Assembly (NCBI GenBank): GCA_022825855.1
Contig: JAJDWB010000011.1
Coordinates: 1 to 64,000, forward strand
Direction of reading: 5' to 3'
Origin: Dehalococcoidia bacterium
GTDB taxonomy: Bacteria; Chloroflexota; Dehalococcoidia; Bin125
DNA: 64,000 nucleotides
The position numbers and the translations under genes were made by a program. The notes beneath the pieces are model-generated. The model did not search any database, had not been told where the DNA came from, and worked only from the letters and a program-made list of their open reading frames with translations. Position 1 is the stretch's first letter. The number at the start of each line of letters is the position of its first letter. Positions 1 through 64,000 of the stretch are shown here, piece by piece.

Positions 1-1
1 T

Positions 2-124
2 GTGTGCGAGGGCCTTGGTGGCGCTGTGCTGGACGTAGGCGGGGCCGTTGGTGGCCTGATGTCGGAGGCGGTCGATGATGGCGTCCCTGGTGAAGGGGAG
101 CGGGGGGTTGGCGGTGCCGGACAT
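2..124 (-). CDS. Hypothetical protein, N-terminal 41 residues only
   Basis: A minus-strand reading frame begins with ATG at 124-122 and runs off the left edge of the window, so only the first 41 residues are visible. A good ribosome binding site (AGGAG, 8 bases before the ATG) supports this start. The visible peptide begins MSGTANPPLPFTRDAI and is rich in Asn, Pro and His. No family can be named from this fragment. The plus-strand frame over the same bases is low-complexity Gly/Val and is taken to be its shadow. Confidence 0.5.
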   Translation of the reverse strand, partial: MSGTANPPLPFTRDAIIDRLRHQATNGPAYVQHSATKALAH

Positions 125-230
125 TGGGTGAACTCCTGTTCTTGGTTGCTCAGGAGTTCGATTGTATGTGAACGGGTGTTCGGTGGGGATGGTGGTGTGT
201 TGTCGGGTTGACTTGGGGCGGTTGCCGGAG

Positions 231-295
231 GGCCCTCACCCCCCGCCTTCGCGGGGGCAGGCTCTAACCCTCTCCCTCGGGGAGAGGGGATCGGA
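231..295 (+). repeat. Palindromic dispersed repeat, family A copy 1
   Basis: This copy starts GGCCCTCACCC, contains a C-rich/G-rich hairpin, and ends with CTCCCTCGGGGAGAGGG, which is itself a hairpin. Related copies lie near 30626, 34684, 40810, 53244 and 54307. It fills most of the gene-free stretch 125-442; I see nothing else there except G-rich low-complexity sequence. Confidence 0.75.
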
Positions 296-442
296 GGGGA
301 GCGCGGGCGGTCAGGTTGAGCTGAGGGTGAAGGTCCGCGTTCGAGCGGAGATCGAGGTCTGGGCCCCGCGTCGGGGCGCGGGGCGGCGGGGGCGGAGAGC
401 GCGGGGCGACGGGGCGACGTAGCTTTCGGCCGAGGGGCGGGG

Positions 443-784
443 TCAGCACTGGTCCAGGAGCGAACTGACCTCCTGGATGAGCACGGGCAGGCTGAGCGTG
501 ACTGTGCTCCACACGCGTCGGTTGTCGAGGTCGCCGTAGCGGTGGACGAGCACGATGCGCATTCCGACGATCGATTCGTGGTCAGAGATTTGCTCGGCCA
601 GCGTTTCGTCGCTGGCGAAGAGTTGCGCCATCGCTTCGCAGAGGATGGTGAGCTGGCGCTCAACCGCCGAACGGACGAAGATGTCCGACTCGTAGTCGGC
701 CAGCGTCATGCCCTCGGTGAATCGCCTGATCAGCAGCGCGGCGTCGAGGATGTCACGCAGGTACTTGTTCGACCTAGGCGGCAT
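443..784 (-). CDS. hepT: HepT-like HEPN ribonuclease toxin (DUF86)
   Basis: This 113-residue all-helical protein fits the DUF86/HepT family, the RNase toxin of type VII toxin-antitoxin systems. The HEPN signature R-x4-H-x-Y is present as RIVLVHRY near residue 75; the usual Asn after the Arg is Ile here. In characterised systems the Tyr is AMPylated by the partner nucleotidyltransferase, which silences the toxin. The gene overlaps the 3' end of the upstream mntA-like gene by 11 bases, so the two are probably translationally coupled. The length is normal. Function is inferred from the family and the pairing. Confidence 0.88.
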   Translation of the reverse strand: MPPRSNKYLRDILDAALLIRRFTEGMTLADYESDIFVRSAVERQLTILCEAMAQLFASDETLAEQISDHESIVGMRIVLVHRYGDLDNRRVWSTVTLSLPVLIQEVSSLLDQC

Positions 785-1085
785 AGAGCAGGGTCCGGGT
801 CTGCTCGACGGCCTCGGCGAAGTAGGGGTTCCTGAACGGTTGCTCGATGACGAGATCGACCGGGCGGTCGAAGAGTGCTGCCAGGGCGGCTTGCAGTTCC
901 AGGTGCCTGCGGAACCACGGATCGGGGTCGGCGTCGGGGTGATAGGCGACGATGAAGTCGAGGTCGCTGCGGCTGGGGTCGAAGTCGGCGCTGGCGGCGG
1001 AGCCGAACAGGTCGAGGCGGTCCACCTGGTACCGGCGGCAGAGATCGGAGAGTTCGTCGAGGTGCTGGTCGATCAGCGCGATCAC
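774..1085 (-). CDS. mntA: MntA-like nucleotidyltransferase antitoxin
   Basis: A 103-residue minimal nucleotidyltransferase. The fold signature is visible as FGSAAS followed by RSDLDFIV: the GS motif with the paired catalytic Asp residues about eleven positions on. A later VDLVI may supply the third acidic residue. In known MntA/HepT pairs this protein AMPylates a Tyr of HepT and neutralises it. The start is GTG at 1085, with CAGGAGG eight bases upstream. It is the first gene of a two-gene minus-strand operon with hepT. Confidence 0.88.
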   Translation of the reverse strand: MIALIDQHLDELSDLCRRYQVDRLDLFGSAASADFDPSRSDLDFIVAYHPDADPDPWFRRHLELQAALAALFDRPVDLVIEQPFRNPYFAEAVEQTRTLLYAA

Positions 1086-1207
1086 CGGTTCGGCCTCCTG
1101 ATACCGAGTGTGACGGGTTCAGGGTAGGTGTTTCCGTTGGCTGCGGGGAGAGGGAATCCGAGAGGAGAGTGGCTATCCTGTGAGGTGCTATCGGGCGAGG
1201 AGTAGTC

Positions 1208-2125
1208 ATGACCACTGCCACTGCATCGACGATCACCCGGGAACAGGTCGAGTTCTATCACGAGAACGGCTACCTGTTGATGCCCAAGCTGCTGCCCGAC
1301 GACGTGCTGCAGGCGCTGCGCGACGAGACGGACCGGATCGTCGCCGAGGCGGCCGGGCTGACCGACCACAACGCGCAGTACGACCTCGAGGACTCGCACA
1401 CGCCCGAGGAGCCTCGGGTGCGGCGGCTGAAGTCGCCCTCGTCGCACTGGCCGTTTTTCCGAGAGCTGGCCCAGCATCCGGTGCTGATGGAGGTGGTGAC
1501 GGCGCTGATTGGCCCCAACGTCCGCTTGCAGAACGACAAGCTGAACATGAAGGCGGCCGAGTACGGCGCGCCGGTCGAGTGGCACCAGGACTGGCCCTTC
1601 TACCCGCACACGAACGACGACCTCGTGGCGGCCGGCATCCTGCTGGACGACTGCTTCGCGATCAATGGTCCGCTGCTGGTCGTGCCCGGATCGCACAAGC
1701 GGCAAATCTACGACCACCACCACCCGGAGGAGCGTTACTTCACCGGCGCGGTTGAGCCGGAGGAGTTCGACTGGGACATGGAGAAGGACCTGGTCGCACT
1801 GGAGGGCCCGGCTGGCTCCGTCTCGTTCCATCACGTGCGAACGATGCACGGCTCAGCCCTGAACCGCTCCGAGAATCAGCGACGCCTGCTGCTCTTCGGC
1901 TACGCCGCCGCCGACGCCTGGCCGATCATGGGTCTGGGGCCGCAAACGCTGGAGCAGTACTGGAGCTTCATGTGCGCCGGCGAACCGGTTGAGCAACCAC
2001 GCCAGACCGAAGTGCCCGCCTACCTGCCCCTGCCGGCCTCGCCCAAGCAGGGCTCGATCTACGAGAACCAGAAGACGGTCAAGAACCGCTTCTTCGACAC
2101 CTACGAGGATCGCCGCAAGGGCTAG
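1208..2125 (+). CDS. Phytanoyl-CoA dioxygenase (PhyH) family protein
   Basis: A 305-residue member of the Fe(II)/2-oxoglutarate-dependent PhyH family. The metal-binding facial triad is visible as H126-x-D128 (WHQDWPF) and distal H214 (RTMHGS). An Arg pair at 225-226 is suitable for binding 2-oxoglutarate. Family members hydroxylate acyl-CoAs or diverse small molecules; the substrate cannot be read from sequence. It has no signal peptide, so it is cytoplasmic. GAGGAG lies five bases before the ATG. The gene stands alone, upstream of an ABC transporter on the same strand. Confidence 0.9.
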   Translation: MTTATASTITREQVEFYHENGYLLMPKLLPDDVLQALRDETDRIVAEAAGLTDHNAQYDLEDSHTPEEPRVRRLKSPSSHWPFFRELAQHPVLMEVVTALIGPNVRLQNDKLNMKAAEYGAPVEWHQDWPFYPHTNDDLVAAGILLDDCFAINGPLLVVPGSHKRQIYDHHHPEERYFTGAVEPEEFDWDMEKDLVALEGPAGSVSFHHVRTMHGSALNRSENQRRLLLFGYAAADAWPIMGLGPQTLEQYWSFMCAGEPVEQPRQTEVPAYLPLPASPKQGSIYENQKTVKNRFFDTYEDRRKG

Positions 2126-2251
2126 GCGCCACTGCCGATATCGGTTGGCCTGGCTTGAATAGTCCATCGAGCCGAACTGTGTCTTGACTGAGTCGGCGAT
2201 CTGTGCTTTCAGAAATTGCTAGCCTCCGTTCACTTGGGACGGAGGAACCTG

Positions 2252-4030
2252 ATGACCCGATCGAACTACTGGACACGACTGCGCAACCGGCGGCTGTCGC
2301 GGCGCGCGGTGCTGCGCTCGGCCGCAACGGCAGGAGTCGGCGCCACCGGACTTGCCCTCGTCGGCTGCGGCGATGACGACGACGACCAGCAGGTCGTCGC
2401 GCAGGCGCAGCCGCAGCAGGAGCAGGCCGTCCAGCAGGAGGCGCAGGAACAGCAGCAGGACCAGGCTGCCGTCGCTCAGGCGCAGCAGCAGGACAGCCCA
2501 CCGCCGATCGGCGGCGAACTGCGTATCTCGGACACGTCCGACCTGGCCTCGTTCGACGGTTTCCTGACCTTCGGCTACAAGGCGTTCCTGCACGGCCACA
2601 ACTGCTATCCGATGCTGACTCAGTTCTCGAACAACCCGGGCCAGTCGTCGATCGACTTCCAGGCAGAGCTCTGGCTGGCAGATTCCTATGAGCAACCCGA
2701 CGACGCGACCTGGCTGTTCACGATCAAGGAGAACGCCGTCTGGGAGGATCGGGCGCCGGTCAACGGTCGAGCGGTCACGGCGGAGGATGTCGCATTTTCG
2801 TTCGAGGAGGAGCGCTACGGCGGCTATCCGAACCGGGGCGCGATCCAGCCGAGCCTGGTCGGGGTCGAGGCAACCGACGATCGCACGGTGCGCTTCGACC
2901 TGAACGGACCGCTGGCGCCGTTCCTGCTCTACCTGGGACACCACGCCGGACCGTATGTGATGCCGCCCGAGCTGCTGGTCGACGAGATGTCGCGGCAGAC
3001 GATGATCAGCGCGGGGCCGTTCCTGATCGACGAGTACGATCCCGGATCGCGGGTGACCTACAAGCGCAATCCGAACTACTTCGATGCGCCCAAGCCGTAC
3101 GCCGACTCGCTGGTGATCAACTTCATCAGCGACAACTCGGCGATCGCGGCGGCGTTCCTCAGCGGCGAGCTGAACACGACCTGGTTCGGGGTCGCGCCGC
3201 CGATTGTGGAGGAGCTGGAGAACGGGATTCCAGGCGCGACCTGGGACTACGAGCCGAACCTGGTTATCGGCGGCGTGTTCCCCGATCTGGCCCTGGAGCC
3301 GTTCACGGACCCGCGCGTGCGGCAGGCGTTGTCGTCGGCAATCGATCGGGATTCGATCCTGGCCGCCGGCGGCGCGCTGGAGACGGGCAAGTGGTCGACG
3401 GCGCTGCCGCCGATGGCCGGTTGGTGGGTCGATCCAAAGGAAGACGACGCGCTGGGCGAGTACTACCGCTACAACCCCGAGCGGGCGATGCAACTGCTCG
3501 ACGCCGCCGGAGTCGACGGTCTCAGCGGCGTGCCCTTCCACACGACGACCGCCTACGGCCCGATCTTCGCCGAGCAGTCACAGGTCGTACAGGCCAACCT
3601 GCTTGACGTGGGCGTCGAAGTCCACCTGGTCGTCAACGAGCCGACCGTGCACTACTCGACGATCTTCAACGGGAGCACGACCGGCGTGATCGGCCACACG
3701 CTGTCGGTGGCGTCGATCGAGCCGGACGAGGCGTTGCGCAACGTCTTCATCCCCGACAGTCCGCGCTCGCCGATTCCCAACGGCGAGTTGATGGCCGAAG
3801 ACGCGCGGTTGGCCGAACTGCTGAACATGCAGCGGGTCGAGCGCGACGTCGAGGCGCGCAGGCAGCAGATCTACGACCTGCAGCTGCACATCGCCGAGCA
3901 GATGTACTCGGTGCCCTGGGTCAACGCCCCGGTCTCGCAGATTGCCCGGCCGGAACTCTCGGGCGTGCAGTTCATTCAGACCTTCGCGCCTGCGCCGTCG
4001 CTGGAGGACATGTGGTTCAACAACCTGTAA
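2252..4030 (+). CDS. ABC transporter solute-binding protein, family 5 (peptide/nickel type), TAT lipoprotein
   Basis: A 592-residue extracellular solute-binding protein of the DppA/OppA class. The N-terminus carries a twin-arginine motif (SRRAVLRS, R17-R18), a hydrophobic stretch and a lipobox ending at C39 (LVGC), so it is probably exported folded and lipid-anchored. A run of Asp and then a Gln/Ala-rich linker (about residues 47-85) tethers the binding domain. The domain contains a typical SBP_bac_5 block, DPRVRQALSSAIDRD. The start at 2252 has GGAGG nearby; an upstream in-frame codon at 2216 lacks such support. It is the first gene of an importer operon with two permeases. The ligand is unknown. 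Confidence 0.92.
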   Translation: MTRSNYWTRLRNRRLSRRAVLRSAATAGVGATGLALVGCGDDDDDQQVVAQAQPQQEQAVQQEAQEQQQDQAAVAQAQQQDSPPPIGGELRISDTSDLASFDGFLTFGYKAFLHGHNCYPMLTQFSNNPGQSSIDFQAELWLADSYEQPDDATWLFTIKENAVWEDRAPVNGRAVTAEDVAFSFEEERYGGYPNRGAIQPSLVGVEATDDRTVRFDLNGPLAPFLLYLGHHAGPYVMPPELLVDEMSRQTMISAGPFLIDEYDPGSRVTYKRNPNYFDAPKPYADSLVINFISDNSAIAAAFLSGELNTTWFGVAPPIVEELENGIPGATWDYEPNLVIGGVFPDLALEPFTDPRVRQALSSAIDRDSILAAGGALETGKWSTALPPMAGWWVDPKEDDALGEYYRYNPERAMQLLDAAGVDGLSGVPFHTTTAYGPIFAEQSQVVQANLLDVGVEVHLVVNEPTVHYSTIFNGSTTGVIGHTLSVASIEPDEALRNVFIPDSPRSPIPNGELMAEDARLAELLNMQRVERDVEARRQQIYDLQLHIAEQMYSVPWVNAPVSQIARPELSGVQFIQTFAPAPSLEDMWFNNL

Positions 4031-4089
4031 GGGCGATCGACTGAGCGGCGAACGCTGAACTCTGAGGCGGCGGACGGAGAGGCGGGCAG

Positions 4090-5040
4090 ATGCGCGGCTA
4101 TCTCGTCCGCCGTCTGCTGCTCGCGGTGCTGACGCTGTTCGGGATCAGCCTGATCGTCGCCGGCGTGATGCGCACCCTGCCCGGCGACGTGGTCGATGTC
4201 CTGGCGGCGGAGGCGTTCTACAACGAGACGGAGAAGGAGCGGCTGCGCGAGGAGCTGGGTCTGGAGGACCCGTTCTTCGTCTACTTCGGCAAGTGGCTGG
4301 GCGACGCCGTGCAGGGCGACTTCGGCCGGGCGCTGCGAACCCAGCGCAGCGTGGGCGGCGACCTGGTCAACCGGATCGACGTGACGATCGAGCTGGCCTT
4401 TCTCGGGATCGTGATCGCGACGTTGATCTCGGTGCCGCTGGGCATCGTCGCGGCGATGCAGCGCAGCCGCTGGCCCGACTACGCCGCGCGCAGCATCGCC
4501 GTGTTTGCGCTGGCGATCCCCGGGTTCTGGCTGGCGACGCTGGCGATTGTGTTCGGCGCGAAGTGGTTCACCTGGTCGCCGCCTCTGGGCTATCAACCGA
4601 TCTGGGAGGCGCCGCTGACCAATCTGCAGCAGATGTGGCTGCCGGCGCTGCTGTTCGGGCTGATCCTGGCCGGGGTGCAGACGCGCATCCTGCGCACCGC
4701 GCTGCTCGATGTGCTGCGCCAGGACTACATGCTGACGGCGCGGGCCAAGGGCCTGTCGCGCCTGCTGCTGCTGCGGCGTCACGCGTTGCGCAACTCGCTG
4801 ATTCCCTTCATCACGGTGATCGGCGTGCAGTTTCCGGTTGTGTTGGGCGGCTCGGTCGTGTTCGAGCTGATCTTCAGCCTGCCCGGGGTCGGCATCTACC
4901 TGCTCGACGGGATCGCCAATCGCGACTACGTCGTCGTGCAGGCCGTCAATGTCTGGATTGCGGCCGCCGTGATCCTGACCAATCTGATCGTGGACGTGTC
5001 CTATGGCTTCCTCGACCCACGCATCCGCGTCGCCAGTTGA
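4090..5040 (+). CDS. ABC transporter permease, DppB/OppB type
   Basis: A 316-residue inner-membrane permease with about six transmembrane segments. It begins with the characteristic N-terminal helix (YLVRRLLLAVLTLFG). The cytoplasmic EAA loop that contacts the ATPase is visible as TARAKGLSR followed by RHALRNSLIPFI. It follows the solute-binding protein by 59 bases and overlaps the next permease gene, so it is the first transmembrane half of an oligopeptide-type importer. No ATPase genes are present here; they must be elsewhere, or the permeases share ATPases. Confidence 0.93.
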   Translation: MRGYLVRRLLLAVLTLFGISLIVAGVMRTLPGDVVDVLAAEAFYNETEKERLREELGLEDPFFVYFGKWLGDAVQGDFGRALRTQRSVGGDLVNRIDVTIELAFLGIVIATLISVPLGIVAAMQRSRWPDYAARSIAVFALAIPGFWLATLAIVFGAKWFTWSPPLGYQPIWEAPLTNLQQMWLPALLFGLILAGVQTRILRTALLDVLRQDYMLTARAKGLSRLLLLRRHALRNSLIPFITVIGVQFPVVLGGSVVFELIFSLPGVGIYLLDGIANRDYVVVQAVNVWIAAAVILTNLIVDVSYGFLDPRIRVAS

Positions 5041-5908
5041 ACCGGCACGATTCGATGTCGGTCGCGGCGGCCGCGCCGCGATTCGCGTCGTCAGGCGCTA
5101 TCCGTTCCCCTGCCTGATCGCGCTGGTGCTGTTGCTGATCGGCGCAGGCACGGGTCTGGCCGACGTGATTGCGCCCTACAACCCCAACGCGGTCAATCCG
5201 ATCGATCGTCTGCAAGGTCCCAACTCGACCTACTGGATGGGCACGGACGCGCTGGGCCGCGACGTGTTCACTCGCGTGCTCTACGGCGGCCGCGCCTCGC
5301 TGGGCGTGAGCGTGGCCTCTGTCGCGCTGGGCGTGATGGTTGCGACCTCGATCGGTCTGGTCAGCGGAGCGCTGGGCGGCTGGTTCGACGTGCTGGTCCA
5401 GCGAGTGGTGGACATGCTGATGGCGTTTCCCGGACTGATCATCGTGATCTCGCTGACCGCCTTCTTCGGAACCAGCGTCTCGCTGCTGGTCGTGGTGATC
5501 GCGATCGCGCTGCTGGGCGGCGGCATCCGGATCTCGCGGGCGGCGGCGATCCAGGTCGGGTCGCAGCCGTACATCGAGGCGGCGCGCACGATCGGCGCCA
5601 CCACGCCGCGGATCATCGTGCGTCACATCCTGCCCAATGCGCTGCCGCCGATCATGGTGATCGCGACGGCCTATCTGGGCGTCGCGATCCTGATCGAGGC
5701 GTCGGTCTCGTTCCTCGGCTACGGCATCCAGCCGCCGGCGGCCTCTTGGGGCTTCATGCTGGGGGCCGAGGCCCGCATCCACATGATTGAGCAGCCCTGG
5801 CTCTCGGTCTGGCCCGGCCTCGCGATCTTCCTGACCGTGTTCTCGTTCAACATCATCGGCGACGCGCTGCGTGATGCGTTCGACCCCCGTCTGCGCGGGA
5901 CCGGCTAG
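5003..5908 (+). CDS. ABC transporter permease, DppC/OppC type
   Basis: A 301-residue second permease of the same importer. The family markers ALGRDVFTRVLYGGRASL and an EAA loop (EAARTIGATTPRII) are present, with about six membrane helices. The start at 5003 overlaps the previous gene by 38 bases; no better in-frame start with a ribosome site is visible before the conserved region, so overlap with translational coupling is likely. The operon ends here without the DppD/DppF ATPases. Confidence 0.92.
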   Translation: MASSTHASASPVEPARFDVGRGGRAAIRVVRRYPFPCLIALVLLLIGAGTGLADVIAPYNPNAVNPIDRLQGPNSTYWMGTDALGRDVFTRVLYGGRASLGVSVASVALGVMVATSIGLVSGALGGWFDVLVQRVVDMLMAFPGLIIVISLTAFFGTSVSLLVVVIAIALLGGGIRISRAAAIQVGSQPYIEAARTIGATTPRIIVRHILPNALPPIMVIATAYLGVAILIEASVSFLGYGIQPPAASWGFMLGAEARIHMIEQPWLSVWPGLAIFLTVFSFNIIGDALRDAFDPRLRGTG

Positions 5909-5983
5909 CCGATGCCGCGGCTGATCGACGTTCGTCCGAATCCGTAGACTTCGCTTCACCAAGAGGCTGGAGAGGAGTCGCTC

Positions 5984-7093
5984 ATGCCCACCGGACGCGT
6001 CGTGGTTGTCAAGGAATACCGGCAGCCGTTTGTGATTGAGGAGTACCCGGTTCCCGAGCCCGAGCCGGGCGGGATCGTCCTGCGGATCACGCAGGCGGGC
6101 GTCTGCGGCTCGGACCTGCACACCTGGCGCGGCGACATGGTCGAGACGCCGCTGCCCGGCAACGGCCGGGTGATGGGACACGAGGGCACCGGCGTCGTGC
6201 ATGCGCTGGGCGAGGGCGTCTCGACCGACTCGCTGGGCCGCGAGATCGCGGAGGGCGACCGGCTGATGTACTCGGCGATCACGCCCTGCGGGCGCTGCTA
6301 TCAGTGTTCGCGCGGCGAGCCCAATTGGTGCTCCGATCGCGCCGCCTGGTCGCGCGAGGCAGGCGTCGCGCCCTACTTCACCGGGACCTACGCCGACTAC
6401 TACTACCTGCGGCCCAATCATCCCGTGTTCAAGGTGCCGGACGAGCTGCCGGACGAGGTCCTGGGCTTCGTCAACTGCGCCATGGGCACGACGACCGAGG
6501 GTCTGATGCGGGCCGGCTGCAAGGAGAACGACTTCGTCGTGATCCAGGGCGCCGGCGGGCTGGGACTCAATGCCACGGCGATGGCCAAGGACATGGGCGC
6601 GCACAAGGTGATCGTGCTCGACCGCCTGCCGCAGCGCCTGGCACTGGCCGAGGAGTTCGGGGCCGACCACACGATCAACATCGAGGAGTTCAACACGCCC
6701 GACACCCGCCGCCGCGCGGTCTGGGAACTGACCGAGGGCCGCGGGGCGAACATCGTGATGGAGCTGGTCGGCCGCGCCGAGCTACTGGCCGAGGGTCTGA
6801 CCTACCTGGCCAACGGCGGCACCTTCGTCGAGATCGGCGACATCGTCCGCGGCCGCACAGTCGAGATCGATCCGAGCACGATCCTGAGCGGCAAGAAGAT
6901 CATGGGCTCGGTCATGTACCGGCCGCATCTGCTGCCGCTGATGATGGACATGCTGCTCAAGAATCAGCGCGACATCCCCTACGACAAGATCGTCTCGCAC
7001 ACCTACCCGCTGGCCGAGGTCAACCGGGCCTTCGAAGACAGCGAGTGGCACGAACGCGAGACCAACGTCTCGCGCTCAATGCTGGTGCCGTAG
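5984..7093 (+). CDS. Zinc-dependent alcohol dehydrogenase (MDR family)
   Basis: A 369-residue medium-chain dehydrogenase/reductase. Catalytic zinc ligands are visible at C41 and H66-E67 (MGHEGTG). The structural zinc site has four Cys at 102, 105, 108 and 116. The Rossmann fingerprint GAGGLG is at about 189-194, followed by an Asp at the end of the second strand (VLDR), which favours NAD over NADP. It probably oxidises an alcohol or polyol; the substrate is unknown. GGAGAGGAG precedes the ATG. It lies 75 bases after the transporter operon, so co-transcription is possible. Confidence 0.9.
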   Translation: MPTGRVVVVKEYRQPFVIEEYPVPEPEPGGIVLRITQAGVCGSDLHTWRGDMVETPLPGNGRVMGHEGTGVVHALGEGVSTDSLGREIAEGDRLMYSAITPCGRCYQCSRGEPNWCSDRAAWSREAGVAPYFTGTYADYYYLRPNHPVFKVPDELPDEVLGFVNCAMGTTTEGLMRAGCKENDFVVIQGAGGLGLNATAMAKDMGAHKVIVLDRLPQRLALAEEFGADHTINIEEFNTPDTRRRAVWELTEGRGANIVMELVGRAELLAEGLTYLANGGTFVEIGDIVRGRTVEIDPSTILSGKKIMGSVMYRPHLLPLMMDMLLKNQRDIPYDKIVSHTYPLAEVNRAFEDSEWHERETNVSRSMLVP

Positions 7094-7098
7094 GACAG

Positions 7099-7746
7099 TC
7101 AGTCGATCCAGTCGGGGGTGGCGCCCCACCTGTCTTCGGAGACGATCTCCCGCAGGGGCTTGCGATTGAGCGGGCCGAAGCGGCCGCGCGGATAACCGAG
7201 CGGGACGCAGTAGACGATCTGCGCCTCGTCGGGCATCCCAAGCAACGACTTGACGCGATCGTCGACGACCGGATGCAGCGTCGTAATCGTGCCGCCGATG
7301 CCCAGGCCTCGGGCGGCGAGCAGCAGGTTCTGGACCGATGGGATCACCGACTGCGCCGCGCCCGCGCCGGGCGCGGTGGCGCAGAGCAGGATCATCACCG
7401 GTGCGTCGCCGATCTCGTCGGCCAGCCGCATGGCCGAGCGGCGGACGGGATTCTCGAAGGCGGGATGGTCGGGGCCCTCGATGCCTTCGTCGGCCCGCTT
7501 GGCCCACCAGGCTTCGTGGTAGAGCGTGCCCAGCTCGCTCTTGAGCTGCGGGTCGCGCACGACGACGAAATGCCAGGGCTGGGCGTTGCCGCCGTTGGGC
7601 GCCTGCCGCGCGGCGTCGAGGATGATCTCCAGGTCCTCGTCCGAGATCGGATCGGGGCGCATCCGGCGGATCGCGCGCATCGAGTAGAGGGCTTCGTAGA
7701 GCGGCAGTCCCAGGCGTCCATAGCGGGGCATGATCTGTTCCTTCAT
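7099..7746 (-). CDS. Nitroreductase family protein
   Basis: A 215-residue FMN-dependent nitroreductase-fold protein. The N-terminal block (YSMRAIRRMRPDPIS) and the FMN-binding segment APNGGNAQPWHFVVV are typical. Members reduce nitro groups, quinones or other electrophiles with NAD(P)H; some act as dehalogenases. Convergent with the alcohol dehydrogenase gene (5 bases between stops). A second, shorter member of the superfamily lies at 32074. The substrate is unknown. Confidence 0.88.
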   Translation of the reverse strand: MKEQIMPRYGRLGLPLYEALYSMRAIRRMRPDPISDEDLEIILDAARQAPNGGNAQPWHFVVVRDPQLKSELGTLYHEAWWAKRADEGIEGPDHPAFENPVRRSAMRLADEIGDAPVMILLCATAPGAGAAQSVIPSVQNLLLAARGLGIGGTITTLHPVVDDRVKSLLGMPDEAQIVYCVPLGYPRGRFGPLNRKPLREIVSEDRWGATPDWID

Positions 7747-7829
7747 CGTTCAGGCGAGCGGTTGCGTTCGACGCTATCGTAAGCGTCCAGCGAGTCTGAC
7801 CGACCGCAGCCAGGCGCAGAGGAGCATTC

Positions 7830-8228
7830 ATGGGACTTGAGCACATCCACCCCGACGGACTCGTCAACCTGCGTTCGTTCACGCAGGTCGTCGCGGCGAG
7901 CGGGAGCAAGACGATCTACATCTCGGGACAGGTGGCCTGGGATGTCGACGGCGGCATCGTCGGCGAGGGCGACTTCGCCGCCCAGGCGACGAAGGCCTAC
8001 GAGAACCTGGCCGTGGCGATCGAAGCGGCAGGCGCAACTCCCGCCGACGTGGCCAAGACCAACGTCTACATCGTCAACTACGACCCGTCGATGGGCCGGG
8101 CGCTGAACGACGCTCGCAAGGCGATCTTCGAGGGCTCCACCGCGCCGGCCAGCACGTTGATCGGCGTCCAAGCGCTGGCGGCGCCGGAGTTCATGATCGA
8201 GGTCGAGGCGATCGTCGTGCTGGACTAG
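7830..8228 (+). CDS. RidA/YjgF/UK114 family protein without the catalytic Arg
   Basis: A 132-residue Rid-fold protein, normally a trimer with active sites at subunit interfaces. The family block TNVYIVNY and the C-terminal IEVEAIVV are clear, with E124 at the conserved Glu. The Arg that binds the carboxylate in enamine/imine deaminases (PARS in enteric RidA) is replaced: the sequence reads PAST, with S108 at that place. It therefore probably belongs to a Rid subgroup without the classical 2-aminoacrylate deaminase activity. AGAGGAG precedes the ATG. Confidence 0.9.
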   Translation: MGLEHIHPDGLVNLRSFTQVVAASGSKTIYISGQVAWDVDGGIVGEGDFAAQATKAYENLAVAIEAAGATPADVAKTNVYIVNYDPSMGRALNDARKAIFEGSTAPASTLIGVQALAAPEFMIEVEAIVVLD

Positions 8229-8245
8229 CGCGTCGAGGCGAGAAG

Positions 8246-8296
8246 GGACCCCCCTCTGCCTTCGGCATCTCCCCCCGCAGAGCGGGGGGAGAGGGA
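8246..8296. repeat. Palindromic dispersed repeat, family B
   Basis: Contains a perfect 11-bp stem with a 3-base loop (8268-8292, TCTCCCCCCGC and its complement). The reverse complement matches the element inside the S9 peptidase gene at 29701-29774, including the shared GGAGATGCCGAAG and GGCAGAGGGGGG blocks. It lies between the Rid gene and the SnoaL-like gene and may act as an RNA hairpin; it has no T-run. Confidence 0.7.
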
Positions 8297-8330
8297 AGAC
8301 ACGAACGATCACGTCAGTGCCAACTTCGAC

Positions 8331-8365
8331 GAGATTGCCGCGGCGGAGCGCGGCAATGACGGAAT
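8331..8365. repeat. Palindromic dispersed repeat, family C copy 1
   Basis: GAGATTGCCGCG and GCGCGGCAATGAC form a hairpin stem. The same unit is found near 27234-27265 and, with a paired base change, at 38989-39021. It sits 20 bases upstream of the SnoaL-like gene start. Confidence 0.65.
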
Positions 8366-8384
8366 CACAGGAGAGGAACACACC

Positions 8385-8801
8385 ATGGGCAAGATTTCGC
8401 TTGAGGATCGGTTTGCGATCATCGACCTCTGCTCGGTTTACAACTACACCGTCGACCAGGCGGACGGCGAGGGTTGGGCGGCGACGTTCACCGAGGACGG
8501 CGTCTTTGCCGGACCGGCCGGACAAGCCGAGGGGCGCGAGTCGCTGGTCGCCTTCTGCGGTCAACTGGCGGAGGCGTTCCCGGGCGGCATGCACTTCACC
8601 GACAACCATCTCTTCGAGATCGACGGCGACACCTGCCACCACAAGTGTTTCCTCGACTTCAAGGTGCCGTCCCCGGATGGCTCGGTCGCGTCGATCCTGC
8701 TGGGCTACGAAGACGTCATCGTCAAGGTCGAGGGCGAGTGGCTGTTCCAGCGCCGCGACGTGGTCTCGGTGACCGGCTACGGCCAGTCGCTGCCGGAGTG
8801 A
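8385..8801 (+). CDS. SnoaL-like / NTF2-fold protein
   Basis: A 138-residue protein with the pattern of the SnoaL_4/NTF2-like family: an N-terminal helix with LEDRFAIIDLCSVYNYTVDQ, then WAATFTEDGVF, and a C-terminal sheet ending in GEWLFQRRDVV. This cone-shaped fold is used by polyketide cyclases, ring-hydroxylating dioxygenase small subunits and steroid isomerases. No catalytic residue set can be assigned here. AGGAG occurs 11 bases before the ATG. Single gene, flanked upstream by repeats and downstream by a convergent gene. Confidence 0.82.
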   Translation: MGKISLEDRFAIIDLCSVYNYTVDQADGEGWAATFTEDGVFAGPAGQAEGRESLVAFCGQLAEAFPGGMHFTDNHLFEIDGDTCHHKCFLDFKVPSPDGSVASILLGYEDVIVKVEGEWLFQRRDVVSVTGYGQSLPE

Positions 8802-8837
8802 CGCTGCCAGGCCGACATCCGCAGGTAGTCAGCCGCG

Positions 8838-11336
8838 TCACCAACCGCTCGAGGCCATCAGCGGTGGCGGGCGGCTGACGATCGCGGCGAGGATGTGGTC
8901 GGTGTAGAGCTGCCGGCCGAGCGGGTTCAGGTGCGTGCCGTCCCAGGACACCTCCTGCTCGCGGCCGTCGGTGATCTCGTTCCAGTCGACCAGCGTGATC
9001 CAGTCGTACTTGGGGACTTCTTCGCGCAGCATGTGGTTGGTGTCGCGCTCATAGCTGAGCAGCGGCTCGCGCGGCGGGAACTGGCGGGTCAGCACGATCA
9101 GGTGGCGCACGCCCTGGGCGGCGTCGACCAGCCGCTCGAAGCCGTCCGCGTCGAGGAAGTTCGTGCCGACCGCGTGGAAGATCACGGTGTCGCGCATGCC
9201 GTTGCGGGCGCGGTCCTGCTTGAGGATGGCGATCGACTCGTGCGCCAGGCGGCCGACCTCGGCATTGACTTCGATTCCCACTTCCTCGAGCCGAGGCTCG
9301 GCGCCGACCATGACCGAGTCGCCGATGGCGAGCGGCGGCAAGCCAAAGCGGAGTTCGACCACGGTCGATCCGCCTTCGTACGGCTCCGTGTGTTCCAGCA
9401 GCAGGGTGAAGTCGAGCGCTTCGGTCGCCGAGCCGTTCCAGACCCAGCGGGGCATGGCGCTAAGCGCGTGTACCGGCGCGGCGTTCAGACGCAGCGGCAG
9501 CGAGACCAGCAGGGTCTCTGAATCGCAGACCGCGATCGTCTCGTCTCTCGACTGCAGGCTGACGCAGCCATCGCCGCTCTGGTCGAGCTGGAGGAACGTA
9601 CAGGGCGCAGCGCCGGGACAGCGCAGCTTGAGCACGTCGCCCGGATGGATGACGCGGCGGATCCGCTCGCCGTTGAGCTCGGCCAGTTCGTCGATCGTCG
9701 TGTCGAACCGCCGAGTCAGTCCATTGAGATGCTCTACGGCGCGGACGGTGTAGTAGGCGAAGTACTCGCCCGGCGGGTAGACCACCAGCGGCGGCGCCTG
9801 CGCAATGCGGACGCCCGGATCGTGGTCGTCGCCGCCCGGTCCGAGTCCCAGCGTTGCATTCAGGCCGCCGCCCGGCGGCTCGGCATCGGACCCGCGAACG
9901 ATCGGCCGCATGTAGGCCGGAACATCAGACCCGGCTGCCGCTGACGCATCCGAAACCGCCGCGGATACCGCCGGGGCATTGCGCTGACTGACCTGGGCCA
10001 GCCGCACGGGCAGCGGACGCGCCGGCTCCGCGAGTTCGTCCGCCGAATCGGCGGTCGGGGATTCGACACTCGACTGTTTGGCCGAGGCGGAGAAGAGCAG
10101 ATCCGAGGGCGAGCGATTGGGCAAGACGGTGAATCCGATCACCAGCGCCAGGAGCACGCCAACGGCGAGCGACGCGGTGCCGGCGGCGAGCGGACGGACC
10201 TCAGCGAGGCGGGCTCGGATACGGCTCAGGCTCCAGAACTCGGCGCGCCGCATCGGACGTTCGACCAGTCGGTAACTCACTTCGGAGAGGAAGAACGTGA
10301 CCGCGATCCCGGCCGCGACCATGACGACCGTGTTGGGTACGAGGCCGAACTCCCACTGCAGCGCCAGCAGCACCGGCCAGTGCCAGAGGTAGATGCTGTA
10401 ACTGCGCTCGCCCAGCCAGCGCAGGGGCGCGGTATCGAGCGCCCGGCCGAGCAGCGATCCCGGCCGGATCACGAATGCGACCAGCAGGATCGTCGCGACT
10501 GAGGTGGCGAGCAGCCCCCAGGGGTACATCCAGTCGTGCCAATGGCGTCCGACGGCCATGATCAGGCCAATGCTGGCCAGGGCCGCGAGGGCCAGCAGAT
10601 CCATCGACCAGCCCAGCCGCCGGCTCCACTGCCGGCGCCAGGGCTTCCAGATGAACGCGACGGCCACGCCGATCAGGATCGTGAAGGCACGCGCGTCGCT
10701 GCCGAAGTAGACCCGCGAGGGCTCGTCGCCGGGCGTGAACAGGATCGCCATCCAGACCACCGAGAGCGCGGCCAGCGCGACCACGATGCACCAGAGCCAG
10801 CGCAGCTTGAAGAGTCGCGCCGCCCCCGCAAAGATCAGCGGCCAGATGATGTAGAACTGCTCCTCGACGGCCAACGACCAGAGGTGGCGGAGCTGCGAGG
10901 GCCGCTCGAACATCTCGAAGTAGGAGACGCCGCGCACGATCTGGTCCCAGTTGGTGATGTAGACGGCGGCGACCAGCACCTCGCGCAAGTGGTCGATCAG
11001 GGTGTCCTGCAGCACGAGGGCGGTGTAGACCGTGGTCGCGAGCAGGACCAGCGCCAGCACCGGCAGCAGACGCCGCGCGCGGCGCAGCCAGAACTCGACC
11101 AGGTCGGTCCGTGCGTCCCGCTCGCGCTCGGCGATCAACAGCGACGTGATCAGGAAGCCGGAGACGACGAAGAACACGTCCACGCCGAGGAATCCGGCCG
11201 GCAGCCAGGCGACGCCGGTGTGAAACAGGACGACGGCGAGCGCGGCCAGGCCGCGGATGCCGTCCAGGCCGGCCAGCCTGGGCAGTCCGCGCTCACCGGC
11301 AGCGCCTGGACCGTGGAACGGTTGCGATGACGCCAT
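8838..11336 (-). CDS. Membrane acyltransferase-3 fused to LysM-like and SGNH domains
   Basis: An 832-residue three-part protein. Residues 20-400 are an acyltransferase-3 (OafA/OatA-like) membrane domain with about ten helices and the conserved FHT motif (H39). A linker with many Ala and Ser follows (410-520). Residues 525-573 resemble a LysM glycan-binding repeat (YTVRAVEHLNGLTRRF through IHPGDVLKLRC). Residues 665-825 look like an SGNH hydrolase domain: GDS at 672-674, GTN at 724-726, and D799-x-x-H802. Together they suggest acylation of a cell-wall or extracellular polysaccharide, with acyl groups passed across the membrane to the SGNH domain. The LysM insert is unusual for this class. Confidence 0.85.
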   Translation of the reverse strand: MASSQPFHGPGAAGERGLPRLAGLDGIRGLAALAVVLFHTGVAWLPAGFLGVDVFFVVSGFLITSLLIAERERDARTDLVEFWLRRARRLLPVLALVLLATTVYTALVLQDTLIDHLREVLVAAVYITNWDQIVRGVSYFEMFERPSQLRHLWSLAVEEQFYIIWPLIFAGAARLFKLRWLWCIVVALAALSVVWMAILFTPGDEPSRVYFGSDARAFTILIGVAVAFIWKPWRRQWSRRLGWSMDLLALAALASIGLIMAVGRHWHDWMYPWGLLATSVATILLVAFVIRPGSLLGRALDTAPLRWLGERSYSIYLWHWPVLLALQWEFGLVPNTVVMVAAGIAVTFFLSEVSYRLVERPMRRAEFWSLSRIRARLAEVRPLAAGTASLAVGVLLALVIGFTVLPNRSPSDLLFSASAKQSSVESPTADSADELAEPARPLPVRLAQVSQRNAPAVSAAVSDASAAAGSDVPAYMRPIVRGSDAEPPGGGLNATLGLGPGGDDHDPGVRIAQAPPLVVYPPGEYFAYYTVRAVEHLNGLTRRFDTTIDELAELNGERIRRVIHPGDVLKLRCPGAAPCTFLQLDQSGDGCVSLQSRDETIAVCDSETLLVSLPLRLNAAPVHALSAMPRWVWNGSATEALDFTLLLEHTEPYEGGSTVVELRFGLPPLAIGDSVMVGAEPRLEEVGIEVNAEVGRLAHESIAILKQDRARNGMRDTVIFHAVGTNFLDADGFERLVDAAQGVRHLIVLTRQFPPREPLLSYERDTNHMLREEVPKYDWITLVDWNEITDGREQEVSWDGTHLNPLGRQLYTDHILAAIVSRPPPLMASSGW

Positions 11337-11342
11337 GGTTGG

Positions 11343-13007
11343 TTACATCCGGAAGACGCCGAAGTTCGACTCGGGCACGGGCGCGTTACGCGCCGCGGCG
11401 AGTCCGACGGCGAGTGCCTGCCTCGTGTCGAGCGGATCGAGGATGCCGTCGTCCCAGATCCGGGCGGAGCCGTAGTAGGCGGCGCCCTCCTCTTCGTACT
11501 TGGCCAGCGTCGGCGCCATGAACTCCTGCTGCTCGTCTTCGGTCATCGATTCGCCCTGCCGGGCCAGGGCGTCCTGGCGGATCGTGAGCAGCACGTTGGC
11601 GGCCTGTTCGCCGCCCATCACCGAGACCCGCGCATTGGGCCAGGTCCAGAGCAGGCGTGGCGAATAGGCGCGCCCGCACATCGCATAGTTGCCCGCGCCG
11701 AACGAGCCGCCCAGCACGATCGAGAACTTGGGTACCTCGGCGCAGGCGACGGCGGTGACCATCTTGGCTCCGTGCTTGGCGATGCCCTCGTGCTCGTATC
11801 GCCGTCCGACCATGAAGCCGGTGATGTTCTGCAGGAAGACCAGCGGCGTGCCGCGCTTGGCGCAGAGCTGGATGAAGTGCGCGCCCTTGAGCGCGGACTC
11901 GGAGAAGAGGATGCCGTTGTTGGCCACGATCCCGATCGGATGCCCCTTGACGCGGGCGAACCCGCAGACCAGGGTCGAGCCGTAGGAAGGCTTGAACTCG
12001 TGCAGGCGGGAGCCGTCGACGAAGCGGGCGATGATCTCGCGCACGTCGAAGGGCTTGCGCGTCGAGGGGGGCACGATGCCGTAGATCTCGGCCGGGTCGT
12101 AGAGCGGGGATTCGACCTGATCGGACGGCGTGACCGGCCAGTCGGCGGCGGTCTCGCGGCCCAGGTTGGCGACGGCGGCGCGGACCAGTTCCAGCGCGTG
12201 TTCGTCGTCCTCGGCGAGATGGTCGGCGACCCCGGAGACCTGCGTGTGCACCAGTCCGCCGCCCAGTTCCTCGGCCGAGATCTCCTCGCCCGTCGCCGCG
12301 CGGACCAGCGGTGGTCCGCCGAGGAAGATCGTGCCCACGCCGTCGACGATGATCGCCTCGTCCGACATGGCCGGCACATAGGCGCCGCCGGCCGTGCAGG
12401 AACCCATCACGGCGGCAATCTGGGGAATGCCGGCCGCCGACATCGTGGCCTGGTTGTAGAAGATGCGGCCGAAGTGGTCGCGGTCGGGGAAGACCTCGTC
12501 CTGCATCGGCAGAAAGGCGCCGCCCGAGTCGACAAGGTAGACGCAGGGCAGGCGGTTCTGCGCGGCGATCTCCTGGGCGCGCAGGTGCTTCTTGACCGTG
12601 ATCGGGTAGTAGCTGCCGCCCTTGACCGTGGCGTCGTTGGCCACGACCGCGATCTCGCGGCCGGCGACCCGACCGATGCCGGTGACGATCCCGGCGCCCG
12701 GCGCTTCGTCGCCGTACATGCCGTTGGCGGCCAGCGGCGAGAGTTCGAGGAAGGGCGAGTCCGGGTCGAGCATGCGCTCGATCCGCTCGCGGGCGAGCAG
12801 CTTGCCGCGCCCGTGATGGCGATCGACGCTGCGCGGTCCGCCGCCGGCGCGGACGACCGATTCGCGCTCGCGCAACTCTTCGACCAGCCCGCGCATCCAG
12901 GCCGCGTTCTCGCGGAACTCTTCGGAGTTGGGGTCGATGCTCGACTGGATCGGCGGGGCCGCTTCGAGTCGTTGCGACAGCTCATCGAATGGTCTGGCGT
13001 CAGACAC
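11343..13007 (-). CDS. mccB: Acyl-CoA carboxylase carboxyltransferase (beta) subunit, methylcrotonyl-CoA type
   Basis: A 554-residue biotin-dependent carboxyltransferase. Blocks typical of methylcrotonyl-CoA carboxylase beta are visible: [19 protein letters not shown], then [17 protein letters not shown]. Late in the protein, [17 protein letters not shown] and [11 protein letters not shown] contribute the two oxyanion sites. The enzyme transfers carboxylate from carboxybiotin to a branched or short acyl-CoA, for example in leucine or isoprenoid breakdown. No biotin carboxylase/BCCP partner is next to it, so the alpha subunit must be elsewhere. Its promoter region faces the divergent NHL gene. 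MccB is the best fit; a propionyl-CoA or geranyl-CoA carboxylase beta is possible. Confidence 0.88.
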
Positions 13008-13129
13008 GGGATCGTCTCCGCGAGGCTCGCTGCACAGCTACTCACGACAGATTAATGCGCGGTTAGACTCGTTCGCAGGCCGGCTCGGGCGCAATCAGGT
13101 AAAGCGTCGGCGCGGCCAGGAGCATAACG

Positions 13130-14074
13130 ATGACCGCGAGACTTTCTGACGGCGATTTCTCCTACAGCGCACTCGACATATGGGAGCAGCTCCCGGACGG
13201 CGTCACGCTGGTCGAATGCCCGGGCGTGGCGGTCGATGCCGAGGACACGGTCTACGTCCTGACCCGCAACGTCGATCACCCCGTGATGGTCTTCAACGCC
13301 GACGGCAAGTGGCAGGGAAGCTGGGGACAGGGCAATTTCACCGAGCGGTCGCACGGCATCTGGATCGGCCCCGAGGGCGATGTCTGGGGCGCGGACGACG
13401 GCACCCACACGATCACCCGCTGGTCGCCCGAGGGCGAGTTGCTGCAGACGCTGGGCGATCCCTACAACCCGGCGCCGGCCTGGGCCGGCCAGCCGTTTAA
13501 CCGGCCCACGCATGCCGCGGTCAGCCCGAAGAGCGGCGACATCTTCGTCACCGACGGCTACGGCAACAGTTGCGTCCACCGCTTCGACGCCGACGGCAAG
13601 CACCAGCAGACCTGGGGCACGCCGGGCATCGACGCCGGCCAGTTCATCCGTCCGCACAACATCGCGATCGACGAGGACGGCCTGCTCTACATCGCCGATC
13701 GCGAGGCGCACCGAGTGCAGGTGTTCTCCGAGTCGGGCCAGTTCGTGACGATGTGGAACAACATCCACCGGCCCGACGGGCTCACGCTCGCGCCGGACGG
13801 CAACATCTACATCGGCGAGCTGAACGAGATGGGCGGCATGCAGGGCGCGCCCGGCCTCGGCCACCGGGTCAGCATCTACGACCGCTCCGGCAACCGCCTG
13901 GCCCTGCTCGGCCATCCCGACGAGGGAGACGAAGCGGGCAAGTTCATCGCCCCGCACGGCATCGCGGTCGACTCCAGGGGCGACGTCTACGTTGGCGAGG
14001 TCTGCAACACGATCCGTGGCAAAGCCCTCGGCGTCGAGCTGCACTCCCTGAGTAAGCTGGTGCGCGAGGGCTAG
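13130..14074 (+). CDS. NHL-repeat beta-propeller protein
   Basis: A 314-residue protein built from NHL/SMP-30-like repeats. Examples are HNIAIDEDGLLYIADREAHR, DGLTLAPDGNIYIGE and HGIAVDSRGDVYVGE, which indicate a six-bladed propeller. It resembles the lyase-like propeller of peptidyl-alpha-hydroxyglycine lyases, but that activity cannot be claimed. It has no signal peptide. GGAG lies seven bases before the ATG. Its TAG stop shares the palindrome CTAG with the stop of the convergent RibD-C gene. Confidence 0.85.
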   Translation: MTARLSDGDFSYSALDIWEQLPDGVTLVECPGVAVDAEDTVYVLTRNVDHPVMVFNADGKWQGSWGQGNFTERSHGIWIGPEGDVWGADDGTHTITRWSPEGELLQTLGDPYNPAPAWAGQPFNRPTHAAVSPKSGDIFVTDGYGNSCVHRFDADGKHQQTWGTPGIDAGQFIRPHNIAIDEDGLLYIADREAHRVQVFSESGQFVTMWNNIHRPDGLTLAPDGNIYIGELNEMGGMQGAPGLGHRVSIYDRSGNRLALLGHPDEGDEAGKFIAPHGIAVDSRGDVYVGEVCNTIRGKALGVELHSLSKLVREG

Positions 14075-14814
14075 TCGCCGGCGCGCTGGACGCGGTAGCG
14101 CAGAAACAGCTCGCCCGACTCGGCCGGCCGTGCATGGACCAGGTCGAGTTGCCGAATCGCGGACGCCGTCGGAGGGCCCGGCCACTGCACGGCGGGGTGG
14201 GCGGTGTCGCCGCCGGTGATTCTGGGGGCCAGGGTGAGGAAGAACTCGTCCACCAGGCCTCGTCGGATGAGCTCGCCGTTGAGCGTCGCGCCGCCCTCGA
14301 CCAGCACCCGTCGGGCGACGAGTCCCTTGCGCAGATGGGTGAGCGCTGCTGCGGCGGCGTCCTCCTCCGGCACAACGATTACCGGCCGCCCGCGCGACTC
14401 CAGTTCTTCGCGGACCTGAACCGGAGCCGCGCTGGAGAGATAGATCACCGCATAGAAGCTGCGGTCGCTGAAGAAGCGGCGCTCGGGCGGGAGATCGCCG
14501 CTGCGGGTCATTACGGCCGCGATCGGCGAGGGCGTCATGCCGCGCTCGACCCGCCACCGTTCCAGCTTCGGATTGTTGAGCCGCGCCGACGTGCCTGAGG
14601 CGCGGAAGGTCGCCCCGCCGTTCATGACCGCATCGAAGTGGACGCGGAGTTCGCGCATCAGGCGCTGATCGAGTTCGGAGCCCAAACCCCGTTCCGTGCC
14701 GTCCACGACCGTGCGGCCGTCGGCCGACATGACCATGTTGATCGCGACGAACGGCCGATCCGCCGGCGGATCAGGGAAGCTCAGCCGGGTGTAGTCGATC
14801 TCGGGATCGTCCAT
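14071..14814 (-). CDS. RibD C-terminal domain / dihydrofolate reductase-fold oxidoreductase
   Basis: A 247-residue stand-alone RibD C-terminal domain protein. The NADPH-binding start (VAINMVMSADGRTV) and the late block RRVLVEGGATLNGELIRRGLVDEFFLTLAP are characteristic. In riboflavin synthesis this domain reduces the ribosyl side chain of the pyrimidine intermediate. Here the deaminase half is missing and no rib genes are nearby, so a general pteridine-like or other NADPH reductase is equally likely. Convergent with the NHL gene, overlapping by four bases at the stops. Confidence 0.85.
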   Translation of the reverse strand: MDDPEIDYTRLSFPDPPADRPFVAINMVMSADGRTVVDGTERGLGSELDQRLMRELRVHFDAVMNGGATFRASGTSARLNNPKLERWRVERGMTPSPIAAVMTRSGDLPPERRFFSDRSFYAVIYLSSAAPVQVREELESRGRPVIVVPEEDAAAAALTHLRKGLVARRVLVEGGATLNGELIRRGLVDEFFLTLAPRITGGDTAHPAVQWPGPPTASAIRQLDLVHARPAESGELFLRYRVQRAGD

Positions 14815-14836
14815 GGGCTCATGCTAGGTTGCGGTC

Positions 14837-15076
14837 ATGTCGGAGCGAGCCGAAGACGCAGCCGCAGAAGAGGGCGAGGCTGAGGAGCCGGATCGGGACT
14901 TCCCGATCTCCTCGAACGCCCGCTTCACGATCGGCGGCAAGCCCGTCGTGCTGGACGACTTCATCGACATCACCACCGGCGACGTCTCCAACCGTCCCGT
15001 GGTTGACCCGCAGCCGCAACCGGCGCCGATGCCCAAAGACGTGATCTGGAACGCGCGCCGGCCGGTCGAGGGCTAG
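14837..15076 (+). CDS. Small acidic hypothetical protein
   Basis: A 79-residue frame. The N-terminal third is very acidic (repeated Glu/Asp/Ala); the middle carries ARFTIGGKPVVLDDFID; the C-terminus is Pro-rich. No family is recognised. No strong ribosome site is visible before ATG 14837. Its TAG stop overlaps the stop of the convergent OsmC-like gene in a shared CTAG. The neat stop placement and the codon pattern favour a real gene. Confidence 0.55.
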   Translation: MSERAEDAAAEEGEAEEPDRDFPISSNARFTIGGKPVVLDDFIDITTGDVSNRPVVDPQPQPAPMPKDVIWNARRPVEG

Positions 15077-15543
15077 TCGTCGCCGTAGTCGGCTTCCCAG
15101 GTGATCTCGATCGCGTCCTTGACGCTCTCGTGCGCGGGACAACCCGGCGCATGGAACTTGACGGCGCGCTCGGCGGCGGCCCGCTGATCCTCTGCGATGC
15201 CGGGAATCTGGAACACGACGTGGATCTTGGTGATCCGGATGGTCTGGTTGTCCTCGCCCTCGATCGTGCCCAGGACGTCGGCTGTGTAGGTGTTGGGGTC
15301 GAACTCGACCTTGCGCACGGACAACGCCCGCGCCAGTGTGCCGTACATTCAACCGCCGACCGCGGCGACGATGTGGTCCAGCGTCGCCGTCATCGGCGGC
15401 GCATCCTCGGGCACGCCGTAGTGCTCCTTGAGCTTGCCCTGCACGCCGTAGACGACCGGCTCGGGCACGTCGCCCAGGGTCGCGTGGCGGAATCCGTCCT
15501 TGAGTTCGAGCTTGTTGCGTGAGATGTACTCGAAGCGGGGCAT
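15073..15543 (-). CDS. OsmC-family peroxiredoxin-like protein with in-frame UGA (probable selenocysteine)
   Basis: A continuous 156-codon frame interrupted by a single TGA at 15351-15349. Before it comes DHIVAAVGG, after it MYGTLARALS. In OsmC proteins this is exactly the place of the conserved peroxidatic Cys (GGC). The second conserved Cys is intact at residue 135 (APGCPAHE), so the pair would be U65/C135. OsmC proteins reduce organic hydroperoxides in the cytoplasm, and selenocysteine-containing OsmC-like proteins have been described in bacteria. GGAGG stands five bases before ATG 15543. A possible SECIS hairpin follows the UGA. The alternative is a Cys-to-stop mutation, with re-initiation at the ATG right after the UGA. 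Confidence 0.72.
15315..15341 (-). promoter_or_regulatory. Candidate bacterial SECIS hairpin after the OsmC UGA
   Basis: Drawn by hand on the transcript. GCAC pairs with GUGC at the base; a 3-base bulge is followed by GGC(G) pairing with (U)GUCC, which has one bulged U; the apical loop is about 7 bases (CGGGCGU) with several G. The loop lies roughly 19-25 bases after the UGA, inside the window seen for bacterial SECIS elements. The upper stem is short, so this is a candidate only. Confidence 0.35.
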
Positions 15544-15566
15544 CTGCTCCTCCATTGCAGCGAGCG

Positions 15567-15586
15567 GTCCCCGCCTGCGCGGGGAC
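15567..15586. repeat. Palindrome between aminotransferase and OsmC-like genes
   Basis: GTCCCCGC, loop CTGC, then GCGGGGAC: a perfect 8-bp stem. It lies in the 55-bp gap between two minus-strand genes and resembles the core of the dispersed palindromic repeats seen elsewhere in the window. It could separate the two transcripts. Confidence 0.5.
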
Positions 15587-15598
15587 GACTTGGCTGGG

Positions 15599-16771
15599 TT
15601 AGCTGTTGGCCAACAGGGTACGCATTCGGTCGACGCCCTCGACGATCTCGTCCAGCGAGGCCGCGTAGCTGAAGCGCAGGTAGCCCTCACCCAGATGACC
15701 GAAGCTGGTGCCTGCAATCACCGCCAGGCCGACTTCGTCGAGCAGGCGCTCCTGCATGGTGCGCGCGTCGATGCCGGTCTCGGAGATGTTGGGGAAGGCG
15801 TAGAACGCGCCGAGCGGATTGACGCAGCTCACCCCCGGCACGTCGTTGAGTTCTTCTACGATCACACGGCGACGCTCGTCGAAGGCGCTGGTCATAATGT
15901 CGACCGCCTCCTGCGGCCCGTCCAACGCTTCGACCGCGGCGTACTGGGTTGCGGCGTTTGGACAGGAGTAGCTGTTGATCGCCAGGCGCTCCGCGAACGG
16001 GAAGAGATCGGGCGGGAAGACGCCGAAGCCCAGCCGCCAGCCGGTCATCGCATAGGTCTTGCTCCAGCCGTCCAGCACGATCAGGCGGTCGCGGAGCTGC
16101 GGGTAGTTGAGCCAGGAGGTGTGTTCGAGTCCTTCGTAGAGGATCCGCGAGTAGATCTCGTCGCTGAGGATGACGACCTCCGGCCACTGCTCCAGACCTG
16201 CAACCAATCGCTCGATCTGGTCGCGGGAATAGACGCCGCCGGTCGGATTGGCCGGGCTGTTGAGGATGATCAACCGGGTGCGTTCGTTGATCTGGCTCAG
16301 CACCTGGTCCGGATCGAAGGTGAAACCGCTGGATTCGTGCAGCTCGATCGGCACGGGCGTCGCGCCGGAGAAGCGGATCACCGACTCGTAGATCGGGAAT
16401 CCCGGGTTGGGATACATGATCTCCGCGCCCGGCTCGCCCATCAGCAGCGCGGCGAAGAACATGACCGGCTTCGCCCCCGGCGTGATCAGCACCGCTTCGG
16501 GATCGACCTCCGCCCCATGCCGGCGCTGCAGGTCGCGGGCGACGGACTCGCGCAGCTCGGGAATGCCGGCGGCCGGGGTGTAGCCGTGCTTGCCGTCGGC
16601 CAGCGCCTGCTCGCCGGCCTGGACGATGTTGTCGGGCGTGGCGAAGTCCGGCTGTCCGATGCCGAGATTGATGATCGAGCGACCCTGTGCCGCCAGCCGA
16701 TTCGCCTTGGCCAGGACCTCGAAGGCGGTTTCCGTGCCCAGGTTTTGCGCGGCGCTGGTTGGAGAGACCAT
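15599..16771 (-). CDS. Class I/II pyridoxal-phosphate aminotransferase (aspartate aminotransferase type)
   Basis: A 390-residue fold-type I aminotransferase. Landmarks are NLGIGQPDF at the N-terminus, NPTGG (about 175-179), DEIYSRI (D204, Y207), the Schiff-base Lys K238 in GWSKTYAMTGWRLGFG, and the substrate-carboxylate Arg near the C-terminus in GYLRFSYA. Best fit is the subgroup Ig AspAT/prephenate aminotransferase group. It transfers the amino group of aspartate or a similar amino acid to 2-oxoglutarate. Minus strand, 55 bases upstream of the OsmC-like gene. Confidence 0.88.
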   Translation of the reverse strand: MVSPTSAAQNLGTETAFEVLAKANRLAAQGRSIINLGIGQPDFATPDNIVQAGEQALADGKHGYTPAAGIPELRESVARDLQRRHGAEVDPEAVLITPGAKPVMFFAALLMGEPGAEIMYPNPGFPIYESVIRFSGATPVPIELHESSGFTFDPDQVLSQINERTRLIILNSPANPTGGVYSRDQIERLVAGLEQWPEVVILSDEIYSRILYEGLEHTSWLNYPQLRDRLIVLDGWSKTYAMTGWRLGFGVFPPDLFPFAERLAINSYSCPNAATQYAAVEALDGPQEAVDIMTSAFDERRRVIVEELNDVPGVSCVNPLGAFYAFPNISETGIDARTMQERLLDEVGLAVIAGTSFGHLGEGYLRFSYAASLDEIVEGVDRMRTLLANS

Positions 16772-16849
16772 CTCCAGGCTCCTGTTCCTGCCGTTCTGGT
16801 TACCGTGAGCCTATCCGCACAGTCGTCCTCACCCAATCCGATCCCGGCC

Positions 16850-17353
16850 ATGAGATTCGTCCTTCGTCCCTGGCTCTCAAGCCTCCTGGCAGCCGCAGCG
16901 ATCCTCACCGTCGCCTGCGCGTCCGACGAAGCAACGCAGCAGGCACAACCAGTTGTGGACGGCGCGGCGCAACTGGACGCCGGACCCCGCAGCGGCGAGC
17001 AGATCTTCGCCTCCACTTGTGCGTCCTGCCACGGAGCCGGCGGCGAGGGCGATGAGAACTGGATGGTCCGCGGCGGCGACGGCCGCCTGCCGCCGCCTCC
17101 GCTTGACGGCGACGGTCACACCTGGCACCACTCCGACAATGTGCTCTACGGCATTGTCAGTGAGGGCGGGCTCGGACTCGGCTTTGGCAGCAACATGCCC
17201 GCCTTCAAGGACGAGCTCACGCATGGGGAGATCATCGCGGTGCTGGAGTATGTGAAGACGCTCTGGGATGGCAAGACGCTCGACGGCATCTCAATCCTCG
17301 ACACCCAGAGGGAGTTCAGCGAGAACGATCCCTATCCCCCGGCCGTCAGATGA
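16850..17353 (+). CDS. Lipoprotein cytochrome c (class I, single heme)
   Basis: A 167-residue exported cytochrome. The signal peptide ends in a lipobox (TVACAS, C23), so it is anchored outside the membrane. Heme is attached at C57-x-x-C60-H61 (CASCH). The sixth ligand is probably M116 in SNMPAF. The start at ATG 16850 gives a clean signal peptide; an in-frame GTG at 16805 would add 15 unneeded residues. It likely carries electrons in an aerobic respiratory chain or from a periplasmic dehydrogenase. No partner enzyme is adjacent. Convergent with the CoA-transferase gene. Confidence 0.87.
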   Translation: MRFVLRPWLSSLLAAAAILTVACASDEATQQAQPVVDGAAQLDAGPRSGEQIFASTCASCHGAGGEGDENWMVRGGDGRLPPPPLDGDGHTWHHSDNVLYGIVSEGGLGLGFGSNMPAFKDELTHGEIIAVLEYVKTLWDGKTLDGISILDTQREFSENDPYPPAVR

Positions 17354-17381
17354 GCAGGGCGCCTGACCGCCCGGCGCGAGC

Positions 17382-18680
17382 CTAACCGCTGCCGATGCCG
17401 ACCGCGCCCGACGCCCGCAGCGAGGCAATCTCCTCAGCGCTGTAGCCGTACTGGGCCAGCACCTCGTCGGTGTCGCCGTCGAGCGGTGGCGACGATCCCC
17501 GCGCTGCCGTCGGCGTGGCCGACATGTCGAACGGCGGCCCCACCATCGTCTCGGGACCCGTGATCGGATGCTCCAGGTCGACCATGATGCCCAGCGCCTG
17601 CACCTGCGGGTCGTCGACCATCTCCTCGGGCATGTTGACCTGCGCGGCCGGCGCGCCGGCCTGATCGAGCTTCGCCACCCAGTTCTCGGTCGTGTCGGCG
17701 GCGAAGCGCTCGGAGATCAGCGCCCGCACCCGAGCCACGATCTCAGCGGAGTCCTCGGCCATCGCGTTGAAGTCGCCGCTGTCGGTGGGATCGTCGTCGG
17801 GCCCAAGCCCCAGCGCGTCTCGGACCTGGTTGCGGTTCGTAGGCGTGACGCAACCCAGCATGATCGCGCCGTCGGAGGTCTGGTAGCCGCCGTAGTAGAG
17901 CAGGAACGCGCCGCCGACCAGCGCCCGGATGCCGCCCTTGGCGGCCAGCATCTCGCGATACGATCCGCCCCGCTCGCGTACGGCCGCGAGGCCGTCCAGG
18001 ACCGGTTGCAGCATGATCGCGTCCGAGACCGGCAGGCGCGAGGCGAAGGCGTTCTGCAGCATCATCGCCCCGGCCAGCAAAGACGTATCAATCTTCTGAC
18101 CCTCGCCCGTCCGCTCGCGATGAAACAGCGCCGCGCAGACCGCGATCGAGCTGGTCATGGCGGCGGCGAAGTCGGCCGGCGTGGTCGCCGTGATCAGGTC
18201 GGGTCCGCCGTGTTCGTCGACCTTCTCGTCGCCCGCCATCAGGCCCGAGTAGGCCTGGGCGATGATGTCCGCCCCCGCCCGGTGCGCCGAGGGCCCGCTC
18301 GGGCCGTAGGCCGTGTTCTCCAGATAGATCAGCGACGGATTGAGCGGACGCAGGCTGTCGTAGTCGATGCCCAACCGCTCCGGCACGCCCGGCCGCGCGT
18401 TGATCAAGAAAACGTCCATCTCGCGGATCAGGCGATGGACCACGGCCCGGCCGTCGGCGTTCTGCAGATTCAGCACGATCCCGCGCTTGCCGCGATTGAA
18501 GACGTGATAGCCCTTGCTCTCGTGCGGCGCAAACTGTCCCAGCAGCCGCATCCCGTCGCCGGCCGCCGACTCGATCTTGATCACGTCCGCGCCCAGGTCG
18601 GAGAGCATCACTCCGCACATCGGCCCGGCAATGATCTGCGTCACCTCAAGCACCTTGATTCCATCCAGCGCACCAGGCAT
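17382..18680 (-). CDS. CaiB/BaiF family (class III) CoA-transferase
   Basis: A 432-residue class III CoA-transferase, which moves CoA between acyl groups through an Asp-linked anhydride. The N-terminal block LDGIKVLEVTQIIAGP, the motif ADVIKIES and the probable catalytic D138 (AGADIIAQAYSGLMAG) are visible. It is a paralogue of the next gene upstream (18725-20014), with matching spacing to D138, so the two arose by tandem duplication. Other class III members use carnitine, bile acids, formate/oxalate or aromatic acids; the substrate here is unknown. A CoA-activation role for an organic acid is inferred. Confidence 0.92.
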   Translation of the reverse strand: MPGALDGIKVLEVTQIIAGPMCGVMLSDLGADVIKIESAAGDGMRLLGQFAPHESKGYHVFNRGKRGIVLNLQNADGRAVVHRLIREMDVFLINARPGVPERLGIDYDSLRPLNPSLIYLENTAYGPSGPSAHRAGADIIAQAYSGLMAGDEKVDEHGGPDLITATTPADFAAAMTSSIAVCAALFHRERTGEGQKIDTSLLAGAMMLQNAFASRLPVSDAIMLQPVLDGLAAVRERGGSYREMLAAKGGIRALVGGAFLLYYGGYQTSDGAIMLGCVTPTNRNQVRDALGLGPDDDPTDSGDFNAMAEDSAEIVARVRALISERFAADTTENWVAKLDQAGAPAAQVNMPEEMVDDPQVQALGIMVDLEHPITGPETMVGPPFDMSATPTAARGSSPPLDGDTDEVLAQYGYSAEEIASLRASGAVGIGSG

Positions 18681-18724
18681 CGGAGTCTCCTTGCTGCTAA
18701 GCGAGTTTGAGTGAGGATAGGCAA

Positions 18725-20014
18725 CTAGCCGCTTGCGTCGGCTCCGATGACGCCTGCGGAGCGCAAACTGCCGATCTCGTCGTCGCTGAAACCGTGCTCG
18801 CGAAGGACGGCATCGGTGTCGGCGTCAAGCGGCGGCGACGCGCGGTCCGAGCCTGTGGTGGTTTTCGACATTCGGACCAGCGGGCCGACCTGACGCTCGG
18901 CGCCGGTCAGAGGATGGTCGATCGTGGGCATCATGTCCATCGCCGCGACCTGAGGATCGTCGGCCATGTCTTCGAGCCAGTTGACGGGCGACGCGGGAGC
19001 GCCGACGGCGTCGAGCTTCGCCATCCACTCCTGCATCGTGCCGCTCGCCAGCTTGGCTCGGATTTGCTCCTCGATCCGCGCGACGATGGCCTCGGCGTCC
19101 GGACCGATTGCGTTAAAGTCGTCGTCGGTGGGATCGTCGACGATGTCCAGAGCGCGGCGGATCTGGTCGCGATTCTGCGGCGTGAGCGCGCCGAGGATGA
19201 TCGCGCCGTCCTTGACCGGATAGCCGGCGTAGTAGATGCGGAATGCCCGACCCTGGTTGGGGCGGCTGCGGCGCGCCTCGATCAGCTCGGCATAGGTCGC
19301 GCCCGCCTCGCGCATCTCCGCCATCATTCGGCGCAGCGGCTCGATCAGGATCGCGTCCGAGACCGGCACGTCGCCGGCCCAGGGAGCCTGCAGCGCGAGC
19401 CCCGCGCCCAGCAATGTTGTCGAGATGCACTGACCCTCGCCAGTGCGCTGGCGATGAAACAGCGCCGCGCAGACGCCCATCGCACCACCTAGCGCGGCGA
19501 CGTAGTCGGACGGCGCGGACGCCGTGATCGGCTCCGGCGCGCCGCGCCGATCGACTTTCATGTCGCCGGCGAGCAGACCCGAGTACGCCTGCACAACGAC
19601 GTCGGAGCCGGCACGCTGCGCGCTCGGCCCGCGCGTCCCGTAGCCGGTCACCTCCAGGTAGATCAGGTCGGAACGCAAGCGGGCGAGCGTGTCGTAGTCC
19701 ATCGCGATGCGCTCGGCCACGCCGGGACGGACGTTGGTGACGAAGACGTCGAACTGTGGAATCAGCCGATGCGCGACGGACTGTCCGTGCGTAGAGCTGA
19801 GGTCGACCACGATCCCCCGCTTGCCGCGATTGAGGCCGTGGAAGGCCTTGCTCTCGCCCGGCGCGAACTGACCGATGCGGCGAGAGGCGTCGCCCTGCGG
19901 CGATTCGAGCTTGACGACGTCTGCGCCCAGGTCGGCGAGCGCCGTGCCGCAGAATGGTCCGGCGATGATTTGCGCCAGCTCCAGCACCTTGATCCCGTCG
20001 AGCGGTCCGGGCAT
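18725..20014 (-). CDS. CaiB/BaiF family (class III) CoA-transferase, tandem paralogue
   Basis: A 429-residue paralogue of the preceding entry. It starts LDGIKVLELAQIIAGP, has ADVVKLES and places the probable catalytic Asp at 138 (AGSDVVVQAYSGLLAG). It is transcribed upstream of its paralogue with a 44-base gap, so they likely form one transcript. The two could make a heteromeric enzyme or handle different acids. A divergent enoyl-CoA hydratase gene starts 75 bases away, pointing to a CoA-thioester degradation module. Confidence 0.92.
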   Translation of the reverse strand: MPGPLDGIKVLELAQIIAGPFCGTALADLGADVVKLESPQGDASRRIGQFAPGESKAFHGLNRGKRGIVVDLSSTHGQSVAHRLIPQFDVFVTNVRPGVAERIAMDYDTLARLRSDLIYLEVTGYGTRGPSAQRAGSDVVVQAYSGLLAGDMKVDRRGAPEPITASAPSDYVAALGGAMGVCAALFHRQRTGEGQCISTTLLGAGLALQAPWAGDVPVSDAILIEPLRRMMAEMREAGATYAELIEARRSRPNQGRAFRIYYAGYPVKDGAIILGALTPQNRDQIRRALDIVDDPTDDDFNAIGPDAEAIVARIEEQIRAKLASGTMQEWMAKLDAVGAPASPVNWLEDMADDPQVAAMDMMPTIDHPLTGAERQVGPLVRMSKTTTGSDRASPPLDADTDAVLREHGFSDDEIGSLRSAGVIGADASG

Positions 20015-20089
20015 TTCGCCTCCTCAAAGGCGCAGCGTACGCGAGGTCTGTGCCTAGACTCTGCACAGCAAGCGAAAGCGAGATGCGCC

Positions 20090-20956
20090 ATGCCCGACTA
20101 CGAGCACATCCTTTACGAGCAGGACGGCCCGGTCGTCACGATCACCTGGAACAATCCCGAGACGCTCAACGCGATCACGCCCGCCCTCGAGCGCGAGTTC
20201 CACGACGCGCTGGACCGGGCCAACGCCGATCCGTCGGCGCGCTCGATCATCTTCACCGGCGCCGGCCGCGCCTTTTCGTCCGGCTACAACATCGCCGGCG
20301 GGATCGACAGTGAGGTCGGCGGACCGACCCAGCCCGTCTCCGAGCACCTCGAGCGCTGGTTCCGCTTCTCCTCCCGCAATCCGGACATGATGATGCACCT
20401 GATGACGCTGGAGAAGCCGATCATCGCCGCCGTCAACGGCTGGTGCATCGGCGGCGGATTCTGGTACTCGCTGGCCGCCGACATCACGCTGGCCTCCGAC
20501 CGCGCCGTTTTCGCCCAGCCCGAGGTGCGGATGATCTCCAACAGCTCGGTGCTCTTCGCCGCCCTCGCCGGCTGGAAGACCGCCCATCGCTATGCGCTGA
20601 CCGGCGACCACTTCGACGCCCAGGAAGCGCTGCGGATCGGCGTGATCAACGAAATCGTGCCCTCGGAAGATCTGATGGAACGGGCCGACGCACTCGCCCG
20701 CCGGCTGGCCCAGGTGCCCTCGCACTCGGTCCGTTACAACAAGCTGATCACCGCGCGCGGACTCGAAGCGATGGGCCTGCGCAACGCGCTCAACGTCGGC
20801 TCGATGCTCTCCACCATGGTCGAGGCCTCCGCCGACGGCCCCGAGGTCGCCCACCTCGACGCCGCAAGACAAGCCGGCGGCTTCGGCGCCTTCCTCCGAG
20901 CCCGCGACGAACCGTTCATCCCCGAGCCCTTCGGCCCCCGCAGCGAGCAAACCTGA
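20090..20956 (+). CDS. Enoyl-CoA hydratase/isomerase (crotonase) family protein
   Basis: A 288-residue crotonase-fold enzyme. The first oxyanion-hole strand is FTGAGRAFSSGYNIAGG, the second is VNGWCIGGGFWYSLAADITLAS. It then has FAQPEVRM and the ALTGDHFDAQEALRIGVINEIV helix of the family. Members hydrate or isomerise acyl-CoA double bonds, or carry out related acyl-CoA chemistry. Divergent from the two CoA-transferases, with which it may share a pathway. The start at 20090 (MPDYEHILYEQDGPV) matches the usual N-terminus. Confidence 0.9.
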   Translation: MPDYEHILYEQDGPVVTITWNNPETLNAITPALEREFHDALDRANADPSARSIIFTGAGRAFSSGYNIAGGIDSEVGGPTQPVSEHLERWFRFSSRNPDMMMHLMTLEKPIIAAVNGWCIGGGFWYSLAADITLASDRAVFAQPEVRMISNSSVLFAALAGWKTAHRYALTGDHFDAQEALRIGVINEIVPSEDLMERADALARRLAQVPSHSVRYNKLITARGLEAMGLRNALNVGSMLSTMVEASADGPEVAHLDAARQAGGFGAFLRARDEPFIPEPFGPRSEQT

Positions 20957-21044
20957 GGCGTGGTTGGATTCCAGGACGACCGGTGCCGATCGCAAGGCCG
21001 CTGGTCTCAAGACGCTAAACTTGATCCGACGTAGAGGCGGCTTA

Positions 21045-21070
21045 CCCGCGGCCGCGTAGCTGGCCGCGGG
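21045..21070. other. GC-rich hairpin between hydratase and LRR genes
   Basis: CCCGCGGCC and GGCCGCGGG form a perfect 9-bp stem around an 8-base loop. It lies 88 bases after the hydratase stop and 25 bases before the LRR start. There is no T-run, so it could be a weak terminator, a leader structure or a repeat. Confidence 0.45.
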
Positions 21071-21094
21071 CCTTGGTTGGGAATCTCAGCCCGA

Positions 21095-22504
21095 ATGGGA
21101 CTTCAACCGAGCCGTGTCCGGCCGCGCGTACTCGCGCCGTTCGCCGTGATTGCCATGGCGTTGCTCGCGCTTGCCAACAGTCTGGGCGCCAACGACCTGA
21201 CCTACGCCGACGACGGCGACGCTTCGGCCGCCCCAACTGTCATCGTCGACTTACGTGTTTGGCAGCATGTCGAACACTCGGACAACATCTGGATCACCTG
21301 GCGCCTCAGGGGAAGCCGGTGGTCTAGCACGGTCCCGTTTCCGCTGGACAAACACGGGTTCAGTTTCGAACGGCACTCCTTCCACTGGTTCCGCGACCTC
21401 GCGGTTCCGGGCGCTGCGCTGCGCGTCTGGCAGCGCTACAGCGCACCGGAGCGGATCTTCGTGCAAGTCTGCGTCACGCCTTGCCGAGACTGGCTGCAGC
21501 CGTTCAGTCAAACGAATCCACGGCTCCCGGAAGAAATCTGGGAGGCCTGGCCGCCGTCAGCCGAAAGCTGGAAACCCTTGGGCAAGTTTCCATTGCCGCT
21601 CGATGACGGGCTCAGCCGCAGCGGGCGCTATCGCTACGGCAATCTCTCCGTTGCGATACCCATTGGCAATCCAGGGCTGGCCGCCGACCGCGAGCATCTG
21701 CTTGCCCTCCGGGACGCGCTGGCCGGCTCGGCGAATCTGAACTGGAGCACTGGCACACGGACCAGCGAGTGGGACGGCGTAAGCGTCTCCGGCGAACCGC
21801 CGCGAGTCACCGGGCTCAACCTCGCAGGACGCGGCTTGGACGGCGAACTCTGGGGCTGGCTCGGCGAGCTCTCGGAGCTCCAGGAACTGCGTCTGGACAA
21901 CAACTATCTCACAGGCGTGATCCCAACCAAGCTTGCGACGCTCTCGAAACTGACGCAGCTATATCTGGCGGGCAACGAGTTCGACGGCTGCGTCCCTCCC
22001 CCACTGCGACTCGCAGCCGAAAGCGATCTGACCGACTTGGATCTGCCTTACTGTGCTCTGCCAATCGTGTTGCCGTATGAACGCTACCTAGAGCATGAGT
22101 TCCGCCTGCGCCACACTGGCAGCGAAGCAAAGAGTTACCGCTGGTCCTATGGCACATTCACAGCCGTGTTCGATCTTCCCGCTGGAATCGAGTTCCGCAT
22201 CAGTCACCGCAGGGATGAAGAAACCGAGTGGGGCTTCATGGATTGCCCTCCCTGCCATCAGCAAGAGGACTTTGTCCGATGGGGAGCCCTCGCGCTAGAG
22301 GCATTGATCCCTCCCGATCCAGACAATCCGACGTGGCCCGTTTGGCTCGTCCTGAATGACATCAGGGGCAGGGAATTCGAGCGCAGTCATTATCTCGAAG
22401 AGAACGAAGCCGCCTTCTCAATCGTTGAACAGATTGCTGCTTCGGTATGGGTCGTCACACCCGCACCGGAGCCGCCCGACCTTGACGATTGGATCTTGCC
22501 ATGA
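21095..22504 (+). CDS. Secreted leucine-rich-repeat protein of plant-type pattern
   Basis: A 469-residue protein with a probable signal peptide (residues 11-40). A region of unknown fold rich in aromatics (45-190) follows. Residues 197-305 closely follow the plant receptor LRR design: a cap DREHLLALRDALAGSANLNW, then PPRVTGLNLAGRGLDGEL, then LxxLxxLxLxxNxLxGxIPxxL units (ELQELRLDNNYLTGVIPTKL, LTQLYLAGNEFDGCVP). The C-terminal 160 residues are unassigned. ATG 21095 is preferred to TTG 21077. GC content is lower than the neighbours. Probably a cell-surface or secreted binding protein. Confidence 0.82.
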   Translation: MGLQPSRVRPRVLAPFAVIAMALLALANSLGANDLTYADDGDASAAPTVIVDLRVWQHVEHSDNIWITWRLRGSRWSSTVPFPLDKHGFSFERHSFHWFRDLAVPGAALRVWQRYSAPERIFVQVCVTPCRDWLQPFSQTNPRLPEEIWEAWPPSAESWKPLGKFPLPLDDGLSRSGRYRYGNLSVAIPIGNPGLAADREHLLALRDALAGSANLNWSTGTRTSEWDGVSVSGEPPRVTGLNLAGRGLDGELWGWLGELSELQELRLDNNYLTGVIPTKLATLSKLTQLYLAGNEFDGCVPPPLRLAAESDLTDLDLPYCALPIVLPYERYLEHEFRLRHTGSEAKSYRWSYGTFTAVFDLPAGIEFRISHRRDEETEWGFMDCPPCHQQEDFVRWGALALEALIPPDPDNPTWPVWLVLNDIRGREFERSHYLEENEAAFSIVEQIAASVWVVTPAPEPPDLDDWILP

Positions 22505-22596
22505 ACCGCAGCATCGCCAAGCTCACCATCGTCACAAGCAACACGCACATCTGACAGCCACAGCCGACAGCTCCCGCAGCGAGCAGTAACCGCGCC

Positions 22597-23184
22597 TTAG
22601 TACTCCAGCTTCGCCTCCCAGCCGCCTGCGCCGTCTGCCAGCAGGTCGAACAGGTGCCAGGCGCCGCAGTACAGGTCCCCCGGACCGAAGAAGTCCCTCG
22701 CGACACGGTCAATGCTGCCGTCGGCATTCTTGCGAAACGTCGACACCCCCGGCATGGCGTTGGAGTTGTACGAGACTCCATCGGACTCGAAGCCCATGTC
22801 TCTGATGAACGACGTGCCCTCGGCCGAGTACATCTCAAACGTCCAGCCCCGCTTCCTGCGCAGCACCTGCTGTACGTCCACGCTGTTCGGAGACACCAGT
22901 ACGAACGCAGCCCGGTCCTGCAGGTGCCGTAACACGCCCTGGAACTCGTCGGCCCACATCGTGCAGTAGGGGCACTCCGATCCCATGTTGTGAATCAGGA
23001 TCAGGTCCTCCTTGTCGCCGAACATCTCAGACAGCCTCACGCTGCCCTCGCGCCCCTGCAGTTCGTAGTCCTGGACCCGCTCCGGCCCAATCCGCCGCGA
23101 TACCTCAACCATCCTCTGCTTCGCCTCTTGCAGATTCGCCCACGCCTCCACGTACTCTGCCTGCAAATCCTGTGTCGTGGTCAT
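22597..23184 (-). CDS. DUF899-like thioredoxin-fold protein
   Basis: A 195-residue protein resembling the DUF899 family, a thioredoxin-like group. The core reads LILIHNMGSECPYCTMWADEFQG, with a CxxC-like pair (CPYC), and later AMPGVSTFRKNADG. No signal peptide. The start at 23184 has AGAGGA six bases upstream; an earlier ATG at 23202 overlaps that site and is rejected. A redox or hydroperoxide role is possible but not shown. Convergent with the LRR gene. Confidence 0.75.
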   Translation of the reverse strand: MTTTQDLQAEYVEAWANLQEAKQRMVEVSRRIGPERVQDYELQGREGSVRLSEMFGDKEDLILIHNMGSECPYCTMWADEFQGVLRHLQDRAAFVLVSPNSVDVQQVLRRKRGWTFEMYSAEGTSFIRDMGFESDGVSYNSNAMPGVSTFRKNADGSIDRVARDFFGPGDLYCGAWHLFDLLADGAGGWEAKLEY

Positions 23185-23277
23185 GGAACATCCTCTGTGC
23201 ATGGATCACTCTTTGGCCCGTTGGCCGCCAACAACTCGCTGCAGTCGAGACACGACAGCGCAGCGAGCAGTAGTCGC

Positions 23278-23514
23278 TCAATCCAGCGCGACCATCAGCA
23301 CGGCAATGATCGCGACTGCCAGACCGACGATCGTGACCATGGCGACGAGCATTCGATTGAACTGCTGTGCGAACATCGCATCGAGCCGTTGTTGGAAGTC
23401 GTCATTCGTTGGATAGCCGTTCATCGCGTCGGCAAACTCGTCGGCCTGATCGGCCGACGCTCCGATAGAGCGCAACACCTTGCGAATCCGCAGGATGGGC
23501 GTCATCACCGACAT
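23278..23514 (-). CDS. Small membrane-anchored protein, paralogue of the 25666 gene
   Basis: A 78-residue protein. A helical, Asp/Glu-rich first half (RKVLRSIGASADQADEFADAM, then DFQQRLDAMFAQQFNRM) is followed by a single C-terminal membrane helix (about 55-77). Its architecture and key positions match the small protein at 25666-25902: charged helix, QADE, then NRxLVAM at the membrane. Tail-anchored coiled-coil proteins of this kind (DUF1640-like) are common and uncharacterised. No function is assigned. Confidence 0.7.
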   Translation of the reverse strand: MSVMTPILRIRKVLRSIGASADQADEFADAMNGYPTNDDFQQRLDAMFAQQFNRMLVAMVTIVGLAVAIIAVLMVALD

Positions 23515-23598
23515 CGCTGACCTCCACACGAACCCGGTTGGCCTGTCCGTTATCCTCAGTCTACCCACAAAGCGTTGAGACGATCTTGGAGTCGCGAG

Positions 23599-24147
23599 AT
23601 GGTCCGAGTGGAAGGTCCTTACGACATCGAGGCGGTGCGCCGCGAGTGGATCGGGCTCAAGTCGCCGGTCGTGCGCGGACGCTATCCGGTCGAGTACGAC
23701 AGCATCCGACGGCATTGCCACATGGTCGAGGACACCAACCCGCTCTTCCTCGACCCCGAGTACGGCGAGCAGTCCAAGTGGGGCGCGGTCATCGCGCCGC
23801 CGGTGATGACTCGCTACTTCGCCGGCGGAGGCGTCTGGCCGCCCACAACCGACGAGGGCGTCACGCTGATGCGGCAGGTGCCTACCCGCGGCGAGCGCAA
23901 CATCAATCTCAACACCCAGTGGGAGTACCTGCGACCGGCTCGGGTCGGCGACCACCTTTCCACGCAGACCGAGGTCGTCGACATCTACGAGAAGTCAATC
24001 CGACTCGACCCGCGCGCGGTCTGGATCAAGACCGAGATGCGAATCACCAACCAGGACGGCGAGCTGGTCGCGATCGGCTCCAACACGCTCTGTACCCACC
24101 GGACTCCCGAACAAGTCGAAGCAGAAGAAGGCGAGCGACCGCAATGA
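23599..24147 (+). CDS. FAS1-like / MaoC N-terminal dehydratase domain protein
   Basis: A 182-residue hot-dog-fold protein matching the MaoC_dehydrat_N type (FAS1-like dehydratase). The block YDSIRRHCHMVEDTNPLFLDPEYG is typical. These proteins normally pair with a second MaoC-like subunit to hydrate or dehydrate acyl-CoAs. ATG 23599 is chosen over the upstream TTG 23575 because it has GGAG at a normal distance. It is the first gene of a three-gene operon with ATGA overlaps. Confidence 0.85.
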   Translation: MVRVEGPYDIEAVRREWIGLKSPVVRGRYPVEYDSIRRHCHMVEDTNPLFLDPEYGEQSKWGAVIAPPVMTRYFAGGGVWPPTTDEGVTLMRQVPTRGERNINLNTQWEYLRPARVGDHLSTQTEVVDIYEKSIRLDPRAVWIKTEMRITNQDGELVAIGSNTLCTHRTPEQVEAEEGERPQ

Positions 24148-24614
24148 CTACCCGCACCACACCCAACAGCGTCGCGACCGAGCAGACGTACTTTGAGGAT
24201 GTTCGCGAGGGCGACCTGATCGAGGGCTACGACCTGACCCTCGACTGGACCAAGATGGTCGAGCAGGTCTCCGGCTCGCAGGACTTCTACCCGGTCCACC
24301 ACGACCCCGAGTTCGCCGCCGAGGCCGGCCACCCGGCGATCTTCTACAACACCGGCTGGACGCAGGCCGCGCTCTGCCGCGTGGTCACCGACTGGGCCGG
24401 ACCGGCCGGCTGGATGTCGAAGTTCCGCTTCGAGATGCGCCGCATGAACATCCCCGACGACGAGGTCCACGCCCGAGGCAAGGTGGTCGGCAAGTCCGAC
24501 CTTGACGACGCCCACGGCCTGGTCGAGCTCGAAGTCTGGCTCGAGAACGACCGCCTAGGCGTGACCACGCCGGGCTGGGCCACCGTCCGGCTGCCCAGGC
24601 GATCCCGCGCATGA
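24144..24614 (+). CDS. MaoC-like dehydratase (second subunit)
   Basis: A 156-residue hot-dog protein. The hydratase signature region reads SGSQDFYPVHHDPEFAAEAGHPAIFYNTG, with the Asp and His positions used by R-specific enoyl-CoA hydratases. It overlaps the preceding gene by four bases (ATGA), which fits a heterodimer made in equal amounts. The probable reaction is hydration or dehydration of a 2-enoyl/3-hydroxyacyl-CoA. Its own stop overlaps the next start in another ATGA. Confidence 0.87.
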   Translation: MTTRTTPNSVATEQTYFEDVREGDLIEGYDLTLDWTKMVEQVSGSQDFYPVHHDPEFAAEAGHPAIFYNTGWTQAALCRVVTDWAGPAGWMSKFRFEMRRMNIPDDEVHARGKVVGKSDLDDAHGLVELEVWLENDRLGVTTPGWATVRLPRRSRA

Positions 24615-25642
24615 CTCGAATCGGCATCATCGGAGCCGGCGCCATCGGCGGTGTCGTCGGTGGGATGCTCACCCGCGCCGGCTATGACGTCACACTCTTC
24701 GACCACTGGGTGGCCCACATCGACGCAATGAAGCAGCACGGACTCCGCCTCAGCGGACCGCTGATCGGCGACATTCGCGTGCCGGTCAATGCCAGACACC
24801 TCTACGAAGCCCAGGAAATCTCCGAGCCCTTCGACATCGGCATTGTCGCCGTCAAGAGCTACGACACCGAGTGGGCCTCCGCATTCATCTCACCGCTCGT
24901 GAGGGATGATGGCGCAATCGTCGACTTCCAGAATGGCATCAACGACGAGCGCGTCGCCGCCGTCGTCGGCCGCGAGCGCACCCTGGGCTGCGTGATCACG
25001 ATCGGCGCCGGCATGTACGAACCCGGACACTGCATGCGCACCGACACGCGCACGCTCGGCTTCAAGGTCGGCGAGTTGGACGGCTCCGACTCCGACCGCG
25101 CCCGCGAGATCGCGGCGATCATGAACCACGTCGCCGGCTCCGAATCGACCACCAACCTCTGGGGCGAGCGCTGGGGCAAGCTGGCCGTCAACTGCATGGC
25201 CAACCCGATCGCCGGCCTCTCCGGCTACGGCTCCGGCGAGGTCCGCTCGCGCGACGACACGCGCTGGCTCTGCATCCGCATCGCCGCCGAGGTGATCGAG
25301 GTCGGCCGCGCCTACGGACACAACATCGAGGGCGTCTGGGGCATCGAAGCCCAGAAGTTCGTCGACGTCGCCAACGGAGCGGACCCAACCGAGCTCGACG
25401 CCGAGCTGATCGCCGGCGCTCAGGCCCTCGGCGCAGGCCGTCCCAGCTTCCTCCAGGACGTGATCCGAGGCCGCCGAGTCGAAATCGACGCCCTCAACGG
25501 CTGGGTCGTCGAGCAGGGCAAGTCAGTCGAAGTGCCAACCCCCATCAACGAGGCGGTGTCGGAGGTAGTGAGGTCATTCCCCGTCGGACACCTCCACTCC
25601 GACCCAACAAACATCGCCCGAATCATGGAGCGTCTGGGATAA
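24611..25642 (+). CDS. Ketopantoate reductase (PanE/ApbA) family oxidoreductase
   Basis: A 343-residue NAD(P)-dependent dehydrogenase. The N-terminal Rossmann motif GIIGAGAIGG and the block GIVAVKSYDTEWA are family features; NCMANPIAGLSGYG is in the C-terminal helical half. True PanE makes pantoate for CoA synthesis. Here the coupling to two MaoC-type genes (ATGA overlap) and the longer chain suggest a hydroxyacid dehydrogenase in a catabolic pathway. A second family member is at 44951. Confidence 0.87.
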   Translation: MTRIGIIGAGAIGGVVGGMLTRAGYDVTLFDHWVAHIDAMKQHGLRLSGPLIGDIRVPVNARHLYEAQEISEPFDIGIVAVKSYDTEWASAFISPLVRDDGAIVDFQNGINDERVAAVVGRERTLGCVITIGAGMYEPGHCMRTDTRTLGFKVGELDGSDSDRAREIAAIMNHVAGSESTTNLWGERWGKLAVNCMANPIAGLSGYGSGEVRSRDDTRWLCIRIAAEVIEVGRAYGHNIEGVWGIEAQKFVDVANGADPTELDAELIAGAQALGAGRPSFLQDVIRGRRVEIDALNGWVVEQGKSVEVPTPINEAVSEVVRSFPVGHLHSDPTNIARIMERLG

Positions 25643-25665
25643 CCTGGCTACAGGAGGTGCGCCCC

Positions 25666-25902
25666 ATGGCACTGAATCCGATTCGGCTTCGTCGCAGCTT
25701 CATCGCGTTCGGGGCGACCGATGAACAGGCCGATGAGGCGACCGAGGCTGTGTCGGAAGGGTTCACAGATCTCGTAACCAAAGGAGATCTGCACTTGGCG
25801 CTGGAAGCGATGGAGCAGCGTATCGTCAACCGGCTGCTGGTCGCGATGATTGGCATCGCAGCCGTGATTATCGGCGCAGTGGCACTACTCACGCAGCTGT
25901 AG
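25666..25902 (+). CDS. Small membrane-anchored protein, paralogue of the 23278 gene
   Basis: A 78-residue protein with the same plan as the 23278-23514 product: charged helix (RLRRSFIAFGATDEQADEATEAV), a second helix with ALEAMEQRIVNRLL, and one C-terminal membrane span. AGGAGG stands eight bases before ATG 25666. It follows the PanE-like gene by 23 bases, so it may be the fourth gene of that operon. Function unknown. Confidence 0.75.
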   Translation: MALNPIRLRRSFIAFGATDEQADEATEAVSEGFTDLVTKGDLHLALEAMEQRIVNRLLVAMIGIAAVIIGAVALLTQL

Positions 25903-25920
25903 CGAAGAAGCGCCCAACCG

Positions 25921-27111
25921 CTAGCCGCCCATCTCCCCGAACTCCGGCAACACCTGCTCCGAGAACTCTTCGATTGACCTCAAGATCTGACCCCGACTCA
26001 GCAGCCCGTTGTACTGGTACATGAAAATCCACGACACCGGCGTCACGTCCATCATCGCCTGCACCTGGCGCTTGACCGAGTCCAAAGTCCCCGCGAACAA
26101 CAGGCCGTTCTCGAGCTGCTGCTCCGGCGTCATGATCTCGCCCCCCGGCGGACGCAGCGCCTCGGCAAAACCGAACGGCGCGAACCACGCGCCCCCGGCA
26201 AATGCCGCCGAGTGACGCCACAGCTCCATCGCCTCCTCGTCCGTATCCGTGATGATCACGTCGCGCAACACGCCCAGACCTTCGCCCGGCTCCAACTCTC
26301 GGCCGACCGACGCCGCTTCCTCCTGGTACACGTCGTAGAGCCGGTTCTGCAACTCGGGGTACATCGGCGGCAGGATCGCCGTGATGCCTTCGCGCGCGCA
26401 CCAGCGGATCGTGCGCTCGGATGAGGCGAAGGGCTGGAAGATTGGCGGGTGCGGCTTCTGCAGCGGCTTGGGCACGACCCCGATCTCACGCACGATGTTG
26501 TTCTCGTCCACCCCGCGGCCCCACTTGCGTGTCGCCTCAATGTCCCACGGCGTCCCCTCAGGCGGGATCTGCCAGGCGTCGCCCTGGTAGGAGATCATGT
26601 CCTCGGTCCAGCACTTGCGGATGATGTTGAAGTGCTCTTCGAATGCGGCCCGGTTGGCCGCGTCGATCGCGTCGTGATCGCCCGGTCGGGCGGCGTGGAC
26701 GCCGTGTATCTGCTGGGCGAGCGTGTCGACCCAGCGCCGCTGATAGCCGCGCGCGAAGCCGGCCACCGCGCGTCCGCCGGACATGTGATCGAGCATCGCG
26801 ATGTCCTCGGCCACGCGGATTGGGTTCTGCGCCGGCAGCACCAGACCGAGCTGACCAACCCGGATCCGCTCCGTCTGCATCGCCAGGTACAGGTCGAGCA
26901 TGACCGGATTCGGCGAGACCTCGAAGCCCTCGATGTGGAAGTGATGCTCGGTGAACCCGATCGAGTCGTAGCCCAGCGCGTCGCCCGCCTTCGCGAACTC
27001 CGACAGGTCGGCGAGCATGTCCTGGTACAGCTCTGGCCGAAGCCCGGCCATCCCGGCTTCAATGTCCTCGCGCGTACCGACCGATGGAAGGAAGAAGAGA
27101 CTGACCTGCAT
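25921..27111 (-). CDS. LLM class flavin-dependent oxidoreductase (bacterial luciferase-like monooxygenase)
   Basis: A 396-residue TIM-barrel flavin monooxygenase. Family blocks include FTEHHFHIEGFEVSPNP, ERIRVGQLGLVLPAQNPIRVAEDIAMLD and SGGRAVAGFARGYQ. Such enzymes use reduced FMN or F420 to oxygenate or dehalogenate organic substrates. The start at 27111 (MQVSLFFLPSVG) has GGAG at normal spacing. It lies convergent to the small membrane protein gene. One of four LLM enzymes in this window; the substrate is unknown. Confidence 0.9.
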   Translation of the reverse strand: MQVSLFFLPSVGTREDIEAGMAGLRPELYQDMLADLSEFAKAGDALGYDSIGFTEHHFHIEGFEVSPNPVMLDLYLAMQTERIRVGQLGLVLPAQNPIRVAEDIAMLDHMSGGRAVAGFARGYQRRWVDTLAQQIHGVHAARPGDHDAIDAANRAAFEEHFNIIRKCWTEDMISYQGDAWQIPPEGTPWDIEATRKWGRGVDENNIVREIGVVPKPLQKPHPPIFQPFASSERTIRWCAREGITAILPPMYPELQNRLYDVYQEEAASVGRELEPGEGLGVLRDVIITDTDEEAMELWRHSAAFAGGAWFAPFGFAEALRPPGGEIMTPEQQLENGLLFAGTLDSVKRQVQAMMDVTPVSWIFMYQYNGLLSRGQILRSIEEFSEQVLPEFGEMGG

Positions 27112-27169
27112 GTTGGCTCCAGCGCTAACTGCGACCTGTTCATATCGCGCTATCGGTACCAAGAATCTA

Positions 27170-27265
27170 CGTCATACCCGCGCTTGCCGCGGGTATCTCG
27201 CCGTGCGCAGCGCCAGCGACTGTGCTCAAGCGTCGAGATTGCCGCGACGGAGCGCGGCAATGACG
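27170..27265. repeat. MITE-like element with nested terminal palindromes, family C copy 2
   Basis: The left end CGTCATACCCGCG...GCGGGTATCTCG and the right end CGAGATTGCCGCG...CGCGGCAATGACG are inverted copies of each other, and each end is also a hairpin. About 35 bases of unrelated sequence lie between. The size (about 96 bp) and terminal inverted repeats fit a small non-autonomous element. It lies between the LLM gene start and the hydrolase gene end. Confidence 0.7.
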
Positions 27266-27303
27266 AATTGGTGTGCGTCTCTGAGTGTCCGCGTGAACAG
27301 GGT

Positions 27304-28065
27304 CTATTCCAAGCTGCTCAGAAACGACGCAACCGCGTCGTTGAAATCGGCCGGGTTGTCGATGTTGGCCGCGTGGCCCGCGTTGGGCACCACGACCTTG
27401 GTGCTGCCCGGAATCCTGTTGGCCATGTAGTCGGTGCCGGCCAGGAACGGCTCGTCCTTCTCGCCGACCAGCACCAGCGTCGGCTTGTCGATCCCGCTCA
27501 GCGACTGGATGATCCGGTTGTCGAACTGCGCCAGCATCCCTCGCGCCGCCCGGGCCAGACCCTCAGCCGAACGGTGCGTCGACACCCGCACCTCCTCCGA
27601 TCCGCCCAGCGCCGCCAGACCGTCGCGCTCCAGCGCCTCCGCCCGCGGAATCGCCATGCCCGTGTTCCAGCCCTCGCGTGCCTTCGGATTGTTGTAGCCC
27701 GGACCGGTGTCGAACAGCATCAGCGCCCGCGTCCGCTCGGGATGCGCGACGTGGAACGCCAGCGACATGTAGCCGCCCAGCGAGAGCCCGCCGATCACGG
27801 CGTCGTCGACGCCCTCGGCGTCCAGAATCGCCGCCATGTCGGCCACCGTCTCCGCCTCGCTGTAGCAGGACGGATCCTCGGGCGAGTCCGTCTGCCCATG
27901 CCCGCGCATGTCCCAGACGATCAGCCGGTGATCCGCCGACAACAGTTCAAGCTGCCCCGCCCACATCTGCGAGGTCGCGCCGTATCCGTGCGACAACAGA
28001 ATCGCCGGCCCCGCCCCGCTCGCCTCGTAATGAATCGCGACCCCGTCTCGTTCAATGCTGGCCAT
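27304..28065 (-). CDS. Alpha/beta hydrolase
   Basis: A 253-residue alpha/beta hydrolase. The oxyanion strand is ILLSHGYG, followed by WDMRGHGQTDSP. The nucleophile elbow is GGLSLGGYMS (Ser). The general base His lies in PNAGHAANIDNP. It resembles 3-oxoadipate enol-lactonase and related esterases. ATG 28065 has GGAG seven bases upstream and is preferred to TTG 28071. Divergent from the S9 peptidase gene across the phased-repeat region. Confidence 0.88.
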   Translation of the reverse strand: MASIERDGVAIHYEASGAGPAILLSHGYGATSQMWAGQLELLSADHRLIVWDMRGHGQTDSPEDPSCYSEAETVADMAAILDAEGVDDAVIGGLSLGGYMSLAFHVAHPERTRALMLFDTGPGYNNPKAREGWNTGMAIPRAEALERDGLAALGGSEEVRVSTHRSAEGLARAARGMLAQFDNRIIQSLSGIDKPTLVLVGEKDEPFLAGTDYMANRIPGSTKVVVPNAGHAANIDNPADFNDAVASFLSSLE

Positions 28066-28299
28066 AGTCAATCTCCGATCAGTGCCTCGATTCTAGGCCA
28101 GCGCAATCCCCGATCCCCGGCGCTCTGCCCTCCGCATACTCCGACACATCCCGATCTCACCCACAGAACGCGCGTCCTGTATTGTTGACACACCGGCGGG
28201 CAACCCGCCCAATCGACCGTCGCCTCGAGAGTCAGACAACCCCCATGAAGCACCCCGCCAACCCCTCCATCCGGCGCCGCACACCATCGGCCAAAGCCC

Positions 28300-28456
28300 G
28301 CACAAGGTCCGCTCAAATCCGCACAGGATCGCACAAAATCGAACACAATCGAACAAATCCGAACAACCAAACCACGACAAAACTTGTCTCAGACACGCAA
28401 AACCCGTCCAAAATCAACACAATTTTCCCACCCAATCCGCGTAATCTCCCGCAAAA
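28300..28456. promoter_or_regulatory. 10-bp phased motif array and A-tracts in a divergent intergenic region
   Basis: The 528-base gap between two divergent genes (28066-28593) holds no convincing gene. G(C/A)ACA pentamers stand at 28300, 28311 (GCTCA), 28321, 28331, 28341, 28351 and 28361, that is every 10-11 bases. Short A-runs near 28335, 28355, 28379, 28399, 28410 and 28421 keep a similar phase. Base composition is clearly lower in GC than the surroundings. This fits an array of protein sites on one DNA face, or intrinsically curved DNA upstream of one or both genes. Confidence 0.5.
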
Positions 28457-28593
28457 CACTGGACTTCCGCCGTGTTTGGCGCTCCAGAAAAATTTCCGCC
28501 CGATCCGGCCCATTCACCGCCTCAAACGCGCCCCTATCATCGGCCAACGGGTACGCCGCGAATCTCCCAGGCTTTCCATGACAGGCAGCATCC

Positions 28594-30597
28594 ATGAAAT
28601 CCCCCATCAGCCCTGACATCGTCAACCGCTTGCCCGGAGTTTCCTCGCCGGCAATATCGCCCGATGGCTCCGTGGTTGCCTATGTCCGGGGACAGGTTGA
28701 GGACGGCAAGCGGGTCTCATGGATCGAGTGCGCGCCCTTCGCCGGCGGCGACTCCCGCCGCCTGACCTCGGGCCGGTCCGATTCGAGTCCAACCTGGTCG
28801 CCAGACGGCTCGCTGCTCGCCTTTCTCCGGCCCGCCTCCGCCGAAGCCGACGCGCCGCGCCAGATCTGGCTGCTGCCCACCGACGGCGGCGAAGCCCGCA
28901 AACTCACCGACCTGCCCCATTCGGTCGCCGGCTTCGACTGGCTGCCGGACGGCTCGGGCATGATCGCGACCGTCGACATCGATCCGCACCGCGGCAAGCG
29001 CGACGGCTCTGTCACGACCGTCGTCCGAGACACCTACTACCGCGGCGACACCCTGGGCTACCGCGAGGACGCCTGGCATCAGCTCTTCCGCATCGACGCC
29101 GCCACCGGCGCCGCGCTGCAACTCACGACCGGAACCTACAACCACGCCCATCCCGTCGTCTCGCCCGACGGCCGCTGGGTCGCCTTCACCGCCGACCGCA
29201 ATGTCGACCGCGAACGTCGCCGCCCGTTCGGCTCCGAGCTCTGCGTGATGTCCACGCAGGGCGTCGCCGGCGACGGACACGTCGAACGCCTCACGCCCGG
29301 CGTCATGTCGACCGGCAAGCCCTGCTGGTCGCCCGACGGCTCCGCCCTGGCCGTCTCGGTCACCGACATGTCCCAGCGTCACCAGGCCTACCTCGAGCGG
29401 ATCGAACGCTACAGCGGCGAGCGCACCCGCCTGACTGACGACACGGTCAACCCACAGACCGGCTTCTTCCCCATCGCCGGACCGCCGACCATGGTCTGGA
29501 GCGGAGACGCCATCACCTTCGCCGCCGACGCGCAAGGCCGCTCCGGCGTCTACCGCGTCCCAGCCGACGGCTCCGCCCCGGTCGAAGCCGTCCGCGCCGA
29601 GCGGGAGCTGATCAACGGCTTCGACCTCACCGCCGACGCCGAATCGCTCGCGATCGTCTGCACCACGCCCAACGCCCCCGGCGAAATCGTCACATTCAAC
29701 TCTCCCCCCGCTTTACGGGGGGAGATGCCGAAGCCTGCCCCGGGCTCCGACCCGGGGGCAGAGGGGGGCGCCCCGACCGTTCTGACTTCGGTGGCTGCCG
29801 ACTTCGTTGAATCTCACGAAATCGCCAACATCGAGTTCTTCAGCGTCGAACGCGACGGCTGGGAGATTCCCTGCGGCATCGTCTACCCGCCCGGATTCGA
29901 CCCCGAGCAGACCTACCCGCTGGTCATGGAGATCCACGGCGGGCCCAACGGCTTCTTCGGCGAGGGCTTCAACGTCCTCCACCAGGTGATCGCCGGCACC
30001 GGCTACCTCGTGCTCTTCGTCAATCCGCGCGGCTCGTCCACCTTCGGCGCGGAGTTCACCGACGCCGTCACCGTCGATTGGGGCGGCGAGGACTCGCTCG
30101 ACCTGCTCCACGCCCTCGACGTCGTCTGCGAGCGGCCCTACGTCGACGCCGACCGCCTCGGCGTGCACGGCTATTCCTACGGCGGCTACATGACGACCTG
30201 GCTGATCGGCCACGTCAACCGCTTCAAGGCGGCCATCGCCGGCGCGCCCGTCGTCAATCTCTGGTCGATGTGGGGCGTCTCCGACATCGGACCCTCCTGG
30301 GGCTCCTACCAGTGGGGCGATGTGCCCGACGACAACTTCGACTGGTACCGCGAGCGCTCGCCGATCAGTTATGTCGAAGACGTCCGCTGCCCGGTCCTCA
30401 TCCTCCACGGCGACGCCGACTGGCGCGTCCCCATTTCCCAGGGCGAGGAGTACTTCGCCGCTCTCCGCTATCGCGGCAAACCCGCCGAAATGGTCCGCTT
30501 CCCCGGCTGCTCCCACCTGATGATGCGCGTCGGCAACCCTGCCCTCGTCCAGGAGTACTACGACCGCATGCTCGCCTGGTTCGCTCGGCACTTGTAG
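28594..30597 (+). CDS. S9 family prolyl oligopeptidase (acylaminoacyl-peptidase type)
   Basis: A 667-residue serine peptidase. The first 360 residues form a WD40/PD40-like propeller (SPDGSVVAY, WSPDGSLLAF, SPDGRWVAFTA, WSPDGSALAV). The catalytic domain has S528 in HGYSYGGYMT, D609 in HGDADWRVP and H641 in FPGCSHLMM. It lacks a signal peptide, so it is probably cytoplasmic and trims short or acylated peptides. Residues 370-394 are encoded by a dispersed palindromic repeat at the junction of propeller and catalytic domain; the frame stays open through it. The gene ends just before another repeat. Confidence 0.92.
   Translation: MKSPISPDIVNRLPGVSSPAISPDGSVVAYVRGQVEDGKRVSWIECAPFAGGDSRRLTSGRSDSSPTWSPDGSLLAFLRPASAEADAPRQIWLLPTDGGEARKLTDLPHSVAGFDWLPDGSGMIATVDIDPHRGKRDGSVTTVVRDTYYRGDTLGYREDAWHQLFRIDAATGAALQLTTGTYNHAHPVVSPDGRWVAFTADRNVDRERRRPFGSELCVMSTQGVAGDGHVERLTPGVMSTGKPCWSPDGSALAVSVTDMSQRHQAYLERIERYSGERTRLTDDTVNPQTGFFPIAGPPTMVWSGDAITFAADAQGRSGVYRVPADGSAPVEAVRAERELINGFDLTADAESLAIVCTTPNAPGEIVTFNSPPALRGEMPKPAPGSDPGAEGGAPTVLTSVAADFVESHEIANIEFFSVERDGWEIPCGIVYPPGFDPEQTYPLVMEIHGGPNGFFGEGFNVLHQVIAGTGYLVLFVNPRGSSTFGAEFTDAVTVDWGGEDSLDLLHALDVVCERPYVDADRLGVHGYSYGGYMTTWLIGHVNRFKAAIAGAPVVNLWSMWGVSDIGPSWGSYQWGDVPDDNFDWYRERSPISYVEDVRCPVLILHGDADWRVPISQGEEYFAALRYRGKPAEMVRFPGCSHLMMRVGNPALVQEYYDRMLAWFARHL
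29701..29774. repeat. Family B palindromic repeat inside the S9 peptidase gene
   Basis: CTCCCCCCG...CGGGGGGAG is followed by ATGCCGAAG, a second palindrome (GCCCCGGG...CCCGGGGGC) and AGAGGGGGG. The outer parts match, in reverse complement, the intergenic element at 8246-8296. It adds about 25 Pro/Gly/Ala-rich residues to the protein without a stop or frame change. Confidence 0.75.
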
Positions 30598-30625
30598 TGG
30601 TCAACCCCATGCGCAGCGCATTTCC

Positions 30626-30690
30626 GGTCCCCTCTCCCCGAGGGAGAAGCCTGCCCCGCACTTGATGCGGGGGGCTAGGGTGAGGGCCTT
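30626..30690 (-). repeat. Palindromic dispersed repeat, family A copy 2
   Basis: In reverse orientation this copy reads AGGCCCTCACCCTAGCCC, then hairpin CCCCGCATCAAGTGCGGGG, then CTTCTCCCTCGGGGAGAGGGG. It is nearly identical to copies at 53244 and 54307. It sits between convergent genes (peptidase and MFS), where the hairpins could end transcription on both sides. Confidence 0.75.
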
Positions 30691-30706
30691 CCCCTCTACT
30701 GGACGC

Positions 30707-32008
30707 CTACTTCTGCGGCCGCATGACCGCCGCCACCGGTCGCAGCGAACGCCGGATCACCCGCTGCGCGACCTGCTGAACCTGGATCGCCGGCGTCTTC
30801 ATCCGCAGGTAGACCGTGCCCAACACCAGGCTGATCGCAATCGCGCTCAGACCCATGATGATGAATACCTCTTGCTCGCCGATCAGGTCGGCCAGCCACC
30901 CGAATCCGAGCCCGGTGAACGACTGCACGCCGAAGGGCAGAAACGTCAGCGCCGTTATCCGCCCGTGAAACTCGGGATTCGACTGCCGGATCACCTCGGC
31001 CGTGTTCAACGTCTGGAAGGCCGAGTATCCCGAGCCGACCAGGAAGATCACCGGCAACATCACCAGCGCGTTCGGCGTCACCCCCAGCAGCGCCACGCCC
31101 AGCCCGAAGGCGCAGCTCATGATCAGCAGCACCGCCCCCGACCAGCGCGTGCCGACTACTCCCGCGACCGAGAGTCCGACCAGGAACGACCCCACGCCCT
31201 GCGGCCAGGTCACCAGCCCCAGAATCCTTGCCTCGATCCCAAACGCGTTCTCCAGCAGCCCTGGCAGCATGACCTGGAACGGACCGGCAGTGGCCGAGAC
31301 CAGCAGCAGCGTCGCCAGCAGCACCCGAAGCCGGGGCTCGACCACTGCGTATCTCAGACCCAGCATCAGCTCGCGCAGCACCGATCCACGCTCGACGCTC
31401 CGCGGACTCCCCGGCGGCATCGCGTACAGCGAGACGATCGTCACCGCCAGAATCCCGGCCATGATGAAGTACGCGCCCTGAGCGTCGATGAACGGCACCA
31501 ACAGCATCAGCCCGCCCAGCACCGGACCGACCGACTGCGGAAATGTCAGCCCCGTCTGCAGCAGCGCCACGCCGTTGCCGACCAGGCGCGGCGGCACGAT
31601 GTCGCCCACGTAGGCGCGCCTCGCCGGTCCGGTGAAGGCGAAACAGGAACCCAGCAGCAGCGTGCTGACTGTGAGCCAGATCACCTCAATCCGGCCCACC
31701 AGGATCAGAAAGCCGATCACCGCGAAGTTGATCATGATCGCGGTCTGCGCCAGCACGATCAGCCGCCGCTTGGGCAACCGGTCGGTGAGCGCCCCGGCGA
31801 ACGGACCGATGAAGAACCACGCCATCCCGTTGCCGGCCATCGCGATCGCGACCGACGTGTTCGTCCCGCCCAGCTCGTGCGCGACCACCGGCAGCACCGC
31901 GAAGTTCATCGAGAACGACATGAACGCCATCACGGTGAGCAGCCAGTGCAGCCGGAACAGTCCGACCCCGAATGCCTCGAACGTCTGGCCGATGCCCGCG
32001 CGAATCAT
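30707..32008 (-). CDS. MFS transporter
   Basis: A 433-residue major facilitator with about twelve hydrophobic helices. The loop between helices 2 and 3 carries GALTDRLPKRRLIVLAQ, a form of the MFS signature G-x-L-x-D-R-x-x-x-R/K. It resembles the MFS_3/EntS-like exporter group (MHWLLTVMAFMSFSMNFAV start region). Probably a proton-driven exporter of a small molecule; the substrate is unknown. Its start faces the divergent nitroreductase gene. Confidence 0.88.
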   Translation of the reverse strand: MIRAGIGQTFEAFGVGLFRLHWLLTVMAFMSFSMNFAVLPVVAHELGGTNTSVAIAMAGNGMAWFFIGPFAGALTDRLPKRRLIVLAQTAIMINFAVIGFLILVGRIEVIWLTVSTLLLGSCFAFTGPARRAYVGDIVPPRLVGNGVALLQTGLTFPQSVGPVLGGLMLLVPFIDAQGAYFIMAGILAVTIVSLYAMPPGSPRSVERGSVLRELMLGLRYAVVEPRLRVLLATLLLVSATAGPFQVMLPGLLENAFGIEARILGLVTWPQGVGSFLVGLSVAGVVGTRWSGAVLLIMSCAFGLGVALLGVTPNALVMLPVIFLVGSGYSAFQTLNTAEVIRQSNPEFHGRITALTFLPFGVQSFTGLGFGWLADLIGEQEVFIIMGLSAIAISLVLGTVYLRMKTPAIQVQQVAQRVIRRSLRPVAAVMRPQK

Positions 32009-32073
32009 GTCCCGTGATCGTATGCTGTGGGCAGGTTTACGTCAGAACCTGGAATCAACGAAAGCTCCGAAAC

Positions 32074-32607
32074 ATGGACGTCGATACCGCGATCAGGGAC
32101 CGCCGCACGATCGGCGTCTTCTCCGACCGCCCGGTCGCGCCCGAGCTCGTCGAGGAGCTGATCGAGGCGGCCCGCTGGGCGCCCAATCACAAGCACACCG
32201 AGCCCTGGCGCTTCCACGTCGTCTCCGGCACCGCCCGCGCAGAGCTGTGCGACGCCATCCTCGACGGCGGCGGCGACTTCGCCAAGGACCCGCGCGGCAA
32301 GCTGATGCGCTCGCCGACCTTCGTCGCCGTCACCCAGCAGGCCGTGCTCGACGATCCGATCCGCGACCGCGAGGACTATGCCGCCGTCTGCTGCGCCGTG
32401 CAGAACATGATGCTCGCCGCGACCTCGCGCGGGCTGGCCTCCAAGTGGAGCACCGGCGCCCTCGCCGAGAACCCGGCCGCCAAGCGCTGGCTGGGCATCG
32501 CCGAGCAGGACCGCATCGTCGCCTACCTCTACCTCGGCTACCCGCCCGAGGACCTGCGCGAGATGCCGGCCGAGCGCCGCCCCGCGCAAGTCGTCTGGCG
32601 CGGCTGA
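32074..32607 (+). CDS. Nitroreductase family protein (short form)
   Basis: A 177-residue flavin-dependent nitroreductase-fold protein. MDVDTAIRDRRTIGVFSDRPV begins the conserved N-terminus with the Arg-Arg that contacts FMN, and WAPNHKHTEPWRFHVV follows. QNMMLAATSRGLASKW is the usual helix. It is shorter than the member at 7099. It is followed by an LLM gene 13 bases downstream, then an alpha/beta hydrolase, so a flavin-linked catabolic operon is likely. ATG 32074 is chosen because the family N-terminus begins there. Confidence 0.88.
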   Translation: MDVDTAIRDRRTIGVFSDRPVAPELVEELIEAARWAPNHKHTEPWRFHVVSGTARAELCDAILDGGGDFAKDPRGKLMRSPTFVAVTQQAVLDDPIRDREDYAAVCCAVQNMMLAATSRGLASKWSTGALAENPAAKRWLGIAEQDRIVAYLYLGYPPEDLREMPAERRPAQVVWRG

Positions 32608-32620
32608 GCCCGGCAGGCGC

Positions 32621-33880
32621 ATGAAGTTCCACTGGTTCCACGGGATGCCTTGGCCGCATCTGCCCGACGACTTCCGCAAGCGCAACCGCTCCGTTTGGGT
32701 CGACGCCGATGCGTCGCTCTACGACCCCGTCGAAGGCGGCCGGCTCTATCACGAGTACCTCGACCAGATGGAGTACGCCGAGCAGGTCGGCTTCGACGGC
32801 CTGATCGTCAACGAACACCACCAGAACGTGTTCGGGCTGATGCCTTCGCCGCAGCTCATGGCCGCCGCCCTGGCCCGGCGCACCTCGCGCGCCGCCATCG
32901 TCATGCTCGGCATGTCGATCGCCCTCTACCGCCCCGCCACCCGCGCCGCCGAGGAGATCGCGATGCTCGATGTGCTCTCCGGAGGGCGGATCGTCGCCGG
33001 ATTCCCGCTCGGCACGCCGATGGATACCAACTTCGCATACGGCGTGAATCCCGCCGACTTCCGACGCGTCTACCGCGAGCACCACGATCTGATCCTCCGC
33101 GCCTGGCAGGACCCCGACGTCTTCGCCTGGCACGGCGAGTCGACCAAGCTGCGCTACGTCAACATCTGGCCCCGGCCAATCCAGCAGCCGCATCCGCCGA
33201 TCTGGATCCCGGCCGACGGCATCTCCTCCGAGACCTGGGACTTCTGCGCCGAGCGCGGCTACAACTACGTCTGCCTCGCCAGCCGAGGCATCGAGCCGGC
33301 GCAGGCGGCGATGGACGGCTTCTGGTCGCGGATCGACGACCGCGGCCTCGAGCGTAATCCCTACCAGGGCGCCGTCTCGCAGACGATCGTCGTCGCCGAG
33401 TCCGACGACGAGGCGCAGCAGCGCTACGAGCCGCACTTCGAGTACACCTCGCGGCACACGCTGGACGACTTCCCCGGGTGGACCGAGGCCCCGGGCTGGC
33501 GCACCGAGCGCGGCATCCGCGAGAGAGCCGAGCGAACCATGCAGGAGCTGGCCAACCCCAAGCCGGCACGCATCCCCACCTGGCAGGAACGCCTCGACGT
33601 CGGCTCGCTGGCCGCCGGCTCGCCCGACACCGTCACCGAGCAGTTGGAGCACCTGGTCACGACGCTTCAGGCCGGACATCTGATCGGCGTCTTCCACGTC
33701 GGCGACATGCCTTACGACCTGACCCTGCGCAGCACGCGCCTCTTTGCCGAGCACGTAATCCCACGTCTGCGACACTTGTGGCAAGATCACGATGACCACT
33801 GGTCGCCGAGACCGATCCCGACACGTCAATCACGCGCGCCAAAGCGCGCTACCGCAGGAGTACACCGATGGCCGAACTGA
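32621..33880 (+). CDS. LLM class flavin-dependent oxidoreductase
   Basis: A 419-residue luciferase-like monooxygenase. Blocks include GFDGLIVNEHHQN, EEIAMLDVLSGGRIVAGFPLGTP and WPRPIQQPHPPIWIPA. It probably oxygenates an organic substrate using reduced flavin that a reductase, perhaps the upstream nitroreductase-like protein, could supply. Its end overlaps the start of the next hydrolase gene by 13 bases. The C-terminal 30 residues are Arg-rich and unusual for the family. Confidence 0.9.
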   Translation: MKFHWFHGMPWPHLPDDFRKRNRSVWVDADASLYDPVEGGRLYHEYLDQMEYAEQVGFDGLIVNEHHQNVFGLMPSPQLMAAALARRTSRAAIVMLGMSIALYRPATRAAEEIAMLDVLSGGRIVAGFPLGTPMDTNFAYGVNPADFRRVYREHHDLILRAWQDPDVFAWHGESTKLRYVNIWPRPIQQPHPPIWIPADGISSETWDFCAERGYNYVCLASRGIEPAQAAMDGFWSRIDDRGLERNPYQGAVSQTIVVAESDDEAQQRYEPHFEYTSRHTLDDFPGWTEAPGWRTERGIRERAERTMQELANPKPARIPTWQERLDVGSLAAGSPDTVTEQLEHLVTTLQAGHLIGVFHVGDMPYDLTLRSTRLFAEHVIPRLRHLWQDHDDHWSPRPIPTRQSRAPKRATAGVHRWPN

Positions 33881-34662
33881 CCACGCTTGACCTGACCCCC
33901 GGCGGACAGACGGCCCACGTCTGGCAGGGCGGCGACCCCGAGTCGCCCGCGCTGCTCTTCCTCCACCCGATCACCGGCATCCCCCGCTGGGGCGACGCGC
34001 TCGAGGCGCTGGCCAACGACTTCCGCGTGATCGCGCCCTACCAGCCCGGCTGGGGTCCGGCCAAGGACGACCTGCCCGGCGTCCGCGACGCGCTTGACCT
34101 CGTGCTCTTCAACGTCGACCTGCTCAACACCCTCGGCGTCGGCACCGCGCACGTCGTGGGCATCAGCATCGGCGGCTGGATCGGCGCGGAGATCGCCGCC
34201 ATCCGACCCGACGCCGTGCAGTCCTTAACCCTGGTCAATCCGCTCGGCCTCTGGTCCGAGAACCACCCCGGCGAGGATCCGTTCGCGCAGCACCCCGGAT
34301 TCCCTACCGCCGTCCTCTTCAGCGACCCCGACAAGCGCGCCAAGCTGCTGATGGCCGACCGCGATCCTATGGACGCCTACGTCGAGGAACTGCTCGACCT
34401 GCGCGCCTCGGCCAAGTTTCTCTGGCCGATCCCCGACACCGGCGTCGGCCGCCGCCTGATGCGGATCGACACCCGCACCCTGATCGCCACCTCCGAACAC
34501 GACAACGTCGTCGCCGGCGAGATGGGCGACATCTGGCGCGCCGCGATCCCCGGCGCACAGTCGGTCCAACTCGCCGGCTCCGGCCACATCGCCGACCTCG
34601 AGGTCCCCGACGCCCTCGCCGACCTGGTCCGCAACTTCGCGCTCGAAGGCGTCACCGCCTAG
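33868..34662 (+). CDS. Alpha/beta hydrolase
   Basis: A 264-residue alpha/beta hydrolase. The oxyanion region is LLFLHPITG, the nucleophile elbow GISIGGWIGAE (Ser), the acid probably in the strand ending SEHDNV, and the His in GSGHIADLEVPD. It resembles ring-cleavage C-C hydrolases and lactonases. It is translationally coupled to the upstream LLM gene by a 13-base overlap, which suggests it hydrolyses the monooxygenase product, for example an ester or lactone from a Baeyer-Villiger-type step. That link is inference. Confidence 0.88.
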   Translation: MAELTTLDLTPGGQTAHVWQGGDPESPALLFLHPITGIPRWGDALEALANDFRVIAPYQPGWGPAKDDLPGVRDALDLVLFNVDLLNTLGVGTAHVVGISIGGWIGAEIAAIRPDAVQSLTLVNPLGLWSENHPGEDPFAQHPGFPTAVLFSDPDKRAKLLMADRDPMDAYVEELLDLRASAKFLWPIPDTGVGRRLMRIDTRTLIATSEHDNVVAGEMGDIWRAAIPGAQSVQLAGSGHIADLEVPDALADLVRNFALEGVTA

Positions 34663-34683
34663 CCGTAGTCGTTGAACCTGCGT

Positions 34684-34745
34684 AGGCCCTCACCCTCGCC
34701 TTATCGCCTCCATGAGCGGAGACGCGGGGGAGAGTGAGGGCCCTT
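34684..34745. repeat. Palindromic dispersed repeat with terminal inverted repeats, family A copy 3
   Basis: AGGCCCTCACCCTC at the left and GAGAGTGAGGGCCCT at the right are inverted copies enclosing a short divergent core. It lies between the convergent hydrolase and Ig-like protein genes and may serve both as terminator. Confidence 0.7.
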
Positions 34746-34748
34746 GCC

Positions 34749-36503
34749 TTACGGTGCCTCAACCCGGATCGTGAACCGCAGTTGGGCCGTCCGGCCCTCC
34801 TCGTCGACCGCTTCGTAGAGCATCTGGTACTCGCCCGCGATCGTCGCGCCGCCCGAGAGCGTGCGCGTCCCCGCGTTGAACACAAGCCACGGCGGCAGAC
34901 CCTGGTAGCGGCTCTCATTGGTCGCGCTCTCCGTGATCAGCCGGTAGCTGAGCGCGCCGGAGCCGCCGGTCGCTTCGGGCAGGGACAGGGCCGCGCGGCG
35001 CACGCCGATCGTGTAGACCTGCGTGTCCACGCTCTGCTCGCCGAAGGATGGCGGCGTCGCCACCGGCTCCGGCGTCACGGGCTCCGGCTCGACGACCGGG
35101 TCCGGCTCATCGATCGGGTCGGGATCGTCGACCGGTTCCGGCTCGACGATGGAGATCGTGAAGCGCAGCTCGGCCGTCTGGCCGCTGGCCTCGTCGACCG
35201 CCTCATACAGCATCTCGTAGTCGCCGACGATCTTCGGTCCGCCGGCGAGCGTGCGCGTCTCGGGATCGAACGTCAACCAGGGCGGCAGACCCTGGAAGCG
35301 CTGCTCGTTCGTGCCGCGCTCAGTCGTCAGCTGATAAGTAACGCCGTCGCTGCCCCCCTCGGCGGCGGGCAACTGCACGTTGGGCCGGTCGGGGCCGCCG
35401 GCGACGAACGTCTGGTCCGGGATCGCCTGATCGGCGAAGCTCAGAGGTGACAGCACGACAATCTCAAAGGCAGGACCAAACCCGTAGTCGGCCTCGAGCT
35501 CGCCATATGCGTTACGGTGGATCGCACTGACCACCACGCGAACCTGAAATCGACCGCTCTGCGTAGGAGTTCCCGAAATGGTACGCGTCTCGGGATCATA
35601 CGTGAGGCCCGTCGGCAGCCACCCAATCACTGAGGGTTCATCAAGGACCTTCTGGTAGTTTTGCCATGTAAACGTGCGACCGTCGCGAAGGAACGAAGTG
35701 AACTCCGTCCGTTCCATCCATCCTTGCGAACTAGAGATTTCGGGGAGCACTTTAGGGCTGATCAAGCGTCCCTGAATGTACACTTCGTCGCTAATCCTGC
35801 CACCTCCAATGTTGGACGCCGCATCAGTTGCAGATGCATCCAGTGATGCAGTGACGTCTTGGCGATCCCAAGTCGTGTAGAGTCTGCCGCTGGAACCTTC
35901 CGGCGCCTGCGGGAGCCTGGACCAGTCTAGCTGCAACGTCAGCGGAGCAGATTGGTCGTTCGGATCGCTCACGTCGGGAGCGATTAAGTCGCTCGTCAGC
36001 GAACCTACGGGTATAGTGAGTTCCAAGATAGTGCGCACTTCGCCGCGCTTGGCGATGACCCAGACCGTAATGTCGTAGGGAGTACGAGGGAACGTGCGGG
36101 CTTGGAGGAGGCCCTCGCGGTAGGTGACCGTCACAAATCGAGTGATCTGCGACGCACCTTTCCCGATCTCATTGTTCAGATTGCCTTTCGGCCTTGCGAA
36201 GGCAAGCCTGGTTGTGGCGAACTTGCCATTGATTGGATCCAACGCGGCGAAGGGCGTGCCCGACACTGTGACGCAGGCGCTCATGAAACAAGCATTGGTT
36301 CCATACGCATCGTCAGGGTGCGTCAATATAGTGTGATTGAGTTGTGCGGCCAGCCTCGGGGCTCGATCTTGTTCTGCGCCATGGTCGACGAAAGTCGTAT
36401 CGGACCCAGCCATTGGGGGGGTGAAATTCAATGCGCCGACAACGGCGGCGATCATCACCAATGTGATCGCGGTCAGTCGAAGCCTGAGCGAGCGCGTAAG
36501 CAT
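34749..36503 (-). CDS. Secreted protein with putative-Ig (cadherin-like) repeats
   Basis: A 584-residue exported protein. The signal peptide starts MLTRSLRLRLTAITLVMIAAVV. The C-terminal half has two clear and one degenerate repeat of the putative-Ig type. Shared phrases are QGLPPWLTFDPETRTLAGG, YEMLYEAVDEASGQTAELRFTI and their counterparts. A linker of Glu-Pro-Asp repeats (EPEPVDDPDPIDEPDP) lies between the last two. The N-terminal 300 residues are of unknown fold. Likely a surface or secreted adhesion or binding protein. The start at 36503 is preferred to the more upstream ATG because it begins the signal peptide. Confidence 0.82.
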   Translation of the reverse strand: MLTRSLRLRLTAITLVMIAAVVGALNFTPPMAGSDTTFVDHGAEQDRAPRLAAQLNHTILTHPDDAYGTNACFMSACVTVSGTPFAALDPINGKFATTRLAFARPKGNLNNEIGKGASQITRFVTVTYREGLLQARTFPRTPYDITVWVIAKRGEVRTILELTIPVGSLTSDLIAPDVSDPNDQSAPLTLQLDWSRLPQAPEGSSGRLYTTWDRQDVTASLDASATDAASNIGGGRISDEVYIQGRLISPKVLPEISSSQGWMERTEFTSFLRDGRTFTWQNYQKVLDEPSVIGWLPTGLTYDPETRTISGTPTQSGRFQVRVVVSAIHRNAYGELEADYGFGPAFEIVVLSPLSFADQAIPDQTFVAGGPDRPNVQLPAAEGGSDGVTYQLTTERGTNEQRFQGLPPWLTFDPETRTLAGGPKIVGDYEMLYEAVDEASGQTAELRFTISIVEPEPVDDPDPIDEPDPVVEPEPVTPEPVATPPSFGEQSVDTQVYTIGVRRAALSLPEATGGSGALSYRLITESATNESRYQGLPPWLVFNAGTRTLSGGATIAGEYQMLYEAVDEEGRTAQLRFTIRVEAP

Positions 36504-36923
36504 GGGACCGGTTTCTAGCTGCCGGGCTGCCATGCCCGGGCGGCGACTGGAAGCACGCCAGAGGCGAGCGTGCGGTGCAGGGGTAAGGAAGCGCCTCTGC
36601 TGCGTCAATCCGAGAAATCTCCCGGCGCAGCGGGGCGAGGGACATTCATCCGCGAGCCTCCTGTTCATCCGCGCCGGCCACAGACTGACGCACATATCAG
36701 GACCACGATTATCTCCCAAATGTGTGGTGTTGTCCACACTGTTTCTCATGCACTTAGATATGTGATTCTCGTGCAAATGGGCGGAGCTAGTCAGCTTCCA
36801 GCCTTCCTACCCTCCAGTTCCCACTCCGAATCGGGGAGGGGTTGGTTCCGACCTCGCAGCGGCGGCCAGTGGCTGCTTGGTACTGCCAGGATCATTACCC
36901 TGCCCTCGCACGAGGAGGCTTGC
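36504..36923. other. Divergent intergenic region with an operator-like palindrome
   Basis: This 420-base gap separates the Ig-like protein (leftward) and an LLM enzyme (rightward). No gene is supported in it. GTGTGG-TGTTGT-CCACAC at 36722-36739 is an inverted repeat with 6-bp arms. It is followed by a relatively AT-rich stretch (TTAGATATG near 36754) that could hold a promoter. GAGGAGG before 36924 is the ribosome site of the LLM gene. Confidence 0.4.
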
Positions 36924-37883
36924 ATGACCGACTTTGGACTGACGCTGACCAACCGGGGCGTGGTGACCGGGGACTCTTCGCTGGAGGAGATGTACGACCT
37001 GACGGCGCGGGTCGATGCGGACGAGCGCTGGACGTCGGTCTGGGTCGGGGACTCGATTACGGCCAAGCCTCGGCTGGATGCGCTGTCGTTGATGAGCGCG
37101 CTGGCGGCCCGGACCGAGCGCGTGCGGATCGGACCCGGCTGCTTCGCCACGACGCCGGTTAGGCCGCCGATCCTGCTGGCCTACCAGCTCGCGGCGATCG
37201 ACATGATCTCCAACGGCCGGCTGACCTTCGCCGCCTGCATGGGCGCCGCCGATGCGTCCGAGTTCGAGCACTTCTGCGTGCCGCCGGTCACCCGCTCGGG
37301 CCGGATGGAGGAGGCGATCGAGATCATCCGGCTGCTCACGTCCGAGGACCATGCGTCCTATCACGGCAAGTACTTCGACTTCGACGACCTCACGATCGAG
37401 CCGCACTCGATCCAGCGGCCGATCCCGATCCTGGTCGTCTCCAATCCGAATCCCAACGACGCACGCAACCGCGAGCGTGGCCTGAGCCGCGTGGCCCGGC
37501 TGGGCGACGGCTGGATGTCGACCACGCTGACGCCGGAGCTGCTGGGCGAGTACCTCGCCGACATTCGCCGATACGCGGACCAGGCAGGCCGCGAGCTGCC
37601 CGACGATTTCGACGTGGTCGCCTTCCACTCGGTCATGATCGACGACGATCGCGACGCCGCCTACGCCGAGGCCAAGCGCTTCCTGGACGACTACTACTTC
37701 CTCGACCACTCCGAGGCGATGGTCCGCCGCTGGTGCTCTTACGGCCCCGCCGCGCAAGCGGTCGAGGACATCCAGCGCTACATCGACGCCGGCGCCACCA
37801 CGGTCCTGCTGCGCATCTGCTCGGGCGATCAATCCACGCAGTTCCAACGCATCTCCGAGCAGGTGCTGCCCGCGTTCGCATAG
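36924..37883 (+). CDS. LLM class flavin-dependent oxidoreductase (tandem copy 1)
   Basis: A 319-residue luciferase-like enzyme beginning MTDFGLTLTNRGVVTG. Features include SVWVGDSITAKPRLDAL, TERVRIGPGCFATTPVR, MEEAIEIIRLLTSED and RPIPILVVSNPNP. It is a close paralogue of the next gene (37936), about half identical by eye, so tandem duplication is evident. GAGGAGG lies six bases before the ATG. It is shorter than the other LLM proteins here and more like the F420/FMN-dependent subgroups. Confidence 0.9.
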   Translation: MTDFGLTLTNRGVVTGDSSLEEMYDLTARVDADERWTSVWVGDSITAKPRLDALSLMSALAARTERVRIGPGCFATTPVRPPILLAYQLAAIDMISNGRLTFAACMGAADASEFEHFCVPPVTRSGRMEEAIEIIRLLTSEDHASYHGKYFDFDDLTIEPHSIQRPIPILVVSNPNPNDARNRERGLSRVARLGDGWMSTTLTPELLGEYLADIRRYADQAGRELPDDFDVVAFHSVMIDDDRDAAYAEAKRFLDDYYFLDHSEAMVRRWCSYGPAAQAVEDIQRYIDAGATTVLLRICSGDQSTQFQRISEQVLPAFA

Positions 37884-37935
37884 TCCGCCTCGCCGCGCTG
37901 AGACCACTAGCCTGCTCGCGATGAGGAGGCATCTC

Positions 37936-38913
37936 ATGGTCAACTTTGGACTGACACTCTCGAATCGCGGCGTGGTGACGGGCGCGTCGACGCTGGAGGA
38001 CATGATTGCGCTCGCGCAGCGGGCGGACTCGGATGAGCGCTGGGACAGCATCTGGGTCGGGGACTCGATCCTGGCCAAGCCGCGCCTGGACGCGCTGAAC
38101 TTGATGTCGGCGCTGGCGGTGGTCACCGAGCGGGTGCGGATTGGTCCGGCCTGCTTCGCCTCGACGCCGCTGCGCGACGCGCTGCTGCTCGCCTACCAAT
38201 ACGCCTCGCTCGACTTCATGTCCAACGGGCGCTCGATCTTCGCCGCCTGCATGGGTCAGGCCGCGCCCGGCGGCGGCGACATGCTGCACGAGTTCGACGC
38301 CTTCTGCGTCGCGCCCGAGTCGCGGATGAAGCGGATGGAGGAGGCGATCGAGGTGATGCGGCTGCTGACCTCGGAGGAGAACGTCTCCTATCACGGCGAA
38401 TACAACGACTTCGACAACGTGACGATCGAGCCGCGCTCGGTGCAGCGGCCGATCCCGATCTGGGTGACGTCGAATCCGCGTCCCGACCTGAAGCGCAACC
38501 GCGAAGCCGGCTTGCGCCGCACGGCTCGCTTGGGCGACGGCTGGATGACGACGTTCCAGCCGCCCTCGATCGTCGAGGAGTACATGGCCGATATCCGCCG
38601 TTACGCGGGCGAGGAGGGCCGCGAGCTGCCCGACGATTTCGAGGTCTGCATCTACTACAACATCAACGTCAACGAGGACCGCCAGGCCGCACTTGCCGAG
38701 TCGCGGCGCTACCTTGAGGCCTACTACAACACCGAGTACTCGGACGAGATGCTCGAGCTCTGGGTCGCGATGGGCACCCCCGAGCAGTGCATCGCCGACA
38801 TCCGGTCTTACGTCGACGCCGGGGCGACGACGATCACTTTGCGCCTCGTCGGCTACGACCAGCAGTCGATGTACGACCGGGTCGTGAATGAGGTCTTGCC
38901 GGCGTTTGGCTGA
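37936..38913 (+). CDS. LLM class flavin-dependent oxidoreductase (tandem copy 2)
   Basis: A 325-residue paralogue of the preceding gene, beginning MVNFGLTLSNRGVVTGASTLEDM. Shared motifs include SIWVGDSILAKPRLDAL, TERVRIGPACFASTPLR and MEEAIEVMRLLTSEENVSYHGEY. AGGAGG six bases upstream supports ATG 37936; the ATG at 37921 overlaps that site. It differs from copy 1 by a short insertion after CMGQAAPGGGDM near the substrate loop, which may change specificity. Confidence 0.9.
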   Translation: MVNFGLTLSNRGVVTGASTLEDMIALAQRADSDERWDSIWVGDSILAKPRLDALNLMSALAVVTERVRIGPACFASTPLRDALLLAYQYASLDFMSNGRSIFAACMGQAAPGGGDMLHEFDAFCVAPESRMKRMEEAIEVMRLLTSEENVSYHGEYNDFDNVTIEPRSVQRPIPIWVTSNPRPDLKRNREAGLRRTARLGDGWMTTFQPPSIVEEYMADIRRYAGEEGRELPDDFEVCIYYNINVNEDRQAALAESRRYLEAYYNTEYSDEMLELWVAMGTPEQCIADIRSYVDAGATTITLRLVGYDQQSMYDRVVNEVLPAFG

Positions 38914-38988
38914 GTTCTAGTTCCATGGGGTCAGGCCAGCCGAAGCCCAGGATGACTCTGACGTCCTGAGTGACTTGCGCCGGCGGGC

Positions 38989-39021
38989 GAGATTCCCGCG
39001 TCGGAGCGCGGGAATGACGGA
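38989..39021. repeat. Palindromic dispersed repeat, family C copy 3
   Basis: CGAGATTCCCGCG...CGCGGGAATGACGG. Compared with the copies at 8331 and 27234, a G in the left arm is C here and its partner C in the right arm is G, so pairing is kept. It lies upstream of the PIN antitoxin gene. Confidence 0.65.
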
Positions 39022-39058
39022 GGGGGGAATCGCGCTAGGATGGGATCAGGAGACTGAG

Positions 39059-39274
39059 ATGGCGGACGGTGCGACGACAAACGGCGCTGACGGCGACGGT
39101 CGCGTGCGGCCGAGCTGGTACGTGCCGATCAAGCCGATTCCCGAAGACGACACACGAACCGCTCGGGAAGTCCTGTTGGACACGTTCGGCGATGAACCGC
39201 TGGAACTGTCGGAAGAAGAGGCGGCTGAGACCAAGGCGTTCCTGGACCAGTTTCTGGTATCGCGCGATCGTTGA
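39059..39274 (+). CDS. Putative antitoxin of a PIN-domain toxin
   Basis: A 71-residue protein with an unstructured start and a strongly acidic C-terminal helix (PLELSEEEAAETKAFLDQFL). It is not a recognised VapB family from sequence alone. The case rests on position: it immediately precedes a PIN toxin gene, the two overlap in TGATG, and size and acidity fit an antitoxin. AGGAG stands 6 bases before the ATG. Confidence 0.65.
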   Translation: MADGATTNGADGDGRVRPSWYVPIKPIPEDDTRTAREVLLDTFGDEPLELSEEEAAETKAFLDQFLVSRDR

Positions 39275-39726
39275 TGTCGAATCGCATCCCTCCTGACCGA
39301 CAGCCATTGTTTGTCGATAGTGTCTATCTGATTGCTCGTTTGTCACCGACCGACAACTGGCGACGGGCTGCGCTCGCGGCGGCCGATGAGATTCCCCCAC
39401 ATCGGCCGCTTGTAACCAGCGAGGGGGTGATGTTGGAGACGCTTGCGCACTTCGCTCGTTACAGGGGTTCCGTTCGCGTTCGTCTCGGTCGACGTGTCGC
39501 GTCCCTTCGCGCTGACCCGCGCTACACAATCGTGCCGCATGACCGCCGACTTTCCGAGGCGGCGCTTGATCTGTACGTGGGAGAGTTTGCTGACTCGACC
39601 TTCTCGCTGCAGGACTGCGCCGAGATTGAGATCATGCGCGAGTACGGGATTACGAGCATCTTGACGGCGGATCAGGAGTTCGCCCGAGCAGGGTTCACGC
39701 CGCTCCTGCGCCGCTATCTCGATTGA
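39274..39726 (+). CDS. PIN-domain ribonuclease toxin (VapC-like)
   Basis: A 150-residue PIN protein. Acidic residues expected for the metal site are D15 (LFVDSVYLIARL), E50 or E55, D107 and D114 (ADSTFSLQDCAEIEIM), and D133 near the end (LTADQEFARAGF). VapC-type toxins cut tRNA or rRNA. Its ATG overlaps the stop of the upstream small gene (TGATG), a common toxin-antitoxin layout. Confidence 0.87.
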   Translation: MSNRIPPDRQPLFVDSVYLIARLSPTDNWRRAALAAADEIPPHRPLVTSEGVMLETLAHFARYRGSVRVRLGRRVASLRADPRYTIVPHDRRLSEAALDLYVGEFADSTFSLQDCAEIEIMREYGITSILTADQEFARAGFTPLLRRYLD

Positions 39727-39775
39727 TCGCCAGTTATCCCCGCTAGCCTGCGCGGGTGAGTGATTGGAGGCGCTT

Positions 39776-40804
39776 GTGGAGACCCAGCGCATTGATTCCA
39801 ACGGGATCCGGATTAGCGTGACGACCGACGGGCCGTCGGACGGGACGCCGGTGCTGCTGATCCATGGATTCCCCGAGACCTCGTACGAATGGCGGCACCA
39901 GGTGCCGGCGCTCGTCGACGCCGGATACCGCGTGATCGTGCCCGACACCCGCGGCTACGGCGAGTCGGACAAGCCGCCGGGGCCGGTTTCGCGAGCGACG
40001 CTGGCGGCGGACATGGTCGGCGTGCTGGATCACTTCGATGTCGACGAGGCGGCGCTGGTCGGCCACGACTGGGGCGGGATCATCGGCTTCAAGGTGGTGA
40101 TTGACTACCAGGATCGCGTCTCGCGGACGGCGTTGATGGACACGCTCTGCACGGTCTGGACGCCGGCCGCGATTCACGGCTTCTGGTTCAAGGCGCGTCC
40201 GCTGCCCGAGCACTTCTATGCCGAGTACCACGCCCAGTTCATCGAGGCGATCTTCACCGGCGCGTCCGACCCCGAGTTGCCCGGCTGGCCGGACTCGCCC
40301 TGGAACGTCAGCGGACGGCGACTGACACCCAATCGCTGGGCGACCGATGAGGATGTCGAGGTCTACAAGCGGGCGTTCTCGGACCCCGACTCGCACGCGG
40401 CGGCGATCTCGTACTACCGACACGCGCTGCCCTTCCACCGGATGCACGCCGACGACAACGTCGCCGGCGGGTACCGCTGCGAGCGGCTGACCTCTGCGCA
40501 GGTCGGCGAGGTCTGGCGGCGCGGACTGAACGACCATCCCTGGGGCCGGGAGTTCATGGAGTACGGTCCCGAGGACCGGCACAAGCGCTTCGAGAAACCG
40601 GCGCTGTGGATGTACGGGAATTCTCGGCTGACGACGGAAGATGCGGCGTCCACCGCGGTGCCGTCGGGCAATCCGTTCTTCGACCAGTTCTCGATGTATT
40701 TCCCCGACTTGACCGCGGTCGGCGTGCCCGGCGCGGGTCACTTCTTCCCGGAGGAAGCGCCGGAGTTCACCAACCGGACGCTGCTTGAGTTTCTCGCCCG
40801 GTGA
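39776..40804 (+). CDS. Alpha/beta hydrolase, epoxide hydrolase-like
   Basis: A 342-residue protein of the epoxide hydrolase/haloalkane dehalogenase branch. HGFPETSYEWRHQVPAL is the oxyanion loop; the nucleophile is D98 in VGHDWGG rather than Ser; the base His lies in GAGHFFPEEAP. Members open epoxides or replace halogens through an Asp-ester. The start is taken as GTG 39776, which has GGAGG five bases upstream, rather than the TTG twelve bases earlier. Followed by a family A repeat. Confidence 0.87.
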   Translation: METQRIDSNGIRISVTTDGPSDGTPVLLIHGFPETSYEWRHQVPALVDAGYRVIVPDTRGYGESDKPPGPVSRATLAADMVGVLDHFDVDEAALVGHDWGGIIGFKVVIDYQDRVSRTALMDTLCTVWTPAAIHGFWFKARPLPEHFYAEYHAQFIEAIFTGASDPELPGWPDSPWNVSGRRLTPNRWATDEDVEVYKRAFSDPDSHAAAISYYRHALPFHRMHADDNVAGGYRCERLTSAQVGEVWRRGLNDHPWGREFMEYGPEDRHKRFEKPALWMYGNSRLTTEDAASTAVPSGNPFFDQFSMYFPDLTAVGVPGAGHFFPEEAPEFTNRTLLEFLAR

Positions 40805-40809
40805 TTGGC

Positions 40810-40873
40810 AGGCCCTCACCCTAACTCCCCGCCTCCGCGGGGACAGGCTCTCTCCCTCGGGGAGAGGGGATCA
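40810..40873 (+). repeat. Palindromic dispersed repeat, family A copy 4
   Basis: AGGCCCTCACCC, then CCCCGCCTCCGCGGGG, then CTCTCCCTCGGGGAGAGGGG. Closest to copy 1 at 231. It lies between the epoxide hydrolase stop and the DinB start, only 16 bases before the latter, so its hairpins are probably in the DinB leader. Confidence 0.75.
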
Positions 40874-40888
40874 GTGGAAGAGACAAAG

Positions 40889-41326
40889 ATGGCGACGAAT
40901 GAATCGACCGAGCTGGCGCTGCGGCTGCTGCGGCAGCTCACCGACACGATTGAACAGCTCTCGGGACTCTCGGACGAGGACCTGGGGTTCCCGACCGAGC
41001 ATGGCTGCGCGATGAACGGCGGCGTGCGGCGGCTGCTGGTGCACAACGCCGAACACGACCGGATGCACGCCGGCGCCGTCTCGACCGCGCGCTACACCGC
41101 GAAGCAGATGCAGGAGTCGCCACTCTCGCACCTGACCCGAGACCTGATCTTCCAACGCGCCGAACTGGTCGGACAGCTCTTGCATATGGACGACGCGCTG
41201 CTCGACGCCACAGCGCCCAACGACGAGTGGTCAATCCGTGAGCACGTCGAGCACGTGCTCTACTGGGAGCACAACTCGATGTCGCAGGTGGCGTCGGAGA
41301 TGAAGTCGCAAGCGGTTGCCAGCTGA
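40889..41326 (+). CDS. DinB-family four-helix metal-binding protein
   Basis: A 145-residue DinB/YfiT-like protein. A His cluster VHNAEHDRMHAG (H52, H56, H60) and a C-terminal pair EHVEHVLYWEH (H119, H122, H128) are suited to bind a divalent metal at the top of the four-helix bundle. Some relatives are thiol S-transferases (bacillithiol, mycothiol); others are of unknown role. The ribosome site is weak (GGAAGAGA). Convergent with an ankyrin gene. Confidence 0.78.
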   Translation: MATNESTELALRLLRQLTDTIEQLSGLSDEDLGFPTEHGCAMNGGVRRLLVHNAEHDRMHAGAVSTARYTAKQMQESPLSHLTRDLIFQRAELVGQLLHMDDALLDATAPNDEWSIREHVEHVLYWEHNSMSQVASEMKSQAVAS

Positions 41327-41331
41327 GATTG

Positions 41332-42381
41332 TCAGCGCCGCTTGCAGATGCGGTCACGGACTTCCGGATCGGAGAGATAGCCGCTCATCAGGTCGCAGGG
41401 TGTATTGCCGTGTCGGTCCTGAGCCGACGTGTTTGCGCCGGCGTCGAGCAGCAGCTCGGCGACGGCGGAGAGCGGGTTCTGGCGAGCGGCTATGTGCAGC
41501 GCGGTTCGTCCGTCGGGGTCGGGGACGTTGGGATCGGCCCCGTGTTCGAGTAGCACTTGGATCAGGGCCGCGCCGCCTTCGGGGGCAGCGTGATGCAATG
41601 GGTTCAGGCCAGCTCCGTCAACGCGATGCACGTCGGCGCCGGCTTCGAGCAGCAAGCGCGTAACCTCAGCGCTGCCGCTGTCGGCGGCAAAGTGAAGCGG
41701 GGTCGTCCTGTCTTCGGCGGCGGCGTTGGGATCAAGACCGGCCTCCAGCAGCAGCCGCGTCGGCTCAGCGGTTGCCGTGTAGAAGGCGGCGTAGTGCAGC
41801 GCGGTATGGCCGGCGTTGTCGGCCGCTTCAAGTTCCGGTTCATACTCCAATAGCGTCGCCAACGCGTTTGCTTTGCCCGATAATGCCGCCACCTGAAGCG
41901 CCGTCTGCCCGAATTCCTTACGAGCGTCAACATCCGCTCCGGCGTCGAGCAGCGCGCGCAGGGAAGCCGAGTTGGTGTCCAGGCCGCCGATTGCGCCCAC
42001 GGCGTAGATGAGCGGCGTCTCTCCGGCGCTGTTGACGGCGTGGACATCGGCATCATGTTCGAGGAGTAGTTCCACGACTTCCAGGCTGTTGCCGGCCGCG
42101 GCATGGTGCAGCGGCGAGATGCCGTCGACACAGGGCGCGTTGATGGCTGCACCCTGGTCGACAGCGTCTTCGACGGCTACGTAACTTGCCGACACGAGTC
42201 GGCGTGTGAAGAGGGGGTTGAGCAGTGTGCAGAGAGAGTTGTCGACTTCCTCCTGAATCTCGATTGCCTGCGGTTGAGGCGCCGACGGCTGTACATCTTG
42301 AGCGGCGGGCACGTCATCTGTACACGAGAGCAAGGCCAACGCGAAGGCGATACACACTGCAGCGGCGGCGGAGCGGAACAT
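41332..42381 (-). CDS. Ankyrin-repeat lipoprotein
   Basis: A 349-residue protein with a lipoprotein signal peptide (LALLSC, C20) and about eight ankyrin repeats from residue 80 on, for example GISPLHHAAAGNSLEVVELL, AGHTALHYAAFYTATAEPTRL and DGRTALHIAARQNPLSAVAEL. The end is GNTPCDLMSGYLSDPEVRDR. Ankyrin repeats bind other proteins. Being outside the membrane, it may act on extracellular partners. The next upstream gene is a second ankyrin protein with a similar C-terminal cap. Confidence 0.88.
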   Translation of the reverse strand: MFRSAAAAVCIAFALALLSCTDDVPAAQDVQPSAPQPQAIEIQEEVDNSLCTLLNPLFTRRLVSASYVAVEDAVDQGAAINAPCVDGISPLHHAAAGNSLEVVELLLEHDADVHAVNSAGETPLIYAVGAIGGLDTNSASLRALLDAGADVDARKEFGQTALQVAALSGKANALATLLEYEPELEAADNAGHTALHYAAFYTATAEPTRLLLEAGLDPNAAAEDRTTPLHFAADSGSAEVTRLLLEAGADVHRVDGAGLNPLHHAAPEGGAALIQVLLEHGADPNVPDPDGRTALHIAARQNPLSAVAELLLDAGANTSAQDRHGNTPCDLMSGYLSDPEVRDRICKRR

Positions 42382-42458
42382 GGAGCGAGCGTATCGTTAG
42401 CTTCTGCTCGCCAAGTGGCCGATCTGCTACGGCGGCTCAGCGGCGGCGGGGAGTTGAT

Positions 42459-43778
42459 CTAACGCTGATCGCGACAGCCTAATGCGGCGAGCGCGTCCTC
42501 CTGCTGGGTCCGGTCTCTGATCTCAGCAGCGAGATCGCAAGGGGTCTCGCCTGCATTGGTGTGCGCAGACACGCTGGCACCGTGCTCCAGCAACGCGACA
42601 ATCGCGCTCCTGTTGCCAAGGCGGGCGGCCCAATGCAGTGGCCTCCGGCCTTCCTGGTCCGCCACCTCAAGCTCGGCACCGTACTCCAGCAACAAGTCGA
42701 TGATCGATGGCGCCGGCTCGTCGTTAGGCACGACGGATCTAGCCCGCGTAGCGATCAGGTGCAGCGGCGTTCGACCGTCGAGATCCTGGAGGTTCGGATC
42801 GGCGCCTTGTTCGAGCACGTAGCGCACGATTGGGGGATGCGGGGCTCGATCGACCGCCAAGTGCAGCAACGTCCAGCCTCGCGAGTCCTTTTCGTTGATC
42901 GGGCGGCTGAGCGCCCAGAGAACTTCTCTGGTCAGGATGGATGACCGATACCTGTACGCAGTGCGGAGCGGAGTCTCGCCGTTCCAGTTTGTAGCGTTGA
43001 TGGGTGCGCCACGGCTGACGAGCAGCATGATGACCTCGGGACGAGCCTCCGAAATAGCGGCAACATGTAGAGGGCTCGTAATGCCTTCATCGTCAGGCTC
43101 AACTGACGCTCCGAAATCGATCAGAATCTCCACCGTCTCAAGCGATGCATGCACTCTCCAGGCCCAGTCAACGGGTGTTCGATGAAGCGGCCCGTCCTCT
43201 GCCTGAAGATCCGCGCCTTGCTCAAGCAGGATGCGCACTGCTTCCGAGTTGTCTCCGAACACCGCGAAGTGAAGCGGGGTGCGCTCGAGCTTCCATGTCC
43301 GAGCTTCAATGTCCGCGCCGGCCTCTATGAGTAGTCGCACGGATTCGCCATCCGCGTAGCCCGCGGCGAGGTGCAGCGGTCGGGTGCTCTTCGGGCCCTT
43401 GCGATTCTCGTCCGAGCCGGCGTCAAGCAACAGTGCGATCAACTCGGAGTCGCCGGAGCATTCTGCGGCCAGATGCAGCGGCGAGTACCCGTCGGCGCCG
43501 GTCTTCTTGACGCTCGCGCCGCTGTCAAGCTCGGCTCTTACATCGTCAGCCGTGGCAGTACTCCAGAAACCGGCGGCGCAGAGTCGCCCACAGCCATTGC
43601 CTTCCAACCGGTACGGCGCATCGCAGCGCACCTCCGGCCGCGGCGCGTCCTCGTACGACACGCTGCACACGCTGTCCATCGTCGCGAACATCGCCAGCAG
43701 GGCCATGCCGCTGTACAGGCCGTACCGTCGAAGGTGCGGCGCGGGGTACTTCGTATCATGGCGGCGGAGGATGCTCAT
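42459..43778 (-). CDS. Ankyrin-repeat protein with N-terminal membrane segment
   Basis: A 439-residue protein with a hydrophobic stretch near residues 20-40 (YSGMALLAMFATMDSVC), which may be a signal or anchor, and about ten ankyrin repeats (DGYSPLHLAAECSGDSELIALLL, DGRTPLHLIATRARS, EGRRPLHWAARLGNRSAIVALL). The C-terminal GETPCDLAAEIRDR matches the cap of the neighbouring ankyrin protein. The apparent start codon (43778) overlaps the start of the divergent flavoprotein gene in a shared CATG; a start at the inner Met near residue 25 is also possible. Confidence 0.85.
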   Translation of the reverse strand: MSILRRHDTKYPAPHLRRYGLYSGMALLAMFATMDSVCSVSYEDAPRPEVRCDAPYRLEGNGCGRLCAAGFWSTATADDVRAELDSGASVKKTGADGYSPLHLAAECSGDSELIALLLDAGSDENRKGPKSTRPLHLAAGYADGESVRLLIEAGADIEARTWKLERTPLHFAVFGDNSEAVRILLEQGADLQAEDGPLHRTPVDWAWRVHASLETVEILIDFGASVEPDDEGITSPLHVAAISEARPEVIMLLVSRGAPINATNWNGETPLRTAYRYRSSILTREVLWALSRPINEKDSRGWTLLHLAVDRAPHPPIVRYVLEQGADPNLQDLDGRTPLHLIATRARSVVPNDEPAPSIIDLLLEYGAELEVADQEGRRPLHWAARLGNRSAIVALLEHGASVSAHTNAGETPCDLAAEIRDRTQQEDALAALGCRDQR

Positions 43779-44946
43779 GACCTCACGATATGACGTGGCC
43801 GTTGTTGGACTCGGAGCGATGGGCTCCGCCGCTGCCTGGCACCTGGCGAGGCGCGGGGAGCGCGTGATTGGCTTCGACCGCTTCCGGCCGCCGCACGTGT
43901 TCGGCTCGACCCACGGCGACAGCCGGGGGATCCGCGAGGCCTACACCGAGGGACCGTCCTACGTGCCCTTCGTGCGGCGGGCGTATGAGCTATGGGACGA
44001 GCTGGCCGAGGCGGTCGGGCAGCCGCTGTTCAGGCGGACCGGGGCGCTCTCGCTGGGACCCGAGGGCAACGACCTCGTGAGCGGCGTGATCGCCAGCGCC
44101 CGAGAACACGGCATTGCGGTGGAGCAGATGGACGCGGCGGAGATCCGCCGGCGCTATCCCGGGGTCCACGCCACCGACGACCTGGTCGGCGTACTGGAGC
44201 AGCGGGCCGGGATGCTGGACATCGACACGGCGCTCAACGGTCAGCTCGACCAGGCGGCGTCGCACGGGGCGGATCTGCACTTCGACGAGCCGGTCGATCG
44301 CTGGCTGCCGCAGGACATGGACGACGTTGAGTCGCCCGTCACGATCCAGACATCGCGCGGCAGCTACGAGGCGGAGCGGATGGTCGTCACCGCCGGAGCC
44401 TGGAACGAGGGACTGCTGGGCAAGCTCAACCTGCCGCTGATGGTCACCCGCCAGGTGATGTACTGGTTCGAGCCGCGCGCCAATCGCGAGCACTTCCAGG
44501 AGGGTGCGATCCCGTTCTGGATGTGGGAGCGCAGCGAAACCGAGACGGCCTACGGCTTCCCCGACATCGGCAAGGGCTTCAAGCTGGGCCTGCACCAGCC
44601 GCTCGACGAGGTCGCTCCGACCGGCTACAGCCGCGAGATCACGGAGACGGACGAGCGCCGCATCCGCGACTTCCTCGAACACACCTTCCCCGACGCCTCC
44701 GGCACGCTGCTGCGGGCCGAGTCCTGCCTCTACACGCACACACCCGACCATCACTTCCTCATCGACATCCACCCGAAGCGGCCCAACATCGTGATCGCCA
44801 GCCCCTGCTCGGGACACGGCTTCAAGTTCGCGCCGGCGATCGGCGAGGCGCTGGCCGACCTCAGCATGCAGCGCCAGACCGAGCACAACCTCGACCTGTT
44901 CCGCGTCGACCGCTTCGTGGCCCCGTTGACGGCGGCGGGAGACTGA
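43777..44946 (+). CDS. FAD-dependent amine oxidase, monomeric sarcosine / N-methyltryptophan oxidase type
   Basis: A 389-residue flavoprotein. The dinucleotide fold is DVAVVGLGAMGSAAAWHLA with acid residue D34 (GFDRF). C317 in AESCLYTHTPDHHF aligns with the Cys that binds FAD covalently in this family. SGHGFKFAPAIGEAL is the typical end. It oxidises secondary N-methyl amines, releasing formaldehyde and peroxide; the exact substrate is open. GGAGG six bases before ATG 43777 fixes the start. It overlaps the next gene's region closely (4-base gap). Confidence 0.9.
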   Translation: MTSRYDVAVVGLGAMGSAAAWHLARRGERVIGFDRFRPPHVFGSTHGDSRGIREAYTEGPSYVPFVRRAYELWDELAEAVGQPLFRRTGALSLGPEGNDLVSGVIASAREHGIAVEQMDAAEIRRRYPGVHATDDLVGVLEQRAGMLDIDTALNGQLDQAASHGADLHFDEPVDRWLPQDMDDVESPVTIQTSRGSYEAERMVVTAGAWNEGLLGKLNLPLMVTRQVMYWFEPRANREHFQEGAIPFWMWERSETETAYGFPDIGKGFKLGLHQPLDEVAPTGYSREITETDERRIRDFLEHTFPDASGTLLRAESCLYTHTPDHHFLIDIHPKRPNIVIASPCSGHGFKFAPAIGEALADLSMQRQTEHNLDLFRVDRFVAPLTAAGD

Positions 44947-44950
44947 CCTG

Positions 44951-45895
44951 ATGCCAGCGCAACGAGTGGCCGTCGTCGGCGCGGGCGCGGTCGGCGGATA
45001 CTTCGGCATGCGCCTGGCCGAGATCGGCCACGATGTGCGCTTCCTCATGCGCCGCGACTACGAGGCGGTCAAGGCTGGCGGGCTGCACCTGTCCAGCCAC
45101 CTCGGCGACATGTCGCTGGAGTCGCCGACGGTCGAGCGCACGCCCGAGTCGCTGGCCGCGCACGGCCCCGTCGATTGGGTCCTGGTCGGACTCAAGGCGA
45201 CGGCGATTCCCGCGATGCCCGAGCTGGTCGGACCGCTGCTCTCCGGGGACACGCGCGTGCTGGCGATCATGAACGGGCTCAGCGTCGACGACGAGATCGC
45301 GGCGCAGTTGCCCGAGGGCACGTCGCTGTTCGGCGGGCTGGGCTTCATCGGCGTGATCCGCGGCGAGCCGGGCCGAATCCTGCACCAGGAGTTCGGCGCG
45401 GTCAACCTGGGACACCACGGCGACGACCCCGACGAGCTGCAGCGCGGCGTCGACCTGTTCGCCGGCAGCAAGGTCGAGATCCGGCCCGAACCGAGCCTGC
45501 TCCAGGCGCGCTGGGAGAAGCTCTGCTGGAACATCCCATTCAACGGCCTCTGCGTGATCGCGGGCGGCGTCGGCGTCGACCAGGTGATCGAGGAGCCGCC
45601 GCTCTACGACGCGGCCTACGAGATCATCCGCGAGATCGTCGCCATCGGCAACGCCGACCTCGAGGCTCACGGCCAAGCCAACCGGATCGACGGCCCTCGC
45701 ATCGCCAAACAGTTCCTCACCCAGACCCTCGGCATGGGCGCCTACCGCCCCAGCACCGTGATCGACTACAACGAGGGCCGACCGCTGGAACTGGATGCCA
45801 TCTTCCGCCAACCAGTCCAGCGGGCCAGTGAGCTGGGGATGCCGTGTCCGATGATGTCGATGGTGGCGTCGTTGGTGGGGATGATTGGTGGTTAG
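44951..45895 (+). CDS. Ketopantoate reductase (PanE/ApbA) family oxidoreductase
   Basis: A 314-residue NAD(P)-dependent reductase starting VAVVGAGAVGGYFGMRLAEIG. It contains VLVGLKATAIPAM and, later, WEKLCWNIPFNGLCVI, where the Lys and Asn side chains of the PanE active site lie. It may make pantoate or reduce another 2-oxoacid. Four bases after the amine oxidase gene, so the two probably form an operon and a linked pathway. A paralogue is at 24611. Confidence 0.88.
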   Translation: MPAQRVAVVGAGAVGGYFGMRLAEIGHDVRFLMRRDYEAVKAGGLHLSSHLGDMSLESPTVERTPESLAAHGPVDWVLVGLKATAIPAMPELVGPLLSGDTRVLAIMNGLSVDDEIAAQLPEGTSLFGGLGFIGVIRGEPGRILHQEFGAVNLGHHGDDPDELQRGVDLFAGSKVEIRPEPSLLQARWEKLCWNIPFNGLCVIAGGVGVDQVIEEPPLYDAAYEIIREIVAIGNADLEAHGQANRIDGPRIAKQFLTQTLGMGAYRPSTVIDYNEGRPLELDAIFRQPVQRASELGMPCPMMSMVASLVGMIGG

Positions 45896-45993
45896 CGGCG
45901 CTGAGGACGCGGTTGGGCGTGTTAGAGCCGCGCGCCGAGTTGGGGCAATGTTCCAGGGAAGCAGCCCAACGCTCTATATGCCCACCGAAGCGG

Positions 45994-47229
45994 CTATGTG
46001 ATCCTCTCCAACTCGTATTGCAGAGCCGTCATACTGCTCGTAGCATCTTTTGCCTGTTCAGATGCCAGAGAGAGACGATTTGCGTCGCTCCATTTGGCGG
46101 GGTTCTCAGTCGCGTAAAACAACCGAACATTGTCGATGTTTCCTGCGATTTGCAGCAACAGTTTGTCTACTTCGCTGCATTCGTATGGCGCGACGGGTAG
46201 ATCGCCCACTTCCCTGTACGCATCTGCAGCTTGTCGGAGATGGCCTTGGGATCGTTCGAGGAACTCAGCTTTGGTTAGCTGGCTCGTTTCGAGAGATCTC
46301 AACGCCTTGCGAAAGTACTGAATCAAATCGTCGAGGAGTTCAATCAGTGGTATCGCCGCGGCGAAGAATTCTTCCTTCGTAGCCTTGCTTTCCGCAGAGA
46401 TACGGGCCACATCGGCATAGTACGAAATCCAATCTACGATAAGACCGTCTCCGACGTTTTCGCCCTTAATCGCCGTTGGCCTAGCAGCCTGAGGCAGGCT
46501 TGAATTGATCCAAAGTCCTCTACATACGGGGTTGTTGATTGCGTGGTCGTCCATGCTCGGGTAGATGAAGGTCCATACGACTTGAGCGTCAGATTCCCCC
46601 CAACGCCTCTCCACGAGGTGACTTCGGTAGTAGCGTCGTCCTGCACCTTCCGTAGTAATCTGACGAACGATTGACGCAATCTCGGATTTGCTGAATGTGC
46701 CGTTTAGGACCGCCTTGAAGCTGTAGCGCTTTGCAGTTCCGTGGCTGACGTCATCTGTTTTCAGAATTGTGTATCGGTCCTGCGGAGCGACAATGGTGAG
46801 GATATCACGTAGTGCAGGCAGTGACTGGTCATCGATCACTTGATCTTTCGGAACCATCACGCGGTAGTTTGCCCCTGTTGATTCGGCAGTGTCTCTGTCG
46901 ATCAACTGCCAGTAGACATCGTCGTTTTCGAGGTCTGCTAGGCATACGAGAACAGGCAACGCGTGGTTTATCCAGTAGTCGACGTGTTTCGCATCCGCAC
47001 GGAAAACGAAGCTGTTGCCCATTGTCTCCGAGAGATAGCTCTGGCCGGCCTTCGCTTGGACGCCAAGTAGCCTACCGGTGGCGTGATCGTCTTCGACGAG
47101 TTCAACATGGGCATCGATTCCGTAATCGCTCTCGTGTTGCTCTCGAAAGGCGAGACCGATGGCTTCGAACGCGCGCATGGCCAAGGCCACGCCCTGTCTA
47201 GCGATTCGGTCCGTGTGTTGTCCTCGCAT
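45994..47229 (-). CDS. DUF4365 domain protein, nuclease-like
   Basis: A 411-residue protein with an N-terminal DUF4365 domain. The motifs DYGIDAHVEL (D39) and LGVQAKAG (Q58-x-K60) match the D...(E/Q)xK core of PD-(D/E)xK nuclease folds. The C-terminal 230 residues are helical and unassigned. Base composition is clearly lower in GC than the neighbours, pointing to transfer. The gene follows a HigA-like antitoxin gene by 12 bases on the same strand. A defence or toxin role is inferred from this pairing. Confidence 0.8.
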   Translation of the reverse strand: MRGQHTDRIARQGVALAMRAFEAIGLAFREQHESDYGIDAHVELVEDDHATGRLLGVQAKAGQSYLSETMGNSFVFRADAKHVDYWINHALPVLVCLADLENDDVYWQLIDRDTAESTGANYRVMVPKDQVIDDQSLPALRDILTIVAPQDRYTILKTDDVSHGTAKRYSFKAVLNGTFSKSEIASIVRQITTEGAGRRYYRSHLVERRWGESDAQVVWTFIYPSMDDHAINNPVCRGLWINSSLPQAARPTAIKGENVGDGLIVDWISYYADVARISAESKATKEEFFAAAIPLIELLDDLIQYFRKALRSLETSQLTKAEFLERSQGHLRQAADAYREVGDLPVAPYECSEVDKLLLQIAGNIDNVRLFYATENPAKWSDANRLSLASEQAKDATSSMTALQYELERIT

Positions 47230-47241
47230 AGTGGAAGTACC

Positions 47242-47556
47242 TTAGTGAGGCGCTTGATTAGCGGCTAGAGTCTTGCCGCCGGCTCCATAAGATTGATCTC
47301 GCAGGCTGTCTTTGCGGGCCGGGGCGTTGTCGTACCCGGCTTGGAGCCGTAGCCACATGGCTGTGTTGCTGCCGACGACGAGGCTCAGTCGTCGGGCGAC
47401 ATTGAGGGTGACCGGTTCTCTACCTTCGACGATCGCGGTCAGTTGCCGAGTGTCCATGTCGAGCCGTTCGGCTGCCTCAGCCACGGTCATGTCGAGGTAC
47501 TCGATGTACTCGTGGAGGACGATTTCGCCGGGGTGCGATGGGTCGTACATCGGCAT
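47242..47556 (-). CDS. HigA-family antitoxin / XRE helix-turn-helix protein
   Basis: A 104-residue HigA-type protein. The family start HPGEIVLHEYIEYL, then the helix-turn-helix (MTVAEAAERLDMDTRQLTAIVEG) and NVARRLSLVVGSNTAMWLRLQAGYD are clear. HigA binds its toxin and represses its own promoter. No HigB toxin is adjacent; the next gene is the DUF4365 protein. AGGA stands at normal spacing before the ATG. A second HigA is found at 55522, there with HigB. Confidence 0.88.
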   Translation of the reverse strand: MPMYDPSHPGEIVLHEYIEYLDMTVAEAAERLDMDTRQLTAIVEGREPVTLNVARRLSLVVGSNTAMWLRLQAGYDNAPARKDSLRDQSYGAGGKTLAANQAPH

Positions 47557-47591
47557 TGGCTTCCTGCTCCTCTTCGGTCTAGAGTTCTACT

Positions 47592-48101
47592 TTATCGTGA
47601 TCTTTGGAGGGCGGTTTGCCACTCTGTAAAGGCGGCGGCTCTGGACTCTTCTGTGTTCCAGTGGAGGGGGCGGGGGCTGGTGCTGGGGAGGGGGATTGGG
47701 TCTGTTTTGAGGTTGGGGAAGGTCTGGCGGAACTCTCGGAGTCGGCGGCCGTTGAGGAGGATGGGGCACGGGCCCCTTGCGGCGAGCAGGTCTTCGATCT
47801 TGTTGGGGACCGGGTCCTGGATCTTGTCGTCGCCGGAGCCTTCGCGGCGGACTTGCTGGTAGAGGTCCCAGATGGCGATCTGGTGTGCCTGGACTTGCTT
47901 GACGCGGTCGTCGTAGGGCGCCTGGGCGTCTTCGATGACTTCGCAGTGCTGGAGGACTCGCCAGAACCAGTTCTGGGGGTGGGCGTAGTACTGCTGGCGC
48001 TCCAGCGATTGCACGCTGGGGAAGGAGCCGAGGATCAGGGCCCGGATCTGGCCGTCGGGGAGGATGGGCGGGAGGCCGTGGAGCAGGTCGTCGGGCGGCA
48101 C
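47592..48101 (-). CDS. DNA-deoxyinosine glycosylase (UDG superfamily, family 6)
   Basis: A 169-residue protein of the uracil-DNA glycosylase superfamily, closest to family 6 hypoxanthine-DNA glycosylases. The N-terminal motif ALILGSFPSVQSLERQQYYAHPQNWFWRVL is characteristic. The C-terminal STSPRPLHWN corresponds to the second active-site loop. It would remove hypoxanthine from deaminated adenine in DNA. It starts with GTG 5 bases after the upstream CoA-transferase stop; the ribosome site is close to absent, so coupling by the preceding gene is likely. Confidence 0.85.
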   Translation of the reverse strand: MPPDDLLHGLPPILPDGQIRALILGSFPSVQSLERQQYYAHPQNWFWRVLQHCEVIEDAQAPYDDRVKQVQAHQIAIWDLYQQVRREGSGDDKIQDPVPNKIEDLLAARGPCPILLNGRRLREFRQTFPNLKTDPIPLPSTSPRPLHWNTEESRAAAFTEWQTALQRSR

Positions 48102-48105
48102 TCCG

Positions 48106-49338
48106 CTACTTCGCCGGGAAGACGGGTTCGCCGCCGATGATGCCGGCGGATTCCATCTCCTGGAGGTCTCCGGCCGAGAGGCCGAGGTCGTCGGAGAGGA
48201 CCTGGGCGGTGTGCTCGCCGAGCAGCGGGGCGCGCTCGATGGGGACGTCGCTCTTGGACATCCTGGGCGCCCAGCCGAGCAGGCGGATGTCGCCGTGGGC
48301 CGGATGCTCGAGGTCGTGGACGAAGCCGCGCTCCTCGAAGTGCGGGTTGTGGAAGAGGTCGTAGGTGTCGAGCACGGCCGAGCAGGGCACGCCCGCCTCG
48401 CCGAGGAACTCCATCACCTCCCATTTGGTCTTGGTCCGGGTCCACTTCGAGATTTCGGCGTAGAGTTCGCGGCCGTTCTCGTTGCGCTTCCACATGTCCT
48501 CGAAGCGCGGGTCGACGAGCAGTTCGGGCCGGTCGATGGCGGCGCAAAGCGTGTCCCACATGCGGCTGGTGACGACCATGATGTAGACCCAGTCGTTGTT
48601 GCCGCCGCGGGCCTCGCTGTCGGGGGTCGACTTGCAGGGGTAGAGATCGGTCGGCGCGCCGGCGGCGTTGCCGCGTCGGGGGGCGACCTTCTCGCCCCAT
48701 TCGGCGTAGGCGATGCGGGTGCGCATGAAGTAGGTCATCGCCTCCTGCATCGTGATCTCGATGAACTGGCCCTCGCCGGTGCGTTGCTTCTGCACGTAGG
48801 CGGCGGTGATCGAGAGCGCCAGTTCGACGCCGGTACCGGAGTCGCCGACGGTGGAGCCGGGCAGCATCGGCGGGCCGTCGGGCTCGCCAGTGACGGAGAA
48901 CGCGCCGGCGGCGGCCTGGGCGATCATGTCGAAGCACTTGTAGTCGGCCCAGGGTCCGGAGAGACCGAAGCCCTTGAGCCGGGCATAGATGATCGAGGGA
49001 TTGATCTCTTTCATCACGTCGTAGGTGAGGTTGAGCCGCTCCATGACGCCGGGGCCGTAGTTTTCGACGAAGACGTCGTAGTGGGGCAGCATTTCGAGCA
49101 GCAGTTCGCGGCCCCTGGGGTCCTGGAGGTTGATGGTGACCGAGCGCTTGTTGGAGTTCCAGTTGATGAAGTAGGGCGAGTTGAGCGTGCCGGTGCGGAC
49201 GCCGCGGCCGGGGTCGCCGACGCCGGGCTGTTCGACCTTGACCACGTCGGCCCCGAGCCAAGCGAGGGCCTGAGTGCAGGACGTGCCCGCCTCGTACTGG
49301 GTCATGTCCAGGATGCGCATTCCATCAAGAGCCGGCAT
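48106..49338 (-). CDS. CaiB/BaiF family (class III) CoA-transferase
   Basis: A 410-residue class III CoA-transferase. The start MPALDGMRILDMTQYEAGTS, the motif ADVVKVEQPGVGDPGRG and the probable catalytic D137 (CFDMIAQAAAGAF) are visible. It is very similar to the enzyme at 51934-53154 across the whole length. The usual substrates of this subgroup are organic acids activated from succinyl-CoA or formyl-CoA; the acid here is unknown. The DNA glycosylase gene follows directly. Confidence 0.92.
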   Translation of the reverse strand: MPALDGMRILDMTQYEAGTSCTQALAWLGADVVKVEQPGVGDPGRGVRTGTLNSPYFINWNSNKRSVTINLQDPRGRELLLEMLPHYDVFVENYGPGVMERLNLTYDVMKEINPSIIYARLKGFGLSGPWADYKCFDMIAQAAAGAFSVTGEPDGPPMLPGSTVGDSGTGVELALSITAAYVQKQRTGEGQFIEITMQEAMTYFMRTRIAYAEWGEKVAPRRGNAAGAPTDLYPCKSTPDSEARGGNNDWVYIMVVTSRMWDTLCAAIDRPELLVDPRFEDMWKRNENGRELYAEISKWTRTKTKWEVMEFLGEAGVPCSAVLDTYDLFHNPHFEERGFVHDLEHPAHGDIRLLGWAPRMSKSDVPIERAPLLGEHTAQVLSDDLGLSAGDLQEMESAGIIGGEPVFPAK

Positions 49339-49403
49339 GTTCAGGTCCTCCTGCGGGTCAGGTCGTGCTGCCCATGATAGGGAACCGCCGGCTGGGTTGA
49401 GCG

Positions 49404-50720
49404 CTACTCATCGTCGGCGGCGGCCTCGGCCACGTAGCGGAGGAGGGTCATGACGATCATCCGGGTCCGCTCTACGTCGGTTTGCGCCCTGGAGGCGTTG
49501 AGCGCGAAGGGCGTGGCCAGCCAGAGTTGCGGGCTGCCCACGAGCTCGGGCGGCGTGTGGCGGTCGTGGACGAACTGCATGGCGCTGAGGACGAGGAAGC
49601 CCTGCGATTCCACGCTGTCGTTGAAGAGCGAGGCCATATGACGCCGCCTGGCGTCGAGGTCAGTCAGCCTGAGGTCGACGTGGGAGCCGATCGGCAGGAT
49701 TCTGATCGTGCGATCGTTGTCGGCGGCGTAGATCTGGTCGAAGGCGTCGAGCGCGTTGAACAGGGTGTTCGCGTTGAGCGTCATCGCCATTTCGACGTCG
49801 GACCATTCGGGATCGGTCAGCCTGGCGATCAGTTCCTCGATGGCTTGCTTGTCGGTCGCACCCTCGGTCAGGTGCAGCCGGCGCACGCTGGCGCCCTGGT
49901 AGGACGCTTCCAGTCCCTCGCAGCGCTCCTCCAGACCGACGTTGCCCTGCTCGTGCATGACACAGACGATCGGGCCGGTCACGCCGAGCTCGCCGATGCG
50001 CTGGGCGGCTCGGACGCCGGCTTCGCGGTCGTCCAGCGCGACGTGAATCTCGGAGCCGGCGGCGGCGGCGAAGCTGGCGCCGGAGTTGAAGGTGACGATC
50101 CGTGCGCCGGCCGCCTTCGCGGCCAGGAGTGAATCGGTGACGGCCTCGGGATCGGCGAGGGTGGAGGCGATGACGGCTGCGCCGTCGGCGCTGCACTGGT
50201 CGATCGCGGCTGCCTGGTCTGCGCCGTCGAGGTGGGAGACGTAGCGGAAGTTGTTGTCGGCGAGGTGGGCCGAGATGTGCATGTAAGCGCGCGCGACCTG
50301 CCAGTAGCGGTCCTGGGTGGAGCCGTGGGCAATGACACAGAAGAGCGGCCCCTCCTGCGGTTCGGGGGTGGGCACGTCAACTGCGGAGCTGACCAGCCAG
50401 ATGCCGCTCGGAGCATCGGCCGCGATGACCCGCCGCTGGGGCAACAGCCGTTCGCTCCAGCGACCGTCGGCTTGCAGTGTCTGGACCGCAAAGACGATCG
50501 ACCCGTCGGCGCGGGTGAGCGCGGAGACGCGGACCGGGACGCCGTCGAGCTCAGTCTCGATCGCGCCGGACTGTTCGATCAGGCGCTCGAGCGAGGCGGA
50601 GGCGGCAGCGACGGCGACGGCGTCAGCGGCGGCGTCCTGGCCGACCAGGGACGGATCGGCCAGCCAGAGCTGAGGTTGATTGATGTAGACCGCGTGGTGC
50701 AGGTTGTAGGAGAGCTGCAT
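49404..50720 (-). CDS. Periplasmic sugar-type binding protein, second half of an amber-split tandem duplication
   Basis: This half is in the same frame as the 50742-51815 gene and directly continues it past a TAG. Its first Met (50720) lies inside the fold, and no signal peptide is present. After a short remnant of the first copy it contains a full LacI/RbsB-type (Peripla_BP_4) domain: NFRYVSHLDGADQAAAIDQC, AGARIVTFNSG, VALDDREAGVRAAQRIGELG and VCVMHEQGN. The site equivalent to the amber codon in this second copy reads VESQGFLVLSAMQF, with CAG for Gln. Probably one broken or read-through gene rather than an independent protein. Confidence 0.72.
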   Translation of the reverse strand: MQLSYNLHHAVYINQPQLWLADPSLVGQDAAADAVAVAAASASLERLIEQSGAIETELDGVPVRVSALTRADGSIVFAVQTLQADGRWSERLLPQRRVIAADAPSGIWLVSSAVDVPTPEPQEGPLFCVIAHGSTQDRYWQVARAYMHISAHLADNNFRYVSHLDGADQAAAIDQCSADGAAVIASTLADPEAVTDSLLAAKAAGARIVTFNSGASFAAAAGSEIHVALDDREAGVRAAQRIGELGVTGPIVCVMHEQGNVGLEERCEGLEASYQGASVRRLHLTEGATDKQAIEELIARLTDPEWSDVEMAMTLNANTLFNALDAFDQIYAADNDRTIRILPIGSHVDLRLTDLDARRRHMASLFNDSVESQGFLVLSAMQFVHDRHTPPELVGSPQLWLATPFALNASRAQTDVERTRMIVMTLLRYVAEAAADDE

Positions 50721-50741
50721 CGCGCTGGCGACAAAGAAGCC

Positions 50742-51815
50742 CTAAGATTCGACGCTGTCGCTGATCAACACGTCGAGATGCTGCTCCAGTAAGGCGTCGG
50801 GGAAGGCCGCGAGGTCTTCGCGGGAGGCGCCGACTGAGGCGAGACGCAGATCGGCGGCTGCGCCGTCGAGACGCTGGACGGCGGTGAGGGCGAACTCCAT
50901 GGAGTCGGCGCTGAGGGTCAGCACGGCGTCGAATGGCGACCCCTGCCCGCCGCTCAGTTGCTCGCCCAGCATGGCGATGAACGCGTCGTGATCGTTTTGA
51001 TCGTGCGAGGCGGTCTCTTCGAGCCGGATGCGGGTGACGCCGGTTCCGGCGTAGGTTGCCTCGAGCCCGTCGCAGCGATGTTCGAGGCTGAGGTTGTCCT
51101 GCTCGTGGATCAGGCAGCCGACCTGACCGGTGACGCCGCTCTGGTTGAACTGGCGGCCGGCGAGTTCTCCGGCGGCGCGGTCGTTGAGGGCGATATGGAC
51201 CTGGGAGCCGACGCCTTCGGCGTGCTCGACGCCGGCGTTGAAGGTGACGACGCGGACCTCGGCCTCGCGGGCCTTGAGCAGGGTCTCGCGGACGGCGTCG
51301 GGACTGGCCAGGGTGGAGGCGACGACGGCGGCGCCGTCGGCGAGGCAGCGTTCGAGGGCGGCGGCCTGGTCGGCGCCGTCGAGGTAGGTCTCAAAGCGCA
51401 GGTTGGTGTCGGTGAGGGCGGCGGACTGGTAGAGGTAGGCGCGGAACTTGACCCAGAAGCGGTCGTCGGGCGCGCCGTGGGCGACGACGCAGAAGAGCGG
51501 GGCCGGATCGCCTGCGCCGCCAAGGTCGACCCGAGAACTGCGCAGCCAGGTGTCGATCGGCGCATCGGTCGGGATCACACGGCTGGTCGGCAGCAGCCGC
51601 TCGCCCCACTCGCCGTCTGCGCCGAGCGTTTGCAGGCTGACGCTGACGGATCCGTCATCGCTCTTGAGCGCGGAGACGCGGACCGTGGGATCTTCGGAGC
51701 CCGGGTGCGCGTGCGCGCTGTTGAGGAGCGCGAGGCCGGCCAGGGCCACACCGATCAAGGTGAGCGTCAGTGCGACGGCCAGACGTCTGGGAGTCAGGCA
51801 AAGCGACAGGTGCAT
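50742..51815 (-). CDS. Periplasmic sugar-type binding protein, first half, ends at an in-frame TAG
   Basis: 357 residues with a signal peptide (AVALTLTLIGVALAGLALL) and a Peripla_BP_4-like domain. TNLRFETYLDGADQAAALERC, VVTFNAGVE, IALNDRAAGELAGRQF and CLIHEQDN parallel the second half closely. The frame ends in DSVES-TAG at 50744-50742. The paralogous position reads VESQG, so one C-to-T change (CAG to TAG) explains the stop. ATG 51815 has AGGAG five bases upstream. Whether the ligand is a sugar or an autoinducer-like molecule is unknown. No permease or ATPase is adjacent. Confidence 0.75.
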   Translation of the reverse strand: MHLSLCLTPRRLAVALTLTLIGVALAGLALLNSAHAHPGSEDPTVRVSALKSDDGSVSVSLQTLGADGEWGERLLPTSRVIPTDAPIDTWLRSSRVDLGGAGDPAPLFCVVAHGAPDDRFWVKFRAYLYQSAALTDTNLRFETYLDGADQAAALERCLADGAAVVASTLASPDAVRETLLKAREAEVRVVTFNAGVEHAEGVGSQVHIALNDRAAGELAGRQFNQSGVTGQVGCLIHEQDNLSLEHRCDGLEATYAGTGVTRIRLEETASHDQNDHDAFIAMLGEQLSGGQGSPFDAVLTLSADSMEFALTAVQRLDGAAADLRLASVGASREDLAAFPDALLEQHLDVLISDSVES

Positions 51816-51933
51816 CGGGTCTCCTCGCAACTTGCTAGCCGGTCGAACCGGTCAACGGCTGGGTGGGCCGTGTGATTGGCGTGCGAGCATGGTACATGCA
51901 GGTCCCTTGAGCGCCTTGCATCCCTCAATCCGG

Positions 51934-53154
51934 TCAGCGGCCGTTGCGGGCGCTGACGACGCCTTCGGCTTCGAGTCGGGCGAACTCTTCGCCCTCGATG
52001 CCGAGGTCGTCGCAGAGCACTTCGCGGGTGTGCTCGCCGAGCAGCGGGGCGGCCTTCATGGGGACGTCGCTCTTCTCCATGATCGGGGCCCAGCCGAGCA
52101 GGCGGATAGGGCCGTGCTGGGGATGCTCGATGTCCTGGATGAAGCCGCGCTCCTCGAAGTGGGGATTGTGGAAGAGGTCGTAGGTGTCGTGGGTGGCGGA
52201 GCAGGGGACACCGGCTTCTCCCAGGATTTGCATGGCTTCCCACTTGGTGTGCTGCAAGGTCCAGGCGCGGATTTCGGCCTTGAGTTCGTCGTTGTGTTCG
52301 ATGCGGGCCTGTTCGTCGGCGAAGCGCGGGTCGACGACCATGTCGGGCCGGCCCATGGCGGCGCAGAAGGTGTCCCACATGCGCGAGGTGAGGGCGATGA
52401 CGTAGACGTAGTCGTTTGCGCCGTCGGAGCCGGGCATGGGCTTGCAGGGGTAGAGGTCGGTGGGTCCGTACCAGCCGTTGCCGCGGCGCTCGGCGGCGAC
52501 CTCGCCCCAGCTCTGAGTACCGGCGAGGGGCGTGCGGACGTAGTAGGTCATGGCCTCCTGCATGGAGATCTCGATGTGCTGTCCTTCGCCGGTGCGCAGC
52601 TTCTGGACGTAGGCGGAGGTGATGGCGAAGGCGAGCTGCATGCCGGTGCCGCTGTCGCCGACGCAGGCGCCGGGTCGCATGGGCGGGCCGTCGTGCTCGC
52701 CGGTGACGGAGAATGCGCCGGCGGCGTTCTGGGCGACGGGGTCGAAGCTCTTGTAGTTGGCGAAGGGGCCGGAGAGTCCGAAGCCCTTGAGCCGGGCGTA
52801 GATGATGCTGGGCTGGACTTCCTTGAGGGTCTCGTAGGTGAGGCCCAGCTTCTCCATGACGCCGGGGCCGTAGTTCTCGACGAAGACGTCGTAGTGGGGC
52901 AGCATCTCGAAGAGCAGGGCCTTGCCGCGCTCGTCGCGCAGGTTGATGGTGACGGAGCGCTTGTTGGAGTTCCACTGGATGAAGTAGTTGGAGTCGGCCT
53001 CGCTGCCGTCGCCGACGCCGCGTCCGGGGTCGCCGACGCCGGGCTGCTCGATCTTGACGACGTCGGCGCCGGCCCAGGCGAGGGCCTGGGTGCAGGAGGT
53101 TCCCGCTTCGTACTGGGTCATATCGAGGACGCGGAGTCCGTCGAGAGCTGGCAT
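51934..53154 (-). CDS. CaiB/BaiF family (class III) CoA-transferase
   Basis: A 406-residue paralogue of the 48106-49338 enzyme, starting MPALDGLRVLDMTQYEAGTS. ADVVKIEQPGVGDPGRG and the probable catalytic D138 (SFDPVAQNAAGAF) are in place. The start at 53154 is chosen because it matches the paralogue and has AAGGA upstream; a longer frame adds 39 residues of repeat-derived, unlikely sequence. It is the first gene of a minus-strand block that leads into the binding-protein gene after 118 bases. Confidence 0.92.
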   Translation of the reverse strand: MPALDGLRVLDMTQYEAGTSCTQALAWAGADVVKIEQPGVGDPGRGVGDGSEADSNYFIQWNSNKRSVTINLRDERGKALLFEMLPHYDVFVENYGPGVMEKLGLTYETLKEVQPSIIYARLKGFGLSGPFANYKSFDPVAQNAAGAFSVTGEHDGPPMRPGACVGDSGTGMQLAFAITSAYVQKLRTGEGQHIEISMQEAMTYYVRTPLAGTQSWGEVAAERRGNGWYGPTDLYPCKPMPGSDGANDYVYVIALTSRMWDTFCAAMGRPDMVVDPRFADEQARIEHNDELKAEIRAWTLQHTKWEAMQILGEAGVPCSATHDTYDLFHNPHFEERGFIQDIEHPQHGPIRLLGWAPIMEKSDVPMKAAPLLGEHTREVLCDDLGIEGEEFARLEAEGVVSARNGR

Positions 53155-53243
53155 GGTCGGGTTCCTTCCGAGGGCGGGCAGGCGGCGTGCGATTTTCACC
53201 ATGATAGGGAGGGTGGCGGGTCTCACCTCCAGCCTTTGCGGGG

Positions 53244-53311
53244 AGGCCCTCACCCCAGCCCCCCGCAACAAGTGCGGGGCAGGCTTCTCCCTCGGGGAGA
53301 GGGAGTCGGAT
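53244..53311 (+). repeat. Palindromic dispersed repeat, family A copy 5
   Basis: AGGCCCTCACCCCAGCC, hairpin CCCCGCAACAAGTGCGGGG, then CTTCTCCCTCGGGGAGAGGG. Nearly identical to the copy at 30626. It lies between the HTH gene end and the CoA-transferase start. Confidence 0.75.
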
Positions 53312-53316
53312 GGGCC

Positions 53317-54186
53317 TCACCTCAGCCGACTGCCTCGGGTCGTGGTGATGGTTTCGCCGTCGTAGCGGACGGTGAGGGCGTCGCGTGGGATGTAGCCGCC
53401 GGGGTTGGTGTGGAAGTCGAAGGGGAAATCCGGGCCGACTCGCTCCCGCGGGGGCGGAAATTGGGGGTTGGGCGGGTAGGGATCGTCGAATTCGTCGTCG
53501 GGGACGGGGAATTGGGGTTGGGGGATGTCAGATTTGGTCAGATCCTGCTGGATTTCGTCTGGTTCCGGGTGGAAATCGTCGGCTGAGGTCGGCTCAGGCT
53601 GGACCGGGTCGGGTTCGGTTGGCTCGGGCTTGGTTGGTTTGGGCTTGGGCGTTTGTGGGCCATAGATGTAGTCGTAGGTGAGGGGCGGCATGGCGTCTTC
53701 GCCTTCGTAGAGATCGGGGTGGCACATGGGGCATTCGGGCGTGCAATCGCGGTTGCCGACGCTGTAGCGCACGTGTCCGTCGAGATCGGCCATGAAGTGG
53801 CGGCTGCGGGCGAGGGCGATGGCGGGGGCGTTGCGGGCGGCTTCGATTTGCTCGCGGCGCTGTTGCTCGTGTTGCTCGAGCTGGGGCAGGTCGCGGAGCA
53901 GGAGGCGCAGCTCGCGGGCGGCGGCGATGCGCTGACGGTGCTGGTCGGGGTCGGCGTCGGGCTGGGCGAGCTGGTAGACCTGATCGAGGAGCTGGTCGCC
54001 GGCGACGGTGTGGAGGATGTGGTCGCGGTGGCGGTGGAAGTCTCGCAGGTAGGCGGAGACGGTGGATCGGGCGCAGCCCATGCGGTCGGCGATCTGCTGG
54101 TGGGTGAGGGCCTGGCAGTGGAGGTGGTGTGCCTCGATGATGCGGAGGCAGAGGCGGGGCGAGGGCGGAGTGTGGGTCTGGGTCAC
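53317..54186 (-). CDS. HTH DNA-binding protein with Cys cluster and proline-rich tail
   Basis: A 289-residue protein. Residues 26-50 form a resolvase/Tc3-like helix-turn-helix (LTHQQIADRMGCARSTVSAYLRDF). A charged Gln/Arg-rich helical region (80-125) follows. A possible zinc knuckle CTPECPMCH is at C148, C152, C155, H156. The tail (178-270) is built of Lys/Glu-Pro repeats. GTG 54186 is taken as start, with AAGGA nine bases upstream. The family is unknown. It may bind DNA repeats or act in a mobile-element context; no such element is visible here. Confidence 0.68.
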   Translation of the reverse strand: MTQTHTPPSPRLCLRIIEAHHLHCQALTHQQIADRMGCARSTVSAYLRDFHRHRDHILHTVAGDQLLDQVYQLAQPDADPDQHRQRIAAARELRLLLRDLPQLEQHEQQRREQIEAARNAPAIALARSRHFMADLDGHVRYSVGNRDCTPECPMCHPDLYEGEDAMPPLTYDYIYGPQTPKPKPTKPEPTEPDPVQPEPTSADDFHPEPDEIQQDLTKSDIPQPQFPVPDDEFDDPYPPNPQFPPPRERVGPDFPFDFHTNPGGYIPRDALTVRYDGETITTTRGSRLR

Positions 54187-54306
54187 GGTTGGTGGTCCTT
54201 TGCTGCTGGTTAGCTTGTATGTTCTGAGCGTGCAGGATGGGGGTGGAGTTGTCAAATGGTGGTGTGTTGCCGGCGTCATGGAAGCCCGCCCTCTGTCATT
54301 ACGTGA

Positions 54307-54358
54307 CATCCCCGCATCAAGTGCGGGGCAGGCTTCTCCTGCGGGGAGAGGTGGCCGG
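54307..54358 (+). repeat. Palindromic dispersed repeat, family A copy 6 (truncated)
   Basis: CCCCGCATCAAGTGCGGGG, then CAGGCTTCTCCTGCGGGGAGAGG. It lacks the GGCCCTCACCC left end of the other copies. It lies between the divergent HTH and DUF169 genes, about 60 bases before the DUF169 start. Confidence 0.65.
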
Positions 54359-54415
54359 AGGGGCTGGTTAGCATGGGCTGATGACGGACCTGAGTTCAGG
54401 GATGGAGTTGATGTC

Positions 54416-55237
54416 ATGACTACTGCCAGTGTTGGGGTTGCGGCGGATGCGCCTGCGGAGCCGGAAGGGTATGACTGGCCGGGGATTGTGGCGGGGCTGC
54501 AGCGGTATCTGCGGCTGACGGCGACGCCGGTGGGGATGAAGATGTTCGAGACGGTCGACGAGATGTTGGCGGTGGAGCGGGTGCGCCGGCCGCAGACCAA
54601 GTACGCGCTGGATCAGCTCGTGGCGCAGGCGCGCTGGCTGAACTTCACGCTGGGGGTGACGATGGACGACCTGATCGGGGCGCAGTGCGGCGCGCCGGTG
54701 GGTCTGCATCCGAACGAGGACGACGGCGAGTGGCGCCTGCGGACGACGATGACGAACGTCTGGTTTGAGACGGACGAGGACTCGATCGCGCATCAGCAGG
54801 CGATGGACGTGCTGCCCTACGGGCGTTACGCGGCGCTGGCGCTATCGCCGATCGCGACGGGGCGGCTGGATCCGCCGGACGTGGTGCTGCTCTACGGGAC
54901 GCCGGGGCAGATGATCATCCTGATTAACGGGTTGCAGTTCTCGGGCTTCAAGAAGTTCGAGTTCGCGTCGGTGGGCGAGTCGGCCTGCGCGGACAGCTGG
55001 GGGCGGGCGCTGCGGACGGGCGAGCCGTCGCTGAGCATTCCCTGTTACGCGGAGCGGCGGTTCGGCGGGGTGCAGGACGACGAGCTGCTGATGGCGATTC
55101 CTCCGCGGTACCTGCCGAAGCTGCTGGATGGTCTGGACAAGTTGTCGCGGAATGGGTTGCGGTATCCGATTCCGCCGCTGGGGATCCAGGCGGATCCGTC
55201 GGAGTCGTTGTCGAGGTCGTACCAGGACCGGTTCTAG
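54416..55237 (+). CDS. DUF169 family protein
   Basis: A 273-residue protein of the DUF169 type. The N-terminal signature TATPVGMKMFETVDEM (usually 'PVAVKL' in relatives) and a Cys-rich-poor central part (GVTMDDLIGAQCGAPVGL) are seen. The function of this family is not established; members occur with one-carbon and anaerobic metabolism genes in other bacteria. GGAG occurs eight bases before ATG 54416. The HigB gene starts 3 bases after its stop, so all three genes may be co-transcribed. Confidence 0.8.
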   Translation: MTTASVGVAADAPAEPEGYDWPGIVAGLQRYLRLTATPVGMKMFETVDEMLAVERVRRPQTKYALDQLVAQARWLNFTLGVTMDDLIGAQCGAPVGLHPNEDDGEWRLRTTMTNVWFETDEDSIAHQQAMDVLPYGRYAALALSPIATGRLDPPDVVLLYGTPGQMIILINGLQFSGFKKFEFASVGESACADSWGRALRTGEPSLSIPCYAERRFGGVQDDELLMAIPPRYLPKLLDGLDKLSRNGLRYPIPPLGIQADPSESLSRSYQDRF

Positions 55238-55240
55238 CGG

Positions 55241-55525
55241 GTGGAGTTGCGATTTGGGTCCGGCGCGCTGCGCCGTGTGCATGAGCGCGGCGACTTCAGT
55301 CGCGTGGATTCGCGGCACGCAAGGAAGATCGCGGAAGTGCTCGGGCGAATGAGGCGAGCAAGACGCCTCGAGGACCTGCGGGTGTCGGGTTATCGGTTGC
55401 ACCAGCTCTCCGGGGACCGAGCCGGATGGTGGTCGATTCGGGTGAGCGCGAACTGGCGGATCATCTTTCGGGTTGAAGGCGATACCCTTTATGACATCGA
55501 CTACGTGGACTACCACGGACGATGA
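55241..55525 (+). CDS. higB: HigB/RelE-type toxin
   Basis: A 94-residue protein of the HigB branch of the RelE/ParE superfamily. The C-terminal strands GWWSIRVSANWRIIFRVEGDTLYDIDYVDYH carry the conserved Arg and Tyr/His residues of ribosome-dependent mRNA interferases. Starts at GTG 55241 almost directly behind DUF169. The stop overlaps ATGA with the HigA gene. In known systems HigA neutralises HigB and represses the operon. Confidence 0.88.
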   Translation: MELRFGSGALRRVHERGDFSRVDSRHARKIAEVLGRMRRARRLEDLRVSGYRLHQLSGDRAGWWSIRVSANWRIIFRVEGDTLYDIDYVDYHGR

Positions 55526-55890
55526 GGCCAGCGAGGCTTGCCATGACCCTGCGCTATCCGTCGCATCCGGGCGTGACGGTTCTGGAATTTTGCCTACCGG
55601 GCACGGGGATGTCGATGGAACGGGCTGCCGCACATCTTGGCGTGGATGTCGACGCATTGGCCGACATCTGCCACGAGCGCGCTCCGGTCACTGCCGAGTG
55701 GGCGGTGCGGTTGGCGAAGGCGTTTGGCAGTTCCGCGGAGGTCTGGCTGGGGATGCAGATGGACTACGACCTGGCGCTGGCGCAGGAGCAGTTCGGCTCG
55801 TTGGAGATCGCGCGGGTGCCGGAGTTGTCGGACGAAGAGCTGGATGCGTGGGAGCGGGCGCAAGAGGGCGTGGCCGAGGTGGCGGACTGA
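55522..55890 (+). CDS. higA: HigA-type antitoxin
   Basis: A 122-residue HTH protein. The HigA block SHPGVTVLEFCLPGTGMSMERAAAHLGV is present, with helix-turn-helix and NRAEVWLGMQMDYDLA-like ending (FGSSAEVWLGMQMDYDLA). ATG 55522 overlaps the HigB stop (ATGA); ATG 55543 with GAGG upstream is an equally good start and would give 115 residues. The C-terminal acidic extension (VPELSDEELDAWERAQEG) is longer than usual. Confidence 0.87.
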   Translation: MRPARLAMTLRYPSHPGVTVLEFCLPGTGMSMERAAAHLGVDVDALADICHERAPVTAEWAVRLAKAFGSSAEVWLGMQMDYDLALAQEQFGSLEIARVPELSDEELDAWERAQEGVAEVAD

Positions 55891-55938
55891 GGCGGCGGGG
55901 GGATCCACCGGCGGGGGTGGATGTGTGTAAAGCGGTTG

Positions 55939-55968
55939 TTGACATCGGCTGAGCGGGCTGGCTAAGAT
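55939..55968 (+). promoter_or_regulatory. Promoter of the 23S rRNA transcription unit
   Basis: TTGACA at 55939-55944 and TAAGAT at 55963-55968, separated by 18 bases. The perfect -35 and near-perfect -10 stand about 400 bases before the 23S gene, with only leader between. It is the best sigma-70-type promoter I find in the window. Confidence 0.75.
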
Positions 55969-55974
55969 TGCTTC

Positions 55975-56364
55975 TTGCACCCTGCTTTCCGAAGTCCCGC
56001 GCGCTGCGTGGGGCGAGCGACGGCGGGATGCGCCTTTACAAGGGACATAGTGATGAGATGCGTCCACAGCATCCCCCCTGGAACGGGTCGCCAAGGCCCG
56101 GTCCGAGACATCAAGGGGGGCTGCGGGAAACTCTCGCGGCGGACGGTTGCTTGCGCAGCCGGAAGCGCGCGGGAGGTACGTGTGTGGTTCTGACGACATG
56201 CAGAGATGACTGCGCTGGTCGCCGCTTTCGGGCGGGGACGGGTTCCCGATTTTGCCTCGGGGACTTGAAGAGCGTGGCGCGCGGCAGGACGGGGAGCCTC
56301 GGGGTGTGCAACTTGCCCCGGGGACTGGCTCCCGGTCCGCAGTGCATGCGCGTGGCGTAGCGCA
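55975..56364 (+). other. 23S rRNA leader region with boxA-like sequence
   Basis: This 390-base stretch between the promoter and 23S holds no 16S gene and no convincing protein gene. TGCGCCTTTACA at 56029-56040 matches 9 of 12 positions of the boxA antitermination sequence TGCTCTTTAACA. Several G/C hairpins occur further down. It ends in the left arm of the processing stem (56347-56371). Confidence 0.5.

Positions 56365-56371
<7 letters not shown>
56347..56371 (+). other. Left arm of 23S rRNA processing stem
   Basis: Bases 56347-56371 are complementary to 59345-59369 at 24 of 25 positions. They bracket the 23S gene, so the transcript can fold into a long stem suited to RNase III cleavage, as in other bacteria. 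One mismatch (GCG against CCC context near 56361) is seen. Confidence 0.75.
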
Positions 56372-59353
<2,982 letters not shown>

Positions 59354-59460
59354 CCCTACGCCACGCGCAGCACGATTTGCACCGTGCGGCGACGCGCAGC
59401 GCAGCATCAGGCATGCGTCAGCAACACACACGAACGCATCTCAGCACTATCTCCCGGCGT

Positions 59461-59535
59461 TGCGGGATAGAGCAGCGGTAGCTCGTCAGGCTCATAACCT
59501 GGAGGTCGTGGGTTCGAATCCCACTCCCGCTACCA
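59461..59535 (+). tRNA. tRNA-Met(CAT), probably initiator
   Basis: Anticodon CAT in loop CTCATAA. D-arm GAGCAGCGGTAGCTC and T-arm GTGGGTTCGAATCCCAC fold well, and CCA is encoded. Positions 1 and 72 (T and T) do not pair, a mark of initiator tRNA. The anticodon stem ends AGG/CCT rather than the usual GGG/CCC of initiators. It lies 107 bases after 23S and shares its transcript and terminator. Confidence 0.9.
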
Positions 59536-59544
59536 GACGCAAGC

Positions 59545-59580
59545 ACACGGCCGATGCCCAGCATCGGCCGTGTTTGTGTT
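59545..59580 (+). terminator. Rho-independent terminator of the 23S-tRNA(Met) unit
   Basis: A perfect 13-bp stem, ACACGGCCGATGC with loop CCA and its complement, followed by TTGTGTT. It begins nine bases after the tRNA and ends 14 bases before the convergent TrkA stop, so it could also serve that gene. Confidence 0.85.
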
Positions 59581-59594
59581 CCCGGGAGGTTTGC

Positions 59595-60239
59595 CTAGCC
59601 GCGGCTGTCGAGGGGCTGGCCGAGTTGTTCGTCGCGGGCGGAGAAGACGAAGCGGTCTCCGACGAGGACGCGCTCGGACATGACCGGGTTGAGGAGCACT
59701 TCTTCGTCGCGGACGAGGGCGATCAGGCGGCGGTCTCCGGCGCGCTCGAGGGACCACTCGATCGACTGGCCGACCCAGGTGGCGGGGACGGGGAAGACGC
59801 CGATGCCGTAGGTCTGGGTGAGTGGGAGGAAGTCGGTCGCGAGGGCGACCTGGATTATGTGGGCGAAGCGTTCTGCGCCGTCGCGCTCGGGGCGGATGAC
59901 GCGGTGCGCGCCGAGCAGGCGGAGGATGCGCTCGTGGCGGTCGGTGGAGGCCTTGGCGTAGACCATCTGCACCTCGAGCTGCTGCAGATTCATCATGGCG
60001 AGGACGGACGCTTCGAGCTCGGCGGTGGAGACGACGGCGACGTCGACGTCGGCGAGGGCGAGGGAGCGCAGGGCGTCGATGTCGGTGATGTCGGCGATGC
60101 GGGCGTCGGCGACCTTGGCGGCCATGTCGTGGACGTTGGCTTCGTCCAAGTCGATGGCGAGCACGTCGTGGCCGAGGTCGTCCAGGGTCTCGGCCAGGTG
60201 CGATCCGAAGCGTCCCAGTCCCAAGACGGCGACCTGCAT
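59595..60239 (-). CDS. trkA: TrkA-type potassium uptake regulator (RCK domain)
   Basis: A 214-residue cytoplasmic RCK protein: an N-terminal NAD(H)-binding fold (VAVLGLGRFGSHLAETL, then AIDLDEANV) and a C-terminal RCK_C part (IGVFPVPATWVGQSIEWSL). It forms a ring below the TrkH channel and gates it in response to nucleotides. ATG 60239 is used. It follows trkH by 8 bases on the same strand, so the two are one operon. Single-RCK length (KtrA/TrkA1 type). Confidence 0.9.
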   Translation of the reverse strand: MQVAVLGLGRFGSHLAETLDDLGHDVLAIDLDEANVHDMAAKVADARIADITDIDALRSLALADVDVAVVSTAELEASVLAMMNLQQLEVQMVYAKASTDRHERILRLLGAHRVIRPERDGAERFAHIIQVALATDFLPLTQTYGIGVFPVPATWVGQSIEWSLERAGDRRLIALVRDEEVLLNPVMSERVLVGDRFVFSARDEQLGQPLDSRG

Positions 60240-60247
60240 GAGTGCTC

Positions 60248-61672
60248 CTAACCGATGCGCACCGCTTCGGTGGGGAAGCGGAAGTGTTCGCGGGGCCGGT
60301 CGGGGATCAGGCTGGTGATCACGAGCGGTCCGAGTCGGCCGACGAACATCATCAGGATCAGGATATTGGCTCCGGCCTGGGTGGCGGCCTGGGATGCGCC
60401 CTGGGACCAGCCGCAGTTGGCGAGGGCGGACATCACGTCGAAGGCGGCCGGCAGGACGTCGATGTGGGGGTCGACGGCGATGAAGACGAGCAGACCGAAG
60501 GCGTATCCGCCGAGCGCGATCAGGACCAGCGCGTTGGCTCTGAGCACGACGGAGGAGGGAATCTCGCGTCCGAAGGCGACCACGCGGGCGGAGCCGATCA
60601 GGGCGGAGAGGACGCCAAACATGACGACCATGAAGGAGCCGATCTTGATGCCCGAGGCGGTCGAGGTCGATGCGCCGCCGATGAACATGAGGATGATCAT
60701 GGCCAGGGAGGTGTCGGCGCCGGCCTGGTCGAGCGGGGCGGTGGTCATGCCGGTGGTGCGGTTGACGGAGAGGAAGAGCGAGTTGACCAGCTTGGAGCCG
60801 ACGCTCTGGTCGGCGAAGAGTCGCGACCAGTCGGCGATCAGGAAGAAGGCCATGCCGACGACGAGCAGCAGGCTCATGCCGGTGACGACGAGGCGGGTGT
60901 CGAGGCTCCAGCGGCGGCGGGGCTGGCGCAGGTTGAAGACGGTGAGGAAGGAGAGCGAGCCGAGGAAGGCGGAGACACCCATGACGAGCATGGGCCAGGC
61001 GTCGTGGGCCTGGCCGATGAAGCTGTTGCTGCCGCCCATCAGGTCGAAGCCGGCGTTGTTGAAGGCGGAGATGGCGTGGTAGATGGAGAGCCAGATCGCG
61101 CGCTCGGGGGAGATGCCGCCGGGCTGCTCGATGAGGAACCAGGGCAGCAGGAGGACGAAGGTGATGAACTCGATCACGGCGGTGTAGATCATCACGCGGC
61201 GGAGGAGGACCGATGCGCCGGAGCCGTCGACTCCGGTGGTCATCAGCTCGAGGCCGAAGAACTGGCGGCCGCGCATGCCGAGGCGCTGTCCGGCCAGGAC
61301 GATCAGGACGCCGGCGTAGATGGTGACGCCCAGCCCGCCGAGCTGGAACAGGGCGAGGGTGACCAGCTCGCCAAAGTTGGAGAAGGTCTCCTGGGTGTCG
61401 AATCGGGTCAGTCCGGTGACGCTGACGGCGGAGACCGAGGTGAACAAGGCATCGAGGAAGGGGATCGACTCGCCGCTCTGTGAGGAGACCGGCAGGTGCA
61501 GGATTGCGCCGCCGAGCAGCATGACCAGGCCGAAGAGCACCACCACCATCCAGGAGCGCGGGGTGATGCGGATGCGCCGCCGACGCTCCGCCCGCACCCG
61601 CTCCGGCTGCAGCCGCACCCGCCGCAGCACCACATCGCCCGGTCGACGGCGATATCCCCGTTGCTGACTCAT
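60248..61672 (-). CDS. trkH: TrkH/KtrB potassium transporter subunit
   Basis: A 474-residue membrane protein with the four-fold P-loop architecture of the Trk/Ktr/HKT superfamily. The filter Gly of each repeat is visible: SVTGLTRFD, SAFNNAGFDLM, NRTTGMTTA and ALANCGWSQG. An Arg-rich cytoplasmic N-terminus precedes the first helix. It imports potassium, and in KtrB-like forms sodium drives uptake. ATG 61672 has GGGAGG upstream and begins the normal N-terminus. It is transcribed with trkA. Confidence 0.92.
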   Translation of the reverse strand: MSQQRGYRRRPGDVVLRRVRLQPERVRAERRRRIRITPRSWMVVVLFGLVMLLGGAILHLPVSSQSGESIPFLDALFTSVSAVSVTGLTRFDTQETFSNFGELVTLALFQLGGLGVTIYAGVLIVLAGQRLGMRGRQFFGLELMTTGVDGSGASVLLRRVMIYTAVIEFITFVLLLPWFLIEQPGGISPERAIWLSIYHAISAFNNAGFDLMGGSNSFIGQAHDAWPMLVMGVSAFLGSLSFLTVFNLRQPRRRWSLDTRLVVTGMSLLLVVGMAFFLIADWSRLFADQSVGSKLVNSLFLSVNRTTGMTTAPLDQAGADTSLAMIILMFIGGASTSTASGIKIGSFMVVMFGVLSALIGSARVVAFGREIPSSVVLRANALVLIALGGYAFGLLVFIAVDPHIDVLPAAFDVMSALANCGWSQGASQAATQAGANILILMMFVGRLGPLVITSLIPDRPREHFRFPTEAVRIG

Positions 61673-61784
61673 CCACCACCCTCCCAAGTCGGAGTGTATG
61701 CCTCCGGTGTACACCGGTATTCGGCGAGTCATAAGCGATCGCGGACTCAGTTTGCCAGGGGGAGCGCTCGACTAGCGTGTGCTC

Positions 61785-62213
61785 ATGGCCGACGACCCGC
61801 TGCGCATCCTGGTGATCTGCACGGGCAATCGGGCCCGGTCGCAGATGGCGCACGGCTGGTTGCGCGCGCTGGGCGGCGAGCGGGTGGCGATCTCCAGCGC
61901 CGGGACGGAGCCCAAGGGCGTGCATCCGCTGGCGATACGGGTGATGGCGGAGGCCGGGATCGACATCTCCGAGCACACCTCGGACCACGTCGACCGCTAC
62001 GTGGGCGACGAGTTCGACCTGGTGCTGACGGTCTGCGACGCGGCGCGCGAGTCCTGTCCGGTGTTTCCCGGCGCGCGTCGCAGCCTGCATCGGTCGTTCG
62101 AGGACCCGGACTATCCGGAGTTGAGCGAGTCGGAATTGACGGCCGTGTTCCGTCGAATCCGCGACGAGATCGGCGAGTTCAGCCGCGAGCTGCTGCGCCG
62201 AGAGCTGGGGTAG
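61785..62213 (+). CDS. arsC: Arsenate reductase, thioredoxin-coupled (low-MW phosphatase fold)
   Basis: A 142-residue protein of the low-molecular-weight tyrosine phosphatase/ArsC family. The phosphate loop CTGNRARSQMA (C-x5-R) is at the N-terminus. The pair of Cys in VCDAARESCPVFPG fits the disulfide relay of thioredoxin-dependent ArsC and separates it from pure phosphatases. It reduces arsenate to arsenite. No ars operon genes are adjacent, so arsenite export must be encoded elsewhere. Divergent from trkH. Confidence 0.87.
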   Translation: MADDPLRILVICTGNRARSQMAHGWLRALGGERVAISSAGTEPKGVHPLAIRVMAEAGIDISEHTSDHVDRYVGDEFDLVLTVCDAARESCPVFPGARRSLHRSFEDPDYPELSESELTAVFRRIRDEIGEFSRELLRRELG

Positions 62214-62220
62214 CCTGCCC

Positions 62221-62283
62221 ACAGCGTCTACAGCATCCACAAGACCCACAAGTCTCACGAGACCCACGAGATGCGCGAGATGC
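62221..62283 (+). repeat. Degenerate 9-bp tandem repeat
   Basis: Seven consecutive 9-base units starting ACAGCGTCT, ACAGCATCC, ACAAGACCC, ACAAGTCTC, ACGAGACCC, ACGAGATGC, GCGAGATGC. It fills the gap between arsC and the aminotransferase gene. In the arsC frame beyond the stop it would read as a His-x-x repeat. Confidence 0.7.
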
Positions 62284-62307
62284 ACCTGGGGACGGAGGGC
62301 GTCGAGC

Positions 62308-63504
62308 ATGGCGATTGCGGCAGAGATTCGGCAGGGGATGGAAGAGAGTTCCTGGATCCGGCGGATGTTCGAGCTGGGGATCGAGCTGAGGCAAGAGCGG
62401 GGGGCGGAGAACGTCTTTGACCTTTCGCTGGGCAATCCGATCACGGAGCCGCCGGCGGAGTTCTTCGACGAGCTGCGCCGGTTTGCCGGCGCGGACACGC
62501 CGGGCGCGCACCGCTACATGCCCAATGCCGGCTACGTGGAGACCCGGCAGGCGGTGGCGGATTCGCTCTCGGAGGAGACCGGCCTGGACTATGGAGCGAA
62601 CGAGATTGTGATGACGGTCGGCGCGGCGGCGGGACTGAACGTGATCATCCACTCGCTCTGCAACCGAGGCGACGAGGTGGTGATCCTGGCGCCGTACTTC
62701 GGCGAGTACTTCTTCTACGCGACCAATCACGGGGCGGCGCCGGTGGTGGTCGGCTGCGACGCGGAGTTCACGCCGGATCTGGCCGAACTGGAGGCGAAGC
62801 TGTCGCCGCGGACGCGGCTGGTGATCGTCAACTCGCCCAACAATCCGTCGGGCGCGATGTACCCGCAGTCGTTGATTGCCGAGCTGGCGCGGCTGCTGGA
62901 GGCGAAGTCGGCCGAGTTCGGCACGGACATCTTCCTGGTCAGCGACGAGCCGTACCGCAAGATCCTGTTCGACGAGCACGTGTATCCGTTCCCGCAGCTT
63001 GCGTATTCGCGGACGCTGACGGTGACGTCGCACGCCAAGGATTTGGCGCTGCCCGGGGAGCGGATTGGCTACATCGCGGTGCATCCCGAGTATGCGGCAA
63101 CGTCGGGCGGGGCGGAGTTGCTGGACGCGATGATCTTCTGCAACCGGGTGCTGGGTTTCGTCAATGCGCCGGCGATCATGCAGCACGTGGTGCGGCATCT
63201 GCAGGCGGTGACGATCGACACGTCGGATTATCGGCGCAAGCGGGACTATCTGTACGAGGTGTTGACCGGCGCGGGCTACCGGGTGCGCAAGCCCGAGGGG
63301 GCGTTCTACATGTTCCCGGAGTCGCCGGTGGCGGACGAACTGGAACTGGTGGCGGCGCTGCAGCGTCACGGGGTGCTGGTGGTGCCGGGGCGCGGGTTCG
63401 GGATGGAGGGCTACTTCCGGATTTCGTACTGCGTGGAGCAGCGAGACCTGGAGGGGGCGGCGCCCGGGTTTGCGGCGGCGATGTCGGAGTTGACAGGCGA
63501 GTAG
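62308..63504 (+). CDS. Class I/II pyridoxal-phosphate aminotransferase
   Basis: A 398-residue fold-type I enzyme. YMPNAGYVETRQAVADSL, NSPNNPSGAMYP, SDEPYRKILFDE, and the Schiff-base region SHAKDLALPGERIGYIAV (Lys) are in order. The Arg that holds the substrate carboxylate is in YFRISYCV near the C-terminus. It differs from the AspAT at 15599 and fits the broad-specificity group (Ala/Asp/branched-chain type). The substrate is unknown. It starts 95 bases after arsC and ends before tRNA-Glu. Confidence 0.88.
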   Translation: MAIAAEIRQGMEESSWIRRMFELGIELRQERGAENVFDLSLGNPITEPPAEFFDELRRFAGADTPGAHRYMPNAGYVETRQAVADSLSEETGLDYGANEIVMTVGAAAGLNVIIHSLCNRGDEVVILAPYFGEYFFYATNHGAAPVVVGCDAEFTPDLAELEAKLSPRTRLVIVNSPNNPSGAMYPQSLIAELARLLEAKSAEFGTDIFLVSDEPYRKILFDEHVYPFPQLAYSRTLTVTSHAKDLALPGERIGYIAVHPEYAATSGGAELLDAMIFCNRVLGFVNAPAIMQHVVRHLQAVTIDTSDYRRKRDYLYEVLTGAGYRVRKPEGAFYMFPESPVADELELVAALQRHGVLVVPGRGFGMEGYFRISYCVEQRDLEGAAPGFAAAMSELTGE

Positions 63505-63551
63505 CCGGTCTGCGGCAGCGATCTGGTCGCGGTGTAAGCTGAGAACTGGTC

Positions 63552-63627
63552 GGCCCTATCGTCTAGAGGCCTAGGACGCCAGCCTTTCAAGCTGGTAGCA
63601 CGGGTTCGAATCCCGTTGGGGCCACCA
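63552..63627 (+). tRNA. tRNA-Glu(TTC)
   Basis: 76 bases with encoded CCA. Acceptor stem GGCCCTA/TGGGGCC, anticodon TTC in loop CTTTCAA, T-arm CGGGTTCGAATCCCG. The stem pairings are standard (one G-T pair in the acceptor). Confidence 0.95.
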
Positions 63628-63667
63628 GTTTCTGGTCGGCCTACGTGTACCGAACTGCGAACTTGAT

Positions 63668-63724
63668 CGTCTGTGGGACGACTGGCGCGGTTGCAGGCGG
63701 GTGCATTCGATCCTGCAACAGACG
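63668..63724 (+). other. Structured spacer after tRNA-Glu
   Basis: CGTCTG (63668-63673) pairs with CAGACG (63719-63724), and inside it TTGCAGG (63691-63697) pairs with CCTGCAA (63712-63718). There is no T-run. It may be a processing or termination structure for the tRNA, or part of the promoter region of the antitoxin gene that follows. Confidence 0.35.
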
Positions 63725-63767
63725 GTCTGGGCATCAGCCAGCCGTTCCGTCTAGATTAGATGCCACC

Positions 63768-64000
63768 ATGTGTGACTGGCCCTTGCAGGACGCCAAGAAT
63801 CGCCCGAGCGCCGTGGGTTGACGCCGCGCTCGCCGGCGATCCGCAGCGCGTCACGCGGCGCGGTAAGCCCGCAGTCGTGGTGCTTGCGGTGGACGAATAC
63901 GAGCGCCTCCGCCGAATAGAGCAAACTAACGCGCCCACACTTGCCGAGCTGCTACTCGAGATGCCACGACACGGCCCGGAGTTCGAACGCCTGAGCCTGC
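63768..64000 (+). pseudogene. Phd/YefM-type antitoxin, frameshifted and cut by the window end
   Basis: ATG 63768 opens MCDWPLQDAKNRPSAVG and then hits TGA at 63819. Shifting by one base, the frame continues VDAALAGDPQRVTRRG, KPAVVVLAVDEYERLRR, and an acidic tail to the window edge. Together these match a full Phd/YefM antitoxin (usual text: LQDAKNRFSEVVDAAL...). One extra G in the GGG run at 63815-63817 explains the break. It may be a real pseudogene, a sequencing error or slippage. The toxin partner, if any, lies beyond the window. Confidence 0.7.

Follow-up and report, generated by a model that had tools for sequence, protein, structure and literature searches.

The locus and its reading frame

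The stretch of DNA analysed here, a window of 64,000 nucleotides, carries on its minus strand a gene of the OsmC fold whose single ATG-to-TAG frame runs from 15543 to 15073 and is interrupted solely by a TGA at 15351-15349. With this TGA read as selenocysteine (Sec), the frame gives 156 residues before the TAG stop, and Sec falls at residue 65, the N-terminal (peroxidatic) active-site position. The second (resolving) active-site Cys, Cys135, sits in a GCP motif (codon at 15141-15139, minus strand) and is invariant in our alignment A1, while a Shine-Dalgarno sequence, GGAGGAG, precedes the start on the same strand (15553-15547). The preliminary description of this DNA had proposed a frame open across one TGA, a strong ribosome site, an intact second active-site Cys and OsmC sequence on either side of the UGA, and on each of these points our analysis agrees: the Pfam OsmC profile (PF02566) matches across the TGA with 37.2 bits, against a gathering cut-off of 27.5 (E 4.2e-9). 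An AlphaFold2 model built from 32 family members reaches a mean pLDDT of 92.9, and Foldseek matches it to OsmC, Ohr and related redox proteins, plus one entry listed as hypothetical, the top PDB matches being OsmC/Ohr. No other OsmC was found in the window's genome.

Upstream, on the same strand, lies an aminotransferase gene (15599-16771). Like the neighbourhood of the OsmC gene in general, it is conserved within the genus and not beyond; we therefore recognize no functional partner among the neighbours, and do not count the aminotransferase as part of the system. On the plus strand, a small open reading frame of 79 aa (14837-15076), also conserved in the genus (70-88% identity), is convergent with the OsmC gene and overlaps it by a few bases at its end.

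Conservation of the in-frame TGA

Codon 65 was compared in 50 Chloroflexota homologues aligned residue by residue, and reads TGA in 48, TGC in one (L078) and TGG in one (L080). The window gene and L078 thus form a Sec/Cys pair, and the earlier placement of the UGA at the catalytic Cys of an OsmC protein is confirmed by this alignment of TGA with a Cys codon. Both active-site positions, Sec65 and Cys135, are kept throughout, barring this one Sec/Cys swap and one Trp. At closer range, all 15 genomes of the genus have one TGA at codon 65, and the gene is present in three of the five other family members, each time with the TGA; the check on close relatives proposed in the preliminary description therefore returns TGA in every case and Cys in none. 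Across an evenly drawn sample of 400 Chloroflexota genomes the gene occurs in 37, nearly all with one TGA. A pattern scan retrieved exclusively Chloroflexota/Dehalococcoidia records, and a search of plasmid and viral collections yielded no relative; a point of caution is that the named relatives are MAGs. Two genomes carry the gene twice: G297, with TGA-bearing copies about 20 kb apart (C1:7645734-7646174 and 7666404-7666844), and G335.

Gene decay can look much like this: a functional residue is lost to a stop within the frame, and a dead OsmC gene whose catalytic Cys codon had mutated to nonsense would be split in just such a manner. Yet the same TGA recurs in nearly all homologues and in many families, the check for decay signs revealed no other lesions, and purifying selection is equal on both halves of the gene, with dN/dS of 0.087 upstream of the TGA and 0.085 downstream (outside the SECIS element). 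Because the TGA is so widely kept, chance and decay are excluded; the pseudogene reading is refuted by this conservation, and we assign it a negligible probability.

The UGA could also be a true stop, with translation restarting at the adjoining ATG to give two short proteins acting together. The window gene and 25 homologues do have an ATG directly after the TGA, but members of the other main clade continue with CTC (nine sequences) or CTT (one), which are not usual starts, or else with CTG (six) or TTG (one). Moreover, the break would fall within a continuous helix of the model (H54-76), and the catalytic position, occupied by TGC in L078, would be left empty. Given the many homologues with CTC or CTT, and a break located in the main helix, we regard such a restart as extremely improbable.

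A SECIS-like element and the selenocysteine machinery

Downstream of the UGA, on the minus strand, an upper stem-loop of 8 bp is predicted at 15333-15315, where 15333-15326 pairs with 15322-15315 (-13.3 kcal/mol) around a 3-nt loop, GUU, at 15325-15323, 23 nt after the UGA; the full predicted fold, with lower helices that extend back as far as the UGA, spans 15350-15301. The preliminary description had drawn this hairpin at 15341-15315, some 20 bases past the UGA, with a G-containing loop and a bulged U. Its 3' end holds, whereas the 5' side was started 8 bases too early and no bulged U is predicted in the upper stem. According to the published bSECIS model, the loop measures 3-9 nt, the stem 4-16 bp, a G occupies one of the first two loop positions, the distance from the UGA is 16-37 nt and the MFE is at most -7.5 (PMC13188914); with its 8 bp, GUU loop, 23 nt and -13.3 kcal/mol, the window hairpin lies within all four constraints of that study.

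Alone, such a hairpin is unremarkable, because in our control 4.4-4.9% of the TGAs found anywhere in this GC-rich window are followed by one as long; it is conservation that counts. Compared across the 15 genomes of the genus, codons 70-84 show a synonymous variation of 0.063 per codon, against a gene mean of 0.265, and 0 of 5000 permutations gave a value as low as 0.063. Within the gene, the windows with the least variation begin at codons 71-75, and the minimum region, codons 71-84, is where a bacterial SECIS element is expected. In 29 sequences from the other clades, the hairpin has a slightly different register and is 100% paired; one of its pairs displays compensatory G-C/C-G/A-U changes, and 0 of 500 shuffles attained its covariation score. 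Hairpin covariation in the family of the window gene does not rise above shuffles, so that for this family the case for a SECIS element draws on synonymous constraint and on what the other clades show. Among relatives, the stem is weaker in two and the loop G absent in one; an Rfam scan of the gene returned weak chance matches only, none to a SECIS family.

The genome of the window holds all four components that the preliminary description had proposed to look for: selA (513 bits) and selB (344 bits), which both exceed their cut-offs, along with selD (352 bits) and a tRNA-Sec (70 bits) whose anticodon is TCA. The selD gene has one in-frame TGA of its own (L011, about 1531-1533; in its own genome C13:217544-218485), located in the GGUGSK active-site motif, and SelD of this genome is itself likely a selenoprotein. 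In the phylum sample, selA accompanies 34 of 35 TGA-bearing genomes, compared with 321 of 400 in the whole sample (hypergeometric p 0.003), a co-occurrence that lends some support, though little, given how common selA is in the phylum. The one TGA-bearing genome without a selA match, G114, is possibly incomplete.

One might suppose that the UGA is read by a near-cognate tRNA, for instance that of Trp, or recoded as some other sense codon; the TGG at codon 65 of L080 (G321) would fit such a reading. However, L080 can be aligned from residue 27 onwards only, and its hairpin is weaker. Furthermore, TGA serves as the normal stop of 17 of the window's 36 long ORFs, more than any other stop codon, and the code is therefore not globally reassigned. 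The Cys found at this position in L078, the full Sec machinery of the genome and a conserved SECIS-like element in the right place make read-through by Trp or another residue highly unlikely. L080 itself (G321:C49) may be an inactivated copy, or else reflect an error of sequencing.

The earlier suggestion of a probable selenoprotein is thus sustained by the conserved UGA, the Sec machinery genes, the conserved SECIS-like element and the Cys homologue. We propose, with a probability of roughly 0.94, that the product of the gene is a selenoprotein with the OsmC/Ohr fold, Sec insertion itself being what we infer from this evidence. SelB carrying Sec-tRNA(UCA) would bind the stem-loop just 3' of the UGA and direct selenocysteine into residue 65. 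The UGA, the stem-loop 23 nt downstream, the small loop with G first and the selABCD set are all shared with bacterial SECIS-dependent selenoproteins of the SelB/tRNA-Sec pathway, and the only departure found is the existence of two SECIS registers among clades.

Relation to known OsmC selenoproteins and probable chemistry

OsmC-like selenoproteins were reported in 2005 from the Sargasso Sea, as three sequences with the motif UxxT (PMC1088965), and in 2008 as five sequences (PMC2398784); a 2026 inventory of prokaryotic selenoproteins has a single OsmC-like entry, again UxxT (PMC13188914). The preliminary description had remarked that selenoprotein relatives of OsmC are known, which is true of this UxxT family, NCBIfam NF041052 (OsmC_like_Se), but the window protein belongs to a different branch. 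The two share the OsmC fold, Sec at the N-terminal active-site position and a second Cys, and NF041052 is TGA-bearing in Chloroflexota too. Nevertheless, the window protein scores only 17.1 bits against a curated cut-off of 95, the best E among its 32 family members is no better than 5.5e-6, and in the Chloroflexota sample no locus of the window type exceeds the cut-off. Around the Sec, the window protein reads GG-U-M-Y-G-T where NF041052 has GF-U-L-L-T (U-L-L-T in most of its loci), and around the second Cys GCPAHES rather than ACHAAQ/GCFAEQ; members of the window subfamily display U-M-Y-G-T or U-L-T-G-T in place of UxxT. In the tree, the window type forms a clade separate from NF041052 (support 100/100), and four genomes (G055, G090, G311 and G335) carry both types at different loci. 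On the strength of these scores, motifs, tree and co-occurring loci, the window gene is, as judged from sequence, a member of a second, unmodelled OsmC selenoprotein subfamily (U-x-x-G-T), which, as sampled, occurs in Chloroflexota only and almost always in the Sec form. NF041052 itself exceeds its cut-off in 26 of the 400 Chloroflexota genomes (L087-L112), with TGA in 25 of the 26 loci and Cys in one (L091). Whether the second subfamily arose independently of the UxxT family at the same position, with Sec the rule and Cys a rare exception phylum-wide, we put at slightly below even odds; a single Sec origin of both types is not rejected (AU p 0.29).

The fold resembles that of the OsmC/Ohr thiol peroxidases (PF02566; E. 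coli OsmC 1nye and D. radiodurans Ohr 1usp, Foldseek E about 1e-6 to 1e-7), which likewise have two active-site positions, with the peroxidatic residue in the central helix; they carry Cys there, whereas the window protein has Sec, and identity is only 10-18%. In a weak pairwise alignment (E 0.31), residue 65 matches the N-terminal catalytic Cys of T. thermophilus OsmC (1ukk), and Cys135 its GCP Cys. In Ohr/OsmC proteins, organic hydroperoxides are reduced at the N-terminal Cys, which the C-terminal Cys then resolves, and the enzyme is returned to its active state by lipoylated proteins (PMC4069020, PMC8945050). By analogy, the selenolate of Sec65 would reduce a peroxide, probably an organic hydroperoxide, and become a selenenic acid, which Cys135 would resolve as a selenenylsulfide before the enzyme is regenerated by a thiol reductant, lipoylated or of another kind. 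From the fold and the active-site positions, this peroxidase chemistry appears fairly probable. Another function would leave the Sec reading intact: the protein may contain Sec within an OsmC fold and yet be a redox or binding protein for some other substrate. YhfA-type OsmC proteins, which have no characterised activity (PMC8945050), offer a precedent, and the low similarity to tested OsmC/Ohr proteins and the lack of any neighbour conserved beyond the genus are consistent with it. Against this, both catalytic positions are kept, one of them as Sec; D56 aligns with the Glu that precedes the Cys in 1ukk, an Asp for Glu difference; and R19 is more than 90% conserved among homologues. We thus consider a non-peroxidase role rather unlikely, and peroxidase chemistry in the selenoprotein the better supported proposal.

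Standard gene calling would render this gene as two fragments, of 64 and 91 residues; since such genes are split in this manner, a whole subfamily of antioxidant type can go unseen, here in a phylum that is very common and mostly uncultured. A family that is nearly all Sec, together with a related one bearing Sec at the same place, provides a natural test of why this site favours selenium.
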